From positions 1 to 64,000 of the forward strand of contig NZ_QEIO01000017.1 of NCBI RefSeq assembly GCF_003336425.1: a stretch of 64,000 nucleotides of DNA, given 5' to 3'. This DNA comes from Marinitenerispora sediminis. GTDB taxonomy: Bacteria; Actinomycetota; Actinomycetes; Streptosporangiales; Streptosporangiaceae. Shown one piece after another: positions 1 to 64,000 of the stretch. How positions within the stretch are numbered: the stretch's first letter is position 1; every line of letters starts with the position of its first letter. The position numbers were made by a program, and so were the translations under genes. The notes below the pieces were generated by a model that ran no database searches, was not told the DNA's origin, and saw only the letters and a program-made list of their open reading frames with translations.

Positions 1-432
1 GAGTACCTGCCCAACGGCGGATGGGGCGAGGCGGGACCGGCGATGTACCTGACCTCCTACGAGACCTACCAGGCCGACCCGTGGGAGGCCGACAATGTCT
101 CCGACGCGGCGCGCGGCTCGTTCGCGGGCTGGCGCGACCTCCTCGTCCAGGTGTCCGGCGGGGTCGTCCGCTACCACGTCGACGGCGAGCTCGTGGCCGA
201 GCACGGCGGCCGCTTCTATCCGGACTCGCCGATGTCGGTCAACTTCAACCAGTGGTTCGTCGACCTCGACGGGCACACCGGCGGGCGCAGCTCCTACACC
301 CAGGACGTGGACTACGTCTACTACGCCGGCGGTGAGGTGCTGACCCCCGCGCAGGCCGCCGACCGGGTGGCGGCGCAGCGCGCGGCGGGGACCGAGCGGA
401 CCGACACGGTGGGGGAGGGCTGCGGGGCGTGA
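1..432 (+). CDS. C-terminal end of a secreted glycanase-like (GH16/concanavalin-like fold) protein, partial
   Basis: The reading frame is already open at base 1 and runs to a TGA at 430-432, so about 143 C-terminal residues are visible. The stretch VDGELVAEHGGRFYPDSP, followed by MSVNFNQWFVD, resembles the last strands of GH16-type beta-jelly-roll domains, where a bound-sugar chain is described by a 'DG..v......p..pm...n.W' pattern. The catalytic region lies outside the window, so the enzymatic class cannot be confirmed. The tail after VLTPAQAADRVAAQ is Ala/Arg/Thr rich and probably disordered. The fold call is a resemblance by eye; any concanavalin-like lectin or glucanase would fit. Confidence 0.5.
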   Translation, partial: EYLPNGGWGEAGPAMYLTSYETYQADPWEADNVSDAARGSFAGWRDLLVQVSGGVVRYHVDGELVAEHGGRFYPDSPMSVNFNQWFVDLDGHTGGRSSYTQDVDYVYYAGGEVLTPAQAADRVAAQRAAGTERTDTVGEGCGA

Positions 433-506
433 CGCGCCCCCGCGGACCCGCCGCCCGCGGGCGCGCCGCCGGCCCCGCGGCACCCGGACGCGCCCCGGGC
501 AGCCTC

Positions 507-521
507 TAGCCTGGGACGACC
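507..521 (+). promoter_or_regulatory. Putative -10 element for a leaderless start
   Basis: TAGCCT at 507-512 matches the actinobacterial -10 pattern TANNNT and ends nine bases before the ATG at 522. Transcription would begin at or next to the start codon. No Shine-Dalgarno sequence is present, which fits a leaderless mRNA. No convincing -35 was seen. Confidence 0.4.
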
Positions 522-1541
522 ATGCTGAGTCGTCTCCGTGCCAACCGGTGGCTGCGCGCCGCGATCGTCCTCGTCGTGCTCGGGTGCGCGGCCGTCGCGC
601 TGCACGCCCGCTGGGACGAGGCCAGCGACGCGCTCGCCGCCCTCCCGCCATGGGCGGTCGCCGTCTCGCTGCTCGCCGGCCTGGCCGGACTCGGGGCGCA
701 GATGATGGCCTGGCGGGCGCTGCTCGCCGACCTCGGATCGCCGCTGCCGGTACTGGTCGCGGCGCGGATCATGTTCGTCGGCCAGCTGGGCAAGTACGTG
801 CCCGGATCGGTGTGGGCGTTCGTCGCGCAGGTGGAACTGGCGAAGGATCGCGCCGTCGCGCGCCGGCGGGGGCTCGCCGCCACGGTGCTCGCGGTGCTGG
901 TGACGCTCACCGTCAACCTCGTGGTGGCGGCCGTCACCCTTCCCCTCGCGTCGGGCGCGGCGGCGCGCGAGTGGTGGTGGGCGCTCGCCCTGGCCCCCGT
1001 CCTCCTGGCCGCGCTGCACCCGCGGGTCGTGACGCGGGTGCTCGGCCTGCTGTCGCGCTGGTCCCGCCGCGACGGCGGCGCCGAGCCGGAGCGGGTGAGC
1101 GGGCGCGGCATGGCCGCCGCCATCGGATGGTCGGCCGTCGCCTGGGTGCCGCTCGCGGTGCACGTCTGGGCGCTCGTGGCGGGGACCGGCGGCGCCGGGT
1201 CCGCCGCCCTGCCGGCCGCCGCCGGGGCCTACGCCCTCGCCTGGACGCTCGGCGTCCTCGTGGTGGTGGCTCCCGCCGGGCTGGGCGTCCGCGAACTGGT
1301 GCTCGTCGTCGGGCTGGCACCCGTGCTGGAACCGGGTGCGGCGCTCGTGGTCGCCACACTGTCCCGGCTGCTGATGACGGCCGCCGACCTGCTGTGGGCG
1401 GGTGCGGCGGTGCTCGGTGCGCGGGACCGGGGCGCTCGCCCCGCTCCGGAGTACGGGGGTGCCGCGGGCCGGGCCCGCGGCGGCCGGCCGGGCCGGTTTT
1501 CCCGGGGCGGCCGTCCGGAGCCGCCGGAGTCGCTAGGGTGA
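522..1541 (+). CDS. Flippase-like membrane protein (lysylphosphatidylglycerol synthase TM-region / UPF0104 family)
   Basis: 339 residues with repeated hydrophobic segments (near residues 10-28, 43-62, 127-150, 155-172, 205-225, 233-258, 280-300). The segment around residues 85-110 (FVGQLGKYVPGSVWAFV) is the family signature of the transmembrane region shared by MprF and the AglD/YbhN-type proteins. It lacks the soluble MprF synthase domain, so lysinylation of lipid is unlikely; transport of a lipid-linked compound across the membrane is the usual inference. Its stop codon overlaps the GTG of the methyltransferase that follows (GTGA), so the two are translationally coupled and may act on the same lipid or glycan. 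Confidence 0.8.
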   Translation: MLSRLRANRWLRAAIVLVVLGCAAVALHARWDEASDALAALPPWAVAVSLLAGLAGLGAQMMAWRALLADLGSPLPVLVAARIMFVGQLGKYVPGSVWAFVAQVELAKDRAVARRRGLAATVLAVLVTLTVNLVVAAVTLPLASGAAAREWWWALALAPVLLAALHPRVVTRVLGLLSRWSRRDGGAEPERVSGRGMAAAIGWSAVAWVPLAVHVWALVAGTGGAGSAALPAAAGAYALAWTLGVLVVVAPAGLGVRELVLVVGLAPVLEPGAALVVATLSRLLMTAADLLWAGAAVLGARDRGARPAPEYGGAAGRARGGRPGRFSRGGRPEPPESLG

Positions 1542-2263
1542 TCCCCGTGCGGATGCCTGACGTCGTCGCCTTCGCCGGCCACCAGATCCACGTGTGCCGC
1601 TACCGCGAGGCGGGAACCCTGTTGAACTGGCTCGGTGCCGACCTGCGAGGCCAGGTGGTACTCGACGTCGCGGGCGGCGACGGCTACTGGGCCGGCCAGG
1701 CGCGCCGCCGCGGGGCCCGGGCCGTGTCCGTCGACCTGGCGCGGCACAAGATGCTGCGCGGCCGCCGGCTCCGGCACGCCCCCGCGCTGCTCGAAGGCGA
1801 CGCCCTGCGGCTGCCGCTGCGCGACGCCTCGGTGGACAAGGTGATGTCGATCTGCGCGATCGAGCACTTCGACGACGGCCCCGCCGCGCTGCGCGAGATG
1901 GCCCGGGTGCTCAAGCCCGGCGGCGACCTCGTCATGTCGGCCGACTGCCTGTCCCGCCGGGACGCGTGGCCGGCGCTGTTCGAGGCGCACCGCCGCCGCT
2001 ACCACGTGCAGGCCACCTACACCCACCGGACGCTGGCCGCCCTGCTCGGCGAATGCGGCCTGGACGTGCGGGAGCACCGCTACCAGTTCCGCTCGCGCGC
2101 GGCCGAGCGCGGCTACCTCGCGCTGTCGGCGCACGGCGGCCGGTTCGGCTTCAACGCCGCGGCGCCGCTCATCCCGCTCGTCTCCCTCAGTGACGCCCGC
2201 ACGCCCAACGACCGCGGCAGCATCGTGCTGCTGAGAGCCCGCAAGCGCGACGGCGGGACGTGA
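1538..2263 (+). CDS. Class I SAM-dependent methyltransferase
   Basis: 241 residues. Motif I is VLDVAGGDGYWAG (near residues 35-47), motif II places the acidic residue in VSVDLARHKM, and the later segments (SICAIEHFDD, LREMARVLKPGG) match the Methyltransf_11/25 fold. The substrate is not evident. The GTG at 1538 overlaps the stop of the flippase-like gene, and CGGAG at 1525-1529 sits about eight bases ahead of it; GTG 1547 or ATG 1553 are alternative starts. The C-terminus (SLSDARTPNDRGSIVLLRAR) is compact, without a second domain. Coupling to a lipid transporter makes a glycolipid or quinone-like substrate plausible, but that is inference. Confidence 0.8.
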   Translation: MIPVRMPDVVAFAGHQIHVCRYREAGTLLNWLGADLRGQVVLDVAGGDGYWAGQARRRGARAVSVDLARHKMLRGRRLRHAPALLEGDALRLPLRDASVDKVMSICAIEHFDDGPAALREMARVLKPGGDLVMSADCLSRRDAWPALFEAHRRRYHVQATYTHRTLAALLGECGLDVREHRYQFRSRAAERGYLALSAHGGRFGFNAAAPLIPLVSLSDARTPNDRGSIVLLRARKRDGGT

Positions 2264-2652
2264 CCCGCGCGCCGCACGGCGCGCGCCGGACCGCCGGCCG
2301 CGGCCGCTGGGCGGCGCACTTGGCGGCACCGGCGGCGGTCCCGGACGGTGCCGGCCGGATCCGGCCGCTCGCGGAGTGAACCGCCGCGGGCGTCGGTGCG
2401 ATAGATACCACGGAGGGCCTCGGCGGTCACGCTCCGTCGAACTCGGCCGCCGAAATCTTAACTAGGCTTTAACCGCGGGGCGGTACCGTGCGCACGCATA
2501 CGGGTTACGGAGGCGACGGCAGACAGCCGTCCGTCCGTGTGCCGCATTCGGAGGACCGTCCCGCTCACGGCCGAAGAGTTCACTGAAGCCCGGGCAGCGG
2601 TGCCACCGCCGTTCCACGACGACCACCGCGCGCCCAGACGCATGGGGGGACC
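2264..2652. other. Intergenic stretch, probable promoter region of the first glycosyltransferase cassette
   Basis: No coding frame with actinomycete codon usage. AT content rises around 2450-2475, where TAGGCT (2463-2468) could be a -10. The same hexamer occurs at 5877-5882 ahead of the paralogous cassette. No -35 with good spacing was found. The rest is GC-rich without clear hairpins. Confidence 0.35.
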
Positions 2653-3483
2653 GTGCAGGCAGAGTTGAGTCGAATCGACTCTCGGAACGTGTTGCGACTG
2701 CGATTCCGGGAGATCCTACCGGACAGATCCGAAGAGGACGCGGCCCGTCTGGCGCTGCGTTCGCGCGGGGACCAGCCGAAGACCGTCCACGTGCCGGGGC
2801 TGCGGCGGGAGGGTGACCAGATCCGCGCCGATCTGGCGACGATCCCGTTGCCGGACGGCACCTGGGACGTCATGTGGGTGTCCCGGGACGGCCGGTCCGA
2901 GCCCGTGGCGACCCGCGATCCGGGGTTCAGCCTGGCGGAGCGCGCCGCCTACCTCGCCGAACCGCGCGACCGCGAGCTGCGGGTGATCCGCGGTCCGGAG
3001 GGGCGGCTGCGGCTGCGCAGCGCGCCCGCCCGCCCCTACGCCGAGGTCGAGTGGGTGGACGTCACCGACTCCCACGTCGCGATCTCGGGAGTGCTCGCCT
3101 ACGTGCCGCGCACCCCCGGCCGCCAGGAGGCGCGGCTGGTCGCCCGGCAGCGCGAGCTGTCCGGCGTGCTCACCGTCGACGCCGAGGTGGCCGACGGCGC
3201 CTTCAGCGTGCGCGTGCCGCTGGCCGACATGGCCGCCGCCCACGAGTCCGCCCGGGCCCACAACGAGTGGGACCTGTGGCTGACCACCCCCGCGGACGGC
3301 CGCGAGCTGCGACTGGCCTCGCTCGCCGACGACATCGTCGGCAAGAAGAAGCGCATCAGCTTCCCCTCGACCGTCCTCGCCGGTGCGGCCGGCAGGGTGC
3401 GGATCCGGCCGTACTACACGGTGCACGACCACCTCTCGCTGCTCGCCACGGAGGCCGGTGCGAAAGCGGGGGCCGGCCGGTGA
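2653..3483 (+). CDS. Uncharacterised beta-rich protein paired with a GT4 glycosyltransferase (cassette 1)
   Basis: 276 residues, no signal peptide or membrane segment. The sequence is rich in short alternating strands and many Arg/Asp pairs. It has a close paralogue at 5929-6762: both share RPYAEV.., an H/RAHNEWDLWL block, and LxALCDDIVGKK followed by a final Y(F/Y)T..D.LSLL. The conserved HNEWDLWL and DDIVGKK blocks look like functional signatures. Its TGA overlaps the GTG of the following GT4 gene, so the pair is an operon. Proteins of this type occur next to glycosyltransferases in actinomycetes with wall glycopolymers, and a role in glycan decoration is plausible. No enzymatic motif was recognised. 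The start is GTG 2653, preceded by a short-spaced GGGGGGA. Confidence 0.6.
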   Translation: MQAELSRIDSRNVLRLRFREILPDRSEEDAARLALRSRGDQPKTVHVPGLRREGDQIRADLATIPLPDGTWDVMWVSRDGRSEPVATRDPGFSLAERAAYLAEPRDRELRVIRGPEGRLRLRSAPARPYAEVEWVDVTDSHVAISGVLAYVPRTPGRQEARLVARQRELSGVLTVDAEVADGAFSVRVPLADMAAAHESARAHNEWDLWLTTPADGRELRLASLADDIVGKKKRISFPSTVLAGAAGRVRIRPYYTVHDHLSLLATEAGAKAGAGR

Positions 3484-4670
3484 AGATCGCCCTGATCATC
3501 GCCAACGCCTATGGCATGGGCGGCACGATCCGGACCGTTTTCAATCTGGCCGGCGGGCTGGTGGCCCGGCACGAGGTCGAGGTCGTCAGCCTGATCCAGC
3601 ACCGGGAGCGGCCGTTCTTCACGGTGCCCGACGGCGTGGCCCTGCGCGCCCTCGCCCCCTCGCGGGAGTGGGCCGCGCGTCCCAAGCAGGGAATGATGGC
3701 CCGCTGGCGGGAGTCGCGCCCGTGCCGGGGCGTGCCCACCTCGGAGGCCGCGCGCAACGGCGCCTTCAACGGGCGGACCGAGTACGAGCTGCGCCGCTAC
3801 CTGCGCGAGACCGACGCCGACGTCGTGGTGGGCACCCGGCCCGGCATCAACATGCTCATCGCGCAGTGGGCGCCGGAGCGGCTGACCACCATCGGCCAGG
3901 AGCACGTGCACCTCGGCAACCACAAGCCCGACGTGCGGGCCGCCGTGCGCCGGCTCTACCCCCGGCTGGACGGCCTGACCGTGCTCACCGAGGCCGACCG
4001 CACCGCCTACCAGGAGTTCCTGCCGGTCGCGGACGACTGGCTGTGCACGATGCCGAACGCGCTGCCGCCCGGCGACTACCCCCGTTCCACCCAGGAGAAC
4101 CCGATCATCGCGGCGGCCGGCCGGCTCTCGCCGATCAAGCAGTATCCCAAGCTGCTGGAGGCGTTCGCGGTGGTCGCCCGCGAGCACCCGGAGTGGCGGC
4201 TGCGCATCTACGGGGGCGGTGGAAACGAGACCGAGCTGAAGGAGCACATCACCCGGCTCGGGCTGCACAACCAGGCGACCATCATGGGCCGGACCAAGGA
4301 CCTCACCGGTGAGCTCGCCAAGGCGTCGATCCTCGCGGTGAGCTCGCGCACCGAGGGCTTCGGTATGACGATCATCGAGGCGTTCTCGGTGGGGGTGCCC
4401 GTGGTGAGCTTCGACTGCCCGCACGGCCCGCGCGAGATCATCACCTCGGGCCGGGACGGCCTGCTGGTGCCGGACCAGGACGTCGAGGCGCTGGCCGCCG
4501 GCCTGCTGCGGCTGGTCCGCGACGGCGACGAGCGCCGCCGCATGGGCGCCGAGGCGGTGCGCTCGGCGCGCCGCTACGACCTCGCGCCGGTCATCGAGCG
4601 CTGGGAGGAGTTCCTGAACGGGCGCCTGGCGGCCCGCTCGCGCGGTCGGCTCGCCGACCGGGCCGCCTGA
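3480..4670 (+). CDS. GT4-family glycosyltransferase, TagE/poly(glycerol-phosphate) glucosyltransferase-like (cassette 1)
   Basis: 396 residues of GT-B fold. The N-terminal Rossmann half opens with LIIANAYGMGGTIRTVFNLA, where the glycine loop of GT4 enzymes binds the acceptor. The C-terminal half has AAGRLSPIKQYPKLLEAF, the SSRTEGFGMTIIEAFSVGVP E-x7-E motif for the nucleotide sugar, and FDCPHGPREII. The FDCP.GP.EII version of that motif is seen in enzymes that glycosylate poly(glycerol-phosphate)-type wall polymers, so a wall teichoic acid acceptor is a reasonable inference. Cytoplasmic; no membrane segment. The GTG start overlaps the upstream TGA. It has a close paralogue at 6764-7918. Confidence 0.8.
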   Translation: MKIALIIANAYGMGGTIRTVFNLAGGLVARHEVEVVSLIQHRERPFFTVPDGVALRALAPSREWAARPKQGMMARWRESRPCRGVPTSEAARNGAFNGRTEYELRRYLRETDADVVVGTRPGINMLIAQWAPERLTTIGQEHVHLGNHKPDVRAAVRRLYPRLDGLTVLTEADRTAYQEFLPVADDWLCTMPNALPPGDYPRSTQENPIIAAAGRLSPIKQYPKLLEAFAVVAREHPEWRLRIYGGGGNETELKEHITRLGLHNQATIMGRTKDLTGELAKASILAVSSRTEGFGMTIIEAFSVGVPVVSFDCPHGPREIITSGRDGLLVPDQDVEALAAGLLRLVRDGDERRRMGAEAVRSARRYDLAPVIERWEEFLNGRLAARSRGRLADRAA

Positions 4671-4851
4671 TCCCGGCGGCACCGCAGTCGCCCGGCCCGG
4701 CGCGCGCGGCCCGCGGGCCGGGACGTGTGCGGCGCCGCCCGTTCCCTCCGGTCGCTGGGTGCCGGCCCACCCGCCACGCGAGGCCGCTCCGGTTGACCGC
4801 CCCCAAGGCCGAGGTCGGCCGGGGCCGGATCCGCGGAGGGACGGCACGCGC

Positions 4852-5769
4852 GTGGTGCGGGCGAGGGCGTTCGGCGGGGCGGAGGTCCTGGAGACGGCCA
4901 AGGTCCCGGACCCGGCGGCCGGGCCCGGTGAGGTCGTGATCGGGGAGGCCTTCAGCGACACCCTCTTCGTGGAGACGCAGATCCGCGCGGGGGTGCCCGG
5001 CTTCCCGGTCGGGAAGCCGTACGCCCGCCGGTGGCGGGATCGCCGGCACGGTGCTCGCCGTGGGGGACGGGGTGACGCCGTCCTCGATCGGCGCGCGGGT
5101 CGTGACCACCCTCGGCTGGAGCGGCGGGTACGCCGAACTGGCGGTGGCCGCGGCCGCCGGGGTGGTCCACGACGCCGGCACCGCCGTCGCCCTCACGGAC
5201 GCGGTGGCCCCCGGGCGGGGGAGACGGTACCGGTGCTGGGCGCCACCGGCGGCATGGGCGTGCTCCTCGTCCGGCTGGCGCGCTCCGCCGGCGCCCGCGT
5301 CCTGGCGGGCGCGCGCGGCGAACGCGAGCTGCGGACCGCGGCCGAGCTCGGCGCCGAACCCGTGGACGTCTCTCCCCCCCCCGGACCGGCCCCGACGGGT
5401 GGCCGGGGCCACCGGCGGCGCCGGAGCCGACGCGGTCCTCGACGGGGTCGGCGGCGCCCACGGCTCCGCGGCCGTGTGAGTGACCGCCGAGGGCGGCCGC
5501 TTCTCCGCGCCCGGTGCGCCCGCCGGAGGCTTCCCCGGCGTTGACCGGGAGGAGGCGCGCGGCGGCGCAGCATCGACCTGCTCGGCATCACCGACGCGCG
5601 GTTCGACCAGCCGACGCGGAAGCGGTGGACGGGCCTCGGGCTGGCCGCGGCGGCGGCCGGCCGGATCCGCCCGGTCATCGGCCAGACCTTCCCGCTGGCA
5701 CGCGCGGTCGACGCGCACGCCGCCATCGAGGCCCGCACCGTCCTGGGCGAGACGCTGCTGGAGGTCTGA
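4852..5769 (+). pseudogene. Decayed zinc-type/quinone oxidoreductase (MDR family) gene
   Basis: Pieces of one MDR-family NADPH oxidoreductase lie in order but in different frames. From GTG 4852 frame 1 reads VVRARAFGGAEVLETAKVPD to about 5035; frame 2 continues LAVGDGVTPSSIGARVVTT to about 5215; frame 1 gives the nucleotide-binding loop VPVLGATGGMGVLLVRLA; after a run of nine C (5374-5382) frame 2 gives GATGGAGADAVLDGVGG and meets a TGA at 5477-5479; the tail IDLLGITDARFDQPTRKR to GETLLEV is in frame 1 again, ending at 5769. At least four frame changes plus an in-frame stop make a functional product very unlikely. It sits between the two glycosyltransferase cassettes. Sequencing error could explain the C-run shift but hardly all of them. 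Confidence 0.85.
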
Positions 5770-5928
5770 CCTTCCCCGCGCCGCACCCGGTCGGGCCCGT
5801 CGGCCGCTCCGCGGTCTTGGCGGTCTCTTGACCGGGCGCGGTGGCGTGCCTGACCTGCGGATCACCCCCCGCGACCTAGGCTGACCCTCTATCGGATGCG
5901 ACCGTCTCACGCCGGTTTCGGGGGGTCC

Positions 5929-6762
5929 ATGCGCGTCCAGATGAGCCGGGTCCGGGTCGACGACATCCTCGAACTGGACCTGGCCGAACCCGCCCGCACG
6001 GGGGCCCAGGTGGTGCTGCGGCCCGTCGGCGGCCGGACCGCGCCGCTCCGCGGGCGGCGGATGCGGACCTGGGTCGGCGGGCGCCGGGCTTATGTGGACC
6101 TGCGGTGGGAGCCCCTGACCGAGGGCACCTGGGCGGTGCGCTGGTCCGAACCCGGCCGGTCCTCCCGCCAGATGTGGACCGACGACCCCTGCTACGACCT
6201 CGCCGCCCGCCGGGAGTACGCTGCGCGGCCCTCCCGCCGGGAGGTCGCCGCGCTGCGCGCCCCGGACGGCCGGCTGCTGGTGCGGGTGCGCCGGGTGCGG
6301 CCCTACGCCGAGGTGCGGGAGGTGGAGGTGCGCGACGCGACGGTGCGGATCACCGGGTTCCTCGCGCACACCGCGCCGCCCGACACGAGCACGGCCGCGG
6401 AACTGCTGGTCCGCCAGCGCGACCGGGCCACCGCGTTCGCCTTCCCGGCCGGGCTGGCGCAGGAGGTGTTCCGCTGCGCCGTGCCGCTGCCGCCGCTGGC
6501 CCGCGCGCACGCCCACGACCGGCCGCACAACGAGTGGGACCTCTGGCTGCGGGTGCCCGGCCGCGAGCGCGGGTACCGGCTTCGCGCGCTGTGCGACGAC
6601 ATCGTCGGCAAGAAGGGCCGCGTCGCGTTCCCGACGACCGCGGTGCGGACGGACTCCGGCGCGGTCGACCTGCGCCCCTACTTCACCGCTGCGGACGGCC
6701 TGTCGCTGCTCGGCACCGGAGCCGGGCCGCGCCCTCCGTCCGGTGGCGGCGCGGAGGACTGA
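5929..6762 (+). CDS. Uncharacterised beta-rich protein paired with a GT4 glycosyltransferase (cassette 2)
   Basis: 277 residues, paralogue of the protein at 2653-3483 with the same blocks: TWAVRWSEPGR, RPYAEVREVEV, PHNEWDLWL, ALCDDIVGKKGR and DLRPYFTAADGLSLLG. An upstream ATG at 5896 is in frame, but ATG 5929 gives almost the same length as the paralogue (277 versus 276) and has the same GGGGGxCC context just before it. The gene ends one base before the GTG of its GT4 partner, so the cassette architecture is preserved. It is noticeably diverged from copy 1, which points to an old duplication or separate acquisition. Function unknown. Confidence 0.6.
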   Translation: MRVQMSRVRVDDILELDLAEPARTGAQVVLRPVGGRTAPLRGRRMRTWVGGRRAYVDLRWEPLTEGTWAVRWSEPGRSSRQMWTDDPCYDLAARREYAARPSRREVAALRAPDGRLLVRVRRVRPYAEVREVEVRDATVRITGFLAHTAPPDTSTAAELLVRQRDRATAFAFPAGLAQEVFRCAVPLPPLARAHAHDRPHNEWDLWLRVPGRERGYRLRALCDDIVGKKGRVAFPTTAVRTDSGAVDLRPYFTAADGLSLLGTGAGPRPPSGGGAED

Positions 6763-6763
6763 C

Positions 6764-7918
6764 GTGCGCATCACCTTCCTCATCGGCGACGTCCACGGAA
6801 TGGGCGGCACCATCCGCAGCACCGTCAGCCTCGCGGGCGGCCTCGCCCAGCGGCACCGGGTGCAGATCGTCAGCCTGGCCCGCGGCGCCGCCCGCCCGTT
6901 CTTCCCGGTGGACCCCCGGGTGCGGCTGCGCTCGCTCACCGACAGCCGCGCCTGGGCGGGCCGGCCGGAGCCCAGTCGGCGGATCCGGGAGCTGGAGCTG
7001 CGCCCCGCCACGCTGGTCCCGCCCACCGAGGCGCGCCGGAGCGCGGTGTTCAACGCGGCCACCGAGGAGGCGCTGTGCGCGTTCCTCGCCCGCGCCCGCA
7101 CCGACGTGGTCGTCGCCACCCGGCCGGGGCTGAACTCGCTGCTCGCGCTGCTCGGCTCCGACCACTACCTGCGTATCGGGCAGGAGCACCTCAACCTGCG
7201 GCAGCAGACCGAGGACATCCGCGACCACATCCGGCGGCACCACGCGCGGCTGGACGGCCTGACCGTACTCACCGACGCCGACCGCCGCGACTACGCCGCC
7301 CTGCTCGACCGGCCGGAGGGCTGGGCGATCACCATGCCCAACCCGCTGCCGGACGCCCGCTATCCCCGCTCCCGGCTGGTCAACCCGGTGATCGCGACGG
7401 CCGGGCGGCTGATCCCGGTCAAGCAGTACCCCGTGCTGGTCCAGGCGTTCGCGCGGGTCGCCGCCGCCCATCCGGAGTGGCAGCTGCGCGTCTACGGCCA
7501 CGGACCGCAGCGCGGCCGGATCCGCGCGATGGCCGACGAACTCGGCCTGCACGGCCGGGTGGTGCTCATGGGGCGCACGCGCGACGTCACCGGCGAGTTC
7601 GCCAAGGCGTCCCTGGTCGCCCTCAGCTCCCGCCAGGAGGGCTTCGGGATGACCATCGTCGAGGCGTTCGCGGTGGGGGTCCCGGTGGTGAGCTTCGACT
7701 GCCCGCACGGGCCGCGCGAGCTGATCGAGCCGGGGCGGGACGGGCTGCTGGTACCCGACCAGGACGTGGACGCGCTCGGTGCCGGGCTGCTGCGGCTCGT
7801 CGAGGACGCGGCGGAGCGCCAGCGGATGGGCGCCGCCGCGCGGGAGAAGGCCCGGCGGTTCCGCGTCGACCACGTCGTGCGCCGCTGGGAGGAGTACCTC
7901 GTCGAGCGCCTGGGCTGA
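6764..7918 (+). CDS. GT4-family glycosyltransferase, TagE-like (cassette 2)
   Basis: 384 residues, close paralogue of the enzyme at 3480-4670. Shared landmarks: FLIGDVHGMGGTIRSTVSLA at the N-terminus, IGQEHLNLRQQT, LDGLTVLTDADR, ATAGRLIPVKQYPVLVQAF, SSRQEGFGMTIVEAFAVGVP and SFDCPHGPRELIEPGRDGLL. The E-x7-E nucleotide-sugar motif is intact. The two enzymes keep the catalytic half nearly unchanged and differ mainly in the N-terminal acceptor half (residues 40-90), which suggests different acceptors or linkage positions. Start GTG 6764, one base after the partner's stop. A GCTCCGCGGAGC palindrome at 7921-7932 follows the stop. Confidence 0.8.
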   Translation: MRITFLIGDVHGMGGTIRSTVSLAGGLAQRHRVQIVSLARGAARPFFPVDPRVRLRSLTDSRAWAGRPEPSRRIRELELRPATLVPPTEARRSAVFNAATEEALCAFLARARTDVVVATRPGLNSLLALLGSDHYLRIGQEHLNLRQQTEDIRDHIRRHHARLDGLTVLTDADRRDYAALLDRPEGWAITMPNPLPDARYPRSRLVNPVIATAGRLIPVKQYPVLVQAFARVAAAHPEWQLRVYGHGPQRGRIRAMADELGLHGRVVLMGRTRDVTGEFAKASLVALSSRQEGFGMTIVEAFAVGVPVVSFDCPHGPRELIEPGRDGLLVPDQDVDALGAGLLRLVEDAAERQRMGAAAREKARRFRVDHVVRRWEEYLVERLG

Positions 7919-8011
7919 CCGCTCCGCGGAGCTGCCGCGGCCCGCGCTGCCCGGGGGCGCGGCGCCACGAAGGGCGGCGCGCGGACGGGGTGCCCGCGTA
8001 TCGTGCCCGTC

Positions 8012-10663
8012 ATGAGTAGTGCGGGAAACGGGAAGCCGGAACAGACCCCGACCGCGTCCGCCATGCGGCGCGCCCTGGCACGGGCGCGGGACGGCAAGGC
8101 GCTCGACGCGACCGAGGCGGAGGTGCTGCTGCACGCGAGGGGATCCGACCTCGACACGCTCCTGGAGTACGCCGGGCGGGTGCGCGACGCCGGCCTGGAG
8201 GCGGCCGGCCTGCCCGGCGTCATCACCTACAGCCGCAGCGTCTTCATCCCGCTGACCCGGCTGTGCCGGGACCGCTGCCACTACTGCACCTTCGCGACCG
8301 TCCCCGGCGACCTCCCCGCGCCCTTCCTGTCGCCGGACGAGGTACTGGAGATCGCCCGCCGGGGCGCCGCCATGGGCTGCAAGGAGGCGCTGATCACCCT
8401 GGGCGACCGTCCCGAGGACCGCTGGTCGGCGGCCCGGCGGTGGCTGGACGAGCAGGGCTACGACGACACGCTCTCCTACGTGCGTGCCGTGGCGGTCATG
8501 GTGCTGGAGGAGACCGGGCTGCTGCCGCACCTCAATCCCGGCGCCATGAGCTGGTCGGACCTGCAGCGGCTGAAGCCGGTGGCGCCGTCCATGGGCATGA
8601 TGCTGGAGACCACCTCCGAGCGGCTGTTCACCGAGCGGGGCGGGGCGCACTTCGGCAGCCCCGACAAGGACCCGGCGGTGCGGCTGCGGGTCCTGGAGGA
8701 CGCCGGCCGCTGCGGCGTGCCCTTCACCAGCGGCATCCTCATCGGGATCGGCGAGACCGTCGCCGACCGCGCCGAGTCGGTCTTCGCGCTGCGCCGGATC
8801 GCCCGCGAGTACGGGGGCCTCCAGGAGGTCATCGTGCAGAACTTCCGCGCCAAGCCCGGCACCGCGATGATGCACCGCCCCGACGCCGACCTGACGGAGC
8901 TGGCCGCCACCATCGCGGTGACCCGGCTCGTGATGGGCCCGCGCGCCCGGGTGCAGGCCCCGCCCAACCTGATCGGGGACGAGTACGCGCTGATGCTGCG
9001 CGCCGGGGTCGACGACTGGGGCGGCGTCTCGCCGGTGACCCGCGACCACGTCAACCCCGAGCGGCCCTGGCCGCAGATCGAGGAGCTGGCCGCTCACACC
9101 GCGCGGGCCGGCTTCGAGCTGCGGGAGCGGCTGTGCGTCTATCCCGAGTACGTCCGCCAGGGCGAGCCGTGGCTGGACCCGCGGCTCCTCGGGCACGTGG
9201 CCGCGCTCGCCGACCCCGCCACCGGCCTGGCCCGCCCCGACGCGGTCGCGACCGGACGGCCCTGGCAGGAGCCGGAGGCGGGCGCGTCCGCCTCCGGGCG
9301 GACCGACCTGCACGTCGCGGTGGACACCGAGGGGCGGACCGGCGACCGGCGCGGCGACTACGACGCCGTCTACGGCGACTGGGACCGGCTGCGCGAGCGC
9401 GCCGCCCGGTCCGCTCCCGGCACCGGGGCGCCGCGCCGCTTCGACCCGGACGTCCGGGCCGCCCTGCGGCACGCCGAGAGCGACCCCGCCGGCCTGAGCG
9501 ACGAGCAGGCGCTCGCCCTGCTGCACGCCGACGGCCCCGAGCTGGCGGAGCTCGCGGCCCTCGCCGACGGCGTGCGCCGCGACGCGGTGGGCGACGACGT
9601 CACCTTCGTGGTGACCCGCAACATCAACTTCACCAACGTCTGCTACACCGGCTGCCGGTTCTGCGCCTTCGCCCAGCGGCGCACCGACGCCGACGCCTAC
9701 ACGCTCTCGCTGGACCAGGTCGCCGACCGGGCCGCCGAGGCGTGGCAGGCCGGAGCCACCGAGGTGTGCATGCAGGGCGGCATCCACCCCGACCTGCCGG
9801 GAACGGCCTACTTCGACATCGCGCGGGCGGTCCGGGAGCGGGTGCCCGGCATCCACGTGCACGCCTTCAGCCCCATGGAGGTGGTGAACGGCGCGGCGCG
9901 GACCGACCTGCCGGTCCGCGAATGGCTCGTCCGCGCCCGGGAGGCCGGGCTCGGCTCCCTGCCCGGGACCGCCGCGGAGATCCTGGACGACGACGTGCGC
10001 TGGGTGCTGACCAAGGGCAAACTGCCCACCCGGGCGTGGATCGACGTGATCAGCACGGCGCACGACCTCGGCATCCCCACGACGTCGACCATGATGTACG
10101 GGCACGTGGACACCCCGGAGCACTGGGTGGCGCACATCAAGCTGATCCGGTCGCTCCAGCGGCGCGCCATGGAGCACAACGGCCGGCCCGGGTTCACCGA
10201 GTTCGTGCCGCTGCCGTTCGTGCACACCAACGCCCCGATCTACCTGGCCGGGCTGGCGCGGACCGGCCCGACGGTGCGGGAGAACCGCGCGGTGCACGCG
10301 CTGGCGCGGCTGCTGCTGCACGGCTACGTCGACAACATCCAGTGCTCCTGGGTGAAGCTCACCGACGAGACCTGCCGGCAGCTCCTCACCGGCGGGGTGA
10401 ACGACGTGGGCGGCACCCTCATGGAGGAGACCATCAGCCGGATGGCGGGGTCGAGCAACGGGTCGTACCGGACGATCAGCGACATCGAGGCCATGGTGCG
10501 CCCGACCGGGCGCCCGCTGCGGCAGCGCACCACGCTCTACGGCGAGGTTCCGGCCGAGCGCCGCGCGGCCGCCGCGGCCAGCGACGGTGTGGCCGAGAGC
10601 ATCCGCCGGGCGCGGCGGTCGCTGCCGCTGGTCCAGGACAGCGCGGGCGGGTGCCGCTCGTAG
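8012..10663 (+). CDS. fbiC: 7,8-didemethyl-8-hydroxy-5-deazariboflavin (FO) synthase, CofG-CofH fusion
   Basis: 883 residues with two radical-SAM domains. The first has C85-x3-C89-x2-C92 (CRDRCHYC), the CofG half; the second has C544-x3-C548-x2-C551 (CYTGCRFC), the CofH half. Together they join a tyrosine-derived radical to the ribityl-diaminouracil and close the ring to form FO, the chromophore of coenzyme F420. Fused FbiC is the actinobacterial form; archaea use two proteins. The N-terminal 60 residues and the linker around residues 430-500 (charged, Asp/Arg-rich) are outside the catalytic cores. ATG 8012 is preferred, GTG 8003 is possible. The later F420 genes fbiA and fbiB lie 4-7 kb downstream on the other strand. 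Confidence 0.95.
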
Positions 10664-10671
10664 CCGCACGG

Positions 10672-10711
10672 CCGCGAGGGGCCCGCGCACGCGGCCCGGG
10701 CCCCTTCGCGG
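10672..10711. terminator. Bidirectional hairpin between fbiC and the DUF1266 gene
   Basis: CCGCGAGGGGCCCG (10672-10685) pairs with CGGGCCCCTTCGCGG (10697-10711), with one bulged T and an 11-base loop. No U-tract follows. It lies between two convergent genes. Confidence 0.6.
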
Positions 10712-10723
10712 TGGCATCGGCGG

Positions 10724-11563
10724 CTACATCGCCCAGGGCAGGTGCAGCCACGGGCTCTGCGGGTTGCCCATGAGCGCGTGGTGGGCGGCGACCGACTCCG
10801 TGTAATAGGGCCCGTACTCGCCGTCGTCGAAGCGGAGCACCCGCCCCATGAGGTAGCTCGTGGACAGATCGGGCCAAGAGGTGAAGTAGCGCCGGCACTG
10901 CTCACCGGCCCGCATCACGTACCACTCGGCGGTGCGCGGGTCGGTGAACTCCGCGTGCACGCCCCAGCGGGCCATGTTGACCGCCCGCCCGAAGTCGTAG
11001 CCGATCATGTGGGTGACGAACGCTCCGGGCGGCAGCACGCCGTCGGCGACCATCCGCTTCTCGTAGTCGAGGATGCTCCCGGCGGTGCCGAGCAGCTGCT
11101 GGTAGACGTCGTTGCCGCGGCCGTTGTGCGTGCACCAGCGCTCGATGGCGGCCCGCCAGGTGCCGGCGTCCACCGGGCCGCCGTACTGGTGGGCGAGCTG
11201 GCGGCGCATCCCCAGCAGCAGGGTGGCGGCGTCGTCGCTGCTGTCGTCGTCCAGCAGCCGCTCCAGGGTCTGCCGCCACTCCTCGACGTTGGTGACCCCC
11301 CAGCTCTCGCGCAGCATGTCGCGCTTCTGCTGCGGGCCGCAGCACGAGCAGGACTTCACGATGGTGTTCCACGGGGCCTGGTTGTTGACGGCCATGGGCG
11401 CGCCGCACGCGAAGGCGTGCGCCATGGGGCCGTGGAAGTAGCCGTAGGGCTCCGCCAGCACGTCGGGCAGCTGGTTTCCCTGGTCGCGTCGGAACGAAAA
11501 CGGCACGGCTCCCCCGTAGAGCTGGGCCGCCGGCAGGCGGCTCCGGCGGCGGTGGGCGAGCAC
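10724..11563 (-). CDS. DUF1266 domain protein
   Basis: 279 residues. After a variable Arg-rich start the body contains ESWGVTNVEEWRQTLERLL and later VTHMIGYDFGRAVNMARWG, the usual landmarks of DUF1266 (E. coli YbeR/YbeU-like), a family with no established activity. A short Cys cluster, KSCSCCGPQQKR, precedes the domain and could bind metal. The final third (YVMRAGEQCRRYFTSWPDL) is compact and aromatic. No membrane segment. GTG 11563 gives the longest frame, but no ribosome-binding site is visible there; an internal GTG in GGAVPFSF is possible. It stands alone between fbiC and the antiporter, convergent with fbiC. Confidence 0.7.
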   Translation of the reverse strand: MLAHRRRSRLPAAQLYGGAVPFSFRRDQGNQLPDVLAEPYGYFHGPMAHAFACGAPMAVNNQAPWNTIVKSCSCCGPQQKRDMLRESWGVTNVEEWRQTLERLLDDDSSDDAATLLLGMRRQLAHQYGGPVDAGTWRAAIERWCTHNGRGNDVYQQLLGTAGSILDYEKRMVADGVLPPGAFVTHMIGYDFGRAVNMARWGVHAEFTDPRTAEWYVMRAGEQCRRYFTSWPDLSTSYLMGRVLRFDDGEYGPYYTESVAAHHALMGNPQSPWLHLPWAM

Positions 11564-11618
11564 AGAGGGTACAGCACCGGACGCACCTGTCAGGTCGGGC
11601 GCTTCGGGCGCCGCCGCG

Positions 11619-13199
11619 TCAGTGCGGGCGGTGCGGCTCCTGGAGGTCGAGTTCGCGCTGCAGGGCCTGGAACACCTCGTGGCTGATCTCGCCCTTGCGG
11701 TACAGCCGGGCGAGCGCGGCGCGCTTCGCCGTGCCGAGCTCGTGGCGCAGGAACACTGTGCCCTTGACGTGGTGCAGCGCCGAGTGGTCGCCGCCCGTCA
11801 TGTCGAGCGTCGCCCGGGACTGCCGGACCCGCAGCTTGTACATCTGGCGGTAGGTCTCGGCGGCCAGCGAGTCCACCTGGTCGTCGGCCAGCAGCTCGTC
11901 GATGCGGGTCAGCGCGGCACGGCCCATGGCCACCTCCGCGAGCGCGATCTCGTGCCGGGCCCGGCTGTCCTGGGTCACCCGGAGGCGGCGCAGCACCAGC
12001 GGCAGCGTCATCCCCTGCCCGATCAGGGTCGCCAGCACCACGGCGGCGGCCAGGAAGATCAGTACGTTGCGGTCCTCGAAGGGGGCCGTGCCGATCGTCA
12101 GCGGAAGCGAGAGCGCGATGGCGAGGGAGATCGCGCCGCGCATGCCGCTCCATCCGATGATGGCCCGGTGGCGCACCGGCCCGGGGTCCAGGCGCAGCCG
12201 GCCGGGCAGCAGCCGCATCACCGGGGTGACCGCGATCTCCCACACCAGCCGGACCACCACGGCGGTGCCGATGACCGCGACCGACGTGACCGCCAGTTCG
12301 CCGAGCGGGCGCCCGGCGACGTCGTCCAGTACCTCGTGCATCTGCAGCCCGAGCAGCACGAACAGGACGGACTCCAGGAGCATCACCAGGCCCTGCCAGA
12401 CCGTCCGCCCCGTCACCCGTACCCGGGGCGGCAGGATGCCCTCGCCGCGGGTGCCCAGGAGGAAGCCGGCGACGACCGCCGAGAGCACGCCGGAGAACCC
12501 CATCAGCTCGGCCGGGATGTAGGCGACGAACGGGGTGACCAGCGACACCACCAGCTGGGTATTGCCGTCGTGCAGCCGGCTCCGCGACCACATCACGAGC
12601 TTGGCGACGAGCAGGCCGAACGCGACCCCGCCGAGCACCACCTTGACGAGCTCCAGGACACCGTCGCCGAAGGTGAGCGGCGTCGTCATGGCGGTGACGG
12701 CCAGGCCGAACATGGTGAGGGCGACGCCGTCGTTGATCAGGCTCTCGCCCTCAAGGATGGTGACCACCCGGCGCGGCGCGCCCACCCGCCTGAGCACGGC
12801 CGAGGCGGCCACCGCGTCCGTGGGGGCGACGGCGGCGCCGAGCGCGATCGCGGCCGGCCAGTCGGTGTGCGGCAGCAGCACGAAGGTCGCGACGGCCACG
12901 GCGAGCGCCGTCACCAGGGTCATCCCCACGGCGAGCGCCACGATGGGGCGCGCCTCCGCGCGCATCTCCCGGGGCGAGGAGAAGAACGCGGCGTTGTAGA
13001 TGAGGGGCGGGAGGAAGACCAGCAGCACGACCTCCGGCGAGACGTGCACCTCGCGCATCCCCGGCAGGAAGCTCACCGCGAACCCGAGCGGGACGAGCAC
13101 GATCGCGTCCGGCAGCCGCAGCCGGGGCGCGAGCAGCCGGCCGACGAGCACCACGAGAACGACGAGCAGCCCAGCGAGGATGTATTCGTCTTCGGTCAA
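11619..13199 (-). CDS. CPA1-family sodium/proton antiporter
   Basis: 526 residues. About 12 hydrophobic segments fill residues 5-415, with the family landmarks FLPPLIYNAAF, ALGAAVAPTDAVAAS and EGESLINDGVAL; the ND pair in the last is the cation/proton exchange site of CPA1 proteins. The cytoplasmic C-terminal tail (about 110 residues) is helical and charged, typical of bacterial NhaP/YjcE-like members. The protein should exchange sodium or potassium for protons at the plasma membrane. The start is TTG 13199, giving the natural MTEDEYILAG N-terminus; no strong Shine-Dalgarno site is seen. It is co-directional with fbiB-fbiA upstream, 82 bases away. Confidence 0.9.
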   Translation of the reverse strand: MTEDEYILAGLLVVLVVLVGRLLAPRLRLPDAIVLVPLGFAVSFLPGMREVHVSPEVVLLVFLPPLIYNAAFFSSPREMRAEARPIVALAVGMTLVTALAVAVATFVLLPHTDWPAAIALGAAVAPTDAVAASAVLRRVGAPRRVVTILEGESLINDGVALTMFGLAVTAMTTPLTFGDGVLELVKVVLGGVAFGLLVAKLVMWSRSRLHDGNTQLVVSLVTPFVAYIPAELMGFSGVLSAVVAGFLLGTRGEGILPPRVRVTGRTVWQGLVMLLESVLFVLLGLQMHEVLDDVAGRPLGELAVTSVAVIGTAVVVRLVWEIAVTPVMRLLPGRLRLDPGPVRHRAIIGWSGMRGAISLAIALSLPLTIGTAPFEDRNVLIFLAAAVVLATLIGQGMTLPLVLRRLRVTQDSRARHEIALAEVAMGRAALTRIDELLADDQVDSLAAETYRQMYKLRVRQSRATLDMTGGDHSALHHVKGTVFLRHELGTAKRAALARLYRKGEISHEVFQALQRELDLQEPHRPH

Positions 13200-13281
13200 G
13201 CGCGCCCCCGGCCCCCGGATCCACCTCCGTGCCCCGGCCCCTCGGTGTCGTCCCTCTCTTCGACTCTACGCCGCCGGCACG

Positions 13282-14559
13282 CTAGCGCACCTCGATGAAC
13301 GCCTCCGGGTCCCGGGGCGGCCGGTCGCGCGGCGGCGCCGCCGGATGCCCCACCGCCACGGCGCCCATGGGCCGCCACCCGGCGGGCAGCGCCAGCACGT
13401 CCCGGACCGTGTCGGGGCAGAACAAGGTCGAGGAGACCCAGGCCGACCCCAACCCCTCGACGGCCAGGCCGACGAGCAGGTTCTGCACGCCGGCGCCCAT
13501 GGCCACCAAGAACATCGCCTGCTCGGCGGCGGCGCGCCGCTCGTCGGGATAGGGGTGGGCGCCCTCGGCGACCAGGCACGGAACGACGAGGTAGGGGGCG
13601 CGGCGCAGCACGTCGCCGCGGCGGGTCCGCCGGGCGATCGCGTCCTCGGCGAGACCGTCGGCCCGCAGGTCGGCCACCCAGGCGTCCAGCATGGCGTCGA
13701 GCAGCCGCTTGCGGGTCTCGGCGGACTCGACCAGCACGAACCGCCACGGCGTGGTGTGGTGCGGGGCAGGCGCGGTCAGCGCAGCGGCGACGGCCCGGCG
13801 CACCGCCTCGGGGTCGACGGGTTCGGCGGTGAACTCCCGGATCGTCCGGCGGGCGGCCGGCACGTCGCGGGACCCGTAGCGGAACAGGTCGGCGTCGGCC
13901 GGACGCACCAGCGCCGCCGCACCCGGGCCGTCGTCCTCGGTCACCAGGTGCGCCAGGCCGCGCAGCACCGCCACCGGCACCCCGGTGAGCTTGCCCTTGA
14001 CCAGCTCGCCCGCGGCGGCGATCTCGTCGGCCACCGCGTTCATCGTGACGTCGAGCACGTTGCCGTGGGTGTCGACGCGGCCGCGCAGGTCCTCCAGCGG
14101 GTGGAGTCCGGCCGCGCCGATGGCGATGTCGGTCTGCCCGACCCGCCATGGCCGGCCGAACGTGTCGGAGACCACGACGGCGACCCGCACGCCCAGCCGC
14201 TCCCGCAGGCCGGCGCGCAGCCGGCGGGCCGAGGCGTCGGGGTCCTCGGGCAGCAGCAGGACGTGTCCGGGCGGGACGTTGGAGGCGTCCACCCCGGCGG
14301 CGGCCATGACCAGGCCGTGGCGGGTCTGCACGATGCGGGTGTCGCCGCGCCGGGCCACCACGCGCACCGTCTCGGCGTCGACCGCCGCCGAGCGCTCCAT
14401 CCGGCGCAGCCGCCCCTCGGCCTTGCTGACCACCTTGGAGGTGACGACCAGGATGTCCCCGTCGCGCGGCGGCGCGGCCGCGGCGATGAGGGCGGCGAGG
14501 TCGTCGCCGGGGCCGATCTCGGGCAGGCCGGTCACTCCGTGCACGCTCAGCTCGGTCAT
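13282..14559 (-). CDS. fbiB: Coenzyme F420:L-glutamate ligase / FMN-dependent reductase fusion
   Basis: 425 residues. Residues 1-245 are the CofE-type ligase ([53 protein letters not shown]) that adds glutamates to F420-0. Residues 250-425 are the nitroreductase-like FMN domain ([38 protein letters not shown]) that in mycobacterial FbiB reduces dehydro-F420-0. The two-domain length is the usual one for FbiB. ATG 14559 overlaps the stop of fbiA (ATGA), so the two are translationally coupled. Confidence 0.95.
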
Positions 14560-15524
14560 GCGCGCCCCTCCTTCAACTCGACCGCGAGGTCCAGTGCCGC
14601 ACGGGCGATCGCGGCGGTCGCCTCGGGGTCGGACATGTAGAGCGGGCGGGACCGCACGGCGACCCCCGCCACCTCGGTCCCGGCATCGGCGTCGTCCACG
14701 AGCCAGCCGTCCAGCAGGTCCGCGCCGTAGTGCTCGGCCACCGCCTGCGCGGTGGTGGCCACGCCGATCGCGGTCAGGCAGGCGTCGGCCATGCCCCGGA
14801 CGGGAGCGCCCCCGATGATGGGGGAGACGCCGACGACGGTCTTGGCGGCCACCGCGTCGCGGATGCCGGGTACGCCGAGGATGGAACCGACGCTGACCAC
14901 CGGGTTGGAGGGCGGCAGCAGCACGACGTCGGCCGCCTCGATCGCCTCCAGCACGCCGGGAGCGGGCTTGGCGTCGGCCGCGCCGACGCTGACGATCTCC
15001 TCGGCCGGGATCGCGGCGCGGTGCCGCACCCACCACTCCTGGAAGTGGATGGCCCGGCGCCCCTCGCCGTCGGCGACCACGACGTGGGTCTCGACCCGGT
15101 CGTCGGTCATGGGCAGCAGCCGGACGCCCGGGCGCCACCGGTCGCACAGCGCCTCGGTGACCGCCGACAGCGGGTAGCCGGCCGCCATCATCTGCGCGCG
15201 CACGATGTGCGTCGCGACGTCGCGGTCGCCCAGGCCGAACCACTGCGGCCGCATTCCGTAGGCGGCGAGCTCCTCCCGGACGGTGAACGTCTCCTCGGCC
15301 CGGCCCCACCCCTGCTCCTCGTTGATCCCGCCGCCCAGCGTGTACATGACCGTGTCGAGGTCGGGGCAGATGCGCAGACCGAACAGGGTGATGTCGTCAC
15401 CCGTGTTGCCGATGACCGTTATGATCCCGCTGCCCGGGTTGTTCGTCTCCTCGGCCAGGGTCGACCGGAGGCCGCGCAGGAAGCGCGCCCCTCCGATGCC
15501 GCCTGCCAGCACGACTATCCGCAT
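14556..15524 (-). CDS. fbiA: 2-phospho-L-lactate (phosphoenolpyruvate) transferase of F420 synthesis
   Basis: 322 residues. The N-terminus [19 protein letters not shown] is the diagnostic glycine loop of CofD/Fbi[21 protein letters not shown] and [19 protein letters not shown] follow, both family hallmarks. The enzyme transfers the phosphoenolpyruvyl (or phospholactyl) group from a GDP-activated donor to FO, giving dehydro-F420-0 or F420-0. ATG 15524 reproduces the FbiA N-terminus; GTG 15530 two codons earlier is possible. No Shine-Dalgarno site precedes it, so a leaderless mRNA is likely. First gene of fbiA-fbiB. Confidence 0.95.
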
Positions 15525-15863
15525 GGGCACAAGTCTGGCAGGGTGGTGCGGTGTATGTGCCGTGCCCCCATGGGCCGGGGCCGTGCCCCCGCGGTCGCGC
15601 GCGGGAGACGGCGGGCCCGTGCCGCGATCCCCTTCCGGAGCCGCGGAGCCGGCGGCGCCGCGGGGCGCGCGGCGGAGACTCCGTACCGCCGTGCCGCGAG
15701 CGGCCGGTCACCGTTCTGCCGGCCCCGGCGGGACCGACGCTGCCGGGCCGGGCCGAACGGACTGATCGTCCTCTTCTGCGTCTCCCGCCTGATTCACTGA
15801 CAACCTGACGATATGCAAAGCTTCCACCGACGCGACAGCGAAGCAGCGGAGGGGAATCCTCTC
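15525..15863. other. Divergent intergenic region between fbiA and the Gln/Tyr-rich membrane protein
   Basis: GC-rich with no supported frame. AT content rises near 15785-15825 (around TTCACTGACAACCTGACGAT), the likely promoter of the rightward gene. A GGAGGGG ribosome-binding site at 15848-15854 lies nine bases before TTG 15864. Confidence 0.4.
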
Positions 15864-17303
15864 TTGAACAACGACACCATCCAACGGTTGCGAGAGCCCG
15901 CCGCGTGGGTGCTGCTCGGCGCCGTGGCCGTGCAGATGCTCGCCGGCCTCATCTACGTCTTCGGATCCGCCGCCGGCTACGGCGGATCCCCGATCCCCGC
16001 GAACGTGGTCTCCCAACGGGAGACCTTCCTCGGCCCCGTCACGGTCGCCATGGTCCTCGCCGCGGTGGCCCTCGTGCTCACCGCGCGCGAGAAGTCCCCG
16101 CGCGTGTTCGGGGTCGTGCTCACCGCCCTCATCCTCCTGGGCGTGGGCGCGGTCTTCGGGATCATCACCCTGATCATGGGCTTCGTCGCCAACGTCTCCG
16201 TGATCGCCAACGGGTTCGGCGACTTCTTCCGCACCGGTGCCCAGCTCGGCGTGCTCGCCTTCGCCGGCCTGGTGCTCGTGCGGGTCTTCGGCGACCAGAA
16301 CCTGGTCCCGCGCGTGCCCCAGCAGGCCGCCGGCCCCTACGGGCAGAGCGGTCCGCAGCCGGGCTACGCCCCGCCGACCGGTGCCCAGCCGTCGTTCGCC
16401 CAGCCCAGCCCGAACCAGACCGGCCAGGGCTACACGCTGGGGGCCCAGGGCTATCAGCAGCCGCAGGACTGGTCCGCCCAGCAGCAGCCCTACGGCGACC
16501 CGAACCAGACCGGTGCCGGCCGCCAGGGCTGGCCGCAGGAGGGCTACGCCCAGCCCAGCGGCGCCCAGCAGCCCTACCCGGCGCAGCAGCCGGAGGGCGC
16601 CGCCGACCCCGCGGCGCAGCAGGGCCAGACGGGCTACTCCACGACCGGGGGCCAGCAGCCCTACGGGCAGCAGTACGGGCAGGCGGCCGGCTACGGCCAG
16701 ACCGGCGGGCAGCAACCGCAGGACTGGAGCTCCGCGTCCCCGGCGGAGTCCGCCCAGCAGCCCTACGGCCAGCCGCAGCAGCCGCCCTACGCGGGCCAGC
16801 CCGGCTACTCCGAGACCGGCGCGCAGCAGGCCGGGTACGGCTACGGCTCCGCGACCCCCGGCTACGGCGCGTCCGGAGAGCAGGCCGGGTACGGCGAGTC
16901 GCCGTACGCGGGCCAGCAGTCCGGCGGGTCGGACGCGGGCGTGCCCGGCTACGGGTCCGCCGACTCCGAGGCGACCATGGTGCAGCAGCCGGTCGCGGGC
17001 AACACCGGTGCGTTCCCGACGGAGCCGCCGGCGGCCCAGCACAGCGAGCGGGCCGCGCAGGACGCCATCCAGTACGGCTGGTACCAGCAGGGGTCCGGCG
17101 GGCAGGCGCAGGGCGACCAGGGCGACTCCGAGGCCACCATGCGGGTCGAGCCGGGCTACGGCGCGCAGTACGGTGCCCCCGGCTCCTACCCCGGCCAGCC
17201 GCACGAGACCCCCGGCACCTACGGCGGCGATCAGCAGCGACGCGCCGGCTCCGAGCACGACGAGCGCCCGCAGGGCTGGTACCGGGACGACGACCGCCGC
17301 TGA
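15864..17303 (+). CDS. Four-helix membrane protein with a long Gln/Pro/Gly/Tyr-rich cytoplasmic tail
   Basis: 479 residues. Hydrophobic segments lie near residues 13-32, 55-73, 82-110 and 128-150; everything after about residue 155 is low complexity, built on repeated Q-Q-P-Y-G, PGYG and S-E-T-G-A-Q-type units with many Tyr. The motif DSEATM occurs twice in the tail (near residues 370 and 420), perhaps a phosphorylation site of the FHA-binding T type. TTG 15864 is chosen because of a strong GGAGGGG nine bases ahead; an in-frame ATG at 15813 has no such site. Function unknown. Similar short membrane domains with disordered tails are found near whiB in actinomycetes. Confidence 0.65.
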   Translation: MNNDTIQRLREPAAWVLLGAVAVQMLAGLIYVFGSAAGYGGSPIPANVVSQRETFLGPVTVAMVLAAVALVLTAREKSPRVFGVVLTALILLGVGAVFGIITLIMGFVANVSVIANGFGDFFRTGAQLGVLAFAGLVLVRVFGDQNLVPRVPQQAAGPYGQSGPQPGYAPPTGAQPSFAQPSPNQTGQGYTLGAQGYQQPQDWSAQQQPYGDPNQTGAGRQGWPQEGYAQPSGAQQPYPAQQPEGAADPAAQQGQTGYSTTGGQQPYGQQYGQAAGYGQTGGQQPQDWSSASPAESAQQPYGQPQQPPYAGQPGYSETGAQQAGYGYGSATPGYGASGEQAGYGESPYAGQQSGGSDAGVPGYGSADSEATMVQQPVAGNTGAFPTEPPAAQHSERAAQDAIQYGWYQQGSGGQAQGDQGDSEATMRVEPGYGAQYGAPGSYPGQPHETPGTYGGDQQRRAGSEHDERPQGWYRDDDRR

Positions 17304-17334
17304 GCCCGCCCACCCCCGACACGCCACGGAAAAC

Positions 17335-17411
17335 GCGTGGTAATCCGCTGAGTCGCCGCGCGCGAACGATGATCCATTGTTTGTTACGTGATATTCAGGG
17401 GATTACCACGC
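17335..17411. repeat. 12-bp perfect inverted repeat upstream of whiB
   Basis: GCGTGGTAATCC (17335-17346) and its exact reverse complement GGATTACCACGC (17400-17411) are separated by 53 bases. The right arm ends seven bases before the candidate -35 at 17419. The layout fits two operator half-sites bound by one regulator with looping, or two separate sites. Confidence 0.7.
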
Positions 17412-17418
17412 AACGTGC

Positions 17419-17448
17419 TTGACGTATAGCGAGACACGCGCGTGTAAT
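17419..17448 (+). promoter_or_regulatory. Candidate whiB promoter
   Basis: TTGACG (17419-17424), 18 bases, then TGTAAT (17443-17448). The spacing and hexamers suit the principal sigma factor. A GACAC (17433-17437), a WhiA-type core motif, lies in the spacer; alone it is weak evidence. Confidence 0.45.
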
Positions 17449-17519
17449 TTCATGGTGTGATTCCACCCTCCCGGGGGCCGAATGGGAGGGTACATCGAGG
17501 GGGGCAATAGGAGGTGCGC

Positions 17520-17807
17520 ATGAGCGAGGTTATCCCGCTGGCGCACGGCGCAGATGAAGATCTGGGCTGGCAAGAACGTGCCTTGTGCGCGCAGACCGAT
17601 CCCGAGGCGTTCTTCCCCGAGAAGGGCGGCTCGACACGGGAGGCGAAGAAGGTCTGCCAGTCGTGCGAGGTGCGAGCGGAGTGCCTGGAATACGCGCTGG
17701 AGCACGATGAGCGCTTCGGTATCTGGGGGGGACTCTCCGAACGCGAGCGCCGCAGGCTCAAGAAAGCGGCCGGTCAGGATTTCGATTTCCTGACGGACAT
17801 GCTGTAG
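17520..17807 (+). CDS. whiB: WhiB-family iron-sulfur transcription factor (WhiB/WhiB2 type)
   Basis: 95 residues. Four cysteines C23, C46, C49 and C55 bind a [4Fe-4S] cluster, and GIWGG at residues 67-71 followed by LSERERRRLKKAA forms the turn and basic DNA-contacting tail. WQERALCAQTDPEAFFPEKG and the position beside fbiA/fbiB identify it as the WhiB/WhiB2 (WhmD) orthologue, needed for septation in sporulating actinomycetes and in mycobacteria. WhiB proteins work with WhiA or the principal sigma factor. ATG 17520 has AGGAGG at 17509-17514; an in-frame GTG at 17514 overlaps that site and is less likely. A strong terminator follows. Confidence 0.95.
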   Translation: MSEVIPLAHGADEDLGWQERALCAQTDPEAFFPEKGGSTREAKKVCQSCEVRAECLEYALEHDERFGIWGGLSERERRRLKKAAGQDFDFLTDML

Positions 17808-17828
17808 CCGGCGGTCACCGCTCGACGC

Positions 17829-17871
17829 GGCCCGCGCTCCGGACGTTTTGTCCGGGGCGCGGGCCTTTTTT
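17829..17871 (+). terminator. Intrinsic terminator of whiB
   Basis: GGCCCGCGCTCCGGAC (17829-17844) pairs with GTCCGGGGCGCGGGCC (17850-17865) over 16 positions with one T-G wobble, a five-base loop, and T6 (17866-17871). It is the most classical terminator in the window. Confidence 0.9.
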
Positions 17872-18131
17872 AGGTTTTCTTTACTGGAATGAATGGTGAC
17901 GGGTCCGCCCGAATCGGCGCCCACCCCGGCGTTGACCAGCGGCTCCGGCCGGCCGCTTGCGCCCGGGTTCCGGCCCGGTTCCAGAACGGTTCCGGTTCGG
18001 CTGCGGGGGCCGCCGGGGCGGGGATGCAGCCACGCGGACACGCGCGGTGGCGTATCGTGATCTGCCGTTAGCGTCATGACCGCAATGGTCGTTTCGTCCA
18101 CACCCTGATCCTCGAGAGCCGAACACCTGAC
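17872..18131. other. Spacer between the whiB terminator and the GT2 gene
   Basis: No coding frame is supported. The region is GC-rich apart from a short AT-rich patch right after the terminator (17872-17890). The promoter of the downstream gene should lie near 18050-18120, but no convincing -35/-10 pair was recognised. Confidence 0.3.
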
Positions 18132-21100
18132 GTGCTACCCCTGGACCCCGCTCGTCACATCGTCACGGCCGTCGTGGTCACGCATGACGGCGCCCGCTGG
18201 CTGCCCGAGACACTGGAGGCCGTGCGCGGACAGTCGCGGCCGGTGCAGCGGGTGGTGGGGGTCGATACCGGCAGCCGCGACCGCAGCGGCGCGATCCTCG
18301 CCGAGTTCATCGCCCCCGAGGCCATCCTCACCCTGCCCCGCGACACCGGCTACGGGGACGCGGTGCGCGCCGCGCTGGAGCACCCGCGCTCACGCACCGA
18401 GTACCCGTCGCAGGCCGAGGCGACCGAGTGGGTCTGGCTGATCCACGACGACTGCACCCCCGCGCCGGACGCCCTGGACCGGCTGCTCGCCGCCGCCGAG
18501 GACGACCCCCGCGCCGCCATCCTCGGCCCCAAGCTGCGCGACTGGTTCGACCGGCGGGTGCTCGTGGAGGCCGGTGTCACCATCGACGGAGCCGGGCGGC
18601 GCGAGACCGGCCTGGAGCCCCGGGAGTACGACCAGGGCCAGCACGACGGCACCCGCCAGGTGCTCGCCGTCTCCAGCGCCGGGATGCTCGTGCGCCGCGA
18701 CGTCTGGGAGACCCTCGACGGGTTCGACCCCGGCCTCCCGCTGTTCCGCGACGACATCGACCTGTGCTGGCGGGCCGGGGGAGCCGGGCACCGGGTGCTG
18801 GTCGTCACCGACGCCGTCGCCTACCACGCCGAGGCCGCCGCCCGCCGGCGCCGCCGCATCAGCGCCGCCGCCGACCACCCGCGCCGCATCGACCGCCGCA
18901 ACGCGCTGTTCGTGCTGCTGGCGAACATGCCGTTCGGCGCGATGGTCGGCGCCCTCCTGCGCAACTCGGTCGCCTCGTTCCTGCGGGTGCTGATGTACCT
19001 GGTCGCCAAGCAGCCGGCCAACGCGCTGGACGAGGCGGTCGCCATCACGCTGGTCTACCTCACGCCCGTCCGCCTGGTGCGGGCGCGGTTCCGGCGCCGC
19101 CGCAACCGGCGCCGCACCTACAGCGCGATCCAGCCCTTCCTCGCGCACGGCGTCGCCCTGCGGCAGTTCGCCGACCTCGTCGGCAACCTGCTGTCCGGCT
19201 CGCCGGCGCTCGACACCCCCGGCCGCCACCAGGCCGTTACCACCGGTCCGCCGGAGGAGGACGACCCGCTGCGCGACGACCAGAGCCTGCTGCGCCGCGC
19301 CCTCACCCACCCCGGCGTGCTCCTGGTCACCGGCCTGGTCGCCGTCTCCCTCGTGGCCGAGCGCTCGCTGCTGCTCGGCGGGCGGCTGGCCGGCGGCGCG
19401 CTGCCCCCGGTGACCGGTACAGCCGGCGACCTGTGGAGCATGTACGTCGCCAGTTGGCACGACGTCGGCCTCGGCTCGGCCGCGGTCGCACCGCCCTACG
19501 TGGGCATGCTCGCGGTGCTCTCCACCATCGCGCTCGGCAAGCCCGCCCTGGCCGTCACCGTGATCCTGCTCGGCTGCGTGCCGCTGGCCGGCTTCACCGC
19601 CTACCTCCTGGCGCGGCGGGTGCTGCACGGCCGCGCCGCGCAGCTGTGGATGGCCGGCTCCTACGCCCTGCTTCCGGTGGCCACCGGGGCGGTCGCGCAG
19701 GGCCGGCTCGGCACCGCGCTGGTGCACGCGATCTTCCCGGTCCTGGGCATCCTCGTCACGCGGATCCTCACGCTGCCACCGCGCCAGTCGCGGCGTGCCG
19801 CCTGGGCGCTCGCGCTGTTCCTCGCCGTGGCCACCGCGTTCGTGCCGCTGGTCTGGGTGCTCGCCCTGGTCACCGGCGCGCTCATCGCGGTGGCCTTCGC
19901 GCACGTCGGCCGGCGGCTGCTGGTCAGCCTGGCCATCGCGCTGCTCGCGCCGCTGGTGCTGCTGCTGCCGTGGACCCTGGACCTGTTCCGCCACCCGTCG
20001 CTGTGGCTCCTGGAGGCCGGCCTGCACCGGCCGGACCTCTCCGACGCCGGGCTGTCGGCCTCGGCGCTGCTGCTGCTCTCGCCCGGCGGCCCCGGGCTGC
20101 CGCCGATCTGGGTCACCGGCGGGTTCATCGCGGCCGCGCTGTGCGCCCTGCTGCTGCTCCGCCGGCGCATGCTCGTCGCGGTGGGCTGGAGTGTCGCGCT
20201 GTTCGGCATCCTGGTGGCGATCGCCGTCAGCCGGGTGAACCTCGCGCCGCCGCAGGGCGGACCGGTCGCCGCCGCCTGGCCGGGGGTGGCGCTCGCCTTC
20301 GCGGCCACCGCGATGCTGCTGTCCGCCGCGGTCGCCGCGCAGTCCTTCGGCCTCCTGTACCGGCTGGGCGGTCTGCGCCGGGTGTTCGCCTTGGCGCTCG
20401 CGGCGCTCGCGCTCACCACGCCGGTGGCGGCGGCCGGGGTGTGGATGTGGAACGGCGTCGAGGGGCCCCTCACCGGCCACGCCCGCCCGGCCATCCCGCC
20501 CTTCCTGGAGTCGCTGAGCTCCGACGGCACCCAGGCGCGCACGCTGGTCGTCGCCCCGGCACAGGACGGGTCCGTCCAGTACAGCGTCCTGCGCGGCCGG
20601 GAGCCACGGATCGGCGAACCGCAGATCCCCACCGACGAGAACGTGCGCACCCAGCTCGACTCCGTGGTGGCGGCGCTGACCGCCGGCCGCGGCGGCGACG
20701 AGGCCGAGACGCTCGCCCAGTTCGGCATCCGCTACGTGCTCGTCCCCGCGCCGGCGCTCGCCGACGGCGTGGACGTCACCCTCGTGGACACCATGGACGG
20801 CATCCCGGGCCTCAGCCGGCTGCAGCTCAACACCGACTTCGCCCTGTGGCGGCTGGACGAGCCGACCGGGCGGCTGCGCATCGTCGAGGCCGCGGCCGAG
20901 GGCGGCCCCGAGGCGGCGACCGCCGACGACGGCCAGGCGGTCCGCGGCGACGACGGCGACGCCGGGCCGGTGGTCCTGCGCTCCGGTCCGGTGGAGGCCG
21001 ACGTCGAGGTGCCCGAGGGAAGCGGACCGCGCACCCTCGTCCTCGCCGAACCGGCAGACGGAGGCTGGCGCGCCACGCTGGACGGCACCGAGCTGGCCGG

Positions 21101-21407
21101 GGCGGCCTCCGCCACGGGGCTCCAGACGTTCGCGCTTCCCGCGTCGGGCGGCCAGCTGGAGATCACCCGCACCGGCATCGCGCGGCAGGTCTGGCTGGTC
21201 GTGCAGGGCGTGCTCTTCCTCGCGGTGGTCGTGCTCGCGCTGCCCGGGGCGCGCACCGAGGAGGAGGCGCGCCAGCAGGCGGAGCACCCGAGCCCCCGCC
21301 CGCGCCGGCCGCGCCGCCGGCGCGCCGCCGGAGGCGCCCGGTGGTGGGGACGCGGGACCAGGGGCCGCCGTGCGGCGAAGCGAGGAAGCAGGAGCGCAGA
21401 CAGGTGA
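18132..21407 (+). CDS. Large membrane glycosyltransferase with N-terminal GT2 domain
   Basis: 1091 residues. Residues 10-280 are a GT2 domain: VVVTHDGARWLPETLEAV, GVDTGSRDRS, LIHDDCTPAPDALDRLLAA (the DDC acidic motif at the nucleotide-sugar site) and FDPGLPLFRDDIDLCWRAG. From about 385 to 780 there are roughly ten to twelve membrane helices, then an extracytoplasmic region, a last helix (about residues 1015-1035) and a very basic Arg-rich C-terminal tail. It resembles the large GT2 proteins in the whiB-manB region of other actinomycetes. The enzyme probably adds a sugar to a lipid-linked or exported envelope glycan. GTG 18132 start. Overlaps the next gene by GTGA, so they form an operon. Confidence 0.8.
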   Translation: MLPLDPARHIVTAVVVTHDGARWLPETLEAVRGQSRPVQRVVGVDTGSRDRSGAILAEFIAPEAILTLPRDTGYGDAVRAALEHPRSRTEYPSQAEATEWVWLIHDDCTPAPDALDRLLAAAEDDPRAAILGPKLRDWFDRRVLVEAGVTIDGAGRRETGLEPREYDQGQHDGTRQVLAVSSAGMLVRRDVWETLDGFDPGLPLFRDDIDLCWRAGGAGHRVLVVTDAVAYHAEAAARRRRRISAAADHPRRIDRRNALFVLLANMPFGAMVGALLRNSVASFLRVLMYLVAKQPANALDEAVAITLVYLTPVRLVRARFRRRRNRRRTYSAIQPFLAHGVALRQFADLVGNLLSGSPALDTPGRHQAVTTGPPEEDDPLRDDQSLLRRALTHPGVLLVTGLVAVSLVAERSLLLGGRLAGGALPPVTGTAGDLWSMYVASWHDVGLGSAAVAPPYVGMLAVLSTIALGKPALAVTVILLGCVPLAGFTAYLLARRVLHGRAAQLWMAGSYALLPVATGAVAQGRLGTALVHAIFPVLGILVTRILTLPPRQSRRAAWALALFLAVATAFVPLVWVLALVTGALIAVAFAHVGRRLLVSLAIALLAPLVLLLPWTLDLFRHPSLWLLEAGLHRPDLSDAGLSASALLLLSPGGPGLPPIWVTGGFIAAALCALLLLRRRMLVAVGWSVALFGILVAIAVSRVNLAPPQGGPVAAAWPGVALAFAATAMLLSAAVAAQSFGLLYRLGGLRRVFALALAALALTTPVAAAGVWMWNGVEGPLTGHARPAIPPFLESLSSDGTQARTLVVAPAQDGSVQYSVLRGREPRIGEPQIPTDENVRTQLDSVVAALTAGRGGDEAETLAQFGIRYVLVPAPALADGVDVTLVDTMDGIPGLSRLQLNTDFALWRLDEPTGRLRIVEAAAEGGPEAATADDGQAVRGDDGDAGPVVLRSGPVEADVEVPEGSGPRTLVLAEPADGGWRATLDGTELAGAASATGLQTFALPASGGQLEITRTGIARQVWLVVQGVLFLAVVVLALPGARTEEEARQQAEHPSPRPRRPRRRRAAGGARWWGRGTRGRRAAKRGSRSADR

Positions 21408-22846
21408 GACTGATCGTCGAGAACCGGTTCGCGCTGCTCGCGCTGGTCATGGTCGCGCTGGCGGCGCTGTTCGGCGTGGCCGCGCTGACCGCGCCGGCGG
21501 CCGACCGCGCCGCCAGCGAGCCGTCCGGTGTGGTCGCCACCGTGGAATCGGCCGTGCGCGCCTGCCCGGCGCCGCGCGGCGGTGACGGAGCGCGGAGCGC
21601 GATCGCCGCGTTCGCCCCCGCTGGCGGGGGCTCGGAGGCGGGCGCCCTGGCGGCGGCCGAGAACGGGGCCGCCGGCACGGCGGTCGGCGATCCCGGCACG
21701 GCCGGGAACCCGTGGCGCGCCGACACCGACGGCGACCGGCACACCGTGCTGCGCGCCGGCGGTGCCGCCGCCGCCGGCCTGGAGGTGGTGCAGACCACGG
21801 TCGGCGACGCCGACGGCGACGCGTTCGCCACGGAACTGCGCTGCCCGGAGCCCTCGGTGAGCACCTGGTTCGCCGCACCCGGGGGAGCGGAGCTGGACGA
21901 CCTGCGGCTGTTCCTCGCCAACGTCGACGACAGTGCCGCCACCGTCAACGTCGACATCTACGCCACCGACGGTCCGGCCTTCTCGGAGGACACCCGCGGC
22001 GTGACCGTCCCCGCCCACGACGAGATCGAACTCCCGCTCAACGAACTGGTCGAGGCCACCGAGGCGGTCGCCGTGCACGTGCGCACCAGCTCCGGCCGGG
22101 TCGCGGCCTCGCTGTTCGCCGAGCGGACCGGTACGGGGGCGGACTGGGTGCCGCCCACGACCCCGCCCGCCGAGCGGCACGTCATCACCGGCATCCCCGC
22201 CGGCGGCGGCGACAAGCGGCTGATCGCCGCCACCCTCGGCGACGACCCCGCCTCGGCCACGGTGCGCATCATCACCGATGAGGGCGAGGTCACGGACGCG
22301 GTGCAGCGCCTGGAGATCCCGCCGGCCGCCTCCAGCACGCTCGTCGTCGAGGGGCCGATCGGCGACCGCCCCGCCACCCTGGTCGTGGAGTCCGACCAGC
22401 CGGTCGTGGTCGGAGCCGCCTACCAGCGCTCCGGAGGCGCGGACACCGCCTACACGGCGGCCACCCCGCCGCTCGCCGGTCCGTTCGACGGCCGGGCCGT
22501 GGTGCCCGCGTACCCGTCCGGTACCACGACCGACCTCGTCTTCGGCGCGCCCGGCCGGGGCGGCCAGGTCGTGGTCACACCGGTGGGCGCCGACGGCGAG
22601 CCGGGCACCCCGCAGGAGGTGGAGATCCCCGCCGAGCACACCGTGGTCCCCGACTTGGATCTTCCGAGGTCGACGCGGGCGCTGCTGGTGGACGTGGCCG
22701 ACGGCTCCGGGCCGGTGCACGCCGCGCGGTTGCTCCGCCAGGGCTCCGGCGGCGGCCGGTCGACGGCCGTGCAGCCGCTGCGGCCGGCACCGGCGGAGGT
22801 CCGGCTGCCGGCGGCGTCGGACAGCCTGATCAGCGTGGTCCCGTAG
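21404..22846 (+). CDS. DUF5719-type secreted/anchored envelope protein
   Basis: 480 residues. One hydrophobic segment near residues 9-30 acts as a signal anchor, so the bulk is extracytoplasmic. The rest is a repetitive all-beta region with blocks such as STWFAAPGG, DLRLFLANVDDSAATVNVDI and VTVPAHDEIELPLNEL, typical of DUF5719. It overlaps the upstream GT2 protein (GTGA) and is co-expressed with it; the pairing is conserved in actinomycetes, suggesting both act on one surface polymer. No catalytic motif was recognised. No terminator-like U-tract follows. Confidence 0.75.
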   Translation: MRLIVENRFALLALVMVALAALFGVAALTAPAADRAASEPSGVVATVESAVRACPAPRGGDGARSAIAAFAPAGGGSEAGALAAAENGAAGTAVGDPGTAGNPWRADTDGDRHTVLRAGGAAAAGLEVVQTTVGDADGDAFATELRCPEPSVSTWFAAPGGAELDDLRLFLANVDDSAATVNVDIYATDGPAFSEDTRGVTVPAHDEIELPLNELVEATEAVAVHVRTSSGRVAASLFAERTGTGADWVPPTTPPAERHVITGIPAGGGDKRLIAATLGDDPASATVRIITDEGEVTDAVQRLEIPPAASSTLVVEGPIGDRPATLVVESDQPVVVGAAYQRSGGADTAYTAATPPLAGPFDGRAVVPAYPSGTTTDLVFGAPGRGGQVVVTPVGADGEPGTPQEVEIPAEHTVVPDLDLPRSTRALLVDVADGSGPVHAARLLRQGSGGGRSTAVQPLRPAPAEVRLPAASDSLISVVP

Positions 22847-22936
22847 GACGGGCGGTGGAGCGGGGAGCCCAGCCGCCCGCAGGCGGGCCGCAGCCGCCGC
22901 GGCGCGCGGGCGGCGGGCCCTCGGCCCCGCCAGGTG

Positions 22937-23332
22937 CTAGGCCTCGGGGTCGACGGTCTCCGGCTCCAGGCCGAGCAGGTTGGCGACCTCCTCGACCACG
23001 GTGTCGTACACCAGGAGCGCCATCTCCTCGGGATCCTTGGTGCGGATCTCGACGGGGCGGCGGTAGATGACGATCCGGGCCTGGCCGGACTTGGCCGGCT
23101 CAAGGCGGGAGAACGGGATGCCGTCCTCGGCGGTCACGCCGAGCGGCACGCGCGGAACATCCTCGACCAGGAACTCGACGTTGGCCAGCTCGCGGGCCCA
23201 CACCCGTTCCAGCCGTTCGACGGCGTCGAGGACGAGGTCGTCGAAGACCTGCGCCCTACTCCGGGAAATGGGGAGTTCGGGCGGCGTCATCGGGCCGCGG
23301 ATCCCGCGTCCGCGGCGGTCTCTGCGTCGCAC
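22937..23332 (-). CDS. Metallopeptidase-like (zincin-fold) protein without the usual zinc motif
   Basis: 131 residues from GTG 23332. The N-terminal RRRDRRGRGIRGP is conserved in the family, so GTG 23332 is preferred over ATG 23290. The core RAQVFDDLVLDAVERLER, VEDVPRVP and ARIVIYRRPVEIR belongs to the small metallopeptidase family next to whiB2 in actinomycetes. Where members usually have an HExxH helix this protein reads VVEEVANLLGLEPE: neither His is present, so zinc catalysis is unlikely. Divergent from the DUF3499 gene. A very GC-rich hairpin-prone tract lies after the stop (22850-22930). Confidence 0.7.
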   Translation of the reverse strand: MRRRDRRGRGIRGPMTPPELPISRSRAQVFDDLVLDAVERLERVWARELANVEFLVEDVPRVPLGVTAEDGIPFSRLEPAKSGQARIVIYRRPVEIRTKDPEEMALLVYDTVVEEVANLLGLEPETVDPEA

Positions 23333-23504
23333 TGGGTTGGCTTGAGGCCGGTGAAGGCGCACTCGTCGCACATCTATGAGCGTAAGCCATCGGCGGCCCA
23401 TCGTGCAGCCCCTGGGTCGATCCAACGTGTCGACCTCGGGGAGCGGGCCGGCACCGGCCTCCGGACACAGCCCATCGATGCTGGCGCACCGGACGGTAAA
23501 GGCA

Positions 23505-23521
23505 TACAGTCTGTGCCCGTG
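23505..23521 (+). promoter_or_regulatory. Putative -10 for a (near-)leaderless DUF3499 transcript
   Basis: TACAGT (23505-23510) matches the -10 consensus and ends eight bases before GTG 23519. No ribosome-binding site is present, which fits a leaderless start. Confidence 0.4.
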
Positions 23522-23917
23522 AGCGTTGTACGACGCTGCTCACGCACCGCGTGCAGGCAGCCAGCAGTCTTCACGCTCACCTATGTCTACGCCGACTCCA
23601 CCGCGGTCCTCGGCCCGCTCGCCGCCTACGTCGAGCCGCACTGCTACGACCTGTGCGCGATGCATGCCGAGCGCCTCACCGCCCCGCGGGGCTGGGAGGT
23701 GGTCCGGCTGCCCGCCGACAACACCGGCGGACCCGGCAGCGACGACCTGGAGGCGCTGGCCAACGCGGTGCGGGAGGCGGCCCGCCCGCCGAAGGGCTCC
23801 GAGCCCGTGGGTCAGGGGGTCGAGACGCACCGCCGGGGGCACCTGCGGATGGTGAAGTCCGAGGCGGCCCGCCCGGAGCGCGAGCACCGCGACCCGCGGC
23901 CGCCCCGCGACGCCTGA
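23519..23917 (+). CDS. DUF3499 family protein
   Basis: 132 residues. The start VSVVRRCSRTACRQPAVFTL and the block LGPLAAYVEPHCYDLCAMHA hold four cysteines and two histidines spaced like a zinc ribbon; this layout is constant in DUF3499. RLTAPRGWEVVRL closes the domain. The last 60 residues are charged, Arg/Glu/Pro rich and likely disordered. The family is restricted to actinobacteria, always between the metallopeptidase-like gene and manB. Function unknown; nucleic acid or protein binding through zinc is a guess. Confidence 0.85.
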   Translation: MSVVRRCSRTACRQPAVFTLTYVYADSTAVLGPLAAYVEPHCYDLCAMHAERLTAPRGWEVVRLPADNTGGPGSDDLEALANAVREAARPPKGSEPVGQGVETHRRGHLRMVKSEAARPEREHRDPRPPRDA

Positions 23918-24066
23918 GCGCCGGGGCCACCCGTCGGCGGGCCGCTGTCCGCCCGGTCTTGCTACGTTGGACTCCTGCGGGCCGCGTCCACGGGGGCAGC
24001 CCTTCCGCTGCGAGTGGACGGCGCGCCCCGCACCTCGGTCCGCCCATCGACCCGTCCGGAGCAGCT

Positions 24067-25431
24067 GTGGGTGATCTCGGTCAGATCTTCAAGGCGTACG
24101 ACATCCGGGGAGTCGTCCCCGACACCCTGGACGAGGGCGTCGCCCGGTCCATCGGCGCGGCCTTCGCCCGGGTCGTCGGCACGGACCGCGTCGTGGTGGC
24201 CCACGACATGCGCCCCTCCTCGCCCGGACTCGCGGCCGCCTTCTCCGAGGGCGTGACGAGCCAGGGCGTCGACGTCATCGCGGCCGGGCTCGGCTCCACC
24301 GACCTGCTCTACTTCGCGGCCGGCAGCCTGGGCGTGCCCGGCGCCATGTTCACCGCGAGCCACAACCCCGCCCAGTACAACGGCATCAAGATGTGCCGGG
24401 CCGGCGCCGCGCCGATCGGTTCGGACAGCGGGCTGGCCGAGATCCGCGCCCTGGCCGAGGCCGGCGTGCCCCCGCACGACGGGCCGGCCGGCACGGTCAC
24501 CGAGCGCGACCTGCTGGCCGACTACGCCGCCCACCTGCGCTCGCTCGTCGACCTCTCGGGGGTCCGGCCGCTCAAGGTCGTGGTGGACGCGGGCAACGGC
24601 ATGGGCGGCTACACCGTCCCGGCCGTGCTGGGCGAGGGGCTGCTGCCCGCGCTGCCCCTGGAGATCGTGCCGCTGTACTTCGAGCTCGACGGCACCTTCC
24701 CCAACCACCCCGCCAACCCGCTGGACCCGGACAACATCGTGGACCTGCGGGCGGCGGTGCGCGAGAGCGGCGCCGACATCGGCCTGGCCTTCGACGGCGA
24801 CGCCGACCGCTGCTTCGTCGTCGACGAGCGAGGGGAGGCGGTCGCGCCGTCGGCGGTCACCGCCCTGGTGGCCGTGCAGGAGCTCGCCAAGGAGCCGGGC
24901 GCGACCGTCATCCACAACCTCATCACCTCCAAGGCCGTCCCGGAGATCGTGCGCGAGCACGGCGGGAAGCCGGTGCGCACCCGGGTGGGCCACTCCTTCA
25001 TCAAGGCGTCCATGGCCGAGACCGGCGCGGTCTTCGGGGGCGAGCACTCCGCCCACTACTACTTCCGCGACTTCTGGCGGGCCGACACCGGCATGCTGGC
25101 GGCCATGCACGTCCTGCGGGTCCTGGGCGGCGACCCCCGCCCGCTCTCGGAGATCACCGCCGAGTACTCCAGGTACGCCGCCTCCGGCGAGATCAACTCC
25201 GAGGTCGACGACCAGGCCGGCCGCACCGCCGCCGTCGAGGCCGCCTTCTCCGGCACGGCCGGGGCCACCGTCGACCACCTCGACGGGCTGACGGTGGACT
25301 TCGCCGACGGCAGCTGGTTCAACCTCCGCGCCTCCAACACCGAGCCGCTGCTGCGGCTCAACGTCGAGGCGCCCGACCACGCGGCCATGGCCAAGCTGCG
25401 CGACGACGTGCTCGGCATCATCCGCGGCTGA
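24067..25431 (+). CDS. manB: Phosphomannomutase/phosphoglucomutase
   Basis: 454 residues of the alpha-D-phosphohexomutase family. Phosphoserine loop TASHNP with Ser98, metal loop DGDADR with Asp243, Asp245 and Asp247, sugar loop GGEHSAHY, and phosphate-binding SNTEPLLRLN near the C-terminus are all intact. It interconverts mannose-6-phosphate and mannose-1-phosphate, feeding GDP-mannose for lipid-linked mannosides. GTG 24067 has GGAG at 24058-24061 five bases ahead. It begins the manB - Trm112 - SIS group; manA, which follows this group in mycobacteria, is absent here. Confidence 0.93.
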   Translation: MGDLGQIFKAYDIRGVVPDTLDEGVARSIGAAFARVVGTDRVVVAHDMRPSSPGLAAAFSEGVTSQGVDVIAAGLGSTDLLYFAAGSLGVPGAMFTASHNPAQYNGIKMCRAGAAPIGSDSGLAEIRALAEAGVPPHDGPAGTVTERDLLADYAAHLRSLVDLSGVRPLKVVVDAGNGMGGYTVPAVLGEGLLPALPLEIVPLYFELDGTFPNHPANPLDPDNIVDLRAAVRESGADIGLAFDGDADRCFVVDERGEAVAPSAVTALVAVQELAKEPGATVIHNLITSKAVPEIVREHGGKPVRTRVGHSFIKASMAETGAVFGGEHSAHYYFRDFWRADTGMLAAMHVLRVLGGDPRPLSEITAEYSRYAASGEINSEVDDQAGRTAAVEAAFSGTAGATVDHLDGLTVDFADGSWFNLRASNTEPLLRLNVEAPDHAAMAKLRDDVLGIIRG

Positions 25432-25475
25432 GGCGCCGCATCCACCACCAACCGGGAAGCACAGGGACCGACCTC

Positions 25476-25652
25476 ATGACCACCAAGATCGACGACTGGC
25501 TGCTCGACATCCTGGCCTGCCCGAAGAGCAAGGCCCCGCTGCGCCTGGACGAGGAGGCCGGCGAGCTCGTCTGCGACGAGAGCGGGCTGGCCTACCCGAT
25601 CCGGGACGGCATCCCCGTGCTCCTGGTCGACGAGGCCCGCGAGATCCGCTGA
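25476..25652 (+). CDS. Trm112-family small protein
   Basis: 58 residues, from ATG 25476. DDWLLDILACPKSKAPL and GLAYPIRDGIPVLLVDEAR are the UPF0434/Trm112 signatures. Only C15 and C33 remain; the usual second Cys of the CPxC knuckle is Ser18, so zinc binding may be weakened. In yeast Trm112 activates methyltransferases; the bacterial role is not settled. It lies between manB and the SIS protein, the order found in other actinobacteria. Confidence 0.85.
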   Translation: MTTKIDDWLLDILACPKSKAPLRLDEEAGELVCDESGLAYPIRDGIPVLLVDEAREIR

Positions 25653-25818
25653 CCGCTCCGGCCCTGACCGGTCCCGTGCGGGCGGCCGAACGGCCGTTCC
25701 GCCATGCGGCCATGCGGGGCCACGGGCGTGTGTCAGCCCCGCGTTCTGGGGCAAACTGGGAGAATCGAAAACCGCGCCCCCGCGGATCCACCGCTCGACG
25801 TGAGTGAGGGGGAGGCCG

Positions 25819-26934
25819 ATGCCTCCGGAATTCGACGAGTCCCGCCTCGACGACCTCTCCGCGGAGACCGAGCACGGTCCGGGCGTCCTGCTCCGCCAGG
25901 CCGCGTCGGCGGCGGCGCAGGTCAGGGCCTCCCGGTCTGCCGCGCTGGAGGCGCCGCTGCGCGCGCTCGCCGACGAGGGCCGCCCGCGCTCCGTCGTGGT
26001 CGCCGGCACCGGGCCGGCCGCGTTCGCCGGCGACATGCTGGCCGTGCTGCTGGGACCCGGCTGCCCGGTCCCCGTCCACACGGTGCGCGACCACCCGCTC
26101 CCCGGCTGGATCGGCCACCACGACCTGGTCGTCGCGGTCGCCGCCGGCCGGGGCGAATCCACCGAGCGGACCATCGGGCTGGCGGCGGAGGCCGTCCGCC
26201 GGGGATGCCGGCTCCTCGTCGTCGGGCCGCCGGACGAGCGGCTCGCCGCCCTCGCCGACCAGGGGCGCGCCCCGCGCGTGGTCGTCCCCGAGAGCGGCGA
26301 GGAGCGGATGTCCCCGTGGGCGCTCGCGGTACCGCTGCTCACCGCCGCCGCCCACGTCGGCGGAGGGACGGTGCCGGACGAGACCTACGAGTCCACCGCG
26401 CGACTCCTGGAGCGCGTGGCGCACGACTGCCGGCCGACCGCGGAGGCGTTCGAGAACCCGGCCAAGACGCTGGCGCTGGACCTCGGCGGGACGCTGCCCG
26501 TGCTGTGGGGCGGCGGCCCGGTCGCCGAGCTGGCCGCCCGCAGGTTCGCGGCGCAGTTGGCGGCGAACGCGCGCTATCCCGCGCTGAGCGGCCGGCTCCC
26601 CGGTGCCGAGTACGACCAGTTGGCCGCGCTCGACGGGCCGTTCGGCGGCACCGGGCCGCGCAGTATCTTCGACGACCCGGCCGAGGAGGGGCCCACCCGG
26701 CTGCGCGTCGTCCTGCTGCGCGACCCCGGTCAGCCCGAGGAGGTCGCGCGGAGCCTGGCCGCCGTCGAGCGCTCGGCGACCGAGCGCGGGGTGCCCGTGA
26801 GTGACGTCTCCACGGACGGTCGGCATCCCATGGAACGCTTGGCCGGTTTGATCGCTCTAACGGATTACGCCACTCTGTATCTTGCTGTGGCATATGGCGT
26901 GGATCCACTGACACGTACGCTGGTCGTGCGCTAG
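25819..26934 (+). CDS. SIS-domain protein (phosphoglucose/phosphomannose isomerase-like)
   Basis: 371 residues with two SIS halves: VVVAGTGPAAFAGDMLAVLL and LVVAVAAGRGESTERTIGLA (residues 55-115), then LPVLWGGGPVAELAARRFAAQL (about 225-245). The family is described as bifunctional glucose/mannose-6-phosphate isomerase in archaea, and the place after manB suggests a step in mannose-phosphate supply. This copy has lost the typical Ser/Thr pattern in the first phosphate loop, so activity is uncertain. ATG 25819 follows a strong GGGGGAGG at 25807-25814. The last residues LTRTLVVR are a compact helix-strand. Confidence 0.8.
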   Translation: MPPEFDESRLDDLSAETEHGPGVLLRQAASAAAQVRASRSAALEAPLRALADEGRPRSVVVAGTGPAAFAGDMLAVLLGPGCPVPVHTVRDHPLPGWIGHHDLVVAVAAGRGESTERTIGLAAEAVRRGCRLLVVGPPDERLAALADQGRAPRVVVPESGEERMSPWALAVPLLTAAAHVGGGTVPDETYESTARLLERVAHDCRPTAEAFENPAKTLALDLGGTLPVLWGGGPVAELAARRFAAQLAANARYPALSGRLPGAEYDQLAALDGPFGGTGPRSIFDDPAEEGPTRLRVVLLRDPGQPEEVARSLAAVERSATERGVPVSDVSTDGRHPMERLAGLIALTDYATLYLAVAYGVDPLTRTLVVR

Positions 26935-27014
26935 GAAGTGTTCTCGGCTTCCCGGCCGGAAACCGCCGCGAAGGCCGCGTCCAGCGCCGCCCACCACCGC
27001 TCTGGAGGAGATTG

Positions 27015-28322
27015 ATGCCCGGTCCCGAATCGCTGTCGCCGAACGACCCCACCGCGTTCGGCGACTACAGCGTGGTCGGACGCCTGGGGCGTGGCGGGCA
27101 GGGAATCGTGTACCTCGCCCGGGACCTCGACGGCGACGAGTACGCCGTCAAGGTGCTCAACGAGGAGTGGTCCCAGGACACCGACCTGCGCAAGCGGTTC
27201 GAGAAGGAGGTGCGCGCCGCCCAGAAGGTGGCCTCCTTCTGCACCGCCGCCATCCACGAGGCCAACCTCGACGCCGAGCCGCCGTACGTCGTCAGCGAGT
27301 ACGTGCCCGGTCCGTCCCTCCAGGAGGCCGTGGCCAAGGAGGGCCCGCGCAAGGGTGCGGCGCTGCAGCGGCTCGCGGTCTCCACCGCCACGGCGCTGGT
27401 CGCCATCCACCAGGCCGGCATCGTGCACCGGGACTTCAAGCCCGGCAACGTGCTGCTCGGCCCGGACGGGCCGCGGGTGATCGACTTCGGCATCGCCCGG
27501 GTCGTCGACGGCACCGCCACCATGACCAACTCGATCGTCGGCACGCCGTCCTACATGGCGCCGGAGCAGATCGAGGGCCGCGGCATCACCGACAAGGTCG
27601 ACGTGTTCGCCTGGGGGTGCGTCATGGCCTACGCGTCCACCGGGCACGCTCCGTTCGGCGCCGACAGCGTCCCGGCGGTCGTCCACCGGGTCATCTCCGC
27701 GCCGCCGGAGCTCACCGGCGTCACCGGGCCGCTGCGCACCATCATCGAGGACTGCCTCAACAAGGACGCGAACCGGCGCCCCACCGCCCAGCAGCTCCTG
27801 ATGCGGCTGCTCGGCCACGAGGACACCGCCGCGGCCCCCTCCACCGACGAGGTCGTGGCCGAGGGCGAGCGCATCGCCGAGCACGGCGGGGTCAGCGGCC
27901 CGCAGTTCCCGCCCTACGGCCCCACACCCAGCGGCCCGCAGACCCCGTTCCCGTACGGGACCCCGCCGCACGGCGGCATGGGCGCCCGCCCGCTGACCGG
28001 CCCGCAGGCCCCGCAGAACAACTACGGGCCGCCGCAGCACCGCCCGATGGGGCAGCAGATGCCCGGTCCGGCGAACCCCGGAGTCACCGGGCACATGGGC
28101 ATGGCGCCCCCGCCGCCGATGACCGGTCCGAACACGCGCTATCCCGGCCACCCCATGCACACCCAGGCCCCCCGCCCGCCGATGCCGCCCAAGCCCGCCG
28201 TGCGGCCGAACGCCGGGAGGACCGAGGACCCCGTCCTGAGCCAGGGGTGGGTTATCCCGGCGGTGCTCATCGCGATCATCATCCTGCTCCTGCTGCTGTT
28301 CCTGGTGGCCCTGAGCGGCTGA
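27015..28322 (+). CDS. Membrane-anchored Ser/Thr protein kinase (PknB-like)
   Basis: 435 residues. Kinase domain residues 15-275: glycine loop GRLGRGGQGIVYLA, ATP Lys46, catalytic HRDFKPGN with Asp140, DFG with Asp157, activation segment TNSIVGTPSYMAPEQ, and VFAWGCVMAY. A Pro/Gly/Gln-rich juxtamembrane linker (about 295-405) leads to one C-terminal helix (about 411-433, VIPAVLIAIIILLLLLF), with almost nothing outside the membrane, so it has no PASTA-type sensor. ATG 27015 has GGAGGAG at 27004-27010. It stands where manA would be expected. A possible substrate is the convergent neighbour. Confidence 0.93.
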   Translation: MPGPESLSPNDPTAFGDYSVVGRLGRGGQGIVYLARDLDGDEYAVKVLNEEWSQDTDLRKRFEKEVRAAQKVASFCTAAIHEANLDAEPPYVVSEYVPGPSLQEAVAKEGPRKGAALQRLAVSTATALVAIHQAGIVHRDFKPGNVLLGPDGPRVIDFGIARVVDGTATMTNSIVGTPSYMAPEQIEGRGITDKVDVFAWGCVMAYASTGHAPFGADSVPAVVHRVISAPPELTGVTGPLRTIIEDCLNKDANRRPTAQQLLMRLLGHEDTAAAPSTDEVVAEGERIAEHGGVSGPQFPPYGPTPSGPQTPFPYGTPPHGGMGARPLTGPQAPQNNYGPPQHRPMGQQMPGPANPGVTGHMGMAPPPPMTGPNTRYPGHPMHTQAPRPPMPPKPAVRPNAGRTEDPVLSQGWVIPAVLIAIIILLLLLFLVALSG

Positions 28323-28353
28323 TCCCGGGGGCACCGGGACCGCGTGCACACCC

Positions 28354-28387
28354 GGCCGCGCCGCTGACACCGGTCGGCGGCGCGGCC
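28354..28387. terminator. Bidirectional hairpin between the kinase and the convergent unknown gene
   Basis: GGCCGCGCCGC (28354-28364) and GCGGCGCGGCC (28377-28387) form a perfect 11-bp stem with a 12-base loop, placed between two converging stop codons. No U-tract. Confidence 0.6.
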
Positions 28388-28394
28388 GCATCCT

Positions 28395-29657
28395 TCAGTG
28401 CATCGCCTGGGTCAGGCGGTGCATGGCGCGGGACACTACGTCGTCGACGAACTCGGCCACGTCCGGCCAGCGCTCGTCGGCGCCGTCGGTGGGGATGAGC
28501 GTGACGCAGTCGGTGCAGGCGAGATCGAGCGCGTCGCCCTGGCTGCCGGCGGTGCGCAGCTGCGCGTCGGCGGTCACCGCGAGCACTCCGGTCGCCGGGG
28601 CGCCCACGTCCTGCACGGCGACCAGCAGCCGCAGGGTGCCGTCGGTGACGGTGAGGTCCAGGGCCGCCCACCAGCAGCCCGGCCCGCGGGTGAACAGCGC
28701 GCGCTCCGCGGCGGCGTCGAGCCGCCCCCGGCGGGCGGCGTCGTCGTCCGTGGCGCCCGCGCTCACCGCGAACCTCGCGGAGGAGTCCAGCTCCCGCAGC
28801 ACCAGGGCGAGGGAGTTGGCCTGGCGGCGCAGGTGCTCCACGATCCGCCGCTGCATGGCGGTGGCGAGCGGCGCGGTGTTCGCCGACGGCTGGTCCCGGT
28901 GCTGCGCGCTCCAGCTCAGCTCGCCGCGCAGCGCGGCGATCTCCAGGTCGGCGAGCAGCGCGGTGAGCTCCACCAGGCGGTCCTGCTCACTGGCCCGGAA
29001 CCGGGCCCGGCGGTGCTGCTCGGCCAGCCGGTGGTCCATGACCAGCGGCGGGTAGTTCGACCGCATCAGCGCCAGTGAGGCCATCGCCCACGGCAGCGGA
29101 CGCTGGTGGGGCTGCGGCCCGAGGGCGGGTCCCGCCGCGGGGGCGGGGGCGGGCTCCAGCACGGCCTCGCAGATCAGCTGGATGTGCGCGGCCCGGATGA
29201 CCGGATGCGTCTCCACGGCCGCGGCTTCGGCGAGCGAGGCGGCGGCCTGATCGACCGGGAAGGAGGGATCGTCGAAGTCGGGGATCGTCAGGGCCAGCGC
29301 GGTGAGGTAGTCGGCCGTCAGCGGCTGGCCCGCCGTACACGCCGAGGCCATCTCCACCAGGGCCTCCTCCTCCCGGCGCAGGCGCTCCCGGAGCTCGGGG
29401 GTGATCTCCAGCCGGTCCCAGCCGTCCGAGAGCCGCTCGGCCCGGGCGACCTTCGCGTCCAGCAGCCCGGCGAGTGTCCGCAGCTCGACGACGTGCCGGC
29501 GGAAGAACCGCCGCCGGTCCTCCGCCCACCGGTGCCGAGGCCGGCGGGTCTGGTGTTCCGCCCATATCTCCCGCAGCCGGTCCAGCGCCGCCAGCCTGCG
29601 GCGCACGTCGTCGGGAAACCGGCTCGGGGCGAGATCAAGGCCGCGTGGGGTGCTCAC
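28395..29657 (-). CDS. Unrecognised conserved-looking protein
   Basis: 420 residues from GTG 29657. I do not recognise the family. Residues 1-130 are strongly helical and charged (RRRLAALDRLREIWAEHQTR, RHVVELRTLAGLLDAKVARA), 150-300 is helical with PVIRAAHIQLICEAVLEPAP and a long amphipathic helix (REQDR..VELTALLADLEIAAL type), and the last 100 residues look like an alpha/beta domain (CWWAALDLTVTDGTLRLLVA, DLACTDCVTLIPTDG). No signal peptide or membrane segment. TACGGT (29665-29670 on the minus strand) lies seven bases before the GTG, so the transcript may be leaderless; GTG 29666 is an alternative. GC-rich codon use is normal, so it is a real gene. Confidence 0.6.
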   Translation of the reverse strand: MSTPRGLDLAPSRFPDDVRRRLAALDRLREIWAEHQTRRPRHRWAEDRRRFFRRHVVELRTLAGLLDAKVARAERLSDGWDRLEITPELRERLRREEEALVEMASACTAGQPLTADYLTALALTIPDFDDPSFPVDQAAASLAEAAAVETHPVIRAAHIQLICEAVLEPAPAPAAGPALGPQPHQRPLPWAMASLALMRSNYPPLVMDHRLAEQHRRARFRASEQDRLVELTALLADLEIAALRGELSWSAQHRDQPSANTAPLATAMQRRIVEHLRRQANSLALVLRELDSSARFAVSAGATDDDAARRGRLDAAAERALFTRGPGCWWAALDLTVTDGTLRLLVAVQDVGAPATGVLAVTADAQLRTAGSQGDALDLACTDCVTLIPTDGADERWPDVAEFVDDVVSRAMHRLTQAMH

Positions 29658-30632
29658 GCCAGACACCGTAACCCGCGGCGCGGCGCGGAAACCTGAACGG
29701 CCGGAACCGGCACCGAGGCAGCCGCCACGAGGACCCGGACACCGCTCACGTACCGCGCCGGCGACCGGACGGTGCAGGAAGAGGAGTCGCGGGAAACGAC
29801 TGTTCCGGCGAGGAGGTGGAGGACACAACCCCCGGCCTGTGCTTCGACCGTGAACAGGCCGCGGAGGACCCCCGCCTGATGCTGGCCGACCCCCACAGCC
29901 AGGCGGCCCCCTCGACCTCGTGGACACGCTGCGCGCCAGGCCGGTCGGCGAGCCGCTGCTGTATCCCGGGATCCGGAAGGTTCAGCAGCCCTACGGGATC
30001 CGGTCCCGGCTGGAGAACGGGAGTGCGCGGGTCAGCGCTCGGCCTACGCGCCAGGCCCGAAGCGCGATGGCGGACCGCCTGGCCGAAATCGAGGCCGGCG
30101 TGAGCGGTCGCCGTCCGTTCGAGAGCCCCAGAGTGGGCGAGGCCACGGCGGCGGCTGGCGGCGGGCGGCCGTCGGCGGGCGCGAGCACGTCGCGAGAGCG
30201 GTTGGCGCAGCGGAGGCGCGCCGGAGCTCGTACGACCAGGCGCTGAGGCGGGACGGCCGGACCGGGGCGTCGAGCGGCCGCCGAAGTTGGTCGCGCCGCT
30301 GCCCGGGCGCGGTTCGGGCGGACCCGCGGTGGTCGGGCTGGCCCGGCCGCGACGCCCGCATCAGGATGCCTGCGTCCGCTCCCGACCACCGCAGCGGGGA
30401 CCACCGCGGCCGCGATCCGCAGGAGCTCCGCCGTGCCCGGTCGCTCCGGGGGAGGGACGGCAGCCCGGAGAGGTCGGCGGGGCTGCGCCGCGGACCGCGA
30501 CGTGCCTGTAGCACCCCCACGTGCGCGAGGCTCGGACTTCCTCACCTGGGAAGACGCGGACCTTATTGATTTGGGACACGAAATGGCCGCCAGGCGAGAG
30601 TCACTGGAGCCGTTTAATGGCGGGCTGATCGC
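29658..30632. other. Gene-poor region with possible coding remnants
   Basis: Nothing here holds a supported full-length gene. From about 29815 a broken frame reads VEDTTPGLCFDREQAAEDPR and, after a frame change near 29920, LVDTLRARPVGEPLLYPGIR; these look like scraps of one decayed protein, family not recognised. Around 30535-30620 the base composition drops (TTGGGACACGAAATGG), unlike the rest of the window, which may mark old foreign DNA or a promoter region. No repeats or transposase signature were seen. Confidence 0.35.
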
Positions 30633-30896
30633 TCAGGAGATCGGGGCTCCGCGGTCCGTGGCGGGGTCGATGCCTTGGGAGCGCAGGTCGGCGCGGACCG
30701 TGTCGGGGGAGACGCCGACCGCGGCGGCGAGGGCGCGGGTGTTGCGGTAGCCGGCGCGCCACGCGGTGGCGATCCGCTCGGCGCGCTCGTCGGCCAGGGC
30801 GGCCGGGTCGGCTTCCTGGGCAGCGCGGTGGGCGTGGCTGGCGAGGGCGGTGCGGTGCCGCTCCCATCCAGCGCGGGTGGGCGGGTGGTGGTCCAT
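30633..30896 (-). CDS. Small helix-turn-helix protein
   Basis: 87 residues from ATG 30896, preceded by AGGGGGT. The first half is a charged helix (AHRAAQEADPAALADERAER) and the second half a helix-turn-helix of the sigma-region-4/winged type: IATAWRAGYRNTRALAAAVG followed by SPDTVRADLRSQGIDP. It lacks any sensor domain. The gene is isolated in a gene-poor stretch. A DNA-binding role is inferred from the fold; the target is unknown. A longer in-frame reading to 31229 upstream of the ATG is Arg/Pro-rich noise. Confidence 0.6.
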   Translation of the reverse strand: MDHHPPTRAGWERHRTALASHAHRAAQEADPAALADERAERIATAWRAGYRNTRALAAAVGVSPDTVRADLRSQGIDPATDRGAPIS

Positions 30897-31456
30897 ACCC
30901 CCTACTGCTACCCCGGCCGACCGGACGGCATGGCCGGGGCGGTCCGCTCGGCCGGCGGGGAGAGCCCTCGCAGTAGCCCCTGTCGCCCGCAGCGGCCGGA
31001 CCCCGCGGTGCCGCCGACCGGGCCGCGGTGCCGTGAGCCGTGTCCCGGTGCCCGGACTCCGGAGACCCGGATGCGGAGACCGACGCGGGTACGGGATGCG
31101 GTCCGGACCTCGGCCGTCCAGCGCGGGCCGGGTGGAGGTGCGGAGGGGCGGGCCGGTCTCCGTATGCCGTGGGCCGCCTCTGCCCGGCGTCCGCCGGCCG
31201 TTCGGCCGCGTGCCGTCGCGCGTCGCCACCAGCGGGAACCTCCGGGAAACCGCCGCTCCGTCGGGGGGGCGTCCGGCGCGTCATCCGGACGTGGCCGTGG
31301 ATTCACCGGCCATTGGCGCAGTACACCCCGGTATGTCATGGTTGCCGCGCATCATGGCTGGCCGACATGCCCCGCGGGCCGACCGCCGGCGTGTCCTCGT
31401 GCCTCCCGCCGGGCCGTCCGTCCGGTGCCTCCCGTCCGCGAAGGTGAACCGCCGCA
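30897..31456. other. Non-coding region upstream of the acyltransferase gene
   Basis: No supported gene. Frames here are Arg/Pro-rich on both strands without motif or ribosome-binding site. A less GC-rich patch at 31300-31365 (around CATTGGCGCAGTACACC) may hold the promoter of the acyltransferase gene at 31457. No hairpin or repeat was recognised. Confidence 0.3.
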
Positions 31457-33544
31457 GTGGTGCACGCATCCCCGAGTACCTCGTCCGCGACCGGCCCGGT
31501 GCTGCCCTCCGCGCCGTCCGAGCCGGTACCGCGGGCCGCCGGGGACGGGTACCGGCCCGAGATCCAGGGGCTGCGGGCCGTCGCGGTGCTGCTGGTGGCC
31601 GTGTACCACGTCTGGCTGGGGCGGGTCTCCGGCGGGGTCGACGTGTTCCTACTGCTCACCGGGTTCCTCATCACCGGCTCGCTGGTGCGGATGGTGGAGC
31701 GGCGCGGCAGGATCGACGTGGTCGGGTTCTGGACGAAGCTGGTCCGGCGGCTGACCCCCGCCGCCGCCGTGGTGCTGCTCGGCGTGCTCGCGGCGACCTT
31801 CCTGTTCCTGCCGCAGGACCGCTGGCGGACCGCGCTCGGCGAGGTCGTCGCGGCGGCCCTCTACTACGAGAACTGGAAACTGGCCCTCGACTCCGTCGAC
31901 TACCTCGCGCAGAGCACCGCGGCCAGTCCGGTCCAGCACTTCTGGTCGCTGGCCATCCAGGGGCAGTTCTACCTGCTGTGGCCGCTCGTCGTGGGGGCGG
32001 CGGCGTTCGCGGCGGCGCGCGCCGGCCGCTCGCCGCGGCCCGCGGTGGCGATCGCCCTCGTGCTGGTGTTCACGGTGTCGCTCGGCTACTCGGTGGTCAT
32101 GACCGGGCTCGACCAGCCGTGGGCCTACTTCGACACCGGTGCCCGGCTGTGGGAGCTGGCGCTCGGCGGGTTGCTCGCGCTCGCGCTGCCGTACCTGCGG
32201 CCCCCGGCGTGGCTGCGGGTGCTGCTCGGATGGGCGGGGCTGGCCGCGCTGCTGTCCTGCGGCCTGCTGCTGCAGGTCTCCACCCTGTTCCCCGGCTACG
32301 TCGCGCTGTGGCCGACCGGCGCGGCGGCGCTCGTGATCGTGGCCGGGACCTCCGGCAGCCGACTGGGCGCGGACCGGCTGCTCCGGCTGCGCCCGCTGCA
32401 CTATATCGGCGACATCTCCTACGCGCTCTACCTGTGGCACTGGCCGGTGCTCGTGTGCTACCTCGCGGTCACCCAGCGGACGGTGCCGAGCCTGTTCGGC
32501 GGGGCCTGCGTCCTGGCGCTGTCGTTCGTGCTCGCCGCGGCGACGACGCGGCTGGTGGACAGCGGGGTCGGCCGGATCACCCGGGACCGCGCCACGCCGG
32601 TGCGCTCGCTCGCGATCGGGCTGGCCTGCCTGCTGCCGGTGCTCGCCGGCGCGGGCGGCTGGTCGTGGCACCTCGCGGAGGAGCAGCGGGAGCGGGAGGC
32701 GTTCGTCGCGGACGCCGCGAACTACCCCGGCGCCCTGGTGCTCACGGGGGACGGCGCCGAGCGGCCGCTGCGGGACCTGCCGGTCTACCCGGACCCGGCC
32801 GAGGCCTCCGCCGACGTCCCGGTCACCTACGAGGACGGCTGCAACCAGGGAACCCGGTCGGCCGAGGTGCTGACCTGCGCGTACGGCGCGGACGACCCGG
32901 AGCGGACGATCGCCCTGGTCGGGGGCTCGCACGCGGCGCACTGGTTCCCGGCGCTGCTCCGGATCGCCGAGCAGAACGACTGGCGGATCGTCAACATCAT
33001 CAAGGGCGCCTGCCTGTTCACCCCGGCGGAGCAGCGGTACCGGGGCGAGCCGTACACGACCTGCCACGAGTGGAACGACGGTGTCATGGCGGAGCTGGCC
33101 GAGCTGCGCCCCGACGCGGTGTTCACCACCGCGACCAGCAGCAGCATCGACAGCGACGCCGGGTTCGGCGGTGAGGTGGTCGTGGACGGCTACCTGGAGC
33201 GGTGGGCCGAGCTGGACCGGCTCGGCATCGACGTGCTGGCGATCCGCGACACGCCCCGGTTCGACTTCCAGGCGCCGGAGTGCGTGGCGACGCGCGGCCC
33301 GGAGGAGTGCGCGGGCTCGCCGACGCCCTCGCTGGCCCAGACGTCGCCGCTGGAGTCGGTGCGCGGGGTTCCGGACAACGTCGCGTTCCTCGACCTCAAC
33401 CGCTACCTGTGCACGGGGGGCCGATGCCCGACCGTGATCGGCAACGTCCTGGTGTACTGGGACAACGCCCACTTCACCGCCACCTTCGCCCGGACCCTGG
33501 CCCCCGTGCTGGAGGAGGAGATCCGGCGCGTGGCCGGGTGGTGA
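31457..33544 (+). CDS. Membrane acyltransferase (OafA/YrhL type) with C-terminal SGNH domain
   Basis: 695 residues. Residues 30-415 are an acyltransferase-3 domain: YRPEIQGLRAVAVLLVAVYH with its conserved Arg and His, GGVDVFLLLTGFLITG, WSLAIQGQFYLLWPL, and about ten helices ending with SYALYLWHWPVL. From about 480 the chain is an extracytoplasmic SGNH hydrolase: IALVGGSHAAHW (Ser in block I) and DNAHFTATFA (Asp-His dyad, block V). Such two-domain proteins move acetyl groups across the membrane and place them on wall polymers or secreted sugars. GTG 31457 is used; no strong ribosome-binding site. Its neighbours give no clear substrate, but the window holds several glycan genes. Confidence 0.9.
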   Translation: MVHASPSTSSATGPVLPSAPSEPVPRAAGDGYRPEIQGLRAVAVLLVAVYHVWLGRVSGGVDVFLLLTGFLITGSLVRMVERRGRIDVVGFWTKLVRRLTPAAAVVLLGVLAATFLFLPQDRWRTALGEVVAAALYYENWKLALDSVDYLAQSTAASPVQHFWSLAIQGQFYLLWPLVVGAAAFAAARAGRSPRPAVAIALVLVFTVSLGYSVVMTGLDQPWAYFDTGARLWELALGGLLALALPYLRPPAWLRVLLGWAGLAALLSCGLLLQVSTLFPGYVALWPTGAAALVIVAGTSGSRLGADRLLRLRPLHYIGDISYALYLWHWPVLVCYLAVTQRTVPSLFGGACVLALSFVLAAATTRLVDSGVGRITRDRATPVRSLAIGLACLLPVLAGAGGWSWHLAEEQREREAFVADAANYPGALVLTGDGAERPLRDLPVYPDPAEASADVPVTYEDGCNQGTRSAEVLTCAYGADDPERTIALVGGSHAAHWFPALLRIAEQNDWRIVNIIKGACLFTPAEQRYRGEPYTTCHEWNDGVMAELAELRPDAVFTTATSSSIDSDAGFGGEVVVDGYLERWAELDRLGIDVLAIRDTPRFDFQAPECVATRGPEECAGSPTPSLAQTSPLESVRGVPDNVAFLDLNRYLCTGGRCPTVIGNVLVYWDNAHFTATFARTLAPVLEEEIRRVAGW

Positions 33545-33558
33545 CCGGCGCGGTGCCG

Positions 33559-33921
33559 CTACCGGCGGCCGAGCAGCCGGAGCGCCTTCTGCTGGTCGAA
33601 GTCCAGCGCGCGGGCCGGCGGCGGGGTGAGCCGGCCGAGGCGCTCGCCGTAGGCGCGGACCCGGGCCATGGCGGCCGGCTCGGCCAGCACCCGCAGGGCG
33701 AAGGCGAGCGCCGCCGGGGTGACGTCGTAGTGGCGCTCCAGCTCCAGGCCGGCTGAGACCGTGCGCAGGTCGGCCTCGGAGAAGCGGCGGTGCCGGTGGC
33801 CCCGACCGGTGGGCGGTTCCTTGGTCACCGGGAGCAGACCGAGGCTCTCCCGGTAGCGCAGCATGCGCGGGGTCGTGTCCAGCCGGTCGGCGGCCGCGGA
33901 GATGGGGATGTCGCGCTCCAT
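33559..33921 (-). CDS. MerR-family transcriptional regulator
   Basis: 120 residues. [20 protein letters not shown] followed by [15 protein letters not shown] is the MerR winged-helix start, with the second wing [10 protein letters not shown]. The C-terminal 50 residues (a helical segment with [11 protein letters not shown]) have no metal-binding Cys, so a small-molecule or no ligand is expected. Divergent from ahcY. ATG 33921 appears leaderless. Confidence 0.85.
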
Positions 33922-33927
33922 GGCGCG

Positions 33928-33960
33928 AAGCTAGTCAATCTGACAAAGCACTGTCAATCT
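33928..33960 (-). promoter_or_regulatory. Promoter and putative operator of the merR gene
   Basis: On the minus strand TTGACA (33957-33952), 18 bases, TAGCTT (33933-33928), then six bases to ATG 33921, so the mRNA should be leaderless. On the plus strand GTCAATCT is repeated at 33934-33941 and 33953-33960 with a 19-base period, and TGACA (33941-33945) / TGTCA (33952-33956) form an inverted repeat inside the spacer. MerR proteins bind such over-spaced promoters, so autoregulation is likely. Confidence 0.6.
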
Positions 33961-34034
33961 TGCGCCCCGGCGCGTTCCGGAACGCCGGATCCGGCTCTAG
34001 ACTCGGGACGCACCCAGAGGAGGAGTACAGACGC

Positions 34035-35471
<1,437 letters not shown>

Positions 35472-35489
35472 CGGGCGGACCGCAGCCGC

Positions 35490-36752
35490 ATGGCACTTCC
35501 CCCGCATGACGTCGCGGACCTCGGCCTCGCGCCGGCCGGGGTCCGCCGCGTGGAATGGGCCGAGCACGCGATGCCGGTGCTGCGCAGCATCCGCGAGCGC
35601 TTCGACCGCGAGCGACCGCTGGCCGGACTGCGCGTCGCCGCGTGCATGCACGTCACGGCCGAGACCGCCAACCTGCTGCGCGCGCTGCGCGCCGGCGGGG
35701 CCGAGGTGGCGCTGGCGGCCTCCAACCCGCTGTCCACCCAGGACGACACCGCCGCGGCGCTGGTGGCCGAGTACGGCGTGACGGTGCACGCCCGCGCCGG
35801 CATGGACGTCGCCACCTACGACCGCAACCTGGTAACGGTGCTGGAGCAGCGCCCGCACCTGCTCCTGGACGACGGCTGCGACCTCGTCAACACCGCCCAC
35901 CTGCGCCATCCGGAGCTCCTCGCGGAGACCGTGGGCGGCTGCGAGCAGACCACCACCGGCGTGATCCGGCTGCACCGGATGAGCGCCGAGGGGGCGCTGC
36001 GGCTGCCGATGGTGGCCGTGAACGACACCGCGACCAAGCGGATGTTCGACAACCGCTACGGCACCGGCCAGTCCACGATCGACGGCATCATGCGCGCGAC
36101 CAACGCCCTGCTCTCCGGGCGCACGATGGTCGTCGCGGGGTTCGGCTACTGCGGGCGCGGCCTCGCCGAGCGCGCCCGGGGCATGGGCGCCCGGGTGGTC
36201 GTCACCGAGGTGGACCCCGTGAAGGCGCTCGACGCCGTCATGCAGGGCTACACGGTGCTGCCCATGGCGGAGGCCGCGCGGATCGGCGACGTGATCGTCA
36301 CCGTCACCGGCAACCGCGACGTGCTGCGCGCCGAGCACATCGCCGAGCTCAAGGACGGCGCGGTGCTCGCCAACTCCGGCCACTTCGACGTCGAGATCGA
36401 CCTGCCGGCCCTGGAGGCGCTCGCGGTGGAGGTCCGCCGCGAGGTGCGCCCGCAGGCCGACGAGTACCTGCTGGCCGACGGCCGGCGGATCGTCCTGCTC
36501 GCCGAGGGCCGCCTGGTCAACCTCGGCGCCGCCGAGGGCCACCCGGCCGCGGTGATGGACATGTCCTTCGCCGTGCAGGCCCTCACCGTGGAGTGGCTGG
36601 CCGCCCGCCACGCAGACCTCTCGCCGGGCGTGCTCGACGTCCCGGTCGAGATCGACACCGAGGTCGCCCGCCTGGAACTGGCCGCGCTCGGCGTGCACAT
36701 CGACGAGCTGACCTCGGAGCAGGTCGACTACCTGGGGTCGTGGCGGGCCTAG
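35490..36752 (+). CDS. Second adenosylhomocysteinase-family protein, short (archaeal/Thermotoga-like) form
   Basis: 420 residues. It is clearly homologous to ahcY upstream but lacks the about 40-residue insertion and the KxxxYRY tail; it ends [11 protein letters not shown] as in archaeal and Thermotoga enzymes. The catalytic set is intact: [53 protein letters not shown] and the NAD loop [16 protein letters not shown]. In methanogens a short relative acts on S-inosylhomocysteine instead of SAH, so substrate differs among short forms. The pair is probably one transcription unit. Substrate here unknown: SAH, S-inosylhomocysteine or a related thioether nucleoside. Confidence 0.85.
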
Positions 36753-36902
36753 GCTGCCTGGAGGGCGGGCGCGGGGACCGCGGACGGGGGATGTCCTCGC
36801 CGCGCTCGCGCATCAGCTCAGGACGGAGCCGGAGGGCGTCGCGCATCTCGCTGCGTGCATCGGCCCCGCCGTCGCCGAGCGGCTAGCCAGCGAGAGAGCT
36901 CC

Positions 36903-37703
36903 TCACCCCCGCTGCCGCGCCACCCGCTCCTCCTCGCGGCGGCGGCGCTCGGCCAGCACGGCGGCGAGGTACTCCACCGGCGAGACGCCCGGCGGCGGGG
37001 GCGGGCTGACCGAGCGGGCCACCGCGTCGGCGACCTGCACGCCCATCGTGTGGCGGGTCTCCTCGGTCAGTTCGTGGTAGCGCTGCACGTACTGCCGGGC
37101 CATCTGCGCGGTCTCGGGTGCCAGCCGGGACAGCTCCGCGGTGCCCGCCCACGCGGCCAGGCGCGGCGGCATCGCGATCGGGGCCGTGTCGGCGCGGCGG
37201 GCGCGCTCCTGCACCACCAGCGTGCCGGCCAGGAAGTCGCCGACCCGGCGGCCGTCCCGGTTGACGAGCGCCACGACGAGGGCCACCACTCCGGACGTCA
37301 GCCACAGCTCCACGAAACCGCAGAGCGCCCGCGCCAGCGCCTGGCGGAACCGCTCCGGCGACCCGTCGGTCCCCACCACCCGCAGGCCCAGCGCCAGCTT
37401 GCCGAGCGACCGGCCCCGCGTCACCGTCTCGAACGCCACCGGGTAGCCGACGATGACCAGCACCACCATGGCGAGCGTGATCGAGGCATAGGTGGCGGTG
37501 TTCACCTGCTGGCCCAGCAGGTCGACGAGCAGGCCGAGCCCCACCAGGACCGCCACCTGCACGACGACGTCGAGGAACAGGGCGAGCATGCGGGTGGCGA
37601 ACCCGGCCGGCCGCAGGTCGAGGACGACCGCGTCTCCGGTCACCAGGTCGGTCTGCTGGTAGTAACCGCCGCTGGGATGCGCCACCGCCGCCTCTTCCGT
37701 CAC
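36903..37703 (-). CDS. RDD-family membrane protein
   Basis: 266 residues from GTG 37703. The RDD domain is residues 25-170: GFATRMLALFLDVVVQVAVL with the Arg-Asp-Asp-type N-terminal helix, three to four membrane helices, and SLGKLALGLRVVGTDG. The remainder is a cytoplasmic charged tail (LTEETRHTMGVQVADAVARS, PPPPPGVSPVEY, RRREEERVARQRG). RDD proteins are of unknown function, often linked to transport. GGAAGGAG lies about 11 bases before the start. Divergent from the SpoIIM-like gene; the pair precedes the DUF58-MoxR block. Confidence 0.88.
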   Translation of the reverse strand: MTEEAAVAHPSGGYYQQTDLVTGDAVVLDLRPAGFATRMLALFLDVVVQVAVLVGLGLLVDLLGQQVNTATYASITLAMVVLVIVGYPVAFETVTRGRSLGKLALGLRVVGTDGSPERFRQALARALCGFVELWLTSGVVALVVALVNRDGRRVGDFLAGTLVVQERARRADTAPIAMPPRLAAWAGTAELSRLAPETAQMARQYVQRYHELTEETRHTMGVQVADAVARSVSPPPPPGVSPVEYLAAVLAERRRREEERVARQRG

Positions 37704-37808
37704 GCCGTGCCGTTCTCCTTCCCAGTCTGGCAGTGCGCCACCGGTGGCCGGACCGCAGCTCCCCCGGACCGGGGCCGTCCGGGCGCTCCGCCCGCCGCCC
37801 GGCGTCAG

Positions 37809-37821
37809 TAGAGTCGGGGGC
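37809..37821 (+). promoter_or_regulatory. Putative -10 for the SpoIIM-like gene
   Basis: TAGAGT (37809-37814) ends seven bases before GTG 37822, so the transcript would be leaderless or nearly so. No Shine-Dalgarno sequence. Confidence 0.4.
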
Positions 37822-38817
37822 GTGGATCTCGACGTCTTCGCCGCCGCGCACCGCTCCGACTGGGACCGCCTGGAGCGGCTGGTCCGCCGGCGCCGCCGGC
37901 TGACCGGCCCCGAGGTCGACGAACTCGTCGAGCTCTACCAGCGGGCCTCCACCCACCTTTCGGTGGTGCGCTCCTCCGGCCAGGACCCGGCGCTGGTCGG
38001 CTGGCTGTCCGGCCTGGTGGCACGGGCGCGTTCGGCGGTCACGGGCGCGCACGCCCCGGCCTGGCAGGACCTCGTGCGGTTCTTCACCCGCACCTTCCCG
38101 GCCGTCGTGTACCGGCTGCGCTGGTGGTGGATCGCGGCGTCGCTCGGCACCGTCGCGTTCTCGACCGTGCTCGCGGCGTGGATCGTCGCCGACCCGCAGG
38201 TGTACAGCGCCCTCGGGACACCCGAGGAGATCCGCGCCTACGTCGAGCACGACTTCGCCAACTACTACGTGGAGTACCCGGGGGCGTCGTTCGCCGCCCG
38301 GGTGTGGACCAACAACGCCTGGGCCGCGGCCCAGGCGCTGATCTTCGGCGTGTTCCTCTGCGTGCCCACCATCTACGTGCTGGCGCTCAACGGCGCCAAC
38401 CTCGGGCTGGCCGGCGGCATGATGTTCGCCAACGGCAAGGGCGACGTCTTCCTCGGCCTGATCATCCCGCACGGCCTGCTGGAGCTCACCGCGGTGTTCG
38501 TGGCCGCCGGCGTCGGCATCAAGCTCGGCTGGACGATCATCGACCCCGGCCCCCGTCCCCGGCTGCGCGCCCTGGGCGAGGAGGCGCGGGCGGCCGTGGC
38601 GGTGGCGCTCGGGCTGGTGGTCGTGCTGTTCGTCTCCGGGCTCATCGAGGGCTTCGTCACCGGGTGGGTGCACACCACCTGGCTGCGGATCGGCATCGGC
38701 GTGGTGGCCGAGGCGCTGTTCCTCGCCTACGTCTTCACCCTCGGGCGCCGGGCGGCGCGGGAGGGGGAGACGGGGGACATCGCGGGGCGGCCGGAGTCGG
38801 CGCCGGTAATCGGGTAA
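37822..38817 (+). CDS. SpoIIM/DUF95-family membrane protein
   Basis: 331 residues. An N-terminal helical soluble part (DLDVFAAAHRSDWDRLERLV, VDELVELYQRASTHLSVVR) is followed by about five membrane helices with SFAARVWTNNAWAAAQALIF and IIPHGLLELTAVFVAAGVG, the DUF95 signatures of B. subtilis SpoIIM. In actinobacteria this family sits beside RDD and DUF58/MoxR genes and is not tied to endospores. GTG 37822 is chosen because of a -10 element just upstream. The final about 35 residues (VVAEALFLAYVFTLGRR to PVIG) recur in a diverged copy at 39754-39867. Confidence 0.85.
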   Translation: MDLDVFAAAHRSDWDRLERLVRRRRRLTGPEVDELVELYQRASTHLSVVRSSGQDPALVGWLSGLVARARSAVTGAHAPAWQDLVRFFTRTFPAVVYRLRWWWIAASLGTVAFSTVLAAWIVADPQVYSALGTPEEIRAYVEHDFANYYVEYPGASFAARVWTNNAWAAAQALIFGVFLCVPTIYVLALNGANLGLAGGMMFANGKGDVFLGLIIPHGLLELTAVFVAAGVGIKLGWTIIDPGPRPRLRALGEEARAAVAVALGLVVVLFVSGLIEGFVTGWVHTTWLRIGIGVVAEALFLAYVFTLGRRAAREGETGDIAGRPESAPVIG

Positions 38818-38833
38818 ATACGCTGCGGAGTCG

Positions 38834-38845
38834 CTACAACTGTAG
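38834..38845. promoter_or_regulatory. Palindromic operator of the first TA module
   Basis: CTACA-AC-TGTAG (38834-38845) is a perfect 5-2-5 palindrome, 13 bases before ATG 38859. Ribbon-helix-helix antitoxins bind such short palindromes as dimers, so autorepression is likely. The -10-like TAGTAC overlaps it (38843-38848). Confidence 0.55.
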
Positions 38846-38858
38846 TACGGTCCGCCGC

Positions 38859-39167
38859 ATGGAAGCAGTGATGGCCATGGAAAAGCCCAGGAGCAGGAGA
38901 AGCCACGAGGTCCGCAAGTACACGGTGTCGCTTCCCAAGGACATCGCGGAGGAGATCCGGGAGCGGGTCGGTCCGACCGGGTTCAGCGCCTACGTGACCC
39001 GCGCGCTGGAGGAGCTGCTGGAACGGGAGCGGCTGGCGGAGCTCGCCGCCGCGTTCGACGCGAAGTACGGATCCGCGCCTGATGAGGAAATCTCGGAGGC
39101 TGAGGAGGTCTTCCGGAAGGCGAGGGAGAAATGGGCGCGCCGGCGAGCGACGAACGAGAAGTCCTGA
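38859..39167 (+). CDS. CopG-like (ribbon-helix-helix) antitoxin
   Basis: 102 residues. EVRKYTVSLPKDIAEEIRER with GFSAYVTRALEELLERERLA forms the N-terminal RHH DNA-binding fold; the C-terminal charged part (ISEAEEVFRKAREKWARRRA) should wrap the toxin. Starts at 38859, 38871 and 38877 are all in frame; the first is used. Overlaps the toxin gene by 37 bases, the usual TA coupling. The codon use is less GC-extreme than that of the chromosomal neighbours, consistent with acquisition. Confidence 0.8.
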   Translation: MEAVMAMEKPRSRRSHEVRKYTVSLPKDIAEEIRERVGPTGFSAYVTRALEELLERERLAELAAAFDAKYGSAPDEEISEAEEVFRKAREKWARRRATNEKS

Positions 39168-39544
39168 TCCTGGACAGCGAAGGGCTTTCCCGGCTCATCC
39201 GCCTGGACAGGGAGCTGCACAAGTTCATCGCGTTGGCGAATCGCAGCGGTGTACGGGCCCTCTGCAGCGCAGTGACCCTGATCGAGGTCCAGCATGACCG
39301 CATCAAACCGAGCGAGTTCGCTTTCGCGCGATCCCGGATCAGAGTCGAGCCCGTCACGGAGGAGATCGCCAAGTCGGCGGTGGAGCTTCTCCGTGCTGCC
39401 GGAATGCACGGGCACCGTCATGCCATCGACGCGGTCGTGGCAGCGACCGCGCTGGAGCAGAAGGGGCCGGTCGTGCTCCTGACCAGTGACGTGGGGGACA
39501 TGACGAAGCTGTGTGGGGACGAGGTGGAGGTCAGGAAGGTGTGA
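39131..39544 (+). CDS. PIN-domain toxin (VapC-like)
   Basis: 137 residues. The four acidic residues of a PIN nuclease are in place: Asp15 (VLILDSEGLS), Glu52 (LIEVQHDR), Asp100 (HAIDAVVAATAL) and Asp120 (LLTSDVGDM). PIN toxins cut tRNA or rRNA in a metal-dependent way and are held inactive by their antitoxin. ATG 39131 overlaps the antitoxin's end. The pair sits directly after the 3' end of the SpoIIM-like gene and before the DUF58 fragment. Confidence 0.8.
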   Translation: MGAPASDEREVLILDSEGLSRLIRLDRELHKFIALANRSGVRALCSAVTLIEVQHDRIKPSEFAFARSRIRVEPVTEEIAKSAVELLRAAGMHGHRHAIDAVVAATALEQKGPVVLLTSDVGDMTKLCGDEVEVRKV

Positions 39545-39591
39545 GCGGCCGCGGGCAGCCCCTGCTGTGAGGGACTGGAGGACGCCCTACC

Positions 39592-39730
39592 TCACAACCG
39601 CCCCTGCGCCTTCAGCGCGATGTAGGCGTCCGCCAGCGCCGGCGCGATCGTCTCCGGCGGTGCGTCGACCACCTCCACCCCGTGCCGGCGCAGCTCGGCC
39701 GTGACGCGGCGGCGGTCGGCCAGCGTGCGT
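39592..39730 (-). pseudogene. Duplicated 3' end of the DUF58 gene
   Basis: 39591-39730 matches 40593-40732, the end of the intact DUF58 gene, at 139 of 140 bases (the difference is 39655 C versus 40657 G). It reads TLADRRRVTAELRRHGVEVV to the same stop codon. Sequence upstream of 39731 does not continue the DUF58 gene. It has no start and cannot be expressed as a protein on its own. Confidence 0.9.
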
Positions 39731-39753
39731 CCGGCTGCGGTCGCGGCGGTGGG

Positions 39754-39867
39754 GTGGCTGAGGAGCTCTTCCTCGCCGACGTCTTCACCCTCGGGCGCCG
39801 TGCGATGCGGGAGGGGAGACGGGACATCGCGGGTCGGCCGGAGGCAGCGCCAACGGTCGGGCGATGA
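39754..39867 (+). pseudogene. Duplicated, diverged 3' end of the SpoIIM-like gene
   Basis: 39754-39851 aligns with 38704-38804 with about ten mismatches and three missing bases, by eye near 87% identity. It reads VAEELFLADVFTLGRRAMRE and on to a stop at 39865-39867. The three-base loss is split into one and two, so the frame is restored; this suits a functional diverged orthologue as source rather than random decay. It joins the DUF58 fragment within 23 bases. Confidence 0.85.
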
Positions 39868-39880
39868 CCGCGCTTCGCGA

Positions 39881-40306
39881 TCACCAGGCTTCGGGAAGTA
39901 GCGTGAACGTGTCCGTGTGAGTCGGCCGGACCGTTGTGAAGTGGCGCCTGTCCAGCGTCGCAATTCTTGTGATGTCCAGCCGCTGTGCGACAGCGATGAC
40001 CGAGGCGTCGACGAAGCCGATTCGCAGGGATGCGTAGTGCCGGATGATGCTGGACGCGCACACGAGGTCCTGCCTGTCCAATTCCACGATCTCTATGTCG
40101 CTCTGGACGAGGAAGTCCAGAAGATCGGACTCGGCTTTTGGGCCCAGTTTGCTCTCTAGGCACAGCGCCGTCTCGGTGACGACCGGTGAAGGCAGCAGTA
40201 TCTGGCCTGGCATGGAGGTCAGGAGTCCGGCGCAGACGGGGTGGTACTTGTCGGAAGTATCGAGAGCGGCCCACAGGACGCCTGTGTCCAGCAGAGTGAC
40301 GATCAC
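39881..40306 (-). CDS. PIN-domain toxin of the second TA module (VapC-like)
   Basis: 141 residues from GTG 40306. Asp7 (LLDTGVLWAAL), Glu45 (VVTETALCLE), Asp100 (GFVDASVIAVA) and Asp119 (ATLDRRHF) complete the PIN active site. It is only distantly related to the toxin at 39131-39544. The GTG overlaps the antitoxin stop (GTGA). GC content is visibly lower than in the flanking DUF58 gene, in line with horizontal origin. Confidence 0.85.
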   Translation of the reverse strand: MIVTLLDTGVLWAALDTSDKYHPVCAGLLTSMPGQILLPSPVVTETALCLESKLGPKAESDLLDFLVQSDIEIVELDRQDLVCASSIIRHYASLRIGFVDASVIAVAQRLDITRIATLDRRHFTTVRPTHTDTFTLLPEAW

Positions 40307-40539
40307 TCCGAAAAGCGTAGCTGCTGACGAACGACCTCGTCGTGCCTGATGGAAATGTCCGACTCTCCTGACGAGAACATGCCTATAAACGGCATATTGC
40401 GGCGTGGTCGCTCGCCCTCACTCAGGAAGTGAGAAAGTTCCTGGTCGGATGCGATGAGGGAACGTAGGCGCCGTACGCCGGACGGCGTAAGCTTGTCTAC
40501 CAGTTCGTGGAGTTCCTGGTAGTTGTGCGCTGGGCTCAT
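40303..40539 (-). CDS. Antitoxin of the second TA module (VapB-like)
   Basis: 78 residues from ATG 40539 (SPAHNYQELHELVDKLTPSG). The helical N-terminus and LRSLIASDQELSHFLSEGER match small antitoxins that precede PIN toxins in streptomycetes; no clear RHH or AbrB fold was recognised. The stop overlaps the toxin's start. TACACT (40551-40546, minus strand) ends six bases before the ATG, so translation is probably leaderless. Confidence 0.7.
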   Translation of the reverse strand: MSPAHNYQELHELVDKLTPSGVRRLRSLIASDQELSHFLSEGERPRRNMPFIGMFSSGESDISIRHDEVVRQQLRFSE

Positions 40540-40593
40540 AGCAGTAGTGTAACGTCCGAGGCTTCCGGAGCACCTTCGCGTTCGAGGCACCTC

Positions 40594-41895
40594 TCACAAC
40601 CGCCCCTGCGCCTTCAGCGCGATGTAGGCGTCCGCCAGCGCCGGCGCGATCGTCTCGGGCGGTGCGTCGACCACCTCCACCCCGTGCCGGCGCAGCTCGG
40701 CCGTGACGCGGCGGCGGTCGGCCAGCGTGCGTTCGGCGGCGGCGGCGTGGTAGACCGCGCGGGCGTCGCCGCGGCCCGCCGCCATCTCGTGGACGCGCGG
40801 GTCGCTCACCGCCGCCACCAGGACCACATGCCGGCTGGTCAACGCGGGCAGCCGGGGGAGCAGGCCCGACTCCAGGGCGGCGGCGTCCAGGTCGGTGAAG
40901 AGCACCACCAGCCGGCGGCCGCGGTCGCGCCCCCCGATGATGGTGGCGACCAGTCCGGCCGGGTCGGACTCGACGAGCTCGGGTTCCAGCGGGGCCATCG
41001 CCTGGACGATCGCCGGCAGCGCGCTCGCCCGGCCGTGGCCGCGTACCCGGGCGCGGACCCGGCGGTCGTAGCCGAGCAGCTCGACCCGGTCGCCGGCCTT
41101 CGCGGCGAGGGCGGCCAGCAGCAGCGCGGCGTCCATCGAGTGGTCCAGCCGGGGCGTGTCGCCCACCCGGCCGGCCGACGTGCGTCCGGTGTCGAGGACC
41201 AGCAGGATGCGGCGGTCGCGCTCGGGCCGCCAGGTGCGGACGACCACCGCGTCGCGGCGGGCGGTGGCGCGCCAGTCGATGGAGCGGACGTCGTCGCCCG
41301 GCACGTACTCGCGCAGCGAGTCGAACTCGCTGCCCTGGCCGCGCACCAGCGCCACGTGCTGGCCGTCCAGTTCGCGGAGCCGGGACAGCTTGCCCGGCAG
41401 GTGCCGGCGGCTGGCGAACGGCGGCAGCGCCCGCACCGTCCACGGGACCCGGTGCGTGCACTGCCGCGCGGCCAGCCCGAGCGGGCCGAAGGCGCGCACG
41501 GTGACTCCGGCCGCGTGCTGGTCGCCGCGCCGGGACGGGGTGAGCACGCTGCTGATCCGGCGGCGCTGGCCGGCCGGGACGGCGACGTCGTGCGCCCGCG
41601 GCGCGGCCCGCGCGCTCGGCGGCCAGGCGTCCCGCACCCGGGCGCGCAGCGGGCGCCGCCCCGGGTTGGCCAGTACCAGGGTGACGGTCGCGGTCTCGCC
41701 GAGCCGGATCGAGGTGTCGCCGTCCCGCTCGAACTCCACCCGGCGGGGGCTGGGAGCCAGCAGCAGGTCGAGCAGCACCGCCGCCGCGAGCAGTCCCGCG
41801 TACCCCCAGAGCACCCAGTCGCCGGCGTTGCCGGCGATGAGCACCACCGGCACACCGGCGAACGCCAGGAGGACCGCCCGTCCCGTGACCGCCAT
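40594..41895 (-). CDS. DUF58 domain protein (MoxR-associated)
   Basis: 433 residues. Two N-terminal membrane helices (residues 8-24 and 29-46) anchor it. The DUF58 signature LREYVPGDDVRSIDWRATAR lies near residue 195, followed by a von Willebrand A-like half (RILLVLDTGRTSAGRVGDTP, VVLFTDLDAAALES). DUF58 and MoxR ATPases are always paired; they are thought to assemble or activate protein complexes at the membrane. Its last 140 bases are repeated at 39591-39730. It belongs to a leftward block with MoxR, DUF4350, DUF4129 and a membrane protein. Confidence 0.9.
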   Translation of the reverse strand: MAVTGRAVLLAFAGVPVVLIAGNAGDWVLWGYAGLLAAAVLLDLLLAPSPRRVEFERDGDTSIRLGETATVTLVLANPGRRPLRARVRDAWPPSARAAPRAHDVAVPAGQRRRISSVLTPSRRGDQHAAGVTVRAFGPLGLAARQCTHRVPWTVRALPPFASRRHLPGKLSRLRELDGQHVALVRGQGSEFDSLREYVPGDDVRSIDWRATARRDAVVVRTWRPERDRRILLVLDTGRTSAGRVGDTPRLDHSMDAALLLAALAAKAGDRVELLGYDRRVRARVRGHGRASALPAIVQAMAPLEPELVESDPAGLVATIIGGRDRGRRLVVLFTDLDAAALESGLLPRLPALTSRHVVLVAAVSDPRVHEMAAGRGDARAVYHAAAAERTLADRRRVTAELRRHGVEVVDAPPETIAPALADAYIALKAQGRL

Positions 41896-41980
41896 CGCCT
41901 GTCCTCGTCTCCCTCGTCCCGTCGGGTGTCAGCGTCCGCCGCCGCGCGGGGCCGCCGCGACGGCCGCCCGTGCCCAGGGG

Positions 41981-42991
<1,011 letters not shown>

Positions 42992-43069
42992 CTCTCTGTG
43001 GGGTCGGTCCGCCGCCGGATCCGGCGGGCGTGGTCGTTGGGGGCCGTTCCGGCCGGCGGCGCGGTCGGC

Positions 43070-44284
43070 TCACCGCAGCTCGCCCTCCAGCCGGTCGAGC
43101 TCGTCGGCGAGCCGCACCAGCCCCGCGTCGTCGGAGTCGTAGGGGTCGGCCCCGCCGGGCGGCAGCGGGCCGTACAGCAGGGCGCCCAGCCGCCGCGGAT
43201 CCGCGCCGGTGCGCGCGGCGACCGCCTCGACGACCGCCTCGGGGGCGGCGTCCGGGCCGAGCCCCAGCAGCGGGCGGTTGCGGCCGAGGAACCCGTCGCG
43301 CAGCGCCGCGGCGGCCCGGTCCCGGGCCCGGCGCTCCGCGTACAGTCCGGCGCGCCCCTCGGTGGTCTCGGCGGCCCGCACGACGCTGGGGATCCGCTCG
43401 GCGACCAGCGGGCCGAGCCGGCGCCCGCGCCAGAGGGCCAGCAGCAGCACCGCCACCCCGAGCTGCCCGGCACCCAGGTAGACCGCGCGCGGCAGCAGCT
43501 CCCACAGCGATGCCTCGCCGGACGGCTCGCGGACGTCGGGGTCGAACCACACCACGTCGCGGCCGGCGAGCAGGTTCAGGCCGAGCGCGGCGTTGCCGAG
43601 CCGGCCGATCCGGGAGTTGCGCAGCGGTTCCCCGGTGCCGAGCACCGTCACCGTGCCGCCGGACTCGCCGGGCACCCGCACCAGGGCATGGCCGGAATCG
43701 GCCGGGTAGCAGGCGGCGGCACCGGGGCCGGCAGCGGTGTAGACCTCGCCGCCGGTGTCGGCACCGCCGGCGGCGACCGCCGCCGGCAGCCGGCACTCGG
43801 GCCGCAGCGTCCCCGCGTCGACGCGGCCGGACACCGACACGCCGGGGGCGAGCGCCGCGAGCACCTCGCTGGTCGGCTGCACGAGCAGCCGGTCGCCCGG
43901 CGCGGCGGCCAGCCGGTCCACCTCCTCGGGCAGCAGCCGGTGCGACTGCACGAGGACCAGCACGGAGTCCGGTCCGGCGGCGGCCAGCGCGGCGTCGGTG
44001 TCGCGCGCCACGGTGACGTCCGCGCCCCGCTCGCCCAGCAGCTGGACCAGGGCGCGCGAGCCGTCGGGGCTCGGCGCCTCGGGGTCGAGGTCTCCGGCGG
44101 GCAGCGGGCGGCTGCCCAGCGAGAGCACCACGGCGACCACGATCAGCAGAGCGAGGAACGCCAGCGGGCCGCGGGTCCGGCGCCAGAGGTCGCCCGGGGA
44201 CGCGGTCAGCACACCGGACGCGGCGGCGGGGGCGGCGCCGGGCGCCGGGGACGCGGCGTCGGTCGAGGGGGTCGTCACGCTCAT
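43070..44284 (-). CDS. DUF4350 domain protein
   Basis: 404 residues. One membrane helix near residues 40-57 (AFLALLIVVAVVLSLGSR), an extracytoplasmic DUF4350 region with GTGEPLRNSRIGRLGNAALG and VVWFDPDV, a second helix near 270-285 (YLGAGQLGVAVLLLALW), then a charged C-terminal part. The N-terminus is Ala/Pro-rich. DUF4350 belongs to the MoxR-DUF58-DUF4129 group. Its ATG overlaps the DUF4129 stop (ATGA). Role unknown; a scaffold for the block's complex is the usual guess. Confidence 0.85.
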   Translation of the reverse strand: MSVTTPSTDAASPAPGAAPAAASGVLTASPGDLWRRTRGPLAFLALLIVVAVVLSLGSRPLPAGDLDPEAPSPDGSRALVQLLGERGADVTVARDTDAALAAAGPDSVLVLVQSHRLLPEEVDRLAAAPGDRLLVQPTSEVLAALAPGVSVSGRVDAGTLRPECRLPAAVAAGGADTGGEVYTAAGPGAAACYPADSGHALVRVPGESGGTVTVLGTGEPLRNSRIGRLGNAALGLNLLAGRDVVWFDPDVREPSGEASLWELLPRAVYLGAGQLGVAVLLLALWRGRRLGPLVAERIPSVVRAAETTEGRAGLYAERRARDRAAAALRDGFLGRNRPLLGLGPDAAPEAVVEAVAARTGADPRRLGALLYGPLPPGGADPYDSDDAGLVRLADELDRLEGELR

Positions 44285-44934
44285 GGGGTCCGCTCCGCAC
44301 GGAGGCGGGGAGTGCCCGCTCGCAGCCGGTCGTCCAGGTCGCGCAGCACCGCGTAGCCGTCGGCGGTGGCCGGGTGTTCACCGTAGCGGACGTCGTTGAA
44401 GACCCGCGCCGCCTCGGCCAGGGCGGCGCGGTGCTCGGGCAGCGCGGCGGTGGCCTCGGCGGCGAGCTCCGTGGCGGTGCGGCCGGCCCGGGGCACGATG
44501 ACGGCCCGGTCCTCCAGCTCTCGGGAGACAGCGCGCAGCCGCTCACCGATGGCCTCCGCGTAGGCGCCCGCCGCGGCGTGCCGCTCGGCGAGCGCGCGGT
44601 GGTCGGCGGCCGAGAGCGGAGCGCCGGAGTCGACCACCGCGCCGCGCCGCCGGGAGCGCCGGGCCGGACGCAGGTACACCAGGAGTCCGGCGACGAGCAG
44701 CACGACGGCGGCGATCAGCGGTCCGAGGACCCACCAGCCCCCGGGCAGTGCGCCGCCGAGGCTGTCGACCAGTTCGGTCAGCCGGTCGACGACCCACGTG
44801 TAGATCCGCTCGACGAGGCTCGGTTCGGCCTGCCCGTAGACCGGGTCGGCCAGTTCCTCCCGGGCGAGCCGGGCGGCCTCCTCACGCCCGATCTCGGCGC
44901 CGGACGCCGGAAGCGGGGCCGGCGCGCCGGTCAA
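44281..44934 (-). CDS. DUF4129 domain protein
   Basis: 217 residues from TTG 44934. The segment IGREEAARLAREELADPVYG with LVERIYTWVVDRLTELVDSL precedes one membrane helix (residues 70-90, VLGPLIAAVVLLVAGLLVYL). The C-terminal half, AGAYAEAIGERLRAVSRELE then GRTATELAAEATAALPEHRA, is the conserved DUF4129 helical domain. The TTGA overlap with the upstream gene supports the unusual start. In other bacteria DUF4129 is fused to transglutaminase-like proteins next to MoxR/DUF58. Confidence 0.85.
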   Translation of the reverse strand: MTGAPAPLPASGAEIGREEAARLAREELADPVYGQAEPSLVERIYTWVVDRLTELVDSLGGALPGGWWVLGPLIAAVVLLVAGLLVYLRPARRSRRRGAVVDSGAPLSAADHRALAERHAAAGAYAEAIGERLRAVSRELEDRAVIVPRAGRTATELAAEATAALPEHRAALAEAARVFNDVRYGEHPATADGYAVLRDLDDRLRAGTPRLRAERTP

Positions 44935-46244
44935 GCGGTGGTCCCGGGCGGCGGCGCGACCGGCGGTCCGTCGGTGCGGTAGACGTCGATGCCGACGGCC
45001 TCCCCGGCCGCCGCGGCGCCGCGCAGCTGGAGGTCGAACGCCTCGCGGCGCATGCGCAGGTCGATGTAGAGCAGGGTGGTGGCCCCGGCGATGAAGGGAC
45101 TGGTGACGGCGCTCGACAGCACCGTTCCCACGTAGACGGCGGCGGCGTTGACGACCGGGACCCAGGCCGCGGTCTCGGCCACCACCAGGGTGACCGCGCT
45201 CACCAGCGAGAACGGGACGACCAGCAGCTGGGCGACCACGCTGGCGATGAGCTGGGCGAGCAGCAGGATGCCGAACAGCCGCCACCAGCTGCGCCGCACC
45301 AGCCGCCAGGAGCGCCCCATGGCGCGGAACGGCCCGACCCGCTCCAGGACCACGGCGGGCATGGCCATGGCCAGCTTGACGTAGACCCAGACGCCGAGGA
45401 CCGCCACCAGCACCAGGCCGAGGAGGATCGATATCACGCCCGACACCGGTTCGACGGCGGTGAGTAGCAGCCCGCCGACCAGTACGGCGAAGAAGAGCAG
45501 GGTCCACAGCGTGGACAGCGCCACGGTGATGAGCCCGAGCCCGAGGACGGCCCCGATCCGGCCGCGCACCGTCCGGACCGCCTCGCCGAGGGTCACGCGC
45601 CGGCCGAGCACGGCGAAGCCGACCACCGCGGCCAGCAGCCCGCTGAGGATGGTGGTGGCGGCGAAGCTGACCAGCCCGCTGAGCGCCAGGCTGACCGACG
45701 TGGTGGTCGAGAAGGGGAAGAGCTCTTCGGGCGCGACAGTGGTCTGGCCGCTGACCTGCTCCTGGAGCGCGGTGAGGTCGCTGGTCAGCGATCCGTAGCC
45801 GAGCGCGGACGGGATGGCGGCGATGGCCATGACCACGAGGGACAGGCCGAGCGTCGCCCTGGGGTTGGCGCGGATGTAGCTGAAGGCGCCGTTGAAGATG
45901 TCGCCGACCGTGAGCGGCCGCAGCGGGACGGCGCCGGGACGCGGTGGGAGCGGCGGGCCGGCGTGCGGAGCGCCGTAGCCGCCGGGAGGCCCCCAGCCGC
46001 CGTGGTCCGGTGGGCCGCCGCCGGGGGGTCCCCAGCCGCCGTGCGCGGGCGGGCCGCCGGGAGGCCCGTACGGAGGCTGCGTGCCCGAGCCGCCAGGTGC
46101 GGCCCAGGACCCGGGCCGCTCCCCGGTGGGGCCGGGGTGGGGGGCCGCGCGCGGATCGTCCGGCTGGTCAGCGGGCCGCTGGTCCGCCGGTGGATGCGGT
46201 CGGCTCCCAGGGGCTCGCCAGAGCGGGCCGTCCTCCTGGGTCAT
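44931..46244 (-). CDS. Polytopic membrane protein with Pro/Gly-rich N-terminal tail (DUF7847-like)
   Basis: 437 residues. Residues 1-115 are a cytoplasmic Pro/Gly-rich tail with repeated GGWGPPGG units. PLRPLTVGDIFNGAFSYIRA starts a membrane domain of six helices ending near residue 410 (SSAVTSPFIAGATTLLYIDL), and RMRREAFDLQLRGAAAA follows. The domain resembles the glycerophosphodiesterase-membrane-domain-like family common beside DUF4129. ATG 46244 has GGAGGG five bases ahead; an in-frame ATG at 46322 has none. First gene of the leftward block, divergent from mtrA. Confidence 0.8.
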   Translation of the reverse strand: MTQEDGPLWRAPGSRPHPPADQRPADQPDDPRAAPHPGPTGERPGSWAAPGGSGTQPPYGPPGGPPAHGGWGPPGGGPPDHGGWGPPGGYGAPHAGPPLPPRPGAVPLRPLTVGDIFNGAFSYIRANPRATLGLSLVVMAIAAIPSALGYGSLTSDLTALQEQVSGQTTVAPEELFPFSTTTSVSLALSGLVSFAATTILSGLLAAVVGFAVLGRRVTLGEAVRTVRGRIGAVLGLGLITVALSTLWTLLFFAVLVGGLLLTAVEPVSGVISILLGLVLVAVLGVWVYVKLAMAMPAVVLERVGPFRAMGRSWRLVRRSWWRLFGILLLAQLIASVVAQLLVVPFSLVSAVTLVVAETAAWVPVVNAAAVYVGTVLSSAVTSPFIAGATTLLYIDLRMRREAFDLQLRGAAAAGEAVGIDVYRTDGPPVAPPPGTTA

Positions 46245-46724
46245 CGATCCCTCCGATTCCGCTGCTGACCCCGTCTGGCGGGGCGTCCCGGGCGTGGCGT
46301 TACCCACGTTATGTGACTTCAACCTACTGCTGGACGAACCCCGCCGTAGCGCTTATTTGTCGCTTATCGCCCAGCCAATACTGTTCACTCTTTTTGTATG
46401 CTTTCGTTATCTGGCCACCGTGTCGCCCGCGGCCGGGCCGGGGCTCCCGCTCTGGACGCGGCGATGGGTCAGGCGGCAAGGTGTTCGGGGGATCGGGGCG
46501 GGTGACGTCCCACGGGGTCTACGCGGAGTCACCACCGTGCCCGCGACCATCAGGTCAACCAGCCGCGGTGCGGTGTGAATGATGGCAAGGTTAGGTGGCG
46601 GATGGTCGCTTCGGTGAGGGGACCCCGGCCGCAGGGTTCGAAGATGTGCCGCATGAGTGTCCGGAAAGGAGAAGGCGTTCGCGTCGCCGCCCCCCCGCGG
46701 GGCGCCACGAGCGCCGGTTAATCG
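46245..46724. other. Divergent intergenic region before mtrA
   Basis: 480 bases. An AT-richer stretch at 46295-46405 probably holds both promoters. GTTAC (46299-46303) and GTTAT (46308-46312) lie nine bases apart; GTTAC-type direct repeats are reported for streptomycete MtrA sites, but this spacing is atypical. CGCTTAT occurs twice around 46348-46366. From 46430 to 46724 the sequence is GC-rich without a supported gene. Confidence 0.35.
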
Positions 46725-47402
46725 ATGAAGGGACGCGTACTGGTCGTCGACGACGACCTCGCTCTCGCCGAGATGTTGGGCATCGTCCTCCGAGGAGAGG
46801 GCTTCGAACCCTCGTTCGTCCACGACGGGGACAAGGCGCTGGAGGCATTCCGGGAGACCAAGCCCGACCTGGTGCTGCTCGACCTCATGCTTCCGGGCGC
46901 GGACGGCATCGACGTCTGCCGGCAGATCCGGGCCGAATCAGGGGTGCCGATCGTCATGCTCACCGCCAAGACTGACACGGTCGACGTGGTGCTCGGCCTG
47001 GAGTCCGGCGCCGACGACTACGTCGTCAAGCCGTTCAAGCCCAAGGAGCTGGTGGCCCGGGTGCGGGTGCGCCTGCGCCGCACGGAGGAGCCGGCCCCCG
47101 AGGTCCTCCAGATCGGGGACATCACGATCGACGTCGCCGGGCACTCCGTGCGCCGCGACGGCCAGCCCATCAGCCTCACCCCGCTGGAGTTCGACCTCCT
47201 GGTGGCGCTCGCCCGCAAACCGCGCCAGGTCTTCACCCGCGAGGTGCTCCTCGAACAGGTGTGGGGCTACCGCCACGCGGCCGACACCCGGCTGGTGAAC
47301 GTGCACGTCCAGCGGCTGCGCGCCAAGATCGAGAAGGACCCGGAGCACCCGGAGGTGGTCGTCACCGTCCGCGGCGTCGGCTACAAGGCCGGCACGGCCT
47401 GA
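46725..47402 (+). CDS. mtrA: Response regulator MtrA
   Basis: 225 residues. Receiver domain with acidic pocket Asp9/Asp10/Asp11, phosphoacceptor Asp53 (LLDLMLPGADG), Thr80 and Lys102; the OmpR/PhoB winged helix (DGQPISLTPLEFDLLVALAR, VWGYRHAADTRLVNVHVQRL) fills the rest. MtrA controls cell division, wall hydrolases and development in actinobacteria. ATG 46725 is used. MtrB follows after 20 bases, then LpqB: the standard mtrA-mtrB-lpqB operon. Confidence 0.96.
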   Translation: MKGRVLVVDDDLALAEMLGIVLRGEGFEPSFVHDGDKALEAFRETKPDLVLLDLMLPGADGIDVCRQIRAESGVPIVMLTAKTDTVDVVLGLESGADDYVVKPFKPKELVARVRVRLRRTEEPAPEVLQIGDITIDVAGHSVRRDGQPISLTPLEFDLLVALARKPRQVFTREVLLEQVWGYRHAADTRLVNVHVQRLRAKIEKDPEHPEVVVTVRGVGYKAGTA

Positions 47403-47422
47403 CCGGGCCGGAGACGGCGTAG

Positions 47423-49159
47423 ATGAACGGAACCGCCGGCGCGCAAGCGGCGCACCCGCCAGAGGGCGAGGTCGCCGCGCTGACGCGCTGGCAGTGGGTC
47501 GGCGGCCTGCTGCTGCGCGGCTACCTCGTCGCGCAGCGCGCCGCCCGGGCCCTGGTCCGCGGCGTGCACACGCGCTGGCGCAGGTCGCTGCAGCTGCGCG
47601 TGGTGACCAGCACCCTGGTGATCTCGGCGCTGGTCACCGCGGTGCTCGGGTTCTTCCTCATGCAGCAGGTCCGCACGGGCCTGCTGGACGCGAAGGAGAG
47701 CGCGGCGCTCAGCGACCACCACGCCGGCCTCACCTACGCGCTCAACGTCATGCAGGACAGCGACCAGTCCGACCGGGACCGGCAGCTGGACCAGATCACC
47801 GACGACCTGGGGGCGCGCAGCGGCGCCACCGGCCTGTACGAGGTGGTCATCCTGCCCACGGTGGGCGGCCTCACCGGCCGGGCCAGCGGGGACGTCTCCG
47901 AGGCCAGCGTGCCCGTGCAGCTCCGTGAGCAGGTGCAGAACTCCACGGACCTGGAGCGCCAGTACTACCGCTACACCGAGATCGTCCGCGGGCACAGCCG
48001 CGAGCCGGGGCTGGCGGTCGGCGCCCAGCTCTCCAGCGCCTTCGAGCTGTACTACCTGTTCCCGCTCGACCACGAGCAGGAGATGCTCGACCTCGTCCAG
48101 CAGACGCTGTTCCTGGTCGCCTCGGCGCTGATCATCCTGCTGGCGGCCATCGCCTACGTGGTCACCCGGCAGGTGGTGATCCCGGTGCGCCAGGCCGCCA
48201 GCTCCGCCGAACGGCTGTCCTCGGGCGACCTGTCGGAACGCATGCGGGTGCGGGGGGAGGACGACCTCGCCCGGCTCGCGGTGTCGTTCAACGACATGGC
48301 CGGCAGCCTGCAGGAGAAGATCCACGAGCTGGAGGAGCTGTCCAAGGTGCAGCGCCAGTTCGTCTCCGACGTGTCCCACGAGCTGCGCACCCCGCTGACC
48401 ACCATCCGGATGGCCGGCGACCTGCTGTACGACGACCGCGACGACCTCGACCCCACGATGCGCCGCTCGGTGGAGCTGCTGCAGAGCCAGCTGGAGCGGT
48501 TCGAGGAACTGCTCGCCGACCTCCTGGAGATCAGCCGGCACGACGCCGGGGCGGCCACCCTCGCCGTGGAGTCGGTGGACATCCGCGACGCCGTCATGCG
48601 GGCGGTGGGCGATGCCGAGCAGATCGCCGAGCGGCGCGGGATCAAGGTGGTCCTGCGGCTCCCGGCGGAGCCGTGCGTCGCCGAGTTCGACGTGCGGCGC
48701 ATCAACCGCATCCTGCGCAACCTCGTCGTCAACGCGATCGAGCACAGCGAGGGCAAGGACGTCATCGTCACCGCGGCCGGCGACCGCGACGCCGTGGCGG
48801 TCGCCGTGCGCGACTTCGGGGTCGGGCTGAAGGAGGGGGAGGAGCACCTGTGCTTCGACCGCTTCTGGCGGGCCGACCCCGCCCGGGCCCGCACCACCGG
48901 CGGGACGGGGCTGGGGCTGTCCATCGCCCGCGAGGACGCCCTGCTGCACGGCGGCTGGCTGCAGGCATGGGGCATGCCGGCCAAGGGCGCGCAGTTCCGG
49001 CTCTCGCTGCCGCGCAAGGCCGGCGCCGAACTGCGCGGCTCTCCGCTGCCACTGGCGCCGCCGGAGATGGCCATCGGCCGGGTCCGCCCCGCCTACCCGG
49101 CCGCCGCCACCGTCGAGCGGGCCCCCGGCTGGTCCGCCGCGCTCGGGGAGGACGCATGA
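47423..49159 (+). CDS. mtrB: Sensor histidine kinase MtrB
   Basis: 578 residues. Two membrane helices (residues 60-82 and 230-255) frame an extracytoplasmic sensor; HAMP (RQAASSAERLSSGDLSERMR), H-box FVSDVSHELRTPLTTIR with His319, N-box LVVNAIEHSEGKDVIV and G-boxes VRDFGVGL and TGGTGLGLSIAREDALLHGG follow. It phosphorylates MtrA. The stop overlaps the ATG of lpqB (ATGA). Confidence 0.96.
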   Translation: MNGTAGAQAAHPPEGEVAALTRWQWVGGLLLRGYLVAQRAARALVRGVHTRWRRSLQLRVVTSTLVISALVTAVLGFFLMQQVRTGLLDAKESAALSDHHAGLTYALNVMQDSDQSDRDRQLDQITDDLGARSGATGLYEVVILPTVGGLTGRASGDVSEASVPVQLREQVQNSTDLERQYYRYTEIVRGHSREPGLAVGAQLSSAFELYYLFPLDHEQEMLDLVQQTLFLVASALIILLAAIAYVVTRQVVIPVRQAASSAERLSSGDLSERMRVRGEDDLARLAVSFNDMAGSLQEKIHELEELSKVQRQFVSDVSHELRTPLTTIRMAGDLLYDDRDDLDPTMRRSVELLQSQLERFEELLADLLEISRHDAGAATLAVESVDIRDAVMRAVGDAEQIAERRGIKVVLRLPAEPCVAEFDVRRINRILRNLVVNAIEHSEGKDVIVTAAGDRDAVAVAVRDFGVGLKEGEEHLCFDRFWRADPARARTTGGTGLGLSIAREDALLHGGWLQAWGMPAKGAQFRLSLPRKAGAELRGSPLPLAPPEMAIGRVRPAYPAAATVERAPGWSAALGEDA

Positions 49160-51030
49160 CCACCGCGACCCGCGCCCGCCGGCTGACGGCCCTGGGCGCA
49201 GCGGCCTCGACGACGTGCCTGCTCGCGGCGCTGTCGGCCTGCGCGACCGTGCCCACGGGCGGCCCCGTGGTGCAGAACGCGGGCGGCGACAACGCCGCCG
49301 AGCAGGACGGCACCTACGTCCGGCTGCTGCCGGCCGGCCCGCAGCCCGGCGTGGGCGAGATCGGCCTGATCCGCGGCTTCCTCAAGGACATGGGCAGCTT
49401 CGAGGAGAACCACCGGGCAGCCCGGCTGTACATGACCTCCGCGGAGCAGTCCGCCTGGTCGCCGGACGGCACCGTCCTCGTCTACGGCGAGCTCGACTCG
49501 GTCGGCCTGGACGTCACCACCGACGACACCGGCGAGCACGCCACGGTGCGCATGCGCACCCCGCGGGTCGCCACCATCGAGCCCAGCGGGCAGTACGTGC
49601 CGGCGGACAGCCGGGAGGTCGTCGACGTGACCTTCGAGCTGACCCGGGTCGACGGCGAGTGGCGCATCTCCGACCTGCCGAGCGAGCTCGTGCTCAGCCG
49701 CCGCGACGTCGACCGGGTGTTCCGCCCCCTGAACCTGTACTTCTTCAACCGGGACCTCAGCACGCTGGTGCCCGACCCGGTCTTCCTGCCGGCCAACACG
49801 AGCCAGCTGCCCACCCAGCTGGTGAAGATGCTCGTGAACGGTCCCACCGGGTGGCTGCGGCCCGCGGTGCGCTCGTCGTTCCCCGAGGGGACGTCGGTCG
49901 CCGCGGCGTTCGACTCCGGCAGGGTCACGGTGGAGCTGACCACCGACGCCGGGGCGGTGGAGGACCTCGCGTTCGGCATGGGCGCGCAGCTCGTGTGGAC
50001 GCTCCGGCAGCTGCCCGAGGTGCAGGAGCTCGCGCTGCGGGTCAACGGTGAGGACGTCGAGATCCCCGGCGCCGAGGACGAGAACGTGCAGACCGGCAGC
50101 GGCGCGTGGGACTCGGTGAACCCCTCCGGTGTTTCCGAGGACGTCCGCGGCTACTTCATCCGGGACGGCCAGCTGTGGTCCCTGGACGGCGACCAGCAGG
50201 AGGCCCGCGCCGAGGGCGCCGCCGGGCGGGGCGACACCCCGCTGGAGGTCTACGCGGTGTCGCTGGCCGAGGACCGGGTCGCCGGTGTCGCGGCCGGCGG
50301 CAGTGCCGTCCGGGTCGCCGAGCTGGCCGAGGGCGGCGACTACCGCACCGTGCTGCACGACGGCGACTACAGCGCGGTGTCCTGGGACGGGTACGGCAAC
50401 CTGTGGGTGGTGGAGGACACCTCCGCGGAGCGCGAGGAAGAGCCGGATCCCGACCCCGCCGGCTCGGCCGAGGACGACACCGAGCGCGGCAACGCCGCCG
50501 CGGACCCGGAGCCGAGTGCGGATCCCCGGCCCGGCACCCGCGTGTGGCTGGCGCCGGACGGCGCCGACCCCGTGGAGGTCGCCGCACCGGAGCTCGCCGG
50601 GCGGGAGGTCCTGCAGCTGCGCGCGTCGCGCGACGGCACCCGGGTCGCGGTGCTCACCCGCGAAGGCGAGGACTCCCGGGTCTGGGTGGGGCGCGTCGTC
50701 TACGGTGACGGCGGGGTGGCGGTGCAGGAGTTCATCCCGCTGGCGATGGACCTCGACCAGGTGGCCGACATCTCGTGGCGGGGCGCCGACCAGCTCGCGG
50801 TGCTCGGCCAGAAGGAGCGCGGCGCGCTCCAGGCCTACCTGGTGCCGCTGGACGGCAGTACCGAGTCCACCAGCGCCGGGGCCGCTCCGGGGGCCGACAT
50901 GCGGACCGTCGCCGCGGCCCCGGGCGCGCCGCTGCTGTCCGGTGTCGAGAACGACAACGTCTGGCTGACCAACGACCGGCTCATGTGGCAGCGGGTGACG
51001 GACGGTACGAACCCGGTCTACCCGGGCTGA
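49156..51030 (+). CDS. lpqB: Lipoprotein LpqB, partner of MtrB
   Basis: 624 residues. A lipobox LSAC gives lipidated Cys29 after a signal peptide. A GerMN domain (FPEGTSVAAAFDSGRVTVEL, residues 230-300) is followed by a beta-propeller-like region (VSWDGYGNLWVVED, VLTREGEDSRVWVG). An acidic disordered insert at about residues 425-455 (EEEPDPDPAGSAEDDTERG) is specific to this copy. LpqB touches the extracellular part of MtrB and modulates it in mycobacteria. Confidence 0.95.
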   Translation: MTTATRARRLTALGAAASTTCLLAALSACATVPTGGPVVQNAGGDNAAEQDGTYVRLLPAGPQPGVGEIGLIRGFLKDMGSFEENHRAARLYMTSAEQSAWSPDGTVLVYGELDSVGLDVTTDDTGEHATVRMRTPRVATIEPSGQYVPADSREVVDVTFELTRVDGEWRISDLPSELVLSRRDVDRVFRPLNLYFFNRDLSTLVPDPVFLPANTSQLPTQLVKMLVNGPTGWLRPAVRSSFPEGTSVAAAFDSGRVTVELTTDAGAVEDLAFGMGAQLVWTLRQLPEVQELALRVNGEDVEIPGAEDENVQTGSGAWDSVNPSGVSEDVRGYFIRDGQLWSLDGDQQEARAEGAAGRGDTPLEVYAVSLAEDRVAGVAAGGSAVRVAELAEGGDYRTVLHDGDYSAVSWDGYGNLWVVEDTSAEREEEPDPDPAGSAEDDTERGNAAADPEPSADPRPGTRVWLAPDGADPVEVAAPELAGREVLQLRASRDGTRVAVLTREGEDSRVWVGRVVYGDGGVAVQEFIPLAMDLDQVADISWRGADQLAVLGQKERGALQAYLVPLDGSTESTSAGAAPGADMRTVAAAPGAPLLSGVENDNVWLTNDRLMWQRVTDGTNPVYPG

Positions 51031-51144
51031 GGCCCGCCGGGGCGCCCGCCGCTCCGGCGGCACCCCCGTTCGGCCGCGCCCGGCCGTCCACAGCCGGGAG
51101 ATTTCCGGTGGCGCGGCCCCGGGCACACCGCAGAGCCTGGGGTC

Positions 51145-51900
51145 ATGCGACGACTCCCTTCCGCGCCCGCCGTCCGCCGCCGCGCCCTCCCCGTCCGCCG
51201 GGGGGCGGCCGCCGGACTTGCCGCCTGGCGCCGCCTCGCCGCCGCCACCGGGCTGGCCGAGCTGGTGGACCTGGCCATGGGCGAGCGGTGCGCGGCCTGC
51301 CACCGTCCGGGCGGCCCGGTGTGCGCCGCGTGCGCCGACCTGCTGGACCGGCGGCCGCGGCCCTGCCGGCCGCGTCCCGGCTGCCCGCCGGCGTGGGCCG
51401 GCGGACCGCACGCGGGGCGCGACCGCGCGGTGCTCATCGCCTACAAGGAGCACGGCCGGCGGGCGCTCGCGGGCCCGCTGGGCCGACGGCTGGCCCGGGT
51501 GGCCGCCGCGGGCGGCCACGCCGTGCCGGGCACCGTTTTCGTGCCGGTTCCGGCAAGCCCCACCGCGCTGCGCCGGCGCGGCGGGGATCCGCTGCGGCTC
51601 CTCGTGTCGGTGATGGCCGCGGAGCTCGCCGGGCGCGGCTCGCCGCCGCCGGTGGTGCCGGCCCTGCGCCACGTCCGCCCGGTGGCCGACCAGTCCCGCC
51701 TCGGCGCCGCGTCGCGCCGGGCCAACCTGGCCGGCGCCCTCGCGGTGCGTCCCGGCGCCGCTGCGCTGCTGGCCGGGCGGCGGGTGGTCATCGTCGACGA
51801 CGTCCTCACCACGGGCGCGACCCTGGCCGAGGCGGCCCGCGCGCTGCGCGGGAGCGGGGTCCGGCCGCGGGGAGCGGTGCTGCTCGCGGAGCGCGGGTGA
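51145..51900 (+). CDS. ComF-family phosphoribosyltransferase-like protein
   Basis: 251 residues. The N-terminal Cys pairs CAACHRPGGPVCAAC (near residues 51-65) form a zinc ribbon. The phosphoribosyltransferase loop VVIVDDVLTTGATLAEAARA is at about residues 213-232. In transformable bacteria ComF assists DNA uptake; in actinobacteria its role is not settled. ATG 51145 follows a GC-rich leader without a clear ribosome-binding site. A hairpin (51922-51949) follows the gene. Confidence 0.9.
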   Translation: MRRLPSAPAVRRRALPVRRGAAAGLAAWRRLAAATGLAELVDLAMGERCAACHRPGGPVCAACADLLDRRPRPCRPRPGCPPAWAGGPHAGRDRAVLIAYKEHGRRALAGPLGRRLARVAAAGGHAVPGTVFVPVPASPTALRRRGGDPLRLLVSVMAAELAGRGSPPPVVPALRHVRPVADQSRLGAASRRANLAGALAVRPGAAALLAGRRVVIVDDVLTTGATLAEAARALRGSGVRPRGAVLLAERG

Positions 51901-51921
51901 GCGCGCGGACGGGCGGGAGGT

Positions 51922-51949
51922 GCTCCCGGCCCGCGCGGAGCCGGGGAGC
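51922..51949 (+). terminator. Probable hairpin terminator after comF
   Basis: GCTCCCGGC (51922-51930) pairs with GCCGGGGAGC (51940-51949), one bulged G, nine-base loop. No U-tract, though the sequence after it is less GC-rich. Confidence 0.45.
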
Positions 51950-52046
51950 GTCAAGAAGCCTTTACCTGGTGCCCGGTTTGCGGCGTTTGGCGTGGTTTGC
52001 GGGTGCCGTGCGATGCCCCATCGGCCGGGTCCGTCGAAATTGCCAC

Positions 52047-52075
52047 CTGACATCTGGTGAATCTCGGGCTAGCGT
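52047..52075 (+). promoter_or_regulatory. Promoter of the leader RNA
   Basis: CTGACA (52047-52052), 17 bases, TAGCGT (52070-52075). Spacing is ideal and predicts a start near 52081-52083, just at the base of the long-range stem described for the RNA. Confidence 0.6.
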
Positions 52076-52080
52076 TCCAG

Positions 52081-52393
52081 ACATGGCACCCGTCCGGGTC
52101 CGTGGTTGCGTCGGGCACGACGCCGTCCGCAGGGCGGCGTCCGTTCGGCAAGCCGATGCCAGCCGCAGGCGAAACGGCCCACGTAAGGCGACTTTTCGTC
52201 GACCGATCACGGTGCGGCTTAGAGGTAAGTCCTGCCTCGCCGGAGGTCCCGATGTCCTCCGGAACCGGGAGAAGGGCAGTAGTGGCGCTCAAGCGCCGCG
52301 AACTCCTCAGCAGGCGGATGTGGGGACGAAGACCAGGTCGGCCGGACGGGTGACATGCCTCTCTTCACATGCCCGGGGCAGCGGCCCCGGGCA
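52081..52393 (+). ncRNA. Structured leader RNA upstream of hpf, probable raiA-type RNA
   Basis: GGCA-CCCGTCCGG (52085-52097) can pair with CCGGACGGG (52342-52350) and TGCC (52356-52359), closing a domain of about 275 bases. Inside are GACGCCG/CGGCGTC, CCGGAGG/CCTCCGG and GGCGC/GCGCC stems. A perfect ten-bp hairpin (52370-52393) ends it. It has its own promoter, lies upstream of the hpf/raiA gene, and contains no credible protein. The raiA RNA motif is a known large structured RNA in this position in Firmicutes and Actinobacteria; assigning this RNA to it is inference from place, size and architecture. Confidence 0.6.
52370..52393 (+). terminator. Hairpin ending the leader RNA
   Basis: TGCCCGGGGC (52370-52379) and GCCCCGGGCA (52384-52393) form a perfect ten-bp stem with an AGCG loop, followed by TTCCCC. 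It lies about 350 bases before the hpf start, so it may end a separate RNA or attenuate hpf. Confidence 0.6.
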
Positions 52394-52741
52394 TTCCCCG
52401 AGCCGCGCGCGGCGCGCCCGGTCCAGGGCCGGTGAGCAGATCGGCGGCCGGACCGGCCGGCCGCCGAGCGCCGGGTCCGCGCTGAGAAACGCGGGCCGCG
52501 TGATCAAAGCCGTACGTGAGTACCGGAGTCCCGTGGGTATACCTACGGCTCCCAGGCAGTGGCCGCCGAACCCTCCGGGCACCGAAGGCGTTCGGACACA
52601 CCCTGGCACTGGCTGTCGCCATCGGTGACGGCGGAGAGGAGGACGGCCACCTACGCCCTCCGCACGGGCCGCGAGGGCAACGTCACAACACGGAGCCGGC
52701 GTGCCGCCGCAGCGCGGCAGCCAGGCGACGAAGGGGGTCAA
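52394..52741. other. Spacer between leader RNA and hpf
   Basis: No gene supported. CCGTGGGTATACCTACGG (52531-52548) is an imperfect palindrome containing GGGTAT, the -10 of SigB-type stress sigma factors, but no correctly spaced -35 was found. AAGGGGG at 52729-52735 is the ribosome-binding site of hpf. Confidence 0.35.
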
Positions 52742-53431
52742 GTGGACATCATCGTCAAGGGTCGACGCACCGCAGTCAGCGAGAAGTTCCGACAGCACGT
52801 CGCGACCAAGCTGACCAAGCTCGCGAAATGGGAGCACAAGGGCATGAGCGTCGATGTGGAGGTGTCCAAGGAACGCAACCCGAAACTCGCCGACCAGCGC
52901 GAGCGGGTTGAACTCACGATCCACTCCAGCGGCCCCGTGATCCGGGGCGAGGCGTCCGCCGACGACCGCTACACCGCACTGGACCTCGCCATGACCCGGG
53001 TCGAGGCCCGGCTGCGCAAGCTCGCGGACCGCCGCAAGGTGCACAAAGGCAGCAACCGCGCCCCCGTCTCGGTCGCGGCCGCGACCGCCGAACTGGCCGG
53101 CGCGGCCCCGCAGCCGGTCCCCACCGCGGTGCCGACCGAGCCCGCGCCCGAACCCGCGCGCGCACCGGCGCCCGCTCCGCGCCGGCCGGCCCGGGCCGCC
53201 GACGCCGCGCCGGACGAGGAGTTGATCGAGCTCGACACCCAGGGCGAGGTCCCGGTAATCGTCCGCGAGAAATTCCACTACGCCAAACCCATGACCATTG
53301 ACCAGGCGCTGATGGAAATGGAACTCGTCGGGCACGATTTCTACCTGTTCCGGGACGAGGAGCGCGACGCCCCCAGCGTCGTCTACCGCCGCAAGGGCTT
53401 CAACTACGGGGTTCTGCGCCTGATGGAATAA
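52742..53431 (+). CDS. hpf: Ribosome hibernation promoting factor, long form
   Basis: 229 residues. Residues 1-105 are the ribosome-binding domain (MDIIVKGRRTAVSEKF-like start, KLTKLAKWEHKGMSVDVEV, DDRYTALDLAMTRVEARLRK). A Pro/Ala linker (about 118-158) leads to the dimerization domain (PVIVREKFHYAKPMTIDQAL, VGHDFYLFRDEER, VVYRRKGFNYGVLRL). Long-form HPF dimerizes 70S ribosomes into inactive 100S particles in stationary phase or hypoxia. GTG 52742 with AAGGGGG upstream gives the natural N-terminus. Confidence 0.95.
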   Translation: MDIIVKGRRTAVSEKFRQHVATKLTKLAKWEHKGMSVDVEVSKERNPKLADQRERVELTIHSSGPVIRGEASADDRYTALDLAMTRVEARLRKLADRRKVHKGSNRAPVSVAAATAELAGAAPQPVPTAVPTEPAPEPARAPAPAPRRPARAADAAPDEELIELDTQGEVPVIVREKFHYAKPMTIDQALMEMELVGHDFYLFRDEERDAPSVVYRRKGFNYGVLRLME

Positions 53432-53655
53432 AGTGACACCCAGCTGATCCGGGCGTCCGGCCCGCGACCGTCCGCGTTCCGCCGGCGGTCGCGGGCCGCG
53501 CGATGCGGTGCGGCACCCTCCAAGTTCTCGGCGAATTCCACCCGAACATCAGTGGAAAAGACGCCTGCTGCGCGTGTTGCGGCTGGTCGATGACTCGCCG
53601 GACATGCGCGATCCCCCGCGTCGCCGGCGCCGCGTGGGAGGAAGGGACACGAGTC

Positions 53656-54049
53656 GTGAGCGGGACGCCCCCCACCCGTCGCGAGCCCATCAGGGTCCTC
53701 GTCGTGGACGATCACGCGTTCTTCCGGCGCGGGCTGGTCTCCGTCCTCGCGGAGGAGGCCGACATCGACGTCGTGGGCGAGGCCGGCGACGGCGAGCAGC
53801 GCCGCTCTCGCCCGGAAGGACAAGGGGCGCTCCCAGCAGGTCCCGGCGCCGCGGCTCACCGACCGCGAGCTGGAGGTGCTCCGGCTGGTGGCGCGCGGCC
53901 TGAACAACCGGGACATCGGTCAGAAGCTGTACATCTCCGAGAACACCGTGAAGAACCACGTCCGCAACATCCTGGAGAAGCTCCAGCTGCACTCGCGGAT
54001 GGAGGCCGTGGTCTACGCGGTCCGGGAGAAGATCCTCGACGTCGACTGA
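53656..54049 (+). pseudogene. Response regulator (NarL/LuxR type) with internal deletion and frame change
   Basis: From GTG 53656 frame 1 reads the first receiver half: RVLVVDDHAFFRRGLVSVLA up to VVGEAGDGEQ near 53800. Frame 2 then reads the linker and LuxR helix-turn-helix, PRLTDRELEVLRLVARGLNN, SENTVKNHVRNILEKLQLHS, to TGA 54047-54049. About half of the receiver, including the phosphoacceptor Asp, is missing and the halves are out of frame. Full-length relatives have about 215 residues; here about 130 codons remain. GGAAGGGA lies ten bases before the GTG. Confidence 0.8.
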
Positions 54050-54068
54050 CCGGGCCGGCCGCCGGGTC

Positions 54069-54413
54069 TCAGGGCCCGCCCCACAGCTCGCGGTCCCGCC
54101 GCTTGATCCTGTGCAGGGGGGTCGAGTGCGGCTCCTCGTCCTCGTAGCGCGGGTCGTCCAGCACCACGTCGGTGAAGATGTCGGCCGCGAGGCAGACCAG
54201 GCCGCCGAGCGCCATCGCGGCCACGCCCGCGCCGAGCAGCCACCAGTTGGGGCCGAGCACGAGCGAGAGGGCGGCCAGGACGAACCCGACGACGATCAGC
54301 ACCACCGCCACCCAGGACCCGGGACGGCCGCGGTGGCTGTTGGTCGGCGCCCACATGCCCCCCTCCGTCACGTAGCCGCGGATGTAGCGCGTTCCGTGTC
54401 TGCTGTAGGCCAT
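54069..54413 (-). CDS. Small two-helix membrane protein
   Basis: 114 residues. YSRHGTRYIRGYVTEGGMWA is followed by two adjacent helices (SWVAVVLIVVGFVLAALSLV and WWLLGAGVAAMALGGLVCLA, residues 33-78) and a charged tail DDPRYEDEEPHSTPLHRIK. AGGAGG lies about nine bases before ATG 54413. Family not recognised. Divergent from secA, convergent with the response-regulator remnant. Confidence 0.65.
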   Translation of the reverse strand: MAYSRHGTRYIRGYVTEGGMWAPTNSHRGRPGSWVAVVLIVVGFVLAALSLVLGPNWWLLGAGVAAMALGGLVCLAADIFTDVVLDDPRYEDEEPHSTPLHRIKRRDRELWGGP

Positions 54414-54631
54414 GGTCGCCGTCCTCCTGGGCCGACGGAATCGCCATTCGTCTCTTCACGAGGGATAACCCGCACCGAAGCCACTAAACGCAGGCGGATC
54501 CCGACCCGGCCGCGGCGCGACATACATGTGGGCCCTCTGAGGCAATAGGCTCGCCTACGATGGAACGCTGGGGGTAACCGGACCGTCCCGCCTCCGGACG
54601 CGGGCAACGATCTGCGAGGAGCGGATAGGAA

Positions 54632-57508
<2,877 letters not shown>

Positions 57509-57519
57509 TCACCCGCACA

Positions 57520-57551
57520 CCGAGGGGCCCCGCACGCGCGGGGCCCCTCGG
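57520..57551. terminator. Bidirectional hairpin between secA and the PTS permease
   Basis: CCGAGGGGCCCCGC (57520-57533) and GCGGGGCCCCTCGG (57538-57551) make a perfect 14-bp stem with an ACGC loop, between two convergent genes. No U-tract. Confidence 0.75.
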
Positions 57552-57614
57552 TCCGTGTCCGGGGCCGCCCGGTCCGCGTCGGCCCGGCAGGTGCCGGCCG
57601 GCGCGGACCGGCGG

Positions 57615-59003
57615 TCAGGTCCGGGTGGCGCCGCCCTCCGGATCGGGGCCGGCGGCGCCGTCGGCCGGGCCCGCCGCTCCGGCAGCGCCGGCAGCGCCGG
57701 AGCCCGCCTCGGCCGGGGCCGCCTCCTCGGGCTCGCGGCCCGGGGTCGGGAGGTTCAGCCGGGTGATCAGCAGGTAGAAGACCGCGTAGTACACGGCGAA
57801 GTACACGACGCCCAGCAGGAGGACCAGCCACAGGCCGGTGGTGTTCTCCTTGGTCGAGTTGAGCAGCAGGTCGATCAGTCCGGCCGAGAACCCGAAGCCC
57901 AGGTGCGCGTCGAGGGCGTTCAGCACCGCCATGGAGATACCGGTCAGCACCACGTGCACCGCGAACAGCACCGGGGCGATGAAGATGAACGCGTACTCGA
58001 TGGGCTCGGTGATACCGGTGACGAACGCCGTGAGCGCACCGGAGATCATGATGCCCCCCACCACCGTCCGCTGGCCCGGGCGCGCCGCCCGCCACATGGC
58101 GAGGGCGGCGGCCGGCAGGCCGAACATCAGCACCGGGAAGAACCCGGACAGGAAGCCGCCGGCGGTCGGGTCACCGGCCAGGTAGCGGTTGATCTCCCCG
58201 TGCACCACACCGTTGGGTCCCTCGTAGGACCCGAACACGAACCAGATCGCCGAGTTGACGATGTGGTGCAGGCCGAACGGCAGCAGCAGCCGGTTCACCA
58301 TGCCGTAGACGCCCGCGCCGACCGCGCCGGAGCCGATGATCCAGGTGCCCAGGCCGTCGATCCACGAACCGACCGTCGGCCACACGAAGCCGAGGACCAC
58401 CCCGAGCAGCAGCCCAGCCAGCGCCGTGATGATCGGCACGAACCGCCGGCCGCCGAAGAAGCCCAGCCAGGTGGGCAGCTTCGTCCGGTAGTAGCGCTGC
58501 CAGAGCAGCGCCGCCACCAGGCCCATGAGGATGCCGCCCAGCACGTCCGTGGGGTTCTTGGCGCCCCAGTTCACCACCGGGCCGTCGACCGTTTCGAGCG
58601 TCACCCGCGCGCCGATCCCGCCGCCCAGGTCGAAGAAGATCGCCTTCGTCACGCGGTCGAAGACGAGGTAGCCGACCAGCGCGGCCAGGGCGGTCGAGCC
58701 GTCGGCGCGCCGCGCGAACCCGATGGCGACGCCGATCGCGAACAGCAGCGGCATGTTCTCGAAGAGCGCGTTGCCGGCCTGCCCGACGACGTCGGAGACC
58801 GGAACCAGCCACGACATCCCGGGCCAGCCGGCCGCGCCGTCCGCGCCCAGCAGGTCCGGCTGGCCGAGCCGCAGCAGGATCGCCGCCGCCGGCAGCACGG
58901 CGATCGGCATCATGAGGCTGCGGCCGACGCGTTGCAGCACCGCCAGCAGCGAGGTGGAGCGTGCGGGGGATGGGCCGTTCTCGACGGCCGTTGAGGGATT
59001 CAC
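57615..59003 (-). CDS. PTS permease EIIC, N-acetylglucosamine/glucose type
   Basis: 462 residues, EIIC only. RSLMMPIAVLPAAAILLRLG, ENMPLLFAIGVAIGFARR, LPFGLHHIVNSAIWFVFG and GITEPIEYAFIFIAPVLFAV are the glucose-superfamily signatures; the last includes the sugar-binding Glu. About ten helices. No EIIB or EIIA domain is fused, but separate EIIB and EIIA genes lie 2-3 kb away. The Ala/Gly/Pro-rich C-terminal 35 residues are disordered. GTG 59003 has GGGAGG seven bases ahead. In streptomycetes the equivalent NagE2 imports N-acetylglucosamine. Confidence 0.88.
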   Translation of the reverse strand: MNPSTAVENGPSPARSTSLLAVLQRVGRSLMMPIAVLPAAAILLRLGQPDLLGADGAAGWPGMSWLVPVSDVVGQAGNALFENMPLLFAIGVAIGFARRADGSTALAALVGYLVFDRVTKAIFFDLGGGIGARVTLETVDGPVVNWGAKNPTDVLGGILMGLVAALLWQRYYRTKLPTWLGFFGGRRFVPIITALAGLLLGVVLGFVWPTVGSWIDGLGTWIIGSGAVGAGVYGMVNRLLLPFGLHHIVNSAIWFVFGSYEGPNGVVHGEINRYLAGDPTAGGFLSGFFPVLMFGLPAAALAMWRAARPGQRTVVGGIMISGALTAFVTGITEPIEYAFIFIAPVLFAVHVVLTGISMAVLNALDAHLGFGFSAGLIDLLLNSTKENTTGLWLVLLLGVVYFAVYYAVFYLLITRLNLPTPGREPEEAAPAEAGSGAAGAAGAAGPADGAAGPDPEGGATRT

Positions 59004-59115
59004 CGTGAGTCCTCCCGAGGATGTGCCACCTGGCGGTGGCTGGTGGGTGTTCGGGGCGGGACCGCGGAATCGGCGGCGCCGGAGGCGTGGACGGCGGGAT
59101 GGTGAGCGGGGGCCG

Positions 59116-59856
59116 TCAGCCGGTTCCGCGGTAGAGCGGGTCCAGGGTGGAGCGCAGTTGGTAGCGGTCGGCGCGGTAGGTGGAGATGGCGACCTCGACG
59201 CACACCCCGGCCGCGAAGCTGCGCCGCTGCAGCAGCAGGACGGCGCTGCCGGCCGGCAGGCCGAGCAGCCGGGCGTCGGCCGGATCGCACACCCCGGCCT
59301 CGATCGTCTGCTCGCCCGAGTCGAGCAGCACGCCGTACTCCTCCTCCAGCAGCCGGTACAGCGACCGGCCGGCCAGGCGCTGGTCGGCCAGACCCGGAGC
59401 GACCGCGAGGGGGATGTTGGAGCGCTCGACGGCCATGGGTTCGCCGTCGGCGGTGCGCAGCCGCTCGATGTGGTGGACCGGCGCTCCCGGCCGGATGGCG
59501 AGCAGGCGGGCCAGGTGGCCGCTCGCCGGGTCGATCCGGCGGGCGAGGTCGCGCGACCCGGGCTCGAAGCCACGCGCGCGCATGTCCTCCGTGAACGAGG
59601 CCAGCCGCAGCGACATCTCGATCTTCGGCCGGGCGACGAAGGTGCCCTTCCCCGGGACGCGGTACAGCTTGCCCTCCGCCACCAGGTGGTCGATCGTCTG
59701 CCGGACGGTCATCCGGGACAGTCCGTATCGGGCGCCGAGCTCCCGCTCGGAGGGGATGGCGTCGTCGACCGCGAGCCCGGACTCCTCGATCCAGTCGAGG
59801 AGGATCTCCCGCAGCTGGGAGTACTTGGGGATGGGGCTGGCGGGATCGATCGTCAT
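59116..59856 (-). CDS. dasR: GntR/HutC-family regulator, DasR-like
   Basis: 246 residues. GntR helix-turn-helix: IPSERELGARYGLSRMTVRQ, TIDHLVAEGKLYRVPGKGTF (residues 35-75). The UTRA effector domain follows (RLASFTEDMRARGFEPGSRD, ERSNIPLAVAPG, SGEQTIEAGVCDPADA). DasR of streptomycetes senses glucosamine-6-phosphate and represses N-acetylglucosamine uptake genes. The gene lies between EIIC and the SIS enzyme, and a dre-like site is just upstream. The symbol is given on context; NagR is an equal name. Confidence 0.8.
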   Translation of the reverse strand: MTIDPASPIPKYSQLREILLDWIEESGLAVDDAIPSERELGARYGLSRMTVRQTIDHLVAEGKLYRVPGKGTFVARPKIEMSLRLASFTEDMRARGFEPGSRDLARRIDPASGHLARLLAIRPGAPVHHIERLRTADGEPMAVERSNIPLAVAPGLADQRLAGRSLYRLLEEEYGVLLDSGEQTIEAGVCDPADARLLGLPAGSAVLLLQRRSFAAGVCVEVAISTYRADRYQLRSTLDPLYRGTG

Positions 59857-59898
59857 GGAGGGCGCCTGTTCGATTTCGGACGTGTCGGATAGGGTGCC

Positions 59899-59923
59899 AC
59901 TGGTATAGGCCGGACTAGACCAC
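59899..59923. promoter_or_regulatory. dre-like operator between dasR-like and SIS genes
   Basis: ACTGGTATAG (59899-59908) and ACTAGACCAC (59914-59923) form an imperfect inverted repeat resembling the DasR consensus (two half-sites TGGTCTAG / CTAGACCA). The right half matches closely, the left has an A for C, and the halves are pulled apart by five bases. Position between divergent genes supports a real operator. Confidence 0.55.
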
Positions 59924-60042
59924 GCCGGCTCCCCCCGTGTCAATGCCCCGGCCGGCCGGACCATCCGGCGTCCGGGAGGGCCACCGTGCCGGCACGCGGC
60001 GGAGTCGGCCGCCGACGCTACCAGCGACCGGAAGGGGCCGGA

Positions 60043-61086
60043 ATGACCAGCAGACCGAGCGTGATGAGCCAGGAGATCGCCGAGCAGCCGGCGGCGATCC
60101 ACGCCACCCTGGAGGAACTGCTGCCGCGGTCGGCCGAGATCGCGGCGCTGGCGCGGACCACCCGCCAGGTGCTGTTCATCGCGCGCGGGTCCTCTGACAA
60201 CGCCGCGGTCTACGGCGGCTACCTGGTGCAGGCGCACGCGGCCCGGCTGGCCACGCTGGCCTCCCCGTCCGTCGCCACGTCCTACGGAGCGCGGCTCGAC
60301 CTCTCCGGGGTGCTGGCGGTCGCCCTCTCGCAGTCCGGCCGCACCGAGGAGATCGTCGCGACCATGCGGTGGGCGGCCGAGTGCGGCGCCCGCACGATCG
60401 GCATCACCAACGAGGCGGACTCCCCGGTGGCCCGGCTCGCCGACCTCGCCCTGGTGACCCGGGCCGGCGACGAGGTGGCGGTCCCCGCCACCAAGACCTA
60501 CACCACCCAGCTCGCGGCCCTCGCCGTGCTGGCGCTCGCGCTCGGCGCCCCACTGGACGCCGGCGAGCTGCGCGAGGTCCCCGCGGCCATCGAGCGGCTG
60601 CTGGCCCGGCCGGAGGACCGGCTGGACGCCATCGTGGAGCGCCTGGTCGGGGTGCACGGCGCGGTCGTCTCCGGCCGCGGGCTGGCGTTCTCCACCGCCC
60701 TCGAGGCGGCGCTCAAGCTCAAGGAGGCGTGCTACCTGCACGCCATGGGGCTGTCCTACGCCGACCTGCTGCACGGCCCCATCGCGGTCGTCGACGCCGC
60801 CACGCCCGCGCTGCTGGTCGCCGCCGACTCCGGGCCCACGCTCTCCGGCACGGTCGCGCTCGCCGAACGCGTGGCCGCGGCGGGCGCCCCCGTCTACGGG
60901 ATCGGCGGCGGTGCGGCGCTGGCCGGCGCCTGCGACCTCGCGGTTCCCGGCCCCGACCTGCCGGAATGGCTCGCCCCGCTCGGCCTGATCGTGCCGGCCC
61001 AGCAGCTCACCGAACGCCTCGCCCGCGGCCTCGGCCACGACCCCGACCGGCCGCGGGGGCTCGGTAAGGTCACCCAGACGTCCTGA
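60043..61086 (+). CDS. SIS-domain aldose-ketose isomerase/deaminase, NagB-II-like
   Basis: 347 residues with two SIS domains: RQVLFIARGSSDNAAVYGGY and AVALSQSGRTEEIVATMRWA (residues 40-115), then GAVVSGRGLAFSTALEAALK and ACYLHAMGLSYADLLHGPIA (205-250). It resembles the isomerase half of glucosamine-6-phosphate synthase without the glutaminase domain. Such proteins act as glucosamine-6-phosphate deaminases (NagB-II) or AgaS-like enzymes. Located between a DasR-like regulator and EIIB, it most likely turns GlcN-6-P into fructose-6-P. ATG 60043 with GGAAGGGG upstream. Confidence 0.85.
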   Translation: MTSRPSVMSQEIAEQPAAIHATLEELLPRSAEIAALARTTRQVLFIARGSSDNAAVYGGYLVQAHAARLATLASPSVATSYGARLDLSGVLAVALSQSGRTEEIVATMRWAAECGARTIGITNEADSPVARLADLALVTRAGDEVAVPATKTYTTQLAALAVLALALGAPLDAGELREVPAAIERLLARPEDRLDAIVERLVGVHGAVVSGRGLAFSTALEAALKLKEACYLHAMGLSYADLLHGPIAVVDAATPALLVAADSGPTLSGTVALAERVAAAGAPVYGIGGGAALAGACDLAVPGPDLPEWLAPLGLIVPAQQLTERLARGLGHDPDRPRGLGKVTQTS

Positions 61087-61100
61087 CCCCTCCGCTGTCC

Positions 61101-61142
61101 GGCCGCGCCGCCCGCCCCCAAACGGGGGGAGGCGGCGCGGCC
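61101..61142 (+). terminator. Strong hairpin between the SIS gene and EIIB
   Basis: GGCCGCGCCGCC (61101-61112) and GGCGGCGCGGCC (61131-61142) pair perfectly; inside, CCCCC/GGGGG extend the stem to an AAA-containing loop. No U-tract. It may separate the SIS gene from the EIIB-EIIA-HPr-EI unit or moderate read-through. Confidence 0.65.
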
Positions 61143-61233
61143 GGCGGAGTGATCCAGATTAAGCTCAGCTGTGATCGGCATCGCGCGGAGGCGGGCGGAC
61201 AGGCCCGCCCCGGCCCCGACCTGGAGGTAGTAG

Positions 61234-61470
61234 ATGGCAGACAAAGCGGCCGCGATCGTGGCGGGGCTGGGCGGCGCGGCCAACATCACGGAGATCGAGC
61301 CGTGCATCACCCGGCTGCGTACCGAGGTCGTCGACCCCAGCCGCGTCGACCAGGCCGCGCTCAAGGCGGCCGGGGCGCACGGGGTGCTCGTCTCCGGGAC
61401 GGTGGTGCAGGTCGTGGTGGGCCCCGAGGCCGACGCGCTCAGCGACGACATCGCCGATCTGCTCGACTGA
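61234..61470 (+). CDS. PTS EIIB component, N-acetylglucosamine/glucose type
   Basis: 78 residues. ITEIEPCITRLRTEV carries the phosphorylated Cys24, and AAGAHGVLVSGTVVQVVVGP closes the domain. Receives phosphate from EIIA and gives it to the sugar bound by EIIC. Free-standing EIIB proteins (NagF type) are typical for actinobacteria. ATG 61234, with GGAGG upstream. Confidence 0.93.
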   Translation: MADKAAAIVAGLGGAANITEIEPCITRLRTEVVDPSRVDQAALKAAGAHGVLVSGTVVQVVVGPEADALSDDIADLLD

Positions 61471-61592
61471 CTGACCCGGCCCCGGAACCACCGGCGCCCC
61501 GCGCGGTCGGCGCGCCGCCCCGCACCGCCGCGGTGCCCGCCGCCGGCCCGCGCCGCCTCCCCCCGGTTCCCGCCAGCGAAAGGAGCAGGTCC

Positions 61593-62039
61593 GTGCTCTC
61601 CGTTCTCTCCCCCGTAGCCGGCACGGCGGTGGGACTCGCCGAGGTGCCCGATCCCGTCTTCGCCCAGGCCATGGTCGGTCCCGGCACCGCCGTCCGCCCC
61701 CATCCGGGGCCGCAGGACGCGGTGTCGCCCGTCGACGGCCGGCTGGTCAAGCTGCACGCGCACGCGTTCGTGGTGGTCGGCGAGGGCGGGCGGGGCGTGC
61801 TCGTCCACCTCGGTATCGACACCGTGAAGCTCGCGGGCGCCGGCTTCGAACGCCTCGTGGACGAGCAGGCGGAGGTGGCCGCCGGGCAGCCGCTCATCCG
61901 ATGGGATCCCGCCGACGTCGCCGCGCGCGGGCTGTCCTCCATCGTCCCGGTGGTCGCGCTGGACGCCGAGGGCGACGTGATCTCCCGCGCCGTCAGCGGC
62001 GCGGTCGAGCGCGGCACGCCGCTGTTCCGCTGGGCCTGA
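61593..62039 (+). CDS. crr: PTS EIIA component, glucose/Crr type
   Basis: 148 residues from GTG 61593. SPVAGTAVGLAEVPDPVFAQ and DGRLVKLHAHAFVVVGEGG precede the phosphorylated His72 in VLVHLGIDTVKL; the partner His57 is present. AAAGGAG lies seven bases before the start. It passes phosphate from HPr to EIIB and in other bacteria also controls carbon-source choice. Confidence 0.93.
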   Translation: MLSVLSPVAGTAVGLAEVPDPVFAQAMVGPGTAVRPHPGPQDAVSPVDGRLVKLHAHAFVVVGEGGRGVLVHLGIDTVKLAGAGFERLVDEQAEVAAGQPLIRWDPADVAARGLSSIVPVVALDAEGDVISRAVSGAVERGTPLFRWA

Positions 62040-62056
62040 CAAGGAGACGACGCCAG

Positions 62057-62728
62057 ATGACCGACCTGACCGGCACGGACGGGTCCGCGGCGCCGCGGGC
62101 CGCCCTCTTCGACCTCGACGGGACGCTCATCAACAGCGAACCGCGCAGCCTCGCCACCTGGGCCAGGCTGCTCGACGCGCACAACGTGCCCTACGACGAC
62201 GAGCTGCTGCACCGCTTCATGGGCCGCCGCGGCCAGGACGTCTTCGCCGAGTACCCCGACCTCATCCCGGACATCACGCTGGACGTCATCATCGCGGAAC
62301 TGCGCGTCTACGGTGCCGACCCCGGCCTCCCGCCGGTCGAGCACCTGCCGGAGTCGGTGAAGTTCCTGCAGCGGCTGCACGCCGCGGAGGTCCCCTTCGG
62401 GCTGGTCACCTCGGCCGGGCTCGCCTGGGCCGAGACGGCGCTCACCGAGCTCGGCGTGCGCGAGCTGTTCGGCCCGCTCGTCACCGCCGGCGACGTCACC
62501 GAGGGCAAGCCCGACCCCCAGGGGTACCTGCGCGGTGCCGAACTGCTCGGCCACGACCCGGAGCACATCGTGGTGTTCGAGGACACCCCCGCCGGCATCG
62601 AGGCCGGTCGCCGCGCCGGCATGCGCGTCATCGGCATCACCACCACCCATCCCCCGGCCACGCTGAGCCGCGCCCACCGCGTGGTCGAGCACCTGACCGA
62701 GGTCGACTGGCCGGACGTGCTGCCCTGA
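62057..62728 (+). CDS. HAD-superfamily phosphatase/phosphomutase-like protein
   Basis: 223 residues. Motif I FDLDGTLINSEP, motif II LVTSAG, motif III lysine in GKPDPQGYL and motif IV FEDTPAGIEAGRRAGM match the beta-phosphoglucomutase-like subfamily. It is embedded between EIIA and HPr, so it likely handles a sugar phosphate from the same pathway, for example relieving sugar-phosphate stress; this is inference. AAGGAG upstream of ATG 62057. Confidence 0.88.
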   Translation: MTDLTGTDGSAAPRAALFDLDGTLINSEPRSLATWARLLDAHNVPYDDELLHRFMGRRGQDVFAEYPDLIPDITLDVIIAELRVYGADPGLPPVEHLPESVKFLQRLHAAEVPFGLVTSAGLAWAETALTELGVRELFGPLVTAGDVTEGKPDPQGYLRGAELLGHDPEHIVVFEDTPAGIEAGRRAGMRVIGITTTHPPATLSRAHRVVEHLTEVDWPDVLP

Positions 62729-62774
62729 TGCCGACCGCCGGACCCACCGCCCCGACCCGCCGCCGAGGAGCACC

Positions 62775-63032
62775 GTGCCCGAGCGCCGCCTGACCGTCCG
62801 GACCGAAGTCGGGCTGCACGCCCGGCCCGCCGCGCTGTTCGTGCGCGAGGCGAGCGCGCACGCCGGCGACGTGACCGTCGCCAAGGGGGACGGCGCGCCG
62901 GTGTCCGCCAAAAGCATCCTGGCCGTTATGGGGCTGGGCGTCCGCCAGGGCGACGAGATCGTCGTCGCGGCGGACGGAGAGCAGGCCGAGTCGGTGCTCG
63001 ACGCCCTCGCGGCGATCGTCGACGGGGCCTGA
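62775..63032 (+). CDS. ptsH: Phosphocarrier protein HPr
   Basis: 85 residues. Active His15 in GLHARPA, and a Ser47 region in AKSILAVMGLG. It carries phosphate from EI to EIIA. Actinobacteria normally lack HPr kinase control at Ser, so the Ser is probably not regulatory. Start: GTG 62775. Confidence 0.95.
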   Translation: MPERRLTVRTEVGLHARPAALFVREASAHAGDVTVAKGDGAPVSAKSILAVMGLGVRQGDEIVVAADGEQAESVLDALAAIVDGA

Positions 63033-63085
63033 CCGAACGACCAGACCACCGGGCCGCTCGGTCCGGCGAAGCGAAGGAGGACCAC

Positions 63086-64000
63086 TTGTCGGAGACGCTG
63101 ACCGGTGTCGGGGTGAGCGCCGGCGTCGGCTACGGGCGGACGTTGCGGCTGACCCGATCTGTGCCGGAGCCGCCCGCCGGCTCCCGGCACGACGGCGACG
63201 TCGCGGCCGAGACCCGGCGGGCGATGGCGGCGGTCGAGGAGACCGCCGTCGACCTCACCGAGCGCGGCGAGCGCGCCGGCGGTGAGGCCAAGGACGTGCT
63301 CACCGCCCAGGCGCTGATGGCCCGCGACCCCGCACTGGCCGGCGACGTGGAGCGCCGCATCGCCGAGGGCACCGCGGCGGCCCGGGCGGTGTTCGACGCC
63401 TTCACCCAGTACCGCGACATGCTCGCCAACGCCGGTGCCTACCTGGCCGCCCGAGTCGCCGACCTCGACGACGTGCGGGACCGCATCGTCGCCCGCCTCC
63501 TCGGCGTCCCGCTGCCCGGCATCCCCGAGTCCGGGGACCCCTTCGTGCTGCTGGCCCAGGACCTCGCGCCGGCGGACACCGCGCTGCTCGACCCCGAGCG
63601 GGTGCTGGCCTTCGTCACCCGCGAGGGCGGCCCCACCAGCCACACCGCGATCCTGGCGCGTGCCCTCGGTCTGCCCGCCGTGGTCGCCTGCGAGGGCTCC
63701 GAGAAGATCGCCGACGGCGCGCAGGTGCTGGTCGACGGCGCGACCGGCGAGGTGGTGGTCGCTCCCGAGCCCGACGTGGTCGAGCGGGCCGAGGCCCGCG
63801 CCGCCGCCCGCGCCAGCGCGGCGAGACGCAGCCGCGGTCCGGGCCGGACCGCCGACGGCCACCATGTGCCGCTGCTCGCCAACGTCGGCGGCCCCAAGGA
63901 CCTGCCGGCCGCCCTGGAGAACGGCGCGGAGGGGGTCGGGCTGTACCGCACCGAGTTCCTCTTCCTGGACCGCGCCGACGCTCCCACCCACGAGGAGCAG
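63086..64000 (+). CDS. ptsI: PTS enzyme I (phosphoenolpyruvate-protein phosphotransferase), partial
   Basis: 305 codons are visible; the gene runs off the window. N-terminal HPr-binding helices (residues 35-135) and the phosphohistidine domain with GGPTSHTAILARALGLPAVV (His186) are present, followed by the start of the PEP-binding barrel (VGLYRTEFLFLDRADAP). The TTG start at 63086 is preceded by AAGGAGG. It is the last visible gene of the PTS unit. Confidence 0.93.
   Translation, partial: MSETLTGVGVSAGVGYGRTLRLTRSVPEPPAGSRHDGDVAAETRRAMAAVEETAVDLTERGERAGGEAKDVLTAQALMARDPALAGDVERRIAEGTAAARAVFDAFTQYRDMLANAGAYLAARVADLDDVRDRIVARLLGVPLPGIPESGDPFVLLAQDLAPADTALLDPERVLAFVTREGGPTSHTAILARALGLPAVVACEGSEKIADGAQVLVDGATGEVVVAPEPDVVERAEARAAARASAARRSRGPGRTADGHHVPLLANVGGPKDLPAALENGAEGVGLYRTEFLFLDRADAPTHEEQ

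Follow-up and report, generated by a model that had tools for sequence, protein, structure and literature searches.

The role of non-catalytic beta domains in teichoic acid enzymes is unsettled. TarS, the GT2 enzyme that acts as wall teichoic acid beta-GlcNAc transferase in S. aureus, carries tandem beta modules of this kind, C1 and C2; according to one report, these form the trimerization domain, with basic grooves as the proposed binding site for polyribitol phosphate, and TarS without this domain is still active, with its intrinsic processivity decreased from 2400 to 133 (PMC5156392). TarL and TarK, which are polyol-phosphate polymerases of the TagF type, have an N-terminal domain in addition to the Glyphos_transf domain, and RmlT, the wall teichoic acid rhamnosyltransferase of Listeria, is a single chain. 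In the GT4 wall teichoic acid alpha-glycosyltransferases (TarM/TagE), the accessory domain lies within the GT4 chain: residues 69–201 of TarM(Se) constitute a trimerization domain, and in one report trimerization was without effect on activity or processivity (PMC10672168). The locus described here contains two cassettes, each of which, in our judgement, fairly probably encodes a two-subunit teichoic acid alpha-glycosyltransferase with the accessory module as a separate protein.

Two partner–GT4 cassettes in the window

The window, i.e., the whole stretch of 64,000 nucleotides that was analysed, contains the two-gene architecture reported in the first-pass annotation twice (2653–4670 and 5929–7918), each time with a gene for an unannotated protein of about 276 aa in front of a GT4 gene (Table 1). 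Some genes were called only roughly, from codon-position GC, and start sites were placed by similarity; the start of P2 was set at ATG 5929 because 5896 lies upstream of the N-terminus of the family. At the P1/G1 junction, the genes share a GTGA overlap, with the start of G1 within the stop of P1, while G2 starts one base past the stop of P2.

Table 1. Coordinates of the cassette genes, the P1 modules and the spacer within the window.
Feature	Position	Strand	Remarks
P1 (partner)	2653..3483	+	276 aa; ORF without Pfam/NCBIfam match
P1 modules			residues 1–126 and 127–273; tandem beta modules of the predicted model
G1, retaining GT4	3480..4670	+	GTG start; Pfam Glycos_transf_1, E 1.5e-36
Spacer with remnant of a broken oxidoreductase gene (weak)	4846..5768	+	outer limits set by eye
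P2, paralogue of P1	5929..6762	+	277 aa; ATG start; without family match
G2, paralogue of G1	6764..7918	+	Pfam Glycos_transf_1, E 1e-34

The two partner proteins share 39% identity over 279 columns, and the two GT4 proteins share 55% over 383 columns. The blocks HNEWDLWL and DDIVGKK, already noticed in the first pass, are present in both partners and are largely conserved among near relatives. The catalytic halves of the GT4 proteins had been called nearly the same and the acceptor halves different; the direction of this claim is right (64% identity, 117/184, over residues 201–383, and 47%, 94/200, over residues 1–200), but its wording is too strong. The presence of a dead oxidoreductase gene between the cassettes is plausible but thinly supported: an ADH_zinc_N match there extends over 38 residues and falls below the cut-off (E 0.0015), and scanning of the other frames of the spacer gave no match.

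In the genome of the host, matches to G1 at E<=1e-10 are found at only 6 places. The two cassette GT4s score 889 and 446 bits against G1, the next place scores 53, and a search with P1 returned P1 and P2 as the sole partner matches. Since GT4 and partner matches are so few in this genome, their pairing in the cassettes is more than a matter of chance.

Both GT4 proteins match Glycos_transf_1 above the cut-off and contain the E-x7-E motif (EGFGMTI[IV]E at 292–300; EGFGMTIIE in G1), as is expected of retaining GT4 glycosyltransferases, and membership in this family suggests an alpha linkage of the transferred sugar. The nearest solved relatives of G1 in the PDB are SdgB-like, TarM, PglH and Gtf1, and SdgA/SdgB models are among its best NCBIfam matches (SdgA, E 1.1e-28). 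With TarM/TagE, the cassette enzymes share the GT4 catalytic half with E-x7-E and, presumably, a polyol-phosphate acceptor. Residues 158–377 of G1 align with residues 271–489 of TarM(Se), with about 113 residues missing upstream, and, at 384–396 aa, the cassette GT4s are too short for the trimerization domain that is inserted in the N-terminal half of TarM. DUF1975 was not among their Pfam matches.

Two equally close relatives among the GT4 enzymes, SdgB and GtfA, have proteins as acceptors, and GtfA of the accessory Sec system has a dedicated non-catalytic partner, GtfB. The cassettes might likewise encode protein O-glycosylation pairs, in which the GT4 modifies repeat-rich surface proteins as do SdgA/SdgB or GtfA, with recognition of the protein acceptor left to the partner; the SdgA/SdgB models and the SdgB-like and Gtf1 structures listed above fit this reading. 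We consider it unlikely, because GtfB is itself GT-like, whereas the cassette partner is almost all beta, has no GT match and resembles teichoic acid enzymes, and because protein O-glycosylation would not predict the TagF adjacency of relatives described below.

Predicted fold of the partner protein

No Pfam or NCBIfam match was obtained with P1 or P2, in line with the earlier description of the partner as uncharacterised. Searches of the same databases with 31 diverse partner members gave scattered weak matches only, and two of these, to TarS_C1 (E 0.17, one of 31 members) and NF045517 (E 6.7e-4, one member), were left as chance. The GT2 domain and TarS_linker of TarS and the Glyphos_transf domain of TagF/TarL had no Pfam match in the partner, which is free-standing, and no catalytic family was recognised in it. 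A profile search of PDB sequences returned none, the TarS_C1 and TarL chains being out of reach by sequence. No paper on such a partner appeared in searches of paper listings, which for a nameless family is a weak negative. By eye, P1 has no signal peptide or membrane segment.

The predicted model of P1 (pLDDT 85.8, pTM 0.81) is almost all beta and consists of two tandem modules. In fold searches, TarS, TarL/TarK and RmlT occupied the first 12 rows with the whole model and the first 8 rows with module 1. Module 2 aligned with residues 352–495 (C1) of TarS at Z 12.8 (135 residues aligned, 3.2 Å), with the N-terminal domains of TarK and TarL at Z 11.5 and 11.3, respectively, and with RmlT at Z 10.9; the next unrelated structure was at 7.2. 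The resemblance of module 1 alone is weaker (TarL, Z 8.8; RmlT, Z 8.7; best unrelated, 7.0). The fold of the TarL/TarK N-terminal domain is matched by both partner modules (Z 11.3–11.5 and 7.4–8.8), and both are also resembled by the C-terminal part of RmlT (about residues 343–532). The likeness to TarS C1 is at the fold level only, with about 18% identity in the structural alignment. The fold alignments do not include one partner member (L037) because its N-terminus is either masked or not in frame. The modules of P1 have net charges of +3 and 0, i.e., they are not basic, and those of P2 have +11 and +2.

The partner differs from its counterparts in gene arrangement. The modules of TarS are fused to the GT2 enzyme and RmlT is one chain, whereas the partner is encoded by a separate gene beside the GT4 gene; the accessory domain of TarM has another fold and, unlike the partner, is part of the GT4 chain.

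A relative of the partner that is detectable by sequence lies ahead of the catalytic domain of actinomycete TagF: partner module 2 aligned with the segment preceding this domain in 16 TagF frames (HHalign probability 94, E 1.4e-7, 73 columns), the module-bearing TagF loci having mostly been found through their match to the partner profile. The TagF of the host did not match the partner-only profile; it matched a wider profile that already held four TagF rows.

Pairing of partner and GT4 genes across genomes

Far from occurring mostly without GT4 genes, the partner adjoins or is fused to a GT4 in 91 of the 97 distinct matches in the fetched loci, which are mostly best matches per search, so that the census may hold too few weak partner-like proteins lacking a GT4. 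The remaining six lie inside TagF-like teichoic acid polymerases. The partner precedes the GT4 in 74 of 97 cases, with an overlap of exactly 4 bases in 68 of the 74 (and in all 29 of the first set, taken from the order); the GT4 comes first in eight cases, and nine are fusions, seen in both orders. The claim that the partner always sits directly before the GT4 gene holds in the window, but not in one more distant genus, which has the GT4 first. The total excludes a 36-residue edge fragment (L046; 98 to 97), taken as the start of the L019 partner from an adjoining place in the same genome. At L017, L022, L023 and L027, the match covers the second module only. Two open frames of 694 and 698 aa (G185 and G051) were rejected as fusions, with partner and GT4 in different frames, and L026, a sugar-kinase-like frame by eye at a locus without GT4 match, was rejected as a chance match (E 0.003). 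Of the 297 genomes sampled from the order, at least 243 have the partner, a lower bound because a GT4–partner fusion (L174) was missed by the fast first scan and found later.

The cassettes are inherited as matched pairs. The distance matrices of 49 partner/GT4 pairs correlate with r 0.949, partly reflecting shared species history, and both trees unite the P2-type paralogues of three genomes in a single clade (support 0.944 and 1.0). Given this steady pairing, partner and GT4 probably form one two-part enzyme. Adjacency and overlap alone do not prove contact, and the partner might be a separate protein (a chaperone, a regulator or a minor enzyme) that only the structure of the operon has held in place. 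This we regard as very unlikely, because the reversal of gene order and the fusions in both orders are not easily accounted for by inheritance of an operon alone, the module also occurs within TagF chains, and the partner belongs to no recognised catalytic family.

Genomic links and proposed role of the pair

The wall-polymer link suggested in the first pass has gained ground through the fold of the partner, the location of some cassettes near TagF/TarS-like genes and the GT4 relatives found behind TagF. Seven of the 55 loci have TagF within the fetched stretch, and in one of them, L165, it directly precedes the partner and the GT4; a GT2 with TarS_linker is found in 2 of 55 loci. The host encodes TagF on a different contig from the cassettes, and TagF was nearby in 0 of 14 fetched Nocardiopsaceae relatives. 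No teichoic acid cluster surrounds the cassettes of the window, the neighbours of which are F420 genes and the genes for an LPG_synthase_TM protein and a methyltransferase.

According to another explanation, the pair serves glycolipid or lipoglycan assembly, and its substrate is a lipid-linked glycan produced by the GT2, GT4, LPG_synthase_TM and methyltransferase genes that adjoin it in Nocardiopsaceae. Such genes lie upstream of the L029 cassette, and in 9 of the 15 Nocardiopsaceae-type loci, the window counted, the LPG_synthase_TM-like neighbours form a cluster. However, this gene set was not seen at L134 and L128, two farther loci with neighbours identified in part, where the pair is nevertheless kept (L134, elsewhere in the order, is flanked by genes for an Fe-S/CCG protein and a metal-sensing repressor). 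As the fold of the partner also points to polyol-phosphate polymer enzymes, a glycolipid role seems improbable.

Under the preferred reading of a two-subunit teichoic acid glycosyltransferase, each cassette would encode one cytoplasmic retaining enzyme that adds an alpha-linked sugar to a polyol-phosphate wall polymer. The GT4 subunit would be the catalyst, and the partner would represent the accessory beta module of TarS (C-terminal), TarL/TarK (N-terminal) and RmlT, here duplicated and detached. Most likely, it would dock the polymer chain and/or oligomerize the catalyst, which would raise avidity and processivity and perhaps determine which acceptor is chosen. The 4-base overlaps may couple translation, so that the subunits would be produced in equal numbers. 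The two cassettes would stem from an older duplication, after which the matched pairs were retained, probably for two sugars, linkages or polymers. Several observations speak against this reading: the setting of the window cassettes outside a teichoic acid cluster, with the host TagF on another contig; the failure of sequence searches to reach TarS_C1 or TarL chains; the lack of basic character in P1; the GT4 genes that stand without partner or TagF; the trimerization result for TarM; and the protein acceptors of SdgB and GtfA.

With the module detached as its own gene, the catalyst can stay untouched while the module is deleted, exchanged between the two paralogous pairs or supplied in trans. 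The pair is common in the order, and the proposed role would explain what a widespread hypothetical protein does. Wall teichoic acid sugars have been described as toxin targets between Streptomyces (PMC13274773).

A broader and rather doubtful idea is that the beta module is a common, exchangeable adaptor of polyol-phosphate polymer enzymes, built into TagF polymerases and TarS-like transferases and, in actinomycetes, also supplied as a free subunit to GT4s. Such an adaptor would bring the polymerase and the decorating enzymes together on a single polymer chain. If so, matched partner/GT4 pairs would decide which chain gets which sugar, and a GT4 encoded behind TagF without a free partner may use the modules of TagF itself. 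The term "obligate", applied to the partner in the first pass, is apt from the side of the partner; GT4 genes also occur on their own, as among 20 GT4 places in genomes that had yielded no partner, 9 have no partner and no TagF alongside. In 10 of these 20 places, the C-terminus of TagF is encoded directly upstream.

Pairing and co-inheritance of the partner and GT4 genes

The two cassettes of the window each consist of an unannotated gene for a partner protein of ~276 aa (P1, P2) and a GT4 glycosyltransferase gene (G1, G2). P1 and P2 share 39% identity, and G1 and G2 share 55%. Both GT4s match Glycos_transf_1 (Pfam) and have an E-x7-E motif at residues 292–300, and no family was matched by P1 or P2. 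With P1 as a query, only these two partners were found in the host genome, where the cassette GT4s score 889 and 446 bits and the next best 53 bits.

Coordinates of the cassette genes in the window
Gene	Positions	Junction
P1	2653–3483	GTGA overlap with G1
G1	3480–4670	start within the end of P1 (GTGA)
P2	5929–6762	one base before G2
G2	6764–7918	one base after P2

The nearest named relatives of the window belong to the Nocardiopsaceae, and a GT4 lies directly 3' of the partner in 14/14 named relatives. The partner was found in 16 of 41 genomes with P1 as a query, in 243/297 genomes of the order (46/62 genera) and 27/197 genomes of a class sample with a 20-row profile, and in 6/198 genomes of a phylum sample with a wider profile. 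The overlap is exactly 4 bases in all 29 order loci L043–L071. The pooled fetched loci yielded 98 non-identical partner matches (E ≤ 1e-4); removal of one that only repeats the edge of another reduced the set to 97. Among these, 91 are adjacent or fused to a GT4 and the other six lie inside TagF frames, so that none is found with neither. The partner precedes the GT4 in 74 matches (68 with a 4-base overlap, three with a 1-base overlap, three with gaps of 1–3 bases), and nine are fusions (eight GT4-partner, one partner-GT4). The first-pass annotation had the partner always directly before the GT4, which holds for the window and these 74 matches, but the order is reversed in eight, all from one genus (at a guess, Streptomyces).

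The same annotation called the partner obligate, which fits the partner side but not the GT4 side, where the tie is looser. Twenty GT4 places (E ≤ 1e-30) were sampled from 20 genomes where the 20-row profile had found no partner; one proved to be a missed GT4-partner fusion, ten lie directly behind a TagF C-terminus, and nine have neither.

Distance matrices of partners and GT4s from 49 partner-first pairs correlate at r = 0.949 (0/999 permutations as high), a value that owes part to shared species history. Nevertheless, P2-type partners from three genomes, each with a P1-type cassette as well, group as one clade in the partner tree (support 0.944), and their GT4s do likewise in the GT4 tree (support 1.0). 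Thus, the simplest reading is that partner and GT4 were duplicated together long ago to give the two cassettes.

Fold and kinship of the partner

The P1 model (15 sequences; pLDDT 85.8, pTM 0.81) has two beta modules (residues 1–126 and 127–273). Their similar strand order and a profile comparison of the P1 halves (E 8.5e-5, probability 60, 52 columns) make tandem duplication likely. The second module alone was recognised in the partners of L017, L022 and L027, with the GT4 still directly after; hence a single module may suffice.

Module 2 best resembles residues 352–495 of TarS (Z 12.8, 135 aligned, 3.2 Å), followed by the N-terminal domains of TarK (Z 11.5) and TarL (Z 11.3) and by RmlT (Z 10.9), with the best unrelated row at 7.2. 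TarS is also the top Foldseek row for the P1 model (E 1e-5). For module 1, predicted alone (pLDDT 85.0, pTM 0.81), the top structural matches are TarL (8.8), RmlT (8.7) and the TarL N-terminal domain (8.0), against 7.0 for the best unrelated one; TarL and TarK fill the top three Foldseek rows, all of which fail E ≤ 0.001. Taken alone, module 1 is therefore a weak call.

A partner-only profile detects 7/17 actinomycete TagF frames, its matches falling ahead of Glyphos_transf; most of the seven had been fetched because they matched the partner. Sixteen TagF segments from before Glyphos_transf align with module 2 (HHalign probability 94, E 1.4e-7, 73 columns), and the host TagF shows the module at E 3.6e-9 when searched with the wider profile, into which four TagF rows had already been built. 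Judged by predicted structure and profiles, the beta-rich protein is a known module of teichoic acid enzymes that occurs here as a separate chain.

The GT4 and a proposed mechanism

The solved chains nearest to G1 are 7ec7 (a group 1 glycosyltransferase, which we take to be staphylococcal SdgB), TarM(Se), WlaC (presumably PglH), TarM and Gtf1. G1 158–377 pairs with TarM(Se) 271–489, so G1 is ~113 residues short upstream. The trimerization domain of TarM(Se) lies within the chain, at residues 69–201 (PMC10672168); therefore G1, in which that stretch is apparently missing, seems to have no TarM-type accessory domain. The partner could provide another one in trans. The same paper reports that neither the activity nor the processivity of TarM depends on trimerization; it follows that accessory domains do not necessarily act as processivity factors. 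For TarS, PMC5156392 describes a trimerization domain made up of C1 (residues 353–495) and C2, with basic grooves that have been suggested as the binding site for polyribitol phosphate; TarS without this domain is still active, and intrinsic processivity falls from 2400 to 133.

Most likely, the partner would bind the GT4 in the cytoplasm, a contact for which the natural fusions are the strongest hint. It would then dock a growing polyol-phosphate chain and/or oligomerize the catalyst, with the GT4 placing alpha-linked sugars along the chain. Pairing, overlap, fusions, co-inheritance, fold and GT4 family come from the computation itself, whereas the contact, the polymer, the partner's role, the linkage and the reason for two copies are inferred. 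The main lines of the earlier reading, a GT4 partner in wall-polymer glycosylation, are supported and sharpened to a free-standing teichoic acid enzyme module.

Genomic neighbours

Among 55 loci of at least 10 kb, the window included, TagF occurs in seven and a GT2 with TarS_linker in two; in L165, TagF immediately precedes the partner-GT4 pair. The GT4 relatives directly behind TagF also point to teichoic acid, and teichoic acids are reported from Nocardiopsis (PMC6801904). The host TagF sits on another contig. The window cassettes' own neighbours (an LPG_synthase_TM protein, a methyltransferase and F420 genes) count against the link, as do the absence of TagF from the fetched stretch in all 14 Nocardiopsaceae relatives and the L134 neighbours, an Fe-S/CCG protein and a metal-sensing repressor.

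The F420-type genes adjoining the cassettes (8003–10663) encode two Radical_SAM domains and CofH_C, with relatives in 10/15 Nocardiopsaceae-type loci; an F420-type CofD lies nearby at 14556–15530. Partnerless GT4 relatives in L170, L171, L175 and L180 lie downstream of a frame that resembles, on inspection by eye, a lipoprotein L,D-transpeptidase. A protein of 676–693 aa with no Pfam match, followed by a GT2, is found upstream of the cassette at L029:2509–4539 and L144:5423–7504. Elsewhere in the window, a raiA RNA (RF03072; 52089–52350, + strand; 147.9 bits, above the gathering score) precedes an S30AE/HPF-type ribosome hibernation gene (52559–53431), an ordinary known arrangement.

Follow-up and report, generated by a model that had tools for sequence, protein, structure and literature searches.

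The RNA encoded in front of the hibernation-promoting factor gene, hpf, in the 64-kb stretch of DNA that we analyzed (the window) is a confirmed complete member of the known raiA/ModT family. Taken alone, the copy is an ordinary one for its order, and the useful part of this work is the set of comparative results obtained around it. The explanation that best accounts for these results, and one that we consider likely, is that raiA/ModT is a structured RNA made during growth and acting in trans; most relatives would transcribe it together with hpf, whereas in the window's clade the two would be largely uncoupled.

A cmscan search of the 64-kb window against Rfam matched RF03072 (raiA) to positions 52089 to 52350 (+) with 147.9 bits (gathering score, 101.3) and an E value of 9.9e-37 over the window, covering the whole model (1 to 209). 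This was the sole Rfam match above the cut-off in the window, and the source genome has one copy of raiA. Upstream is a comF-like phosphoribosyltransferase gene (51145 to 51900, +; PF00156), which matches the TIGR00201 comF subfamily with an E value of 3e-10, yet under its curated cut-off. Downstream, hpf (52742 to 53431, +; GTG start at 52742) encodes a long-form hibernation-promoting factor of 229 amino acids (PF02482, PF16321, and TIGR00741) and is followed by its conserved neighbor secA (54632 to 57508, +; Pfam SecA domains), giving the gene order comF-like, raiA, hpf, secA. According to a review, raiA RNAs often lie 5' of the raiA/hpf gene and frequently 3' of comFC (PMC11477304), and the comF-raiA-hpf arrangement of the window reproduces this published context. 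A preliminary description of this DNA, made from the sequence alone, had proposed a probable raiA RNA in front of hpf and a search with the Rfam raiA model as a check; from the significant match, the long-form HPF, and the comF-like neighbor, we conclude that this identification was correct.

To score covariation, we used an alignment of 43 relatives and compared it to shuffles and slid controls. The P1 stem, in which the 5' strand at 52089 to 52107 (+) pairs with the 3' strand at 52331 to 52350 (+) in the Rfam alignment, was paired in 99.7% of cells, with double-sided (compensatory) changes in 7 of 14 pairs. The long-range 9-bp stem of the preliminary description (52089 to 52097 with 52342 to 52350), for which a covariation check had been suggested, is Rfam P1, and six of its nine pairs show double-sided changes. 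That description had also added 4 bp to this stem, and these CAUG/CAUG pairs (52082 to 52085 with 52354 to 52357) are present in the window's minimum free energy (MFE) structure. However, the two outer pairs form in only 18 and 6 of the 43 relatives, with no compensatory change, and we rejected the 4 bp as a conserved extension of P1. The internal stems it had seen are real according to the Rfam alignment. Between the P1 strands are a variable extra hairpin (52110 to 52152, +), which is an insertion relative to the Rfam consensus and differs in length among relatives, and a GCC/GGC stem (52158 to 52170, +) identified from sequence and Rfam pairing, which we call P3-like by analogy to PMC11751092. 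The loop of this stem, AGCCGCA (52161 to 52167), is the 5' half of the pairing pk1, and TGCGGCT (52213 to 52219, +) is its 3' half; the pairing is formed in all 43 relatives, with a compensatory C-G to G-C change at one pair. In cryo-EM structures, raiA/ModT is a monomer whose intricate fold includes two pseudoknots (PMC11751092 and PMC12286853), and we infer the pseudoknotted topology of the 7-bp pk1 in the window from the first of these structures. Over the whole raiA structure, 15 pairs had double changes compared to 7.1 in shuffles, and 73 double-changed cells were found compared to 25, with all slid controls far worse, while the single strand from 52081 to 52393 folds better than 100 of 100 shuffles (z = -3.79). 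These data leave almost no probability for the stretch encoding a protein or being a chance GC-rich fold. A 98-amino-acid open reading frame (ORF) does run open across 52057 to 52353 (+), but it has no Pfam match and begins inside the promoter, and changes among the relatives preserve the stems, with indels falling in loops; the covariance match (E = 9.9e-37) together with the covariation excludes both possibilities.

The window RNA shares with RF03072 the full model, P1, the pk1-type pairing, and the conserved core, as well as a primary-sigma type promoter, the comF-raiA-hpf context, and one copy per genome. It is GC-rich and, at 262 nt, is longer than the 209-nt consensus because it has the extra variable hairpin (∼40 nt) and because an internal hairpin is longer; it also differs in its 391-nt gap to hpf and in the probable presence of a separate promoter for hpf. 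Such variation is a matter of degree within the family. The raiA-hairpin RNA (RF03059) is likewise a structured element 5' of hpf in actinomycetes, but it is a 48-nt single hairpin unrelated to raiA, and it had no match at E values up to 1 in positions 51900 to 52800 of the window.

The promoter in front of raiA (52047 to 52075, +) consists of a -35 element, CTGACA (52047 to 52052), a 17-nt spacer, and a -10 element, TAGCGT (52070 to 52075), with transcription expected to start at about 52081. Since the 43 relatives were found by the covariance model, with the promoter not used, conservation of these hexamers is a non-circular test. All 12 hexamer positions are identical in 30 of the 43 relatives and at least 11 of 12 in 33, while the best score among 2,150 shuffled upstream segments was 10 of 12; the promoter previously proposed at these positions is thus well conserved. 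The same promoter and raiA start recur in named genomes of Actinomadura, Nonomuraea, Streptosporangium, Herbidospora, Nocardiopsis, and Streptomonospora, among others. Its elements suggest a promoter of the primary-sigma type.

In 135 distinct loci, we measured how far the hpf start codon lies from the 3' end of raiA. The gap is shorter than 60 nt in 59 of these, 60 to 100 nt in 28 (mostly Actinomadura), 100 to 160 nt in 27 (mostly Nonomuraea), and 195 to 472 nt in the remaining 21. In most relatives, raiA lies 31 to 160 nt before hpf, and in these short-gap relatives the two are probably cotranscribed. The window belongs to a clade of 16 loci (with named records from Nocardiopsis and Streptomonospora) in which the gap is 257 to 472 nt (391 nt in the window). 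Within this gap, the element GGGTATAC is invariant in 16 of 16 loci, 137 to 207 nt before hpf, where 0.036 would be expected; in the window it is at 52535 to 52542 (+). It is probably the -10 element of a second promoter that belongs to hpf itself. GGGTAT is one of the -10 elements of the stress sigma B/F group, and we consider the GGGTATAC promoter a probable stress-type promoter of this group. In addition, a hairpin just 5' of the hpf ribosome-binding site (52703 to 52721, +) covaries in the window's clade: 99% of its cells are paired among the 16 relatives, with changes on both sides in three of six pairs. This hairpin, for which there was no Rfam match in the window, is a probable second structured leader of hpf.

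At the other end of the gap, a perfect 10-bp GC hairpin, TGCCCGGGGC-AGCG-GCCCCGGGCA (52370 to 52393, +; identified from sequence and MFE folding), is a candidate for the RNA 3' end. The preliminary description had called it a perfect terminal hairpin, and the hairpin is exactly as described, but it lacks a U-tract, an intrinsic-terminator search gave no call for it, and not all relatives of the window's clade have a comparable hairpin. We rejected the idea that raiA is generally followed by a terminator, as the median z value of the best local hairpin was -0.07 for gaps shorter than 60 nt and -0.5 for long gaps. Gaps of 60 to 100 nt (mostly Actinomadura) contain a strong hairpin (median z, -3.2). 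In Actinomadura loci with a gap of ∼88 nt (L084, L136, and others), it fills the short stretch that separates raiA from the hpf ribosome-binding site and could be an attenuator or the raiA 3' end.

The distribution of raiA shows that it and hpf can each be absent where the other persists. Of the 37 genomes in the window's family, 35 have raiA, and the two exceptions (83 to 88% complete) also have no detectable hpf; because hpf is missing too and the assemblies are incomplete, this is probably an assembly gap. Across the phylum, 98 of 298 sampled Actinomycetota species contain raiA. Genus g56 of family f20, whose SsgA-rich genomes measure 6 to 10 Mb and which, from this size and the SsgA copy number, is probably Streptomyces, has no raiA match; three of its members that were tested (L196, L197, and L202) have the raiA-hairpin RNA before hpf in its place. 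Two raiA-less genomes of family f3, in the window's order, have the exact promoter hexamers before hpf, with 17- and 18-nt spacers. Two others (L200 and L229, family f21) have an hpf leader that retains the -10 element and the start region CATGGCACCC, with a shrunken stem-loop replacing the raiA core, and one (L228, family f26) retains the 5' part of raiA, including CGGGTCCGTGGTTGCGCCG. When eleven raiA-less genomes, including these, were searched again at a permissive limit, nothing scored above the cut-off. By sequence comparison, raiA appears to have been lost with the promoter kept in several lineages, and three of these genomes carry raiA remnants. The reverse is found in genus g43, a genus of small genomes, two of which (93% and 100% complete) contain raiA, at 164.7 and 165.9 bits, and have no PF02482 or PF16321 match anywhere. 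The gene order there is comF, raiA, secA, with secA 63 to 72 nt after raiA; the raiA core is intact, and P1 pairs CUCGCUCGG with CCGGGCGAG. This genus seems to have lost hpf from the comF-secA interval and yet retained raiA, a conclusion that rests on one genus and two genomes.

These observations predict the following mechanism. A growth-phase promoter of the primary-sigma type at 52047 to 52075 would start transcription near 52081, and the transcript would adopt the raiA fold, with a core closed by P1 and a P3-loop pseudoknot. In the window's clade, the 3' end of raiA is probably the hairpin at 52370 to 52393 or a site close to it, and the RNA would accumulate on its own in stable form and act in trans, while hpf would be expressed mainly from its own GGGTATAC promoter (52535) and partly by read-through. 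In most relatives, raiA lies directly before the hpf ribosome-binding site, so that one promoter would serve both, and, with a shared promoter in these short-gap loci, release of the RNA would have to depend on processing or termination. Action in trans has been shown only in clostridia, where C. difficile raiA/ModT is abundant, SigA driven, and able to complement in trans (PMC11706538), and is proposed for actinomycetes by analogy.

Several features of the locus could instead be read as a cis-acting, riboswitch-like leader, whose fold would sense a ligand or the state of the ribosome and set hpf expression. In the window's order, raiA is always directly 5' of hpf, often 31 to 59 nt from its start codon, the two have a common promoter, and the Rfam type for raiA is "Cis-reg; riboswitch"; the tight and nearly universal linkage in this order would also fit a role in cis. 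We nevertheless regard this reading as unlikely. Among 71 short-gap loci, the hpf start region showed 6.14 nt of complementarity to raiA, compared to 6.17 nt in shuffled sequences. There was thus no excess over chance, which speaks against an anti-ribosome-binding-site platform, and hairpins are present in some gaps only; the lack of a visible cis platform favors a trans-acting RNA. In addition, 257 to 472 nt and a conserved promoter-like element intervene between raiA and hpf in the window's clade, the clostridial RNA complements in trans (PMC11706538), and g43 has an intact raiA with no HPF in the genome. The g43 genomes and the promoter-only lineages are natural experiments, which together argue that raiA is not simply an hpf switch: a promoter kept without raiA and a raiA kept without hpf both disfavor a function solely as a cis switch of hpf. 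An old shared promoter, with the RNA and hpf each lost without the other, suggests that the RNA has a role beyond regulation of hpf.

A reading in which both functions coexist, with a released RNA that has its own function in trans and with processing or attenuation at the 3' end of raiA coupling its production to hpf expression, draws on the shared promoter, the short, terminator-free gaps of most relatives, and the strong hairpin in the 60- to 100-nt gaps. The hairpins in the gap vary between clades, however, and we consider this combination unlikely. Within the preferred reading of a trans-acting RNA made during growth, a tentative history is possible, if short of probable, in which Actinomycetota raiA is a module inserted in an old hpf transcription unit. 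Such a module would use the hpf promoter and be released from the 5' leader to perform its own function in trans; it could be deleted to leave a bare promoter or be kept when hpf is deleted, and the window's clade would have separated the two again by adding the GGGTATAC promoter and the covarying hairpin for hpf.

The preliminary description had called the function of raiA still unclear. This holds for its molecular function but is partly outdated, as cryo-EM structures (PMC11751092 and PMC12286853) and knock-out phenotypes have been published, with deletion affecting the growth transition and sporulation (PMC11706538). raiA/ModT is among the most conserved bacterial RNAs of unknown molecular function; the published experiments that we found are in clostridia, and the window provides a clean actinomycete copy. 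A link between raiA and SsgA-associated sporulation across the phylum was rejected: SsgA is present in 21 and raiA in 98 of the 298 Actinomycetota species, and both occur only in the window's genome, as raw counts in which sampling and shared ancestry are uncorrected. With an overlap of one genome, the clostridial role in sporulation is unlikely to be general in actinomycetes.

We also observed an inverted repeat, TCAC-N5-GTGA, whose position 5' of the raiA promoter is constant, ∼69 to 71 nt before the raiA start motif (L004, L014, L018, and about 60 other loci). The repeat was absent from the corresponding place in the window and from all 28 loci of the 60- to 100-nt class (mostly Actinomadura). 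It is present in 62 of the 88 loci with gaps shorter than 60 nt or of 100 to 250 nt, as well as in two long-gap loci, and is a candidate regulator site.
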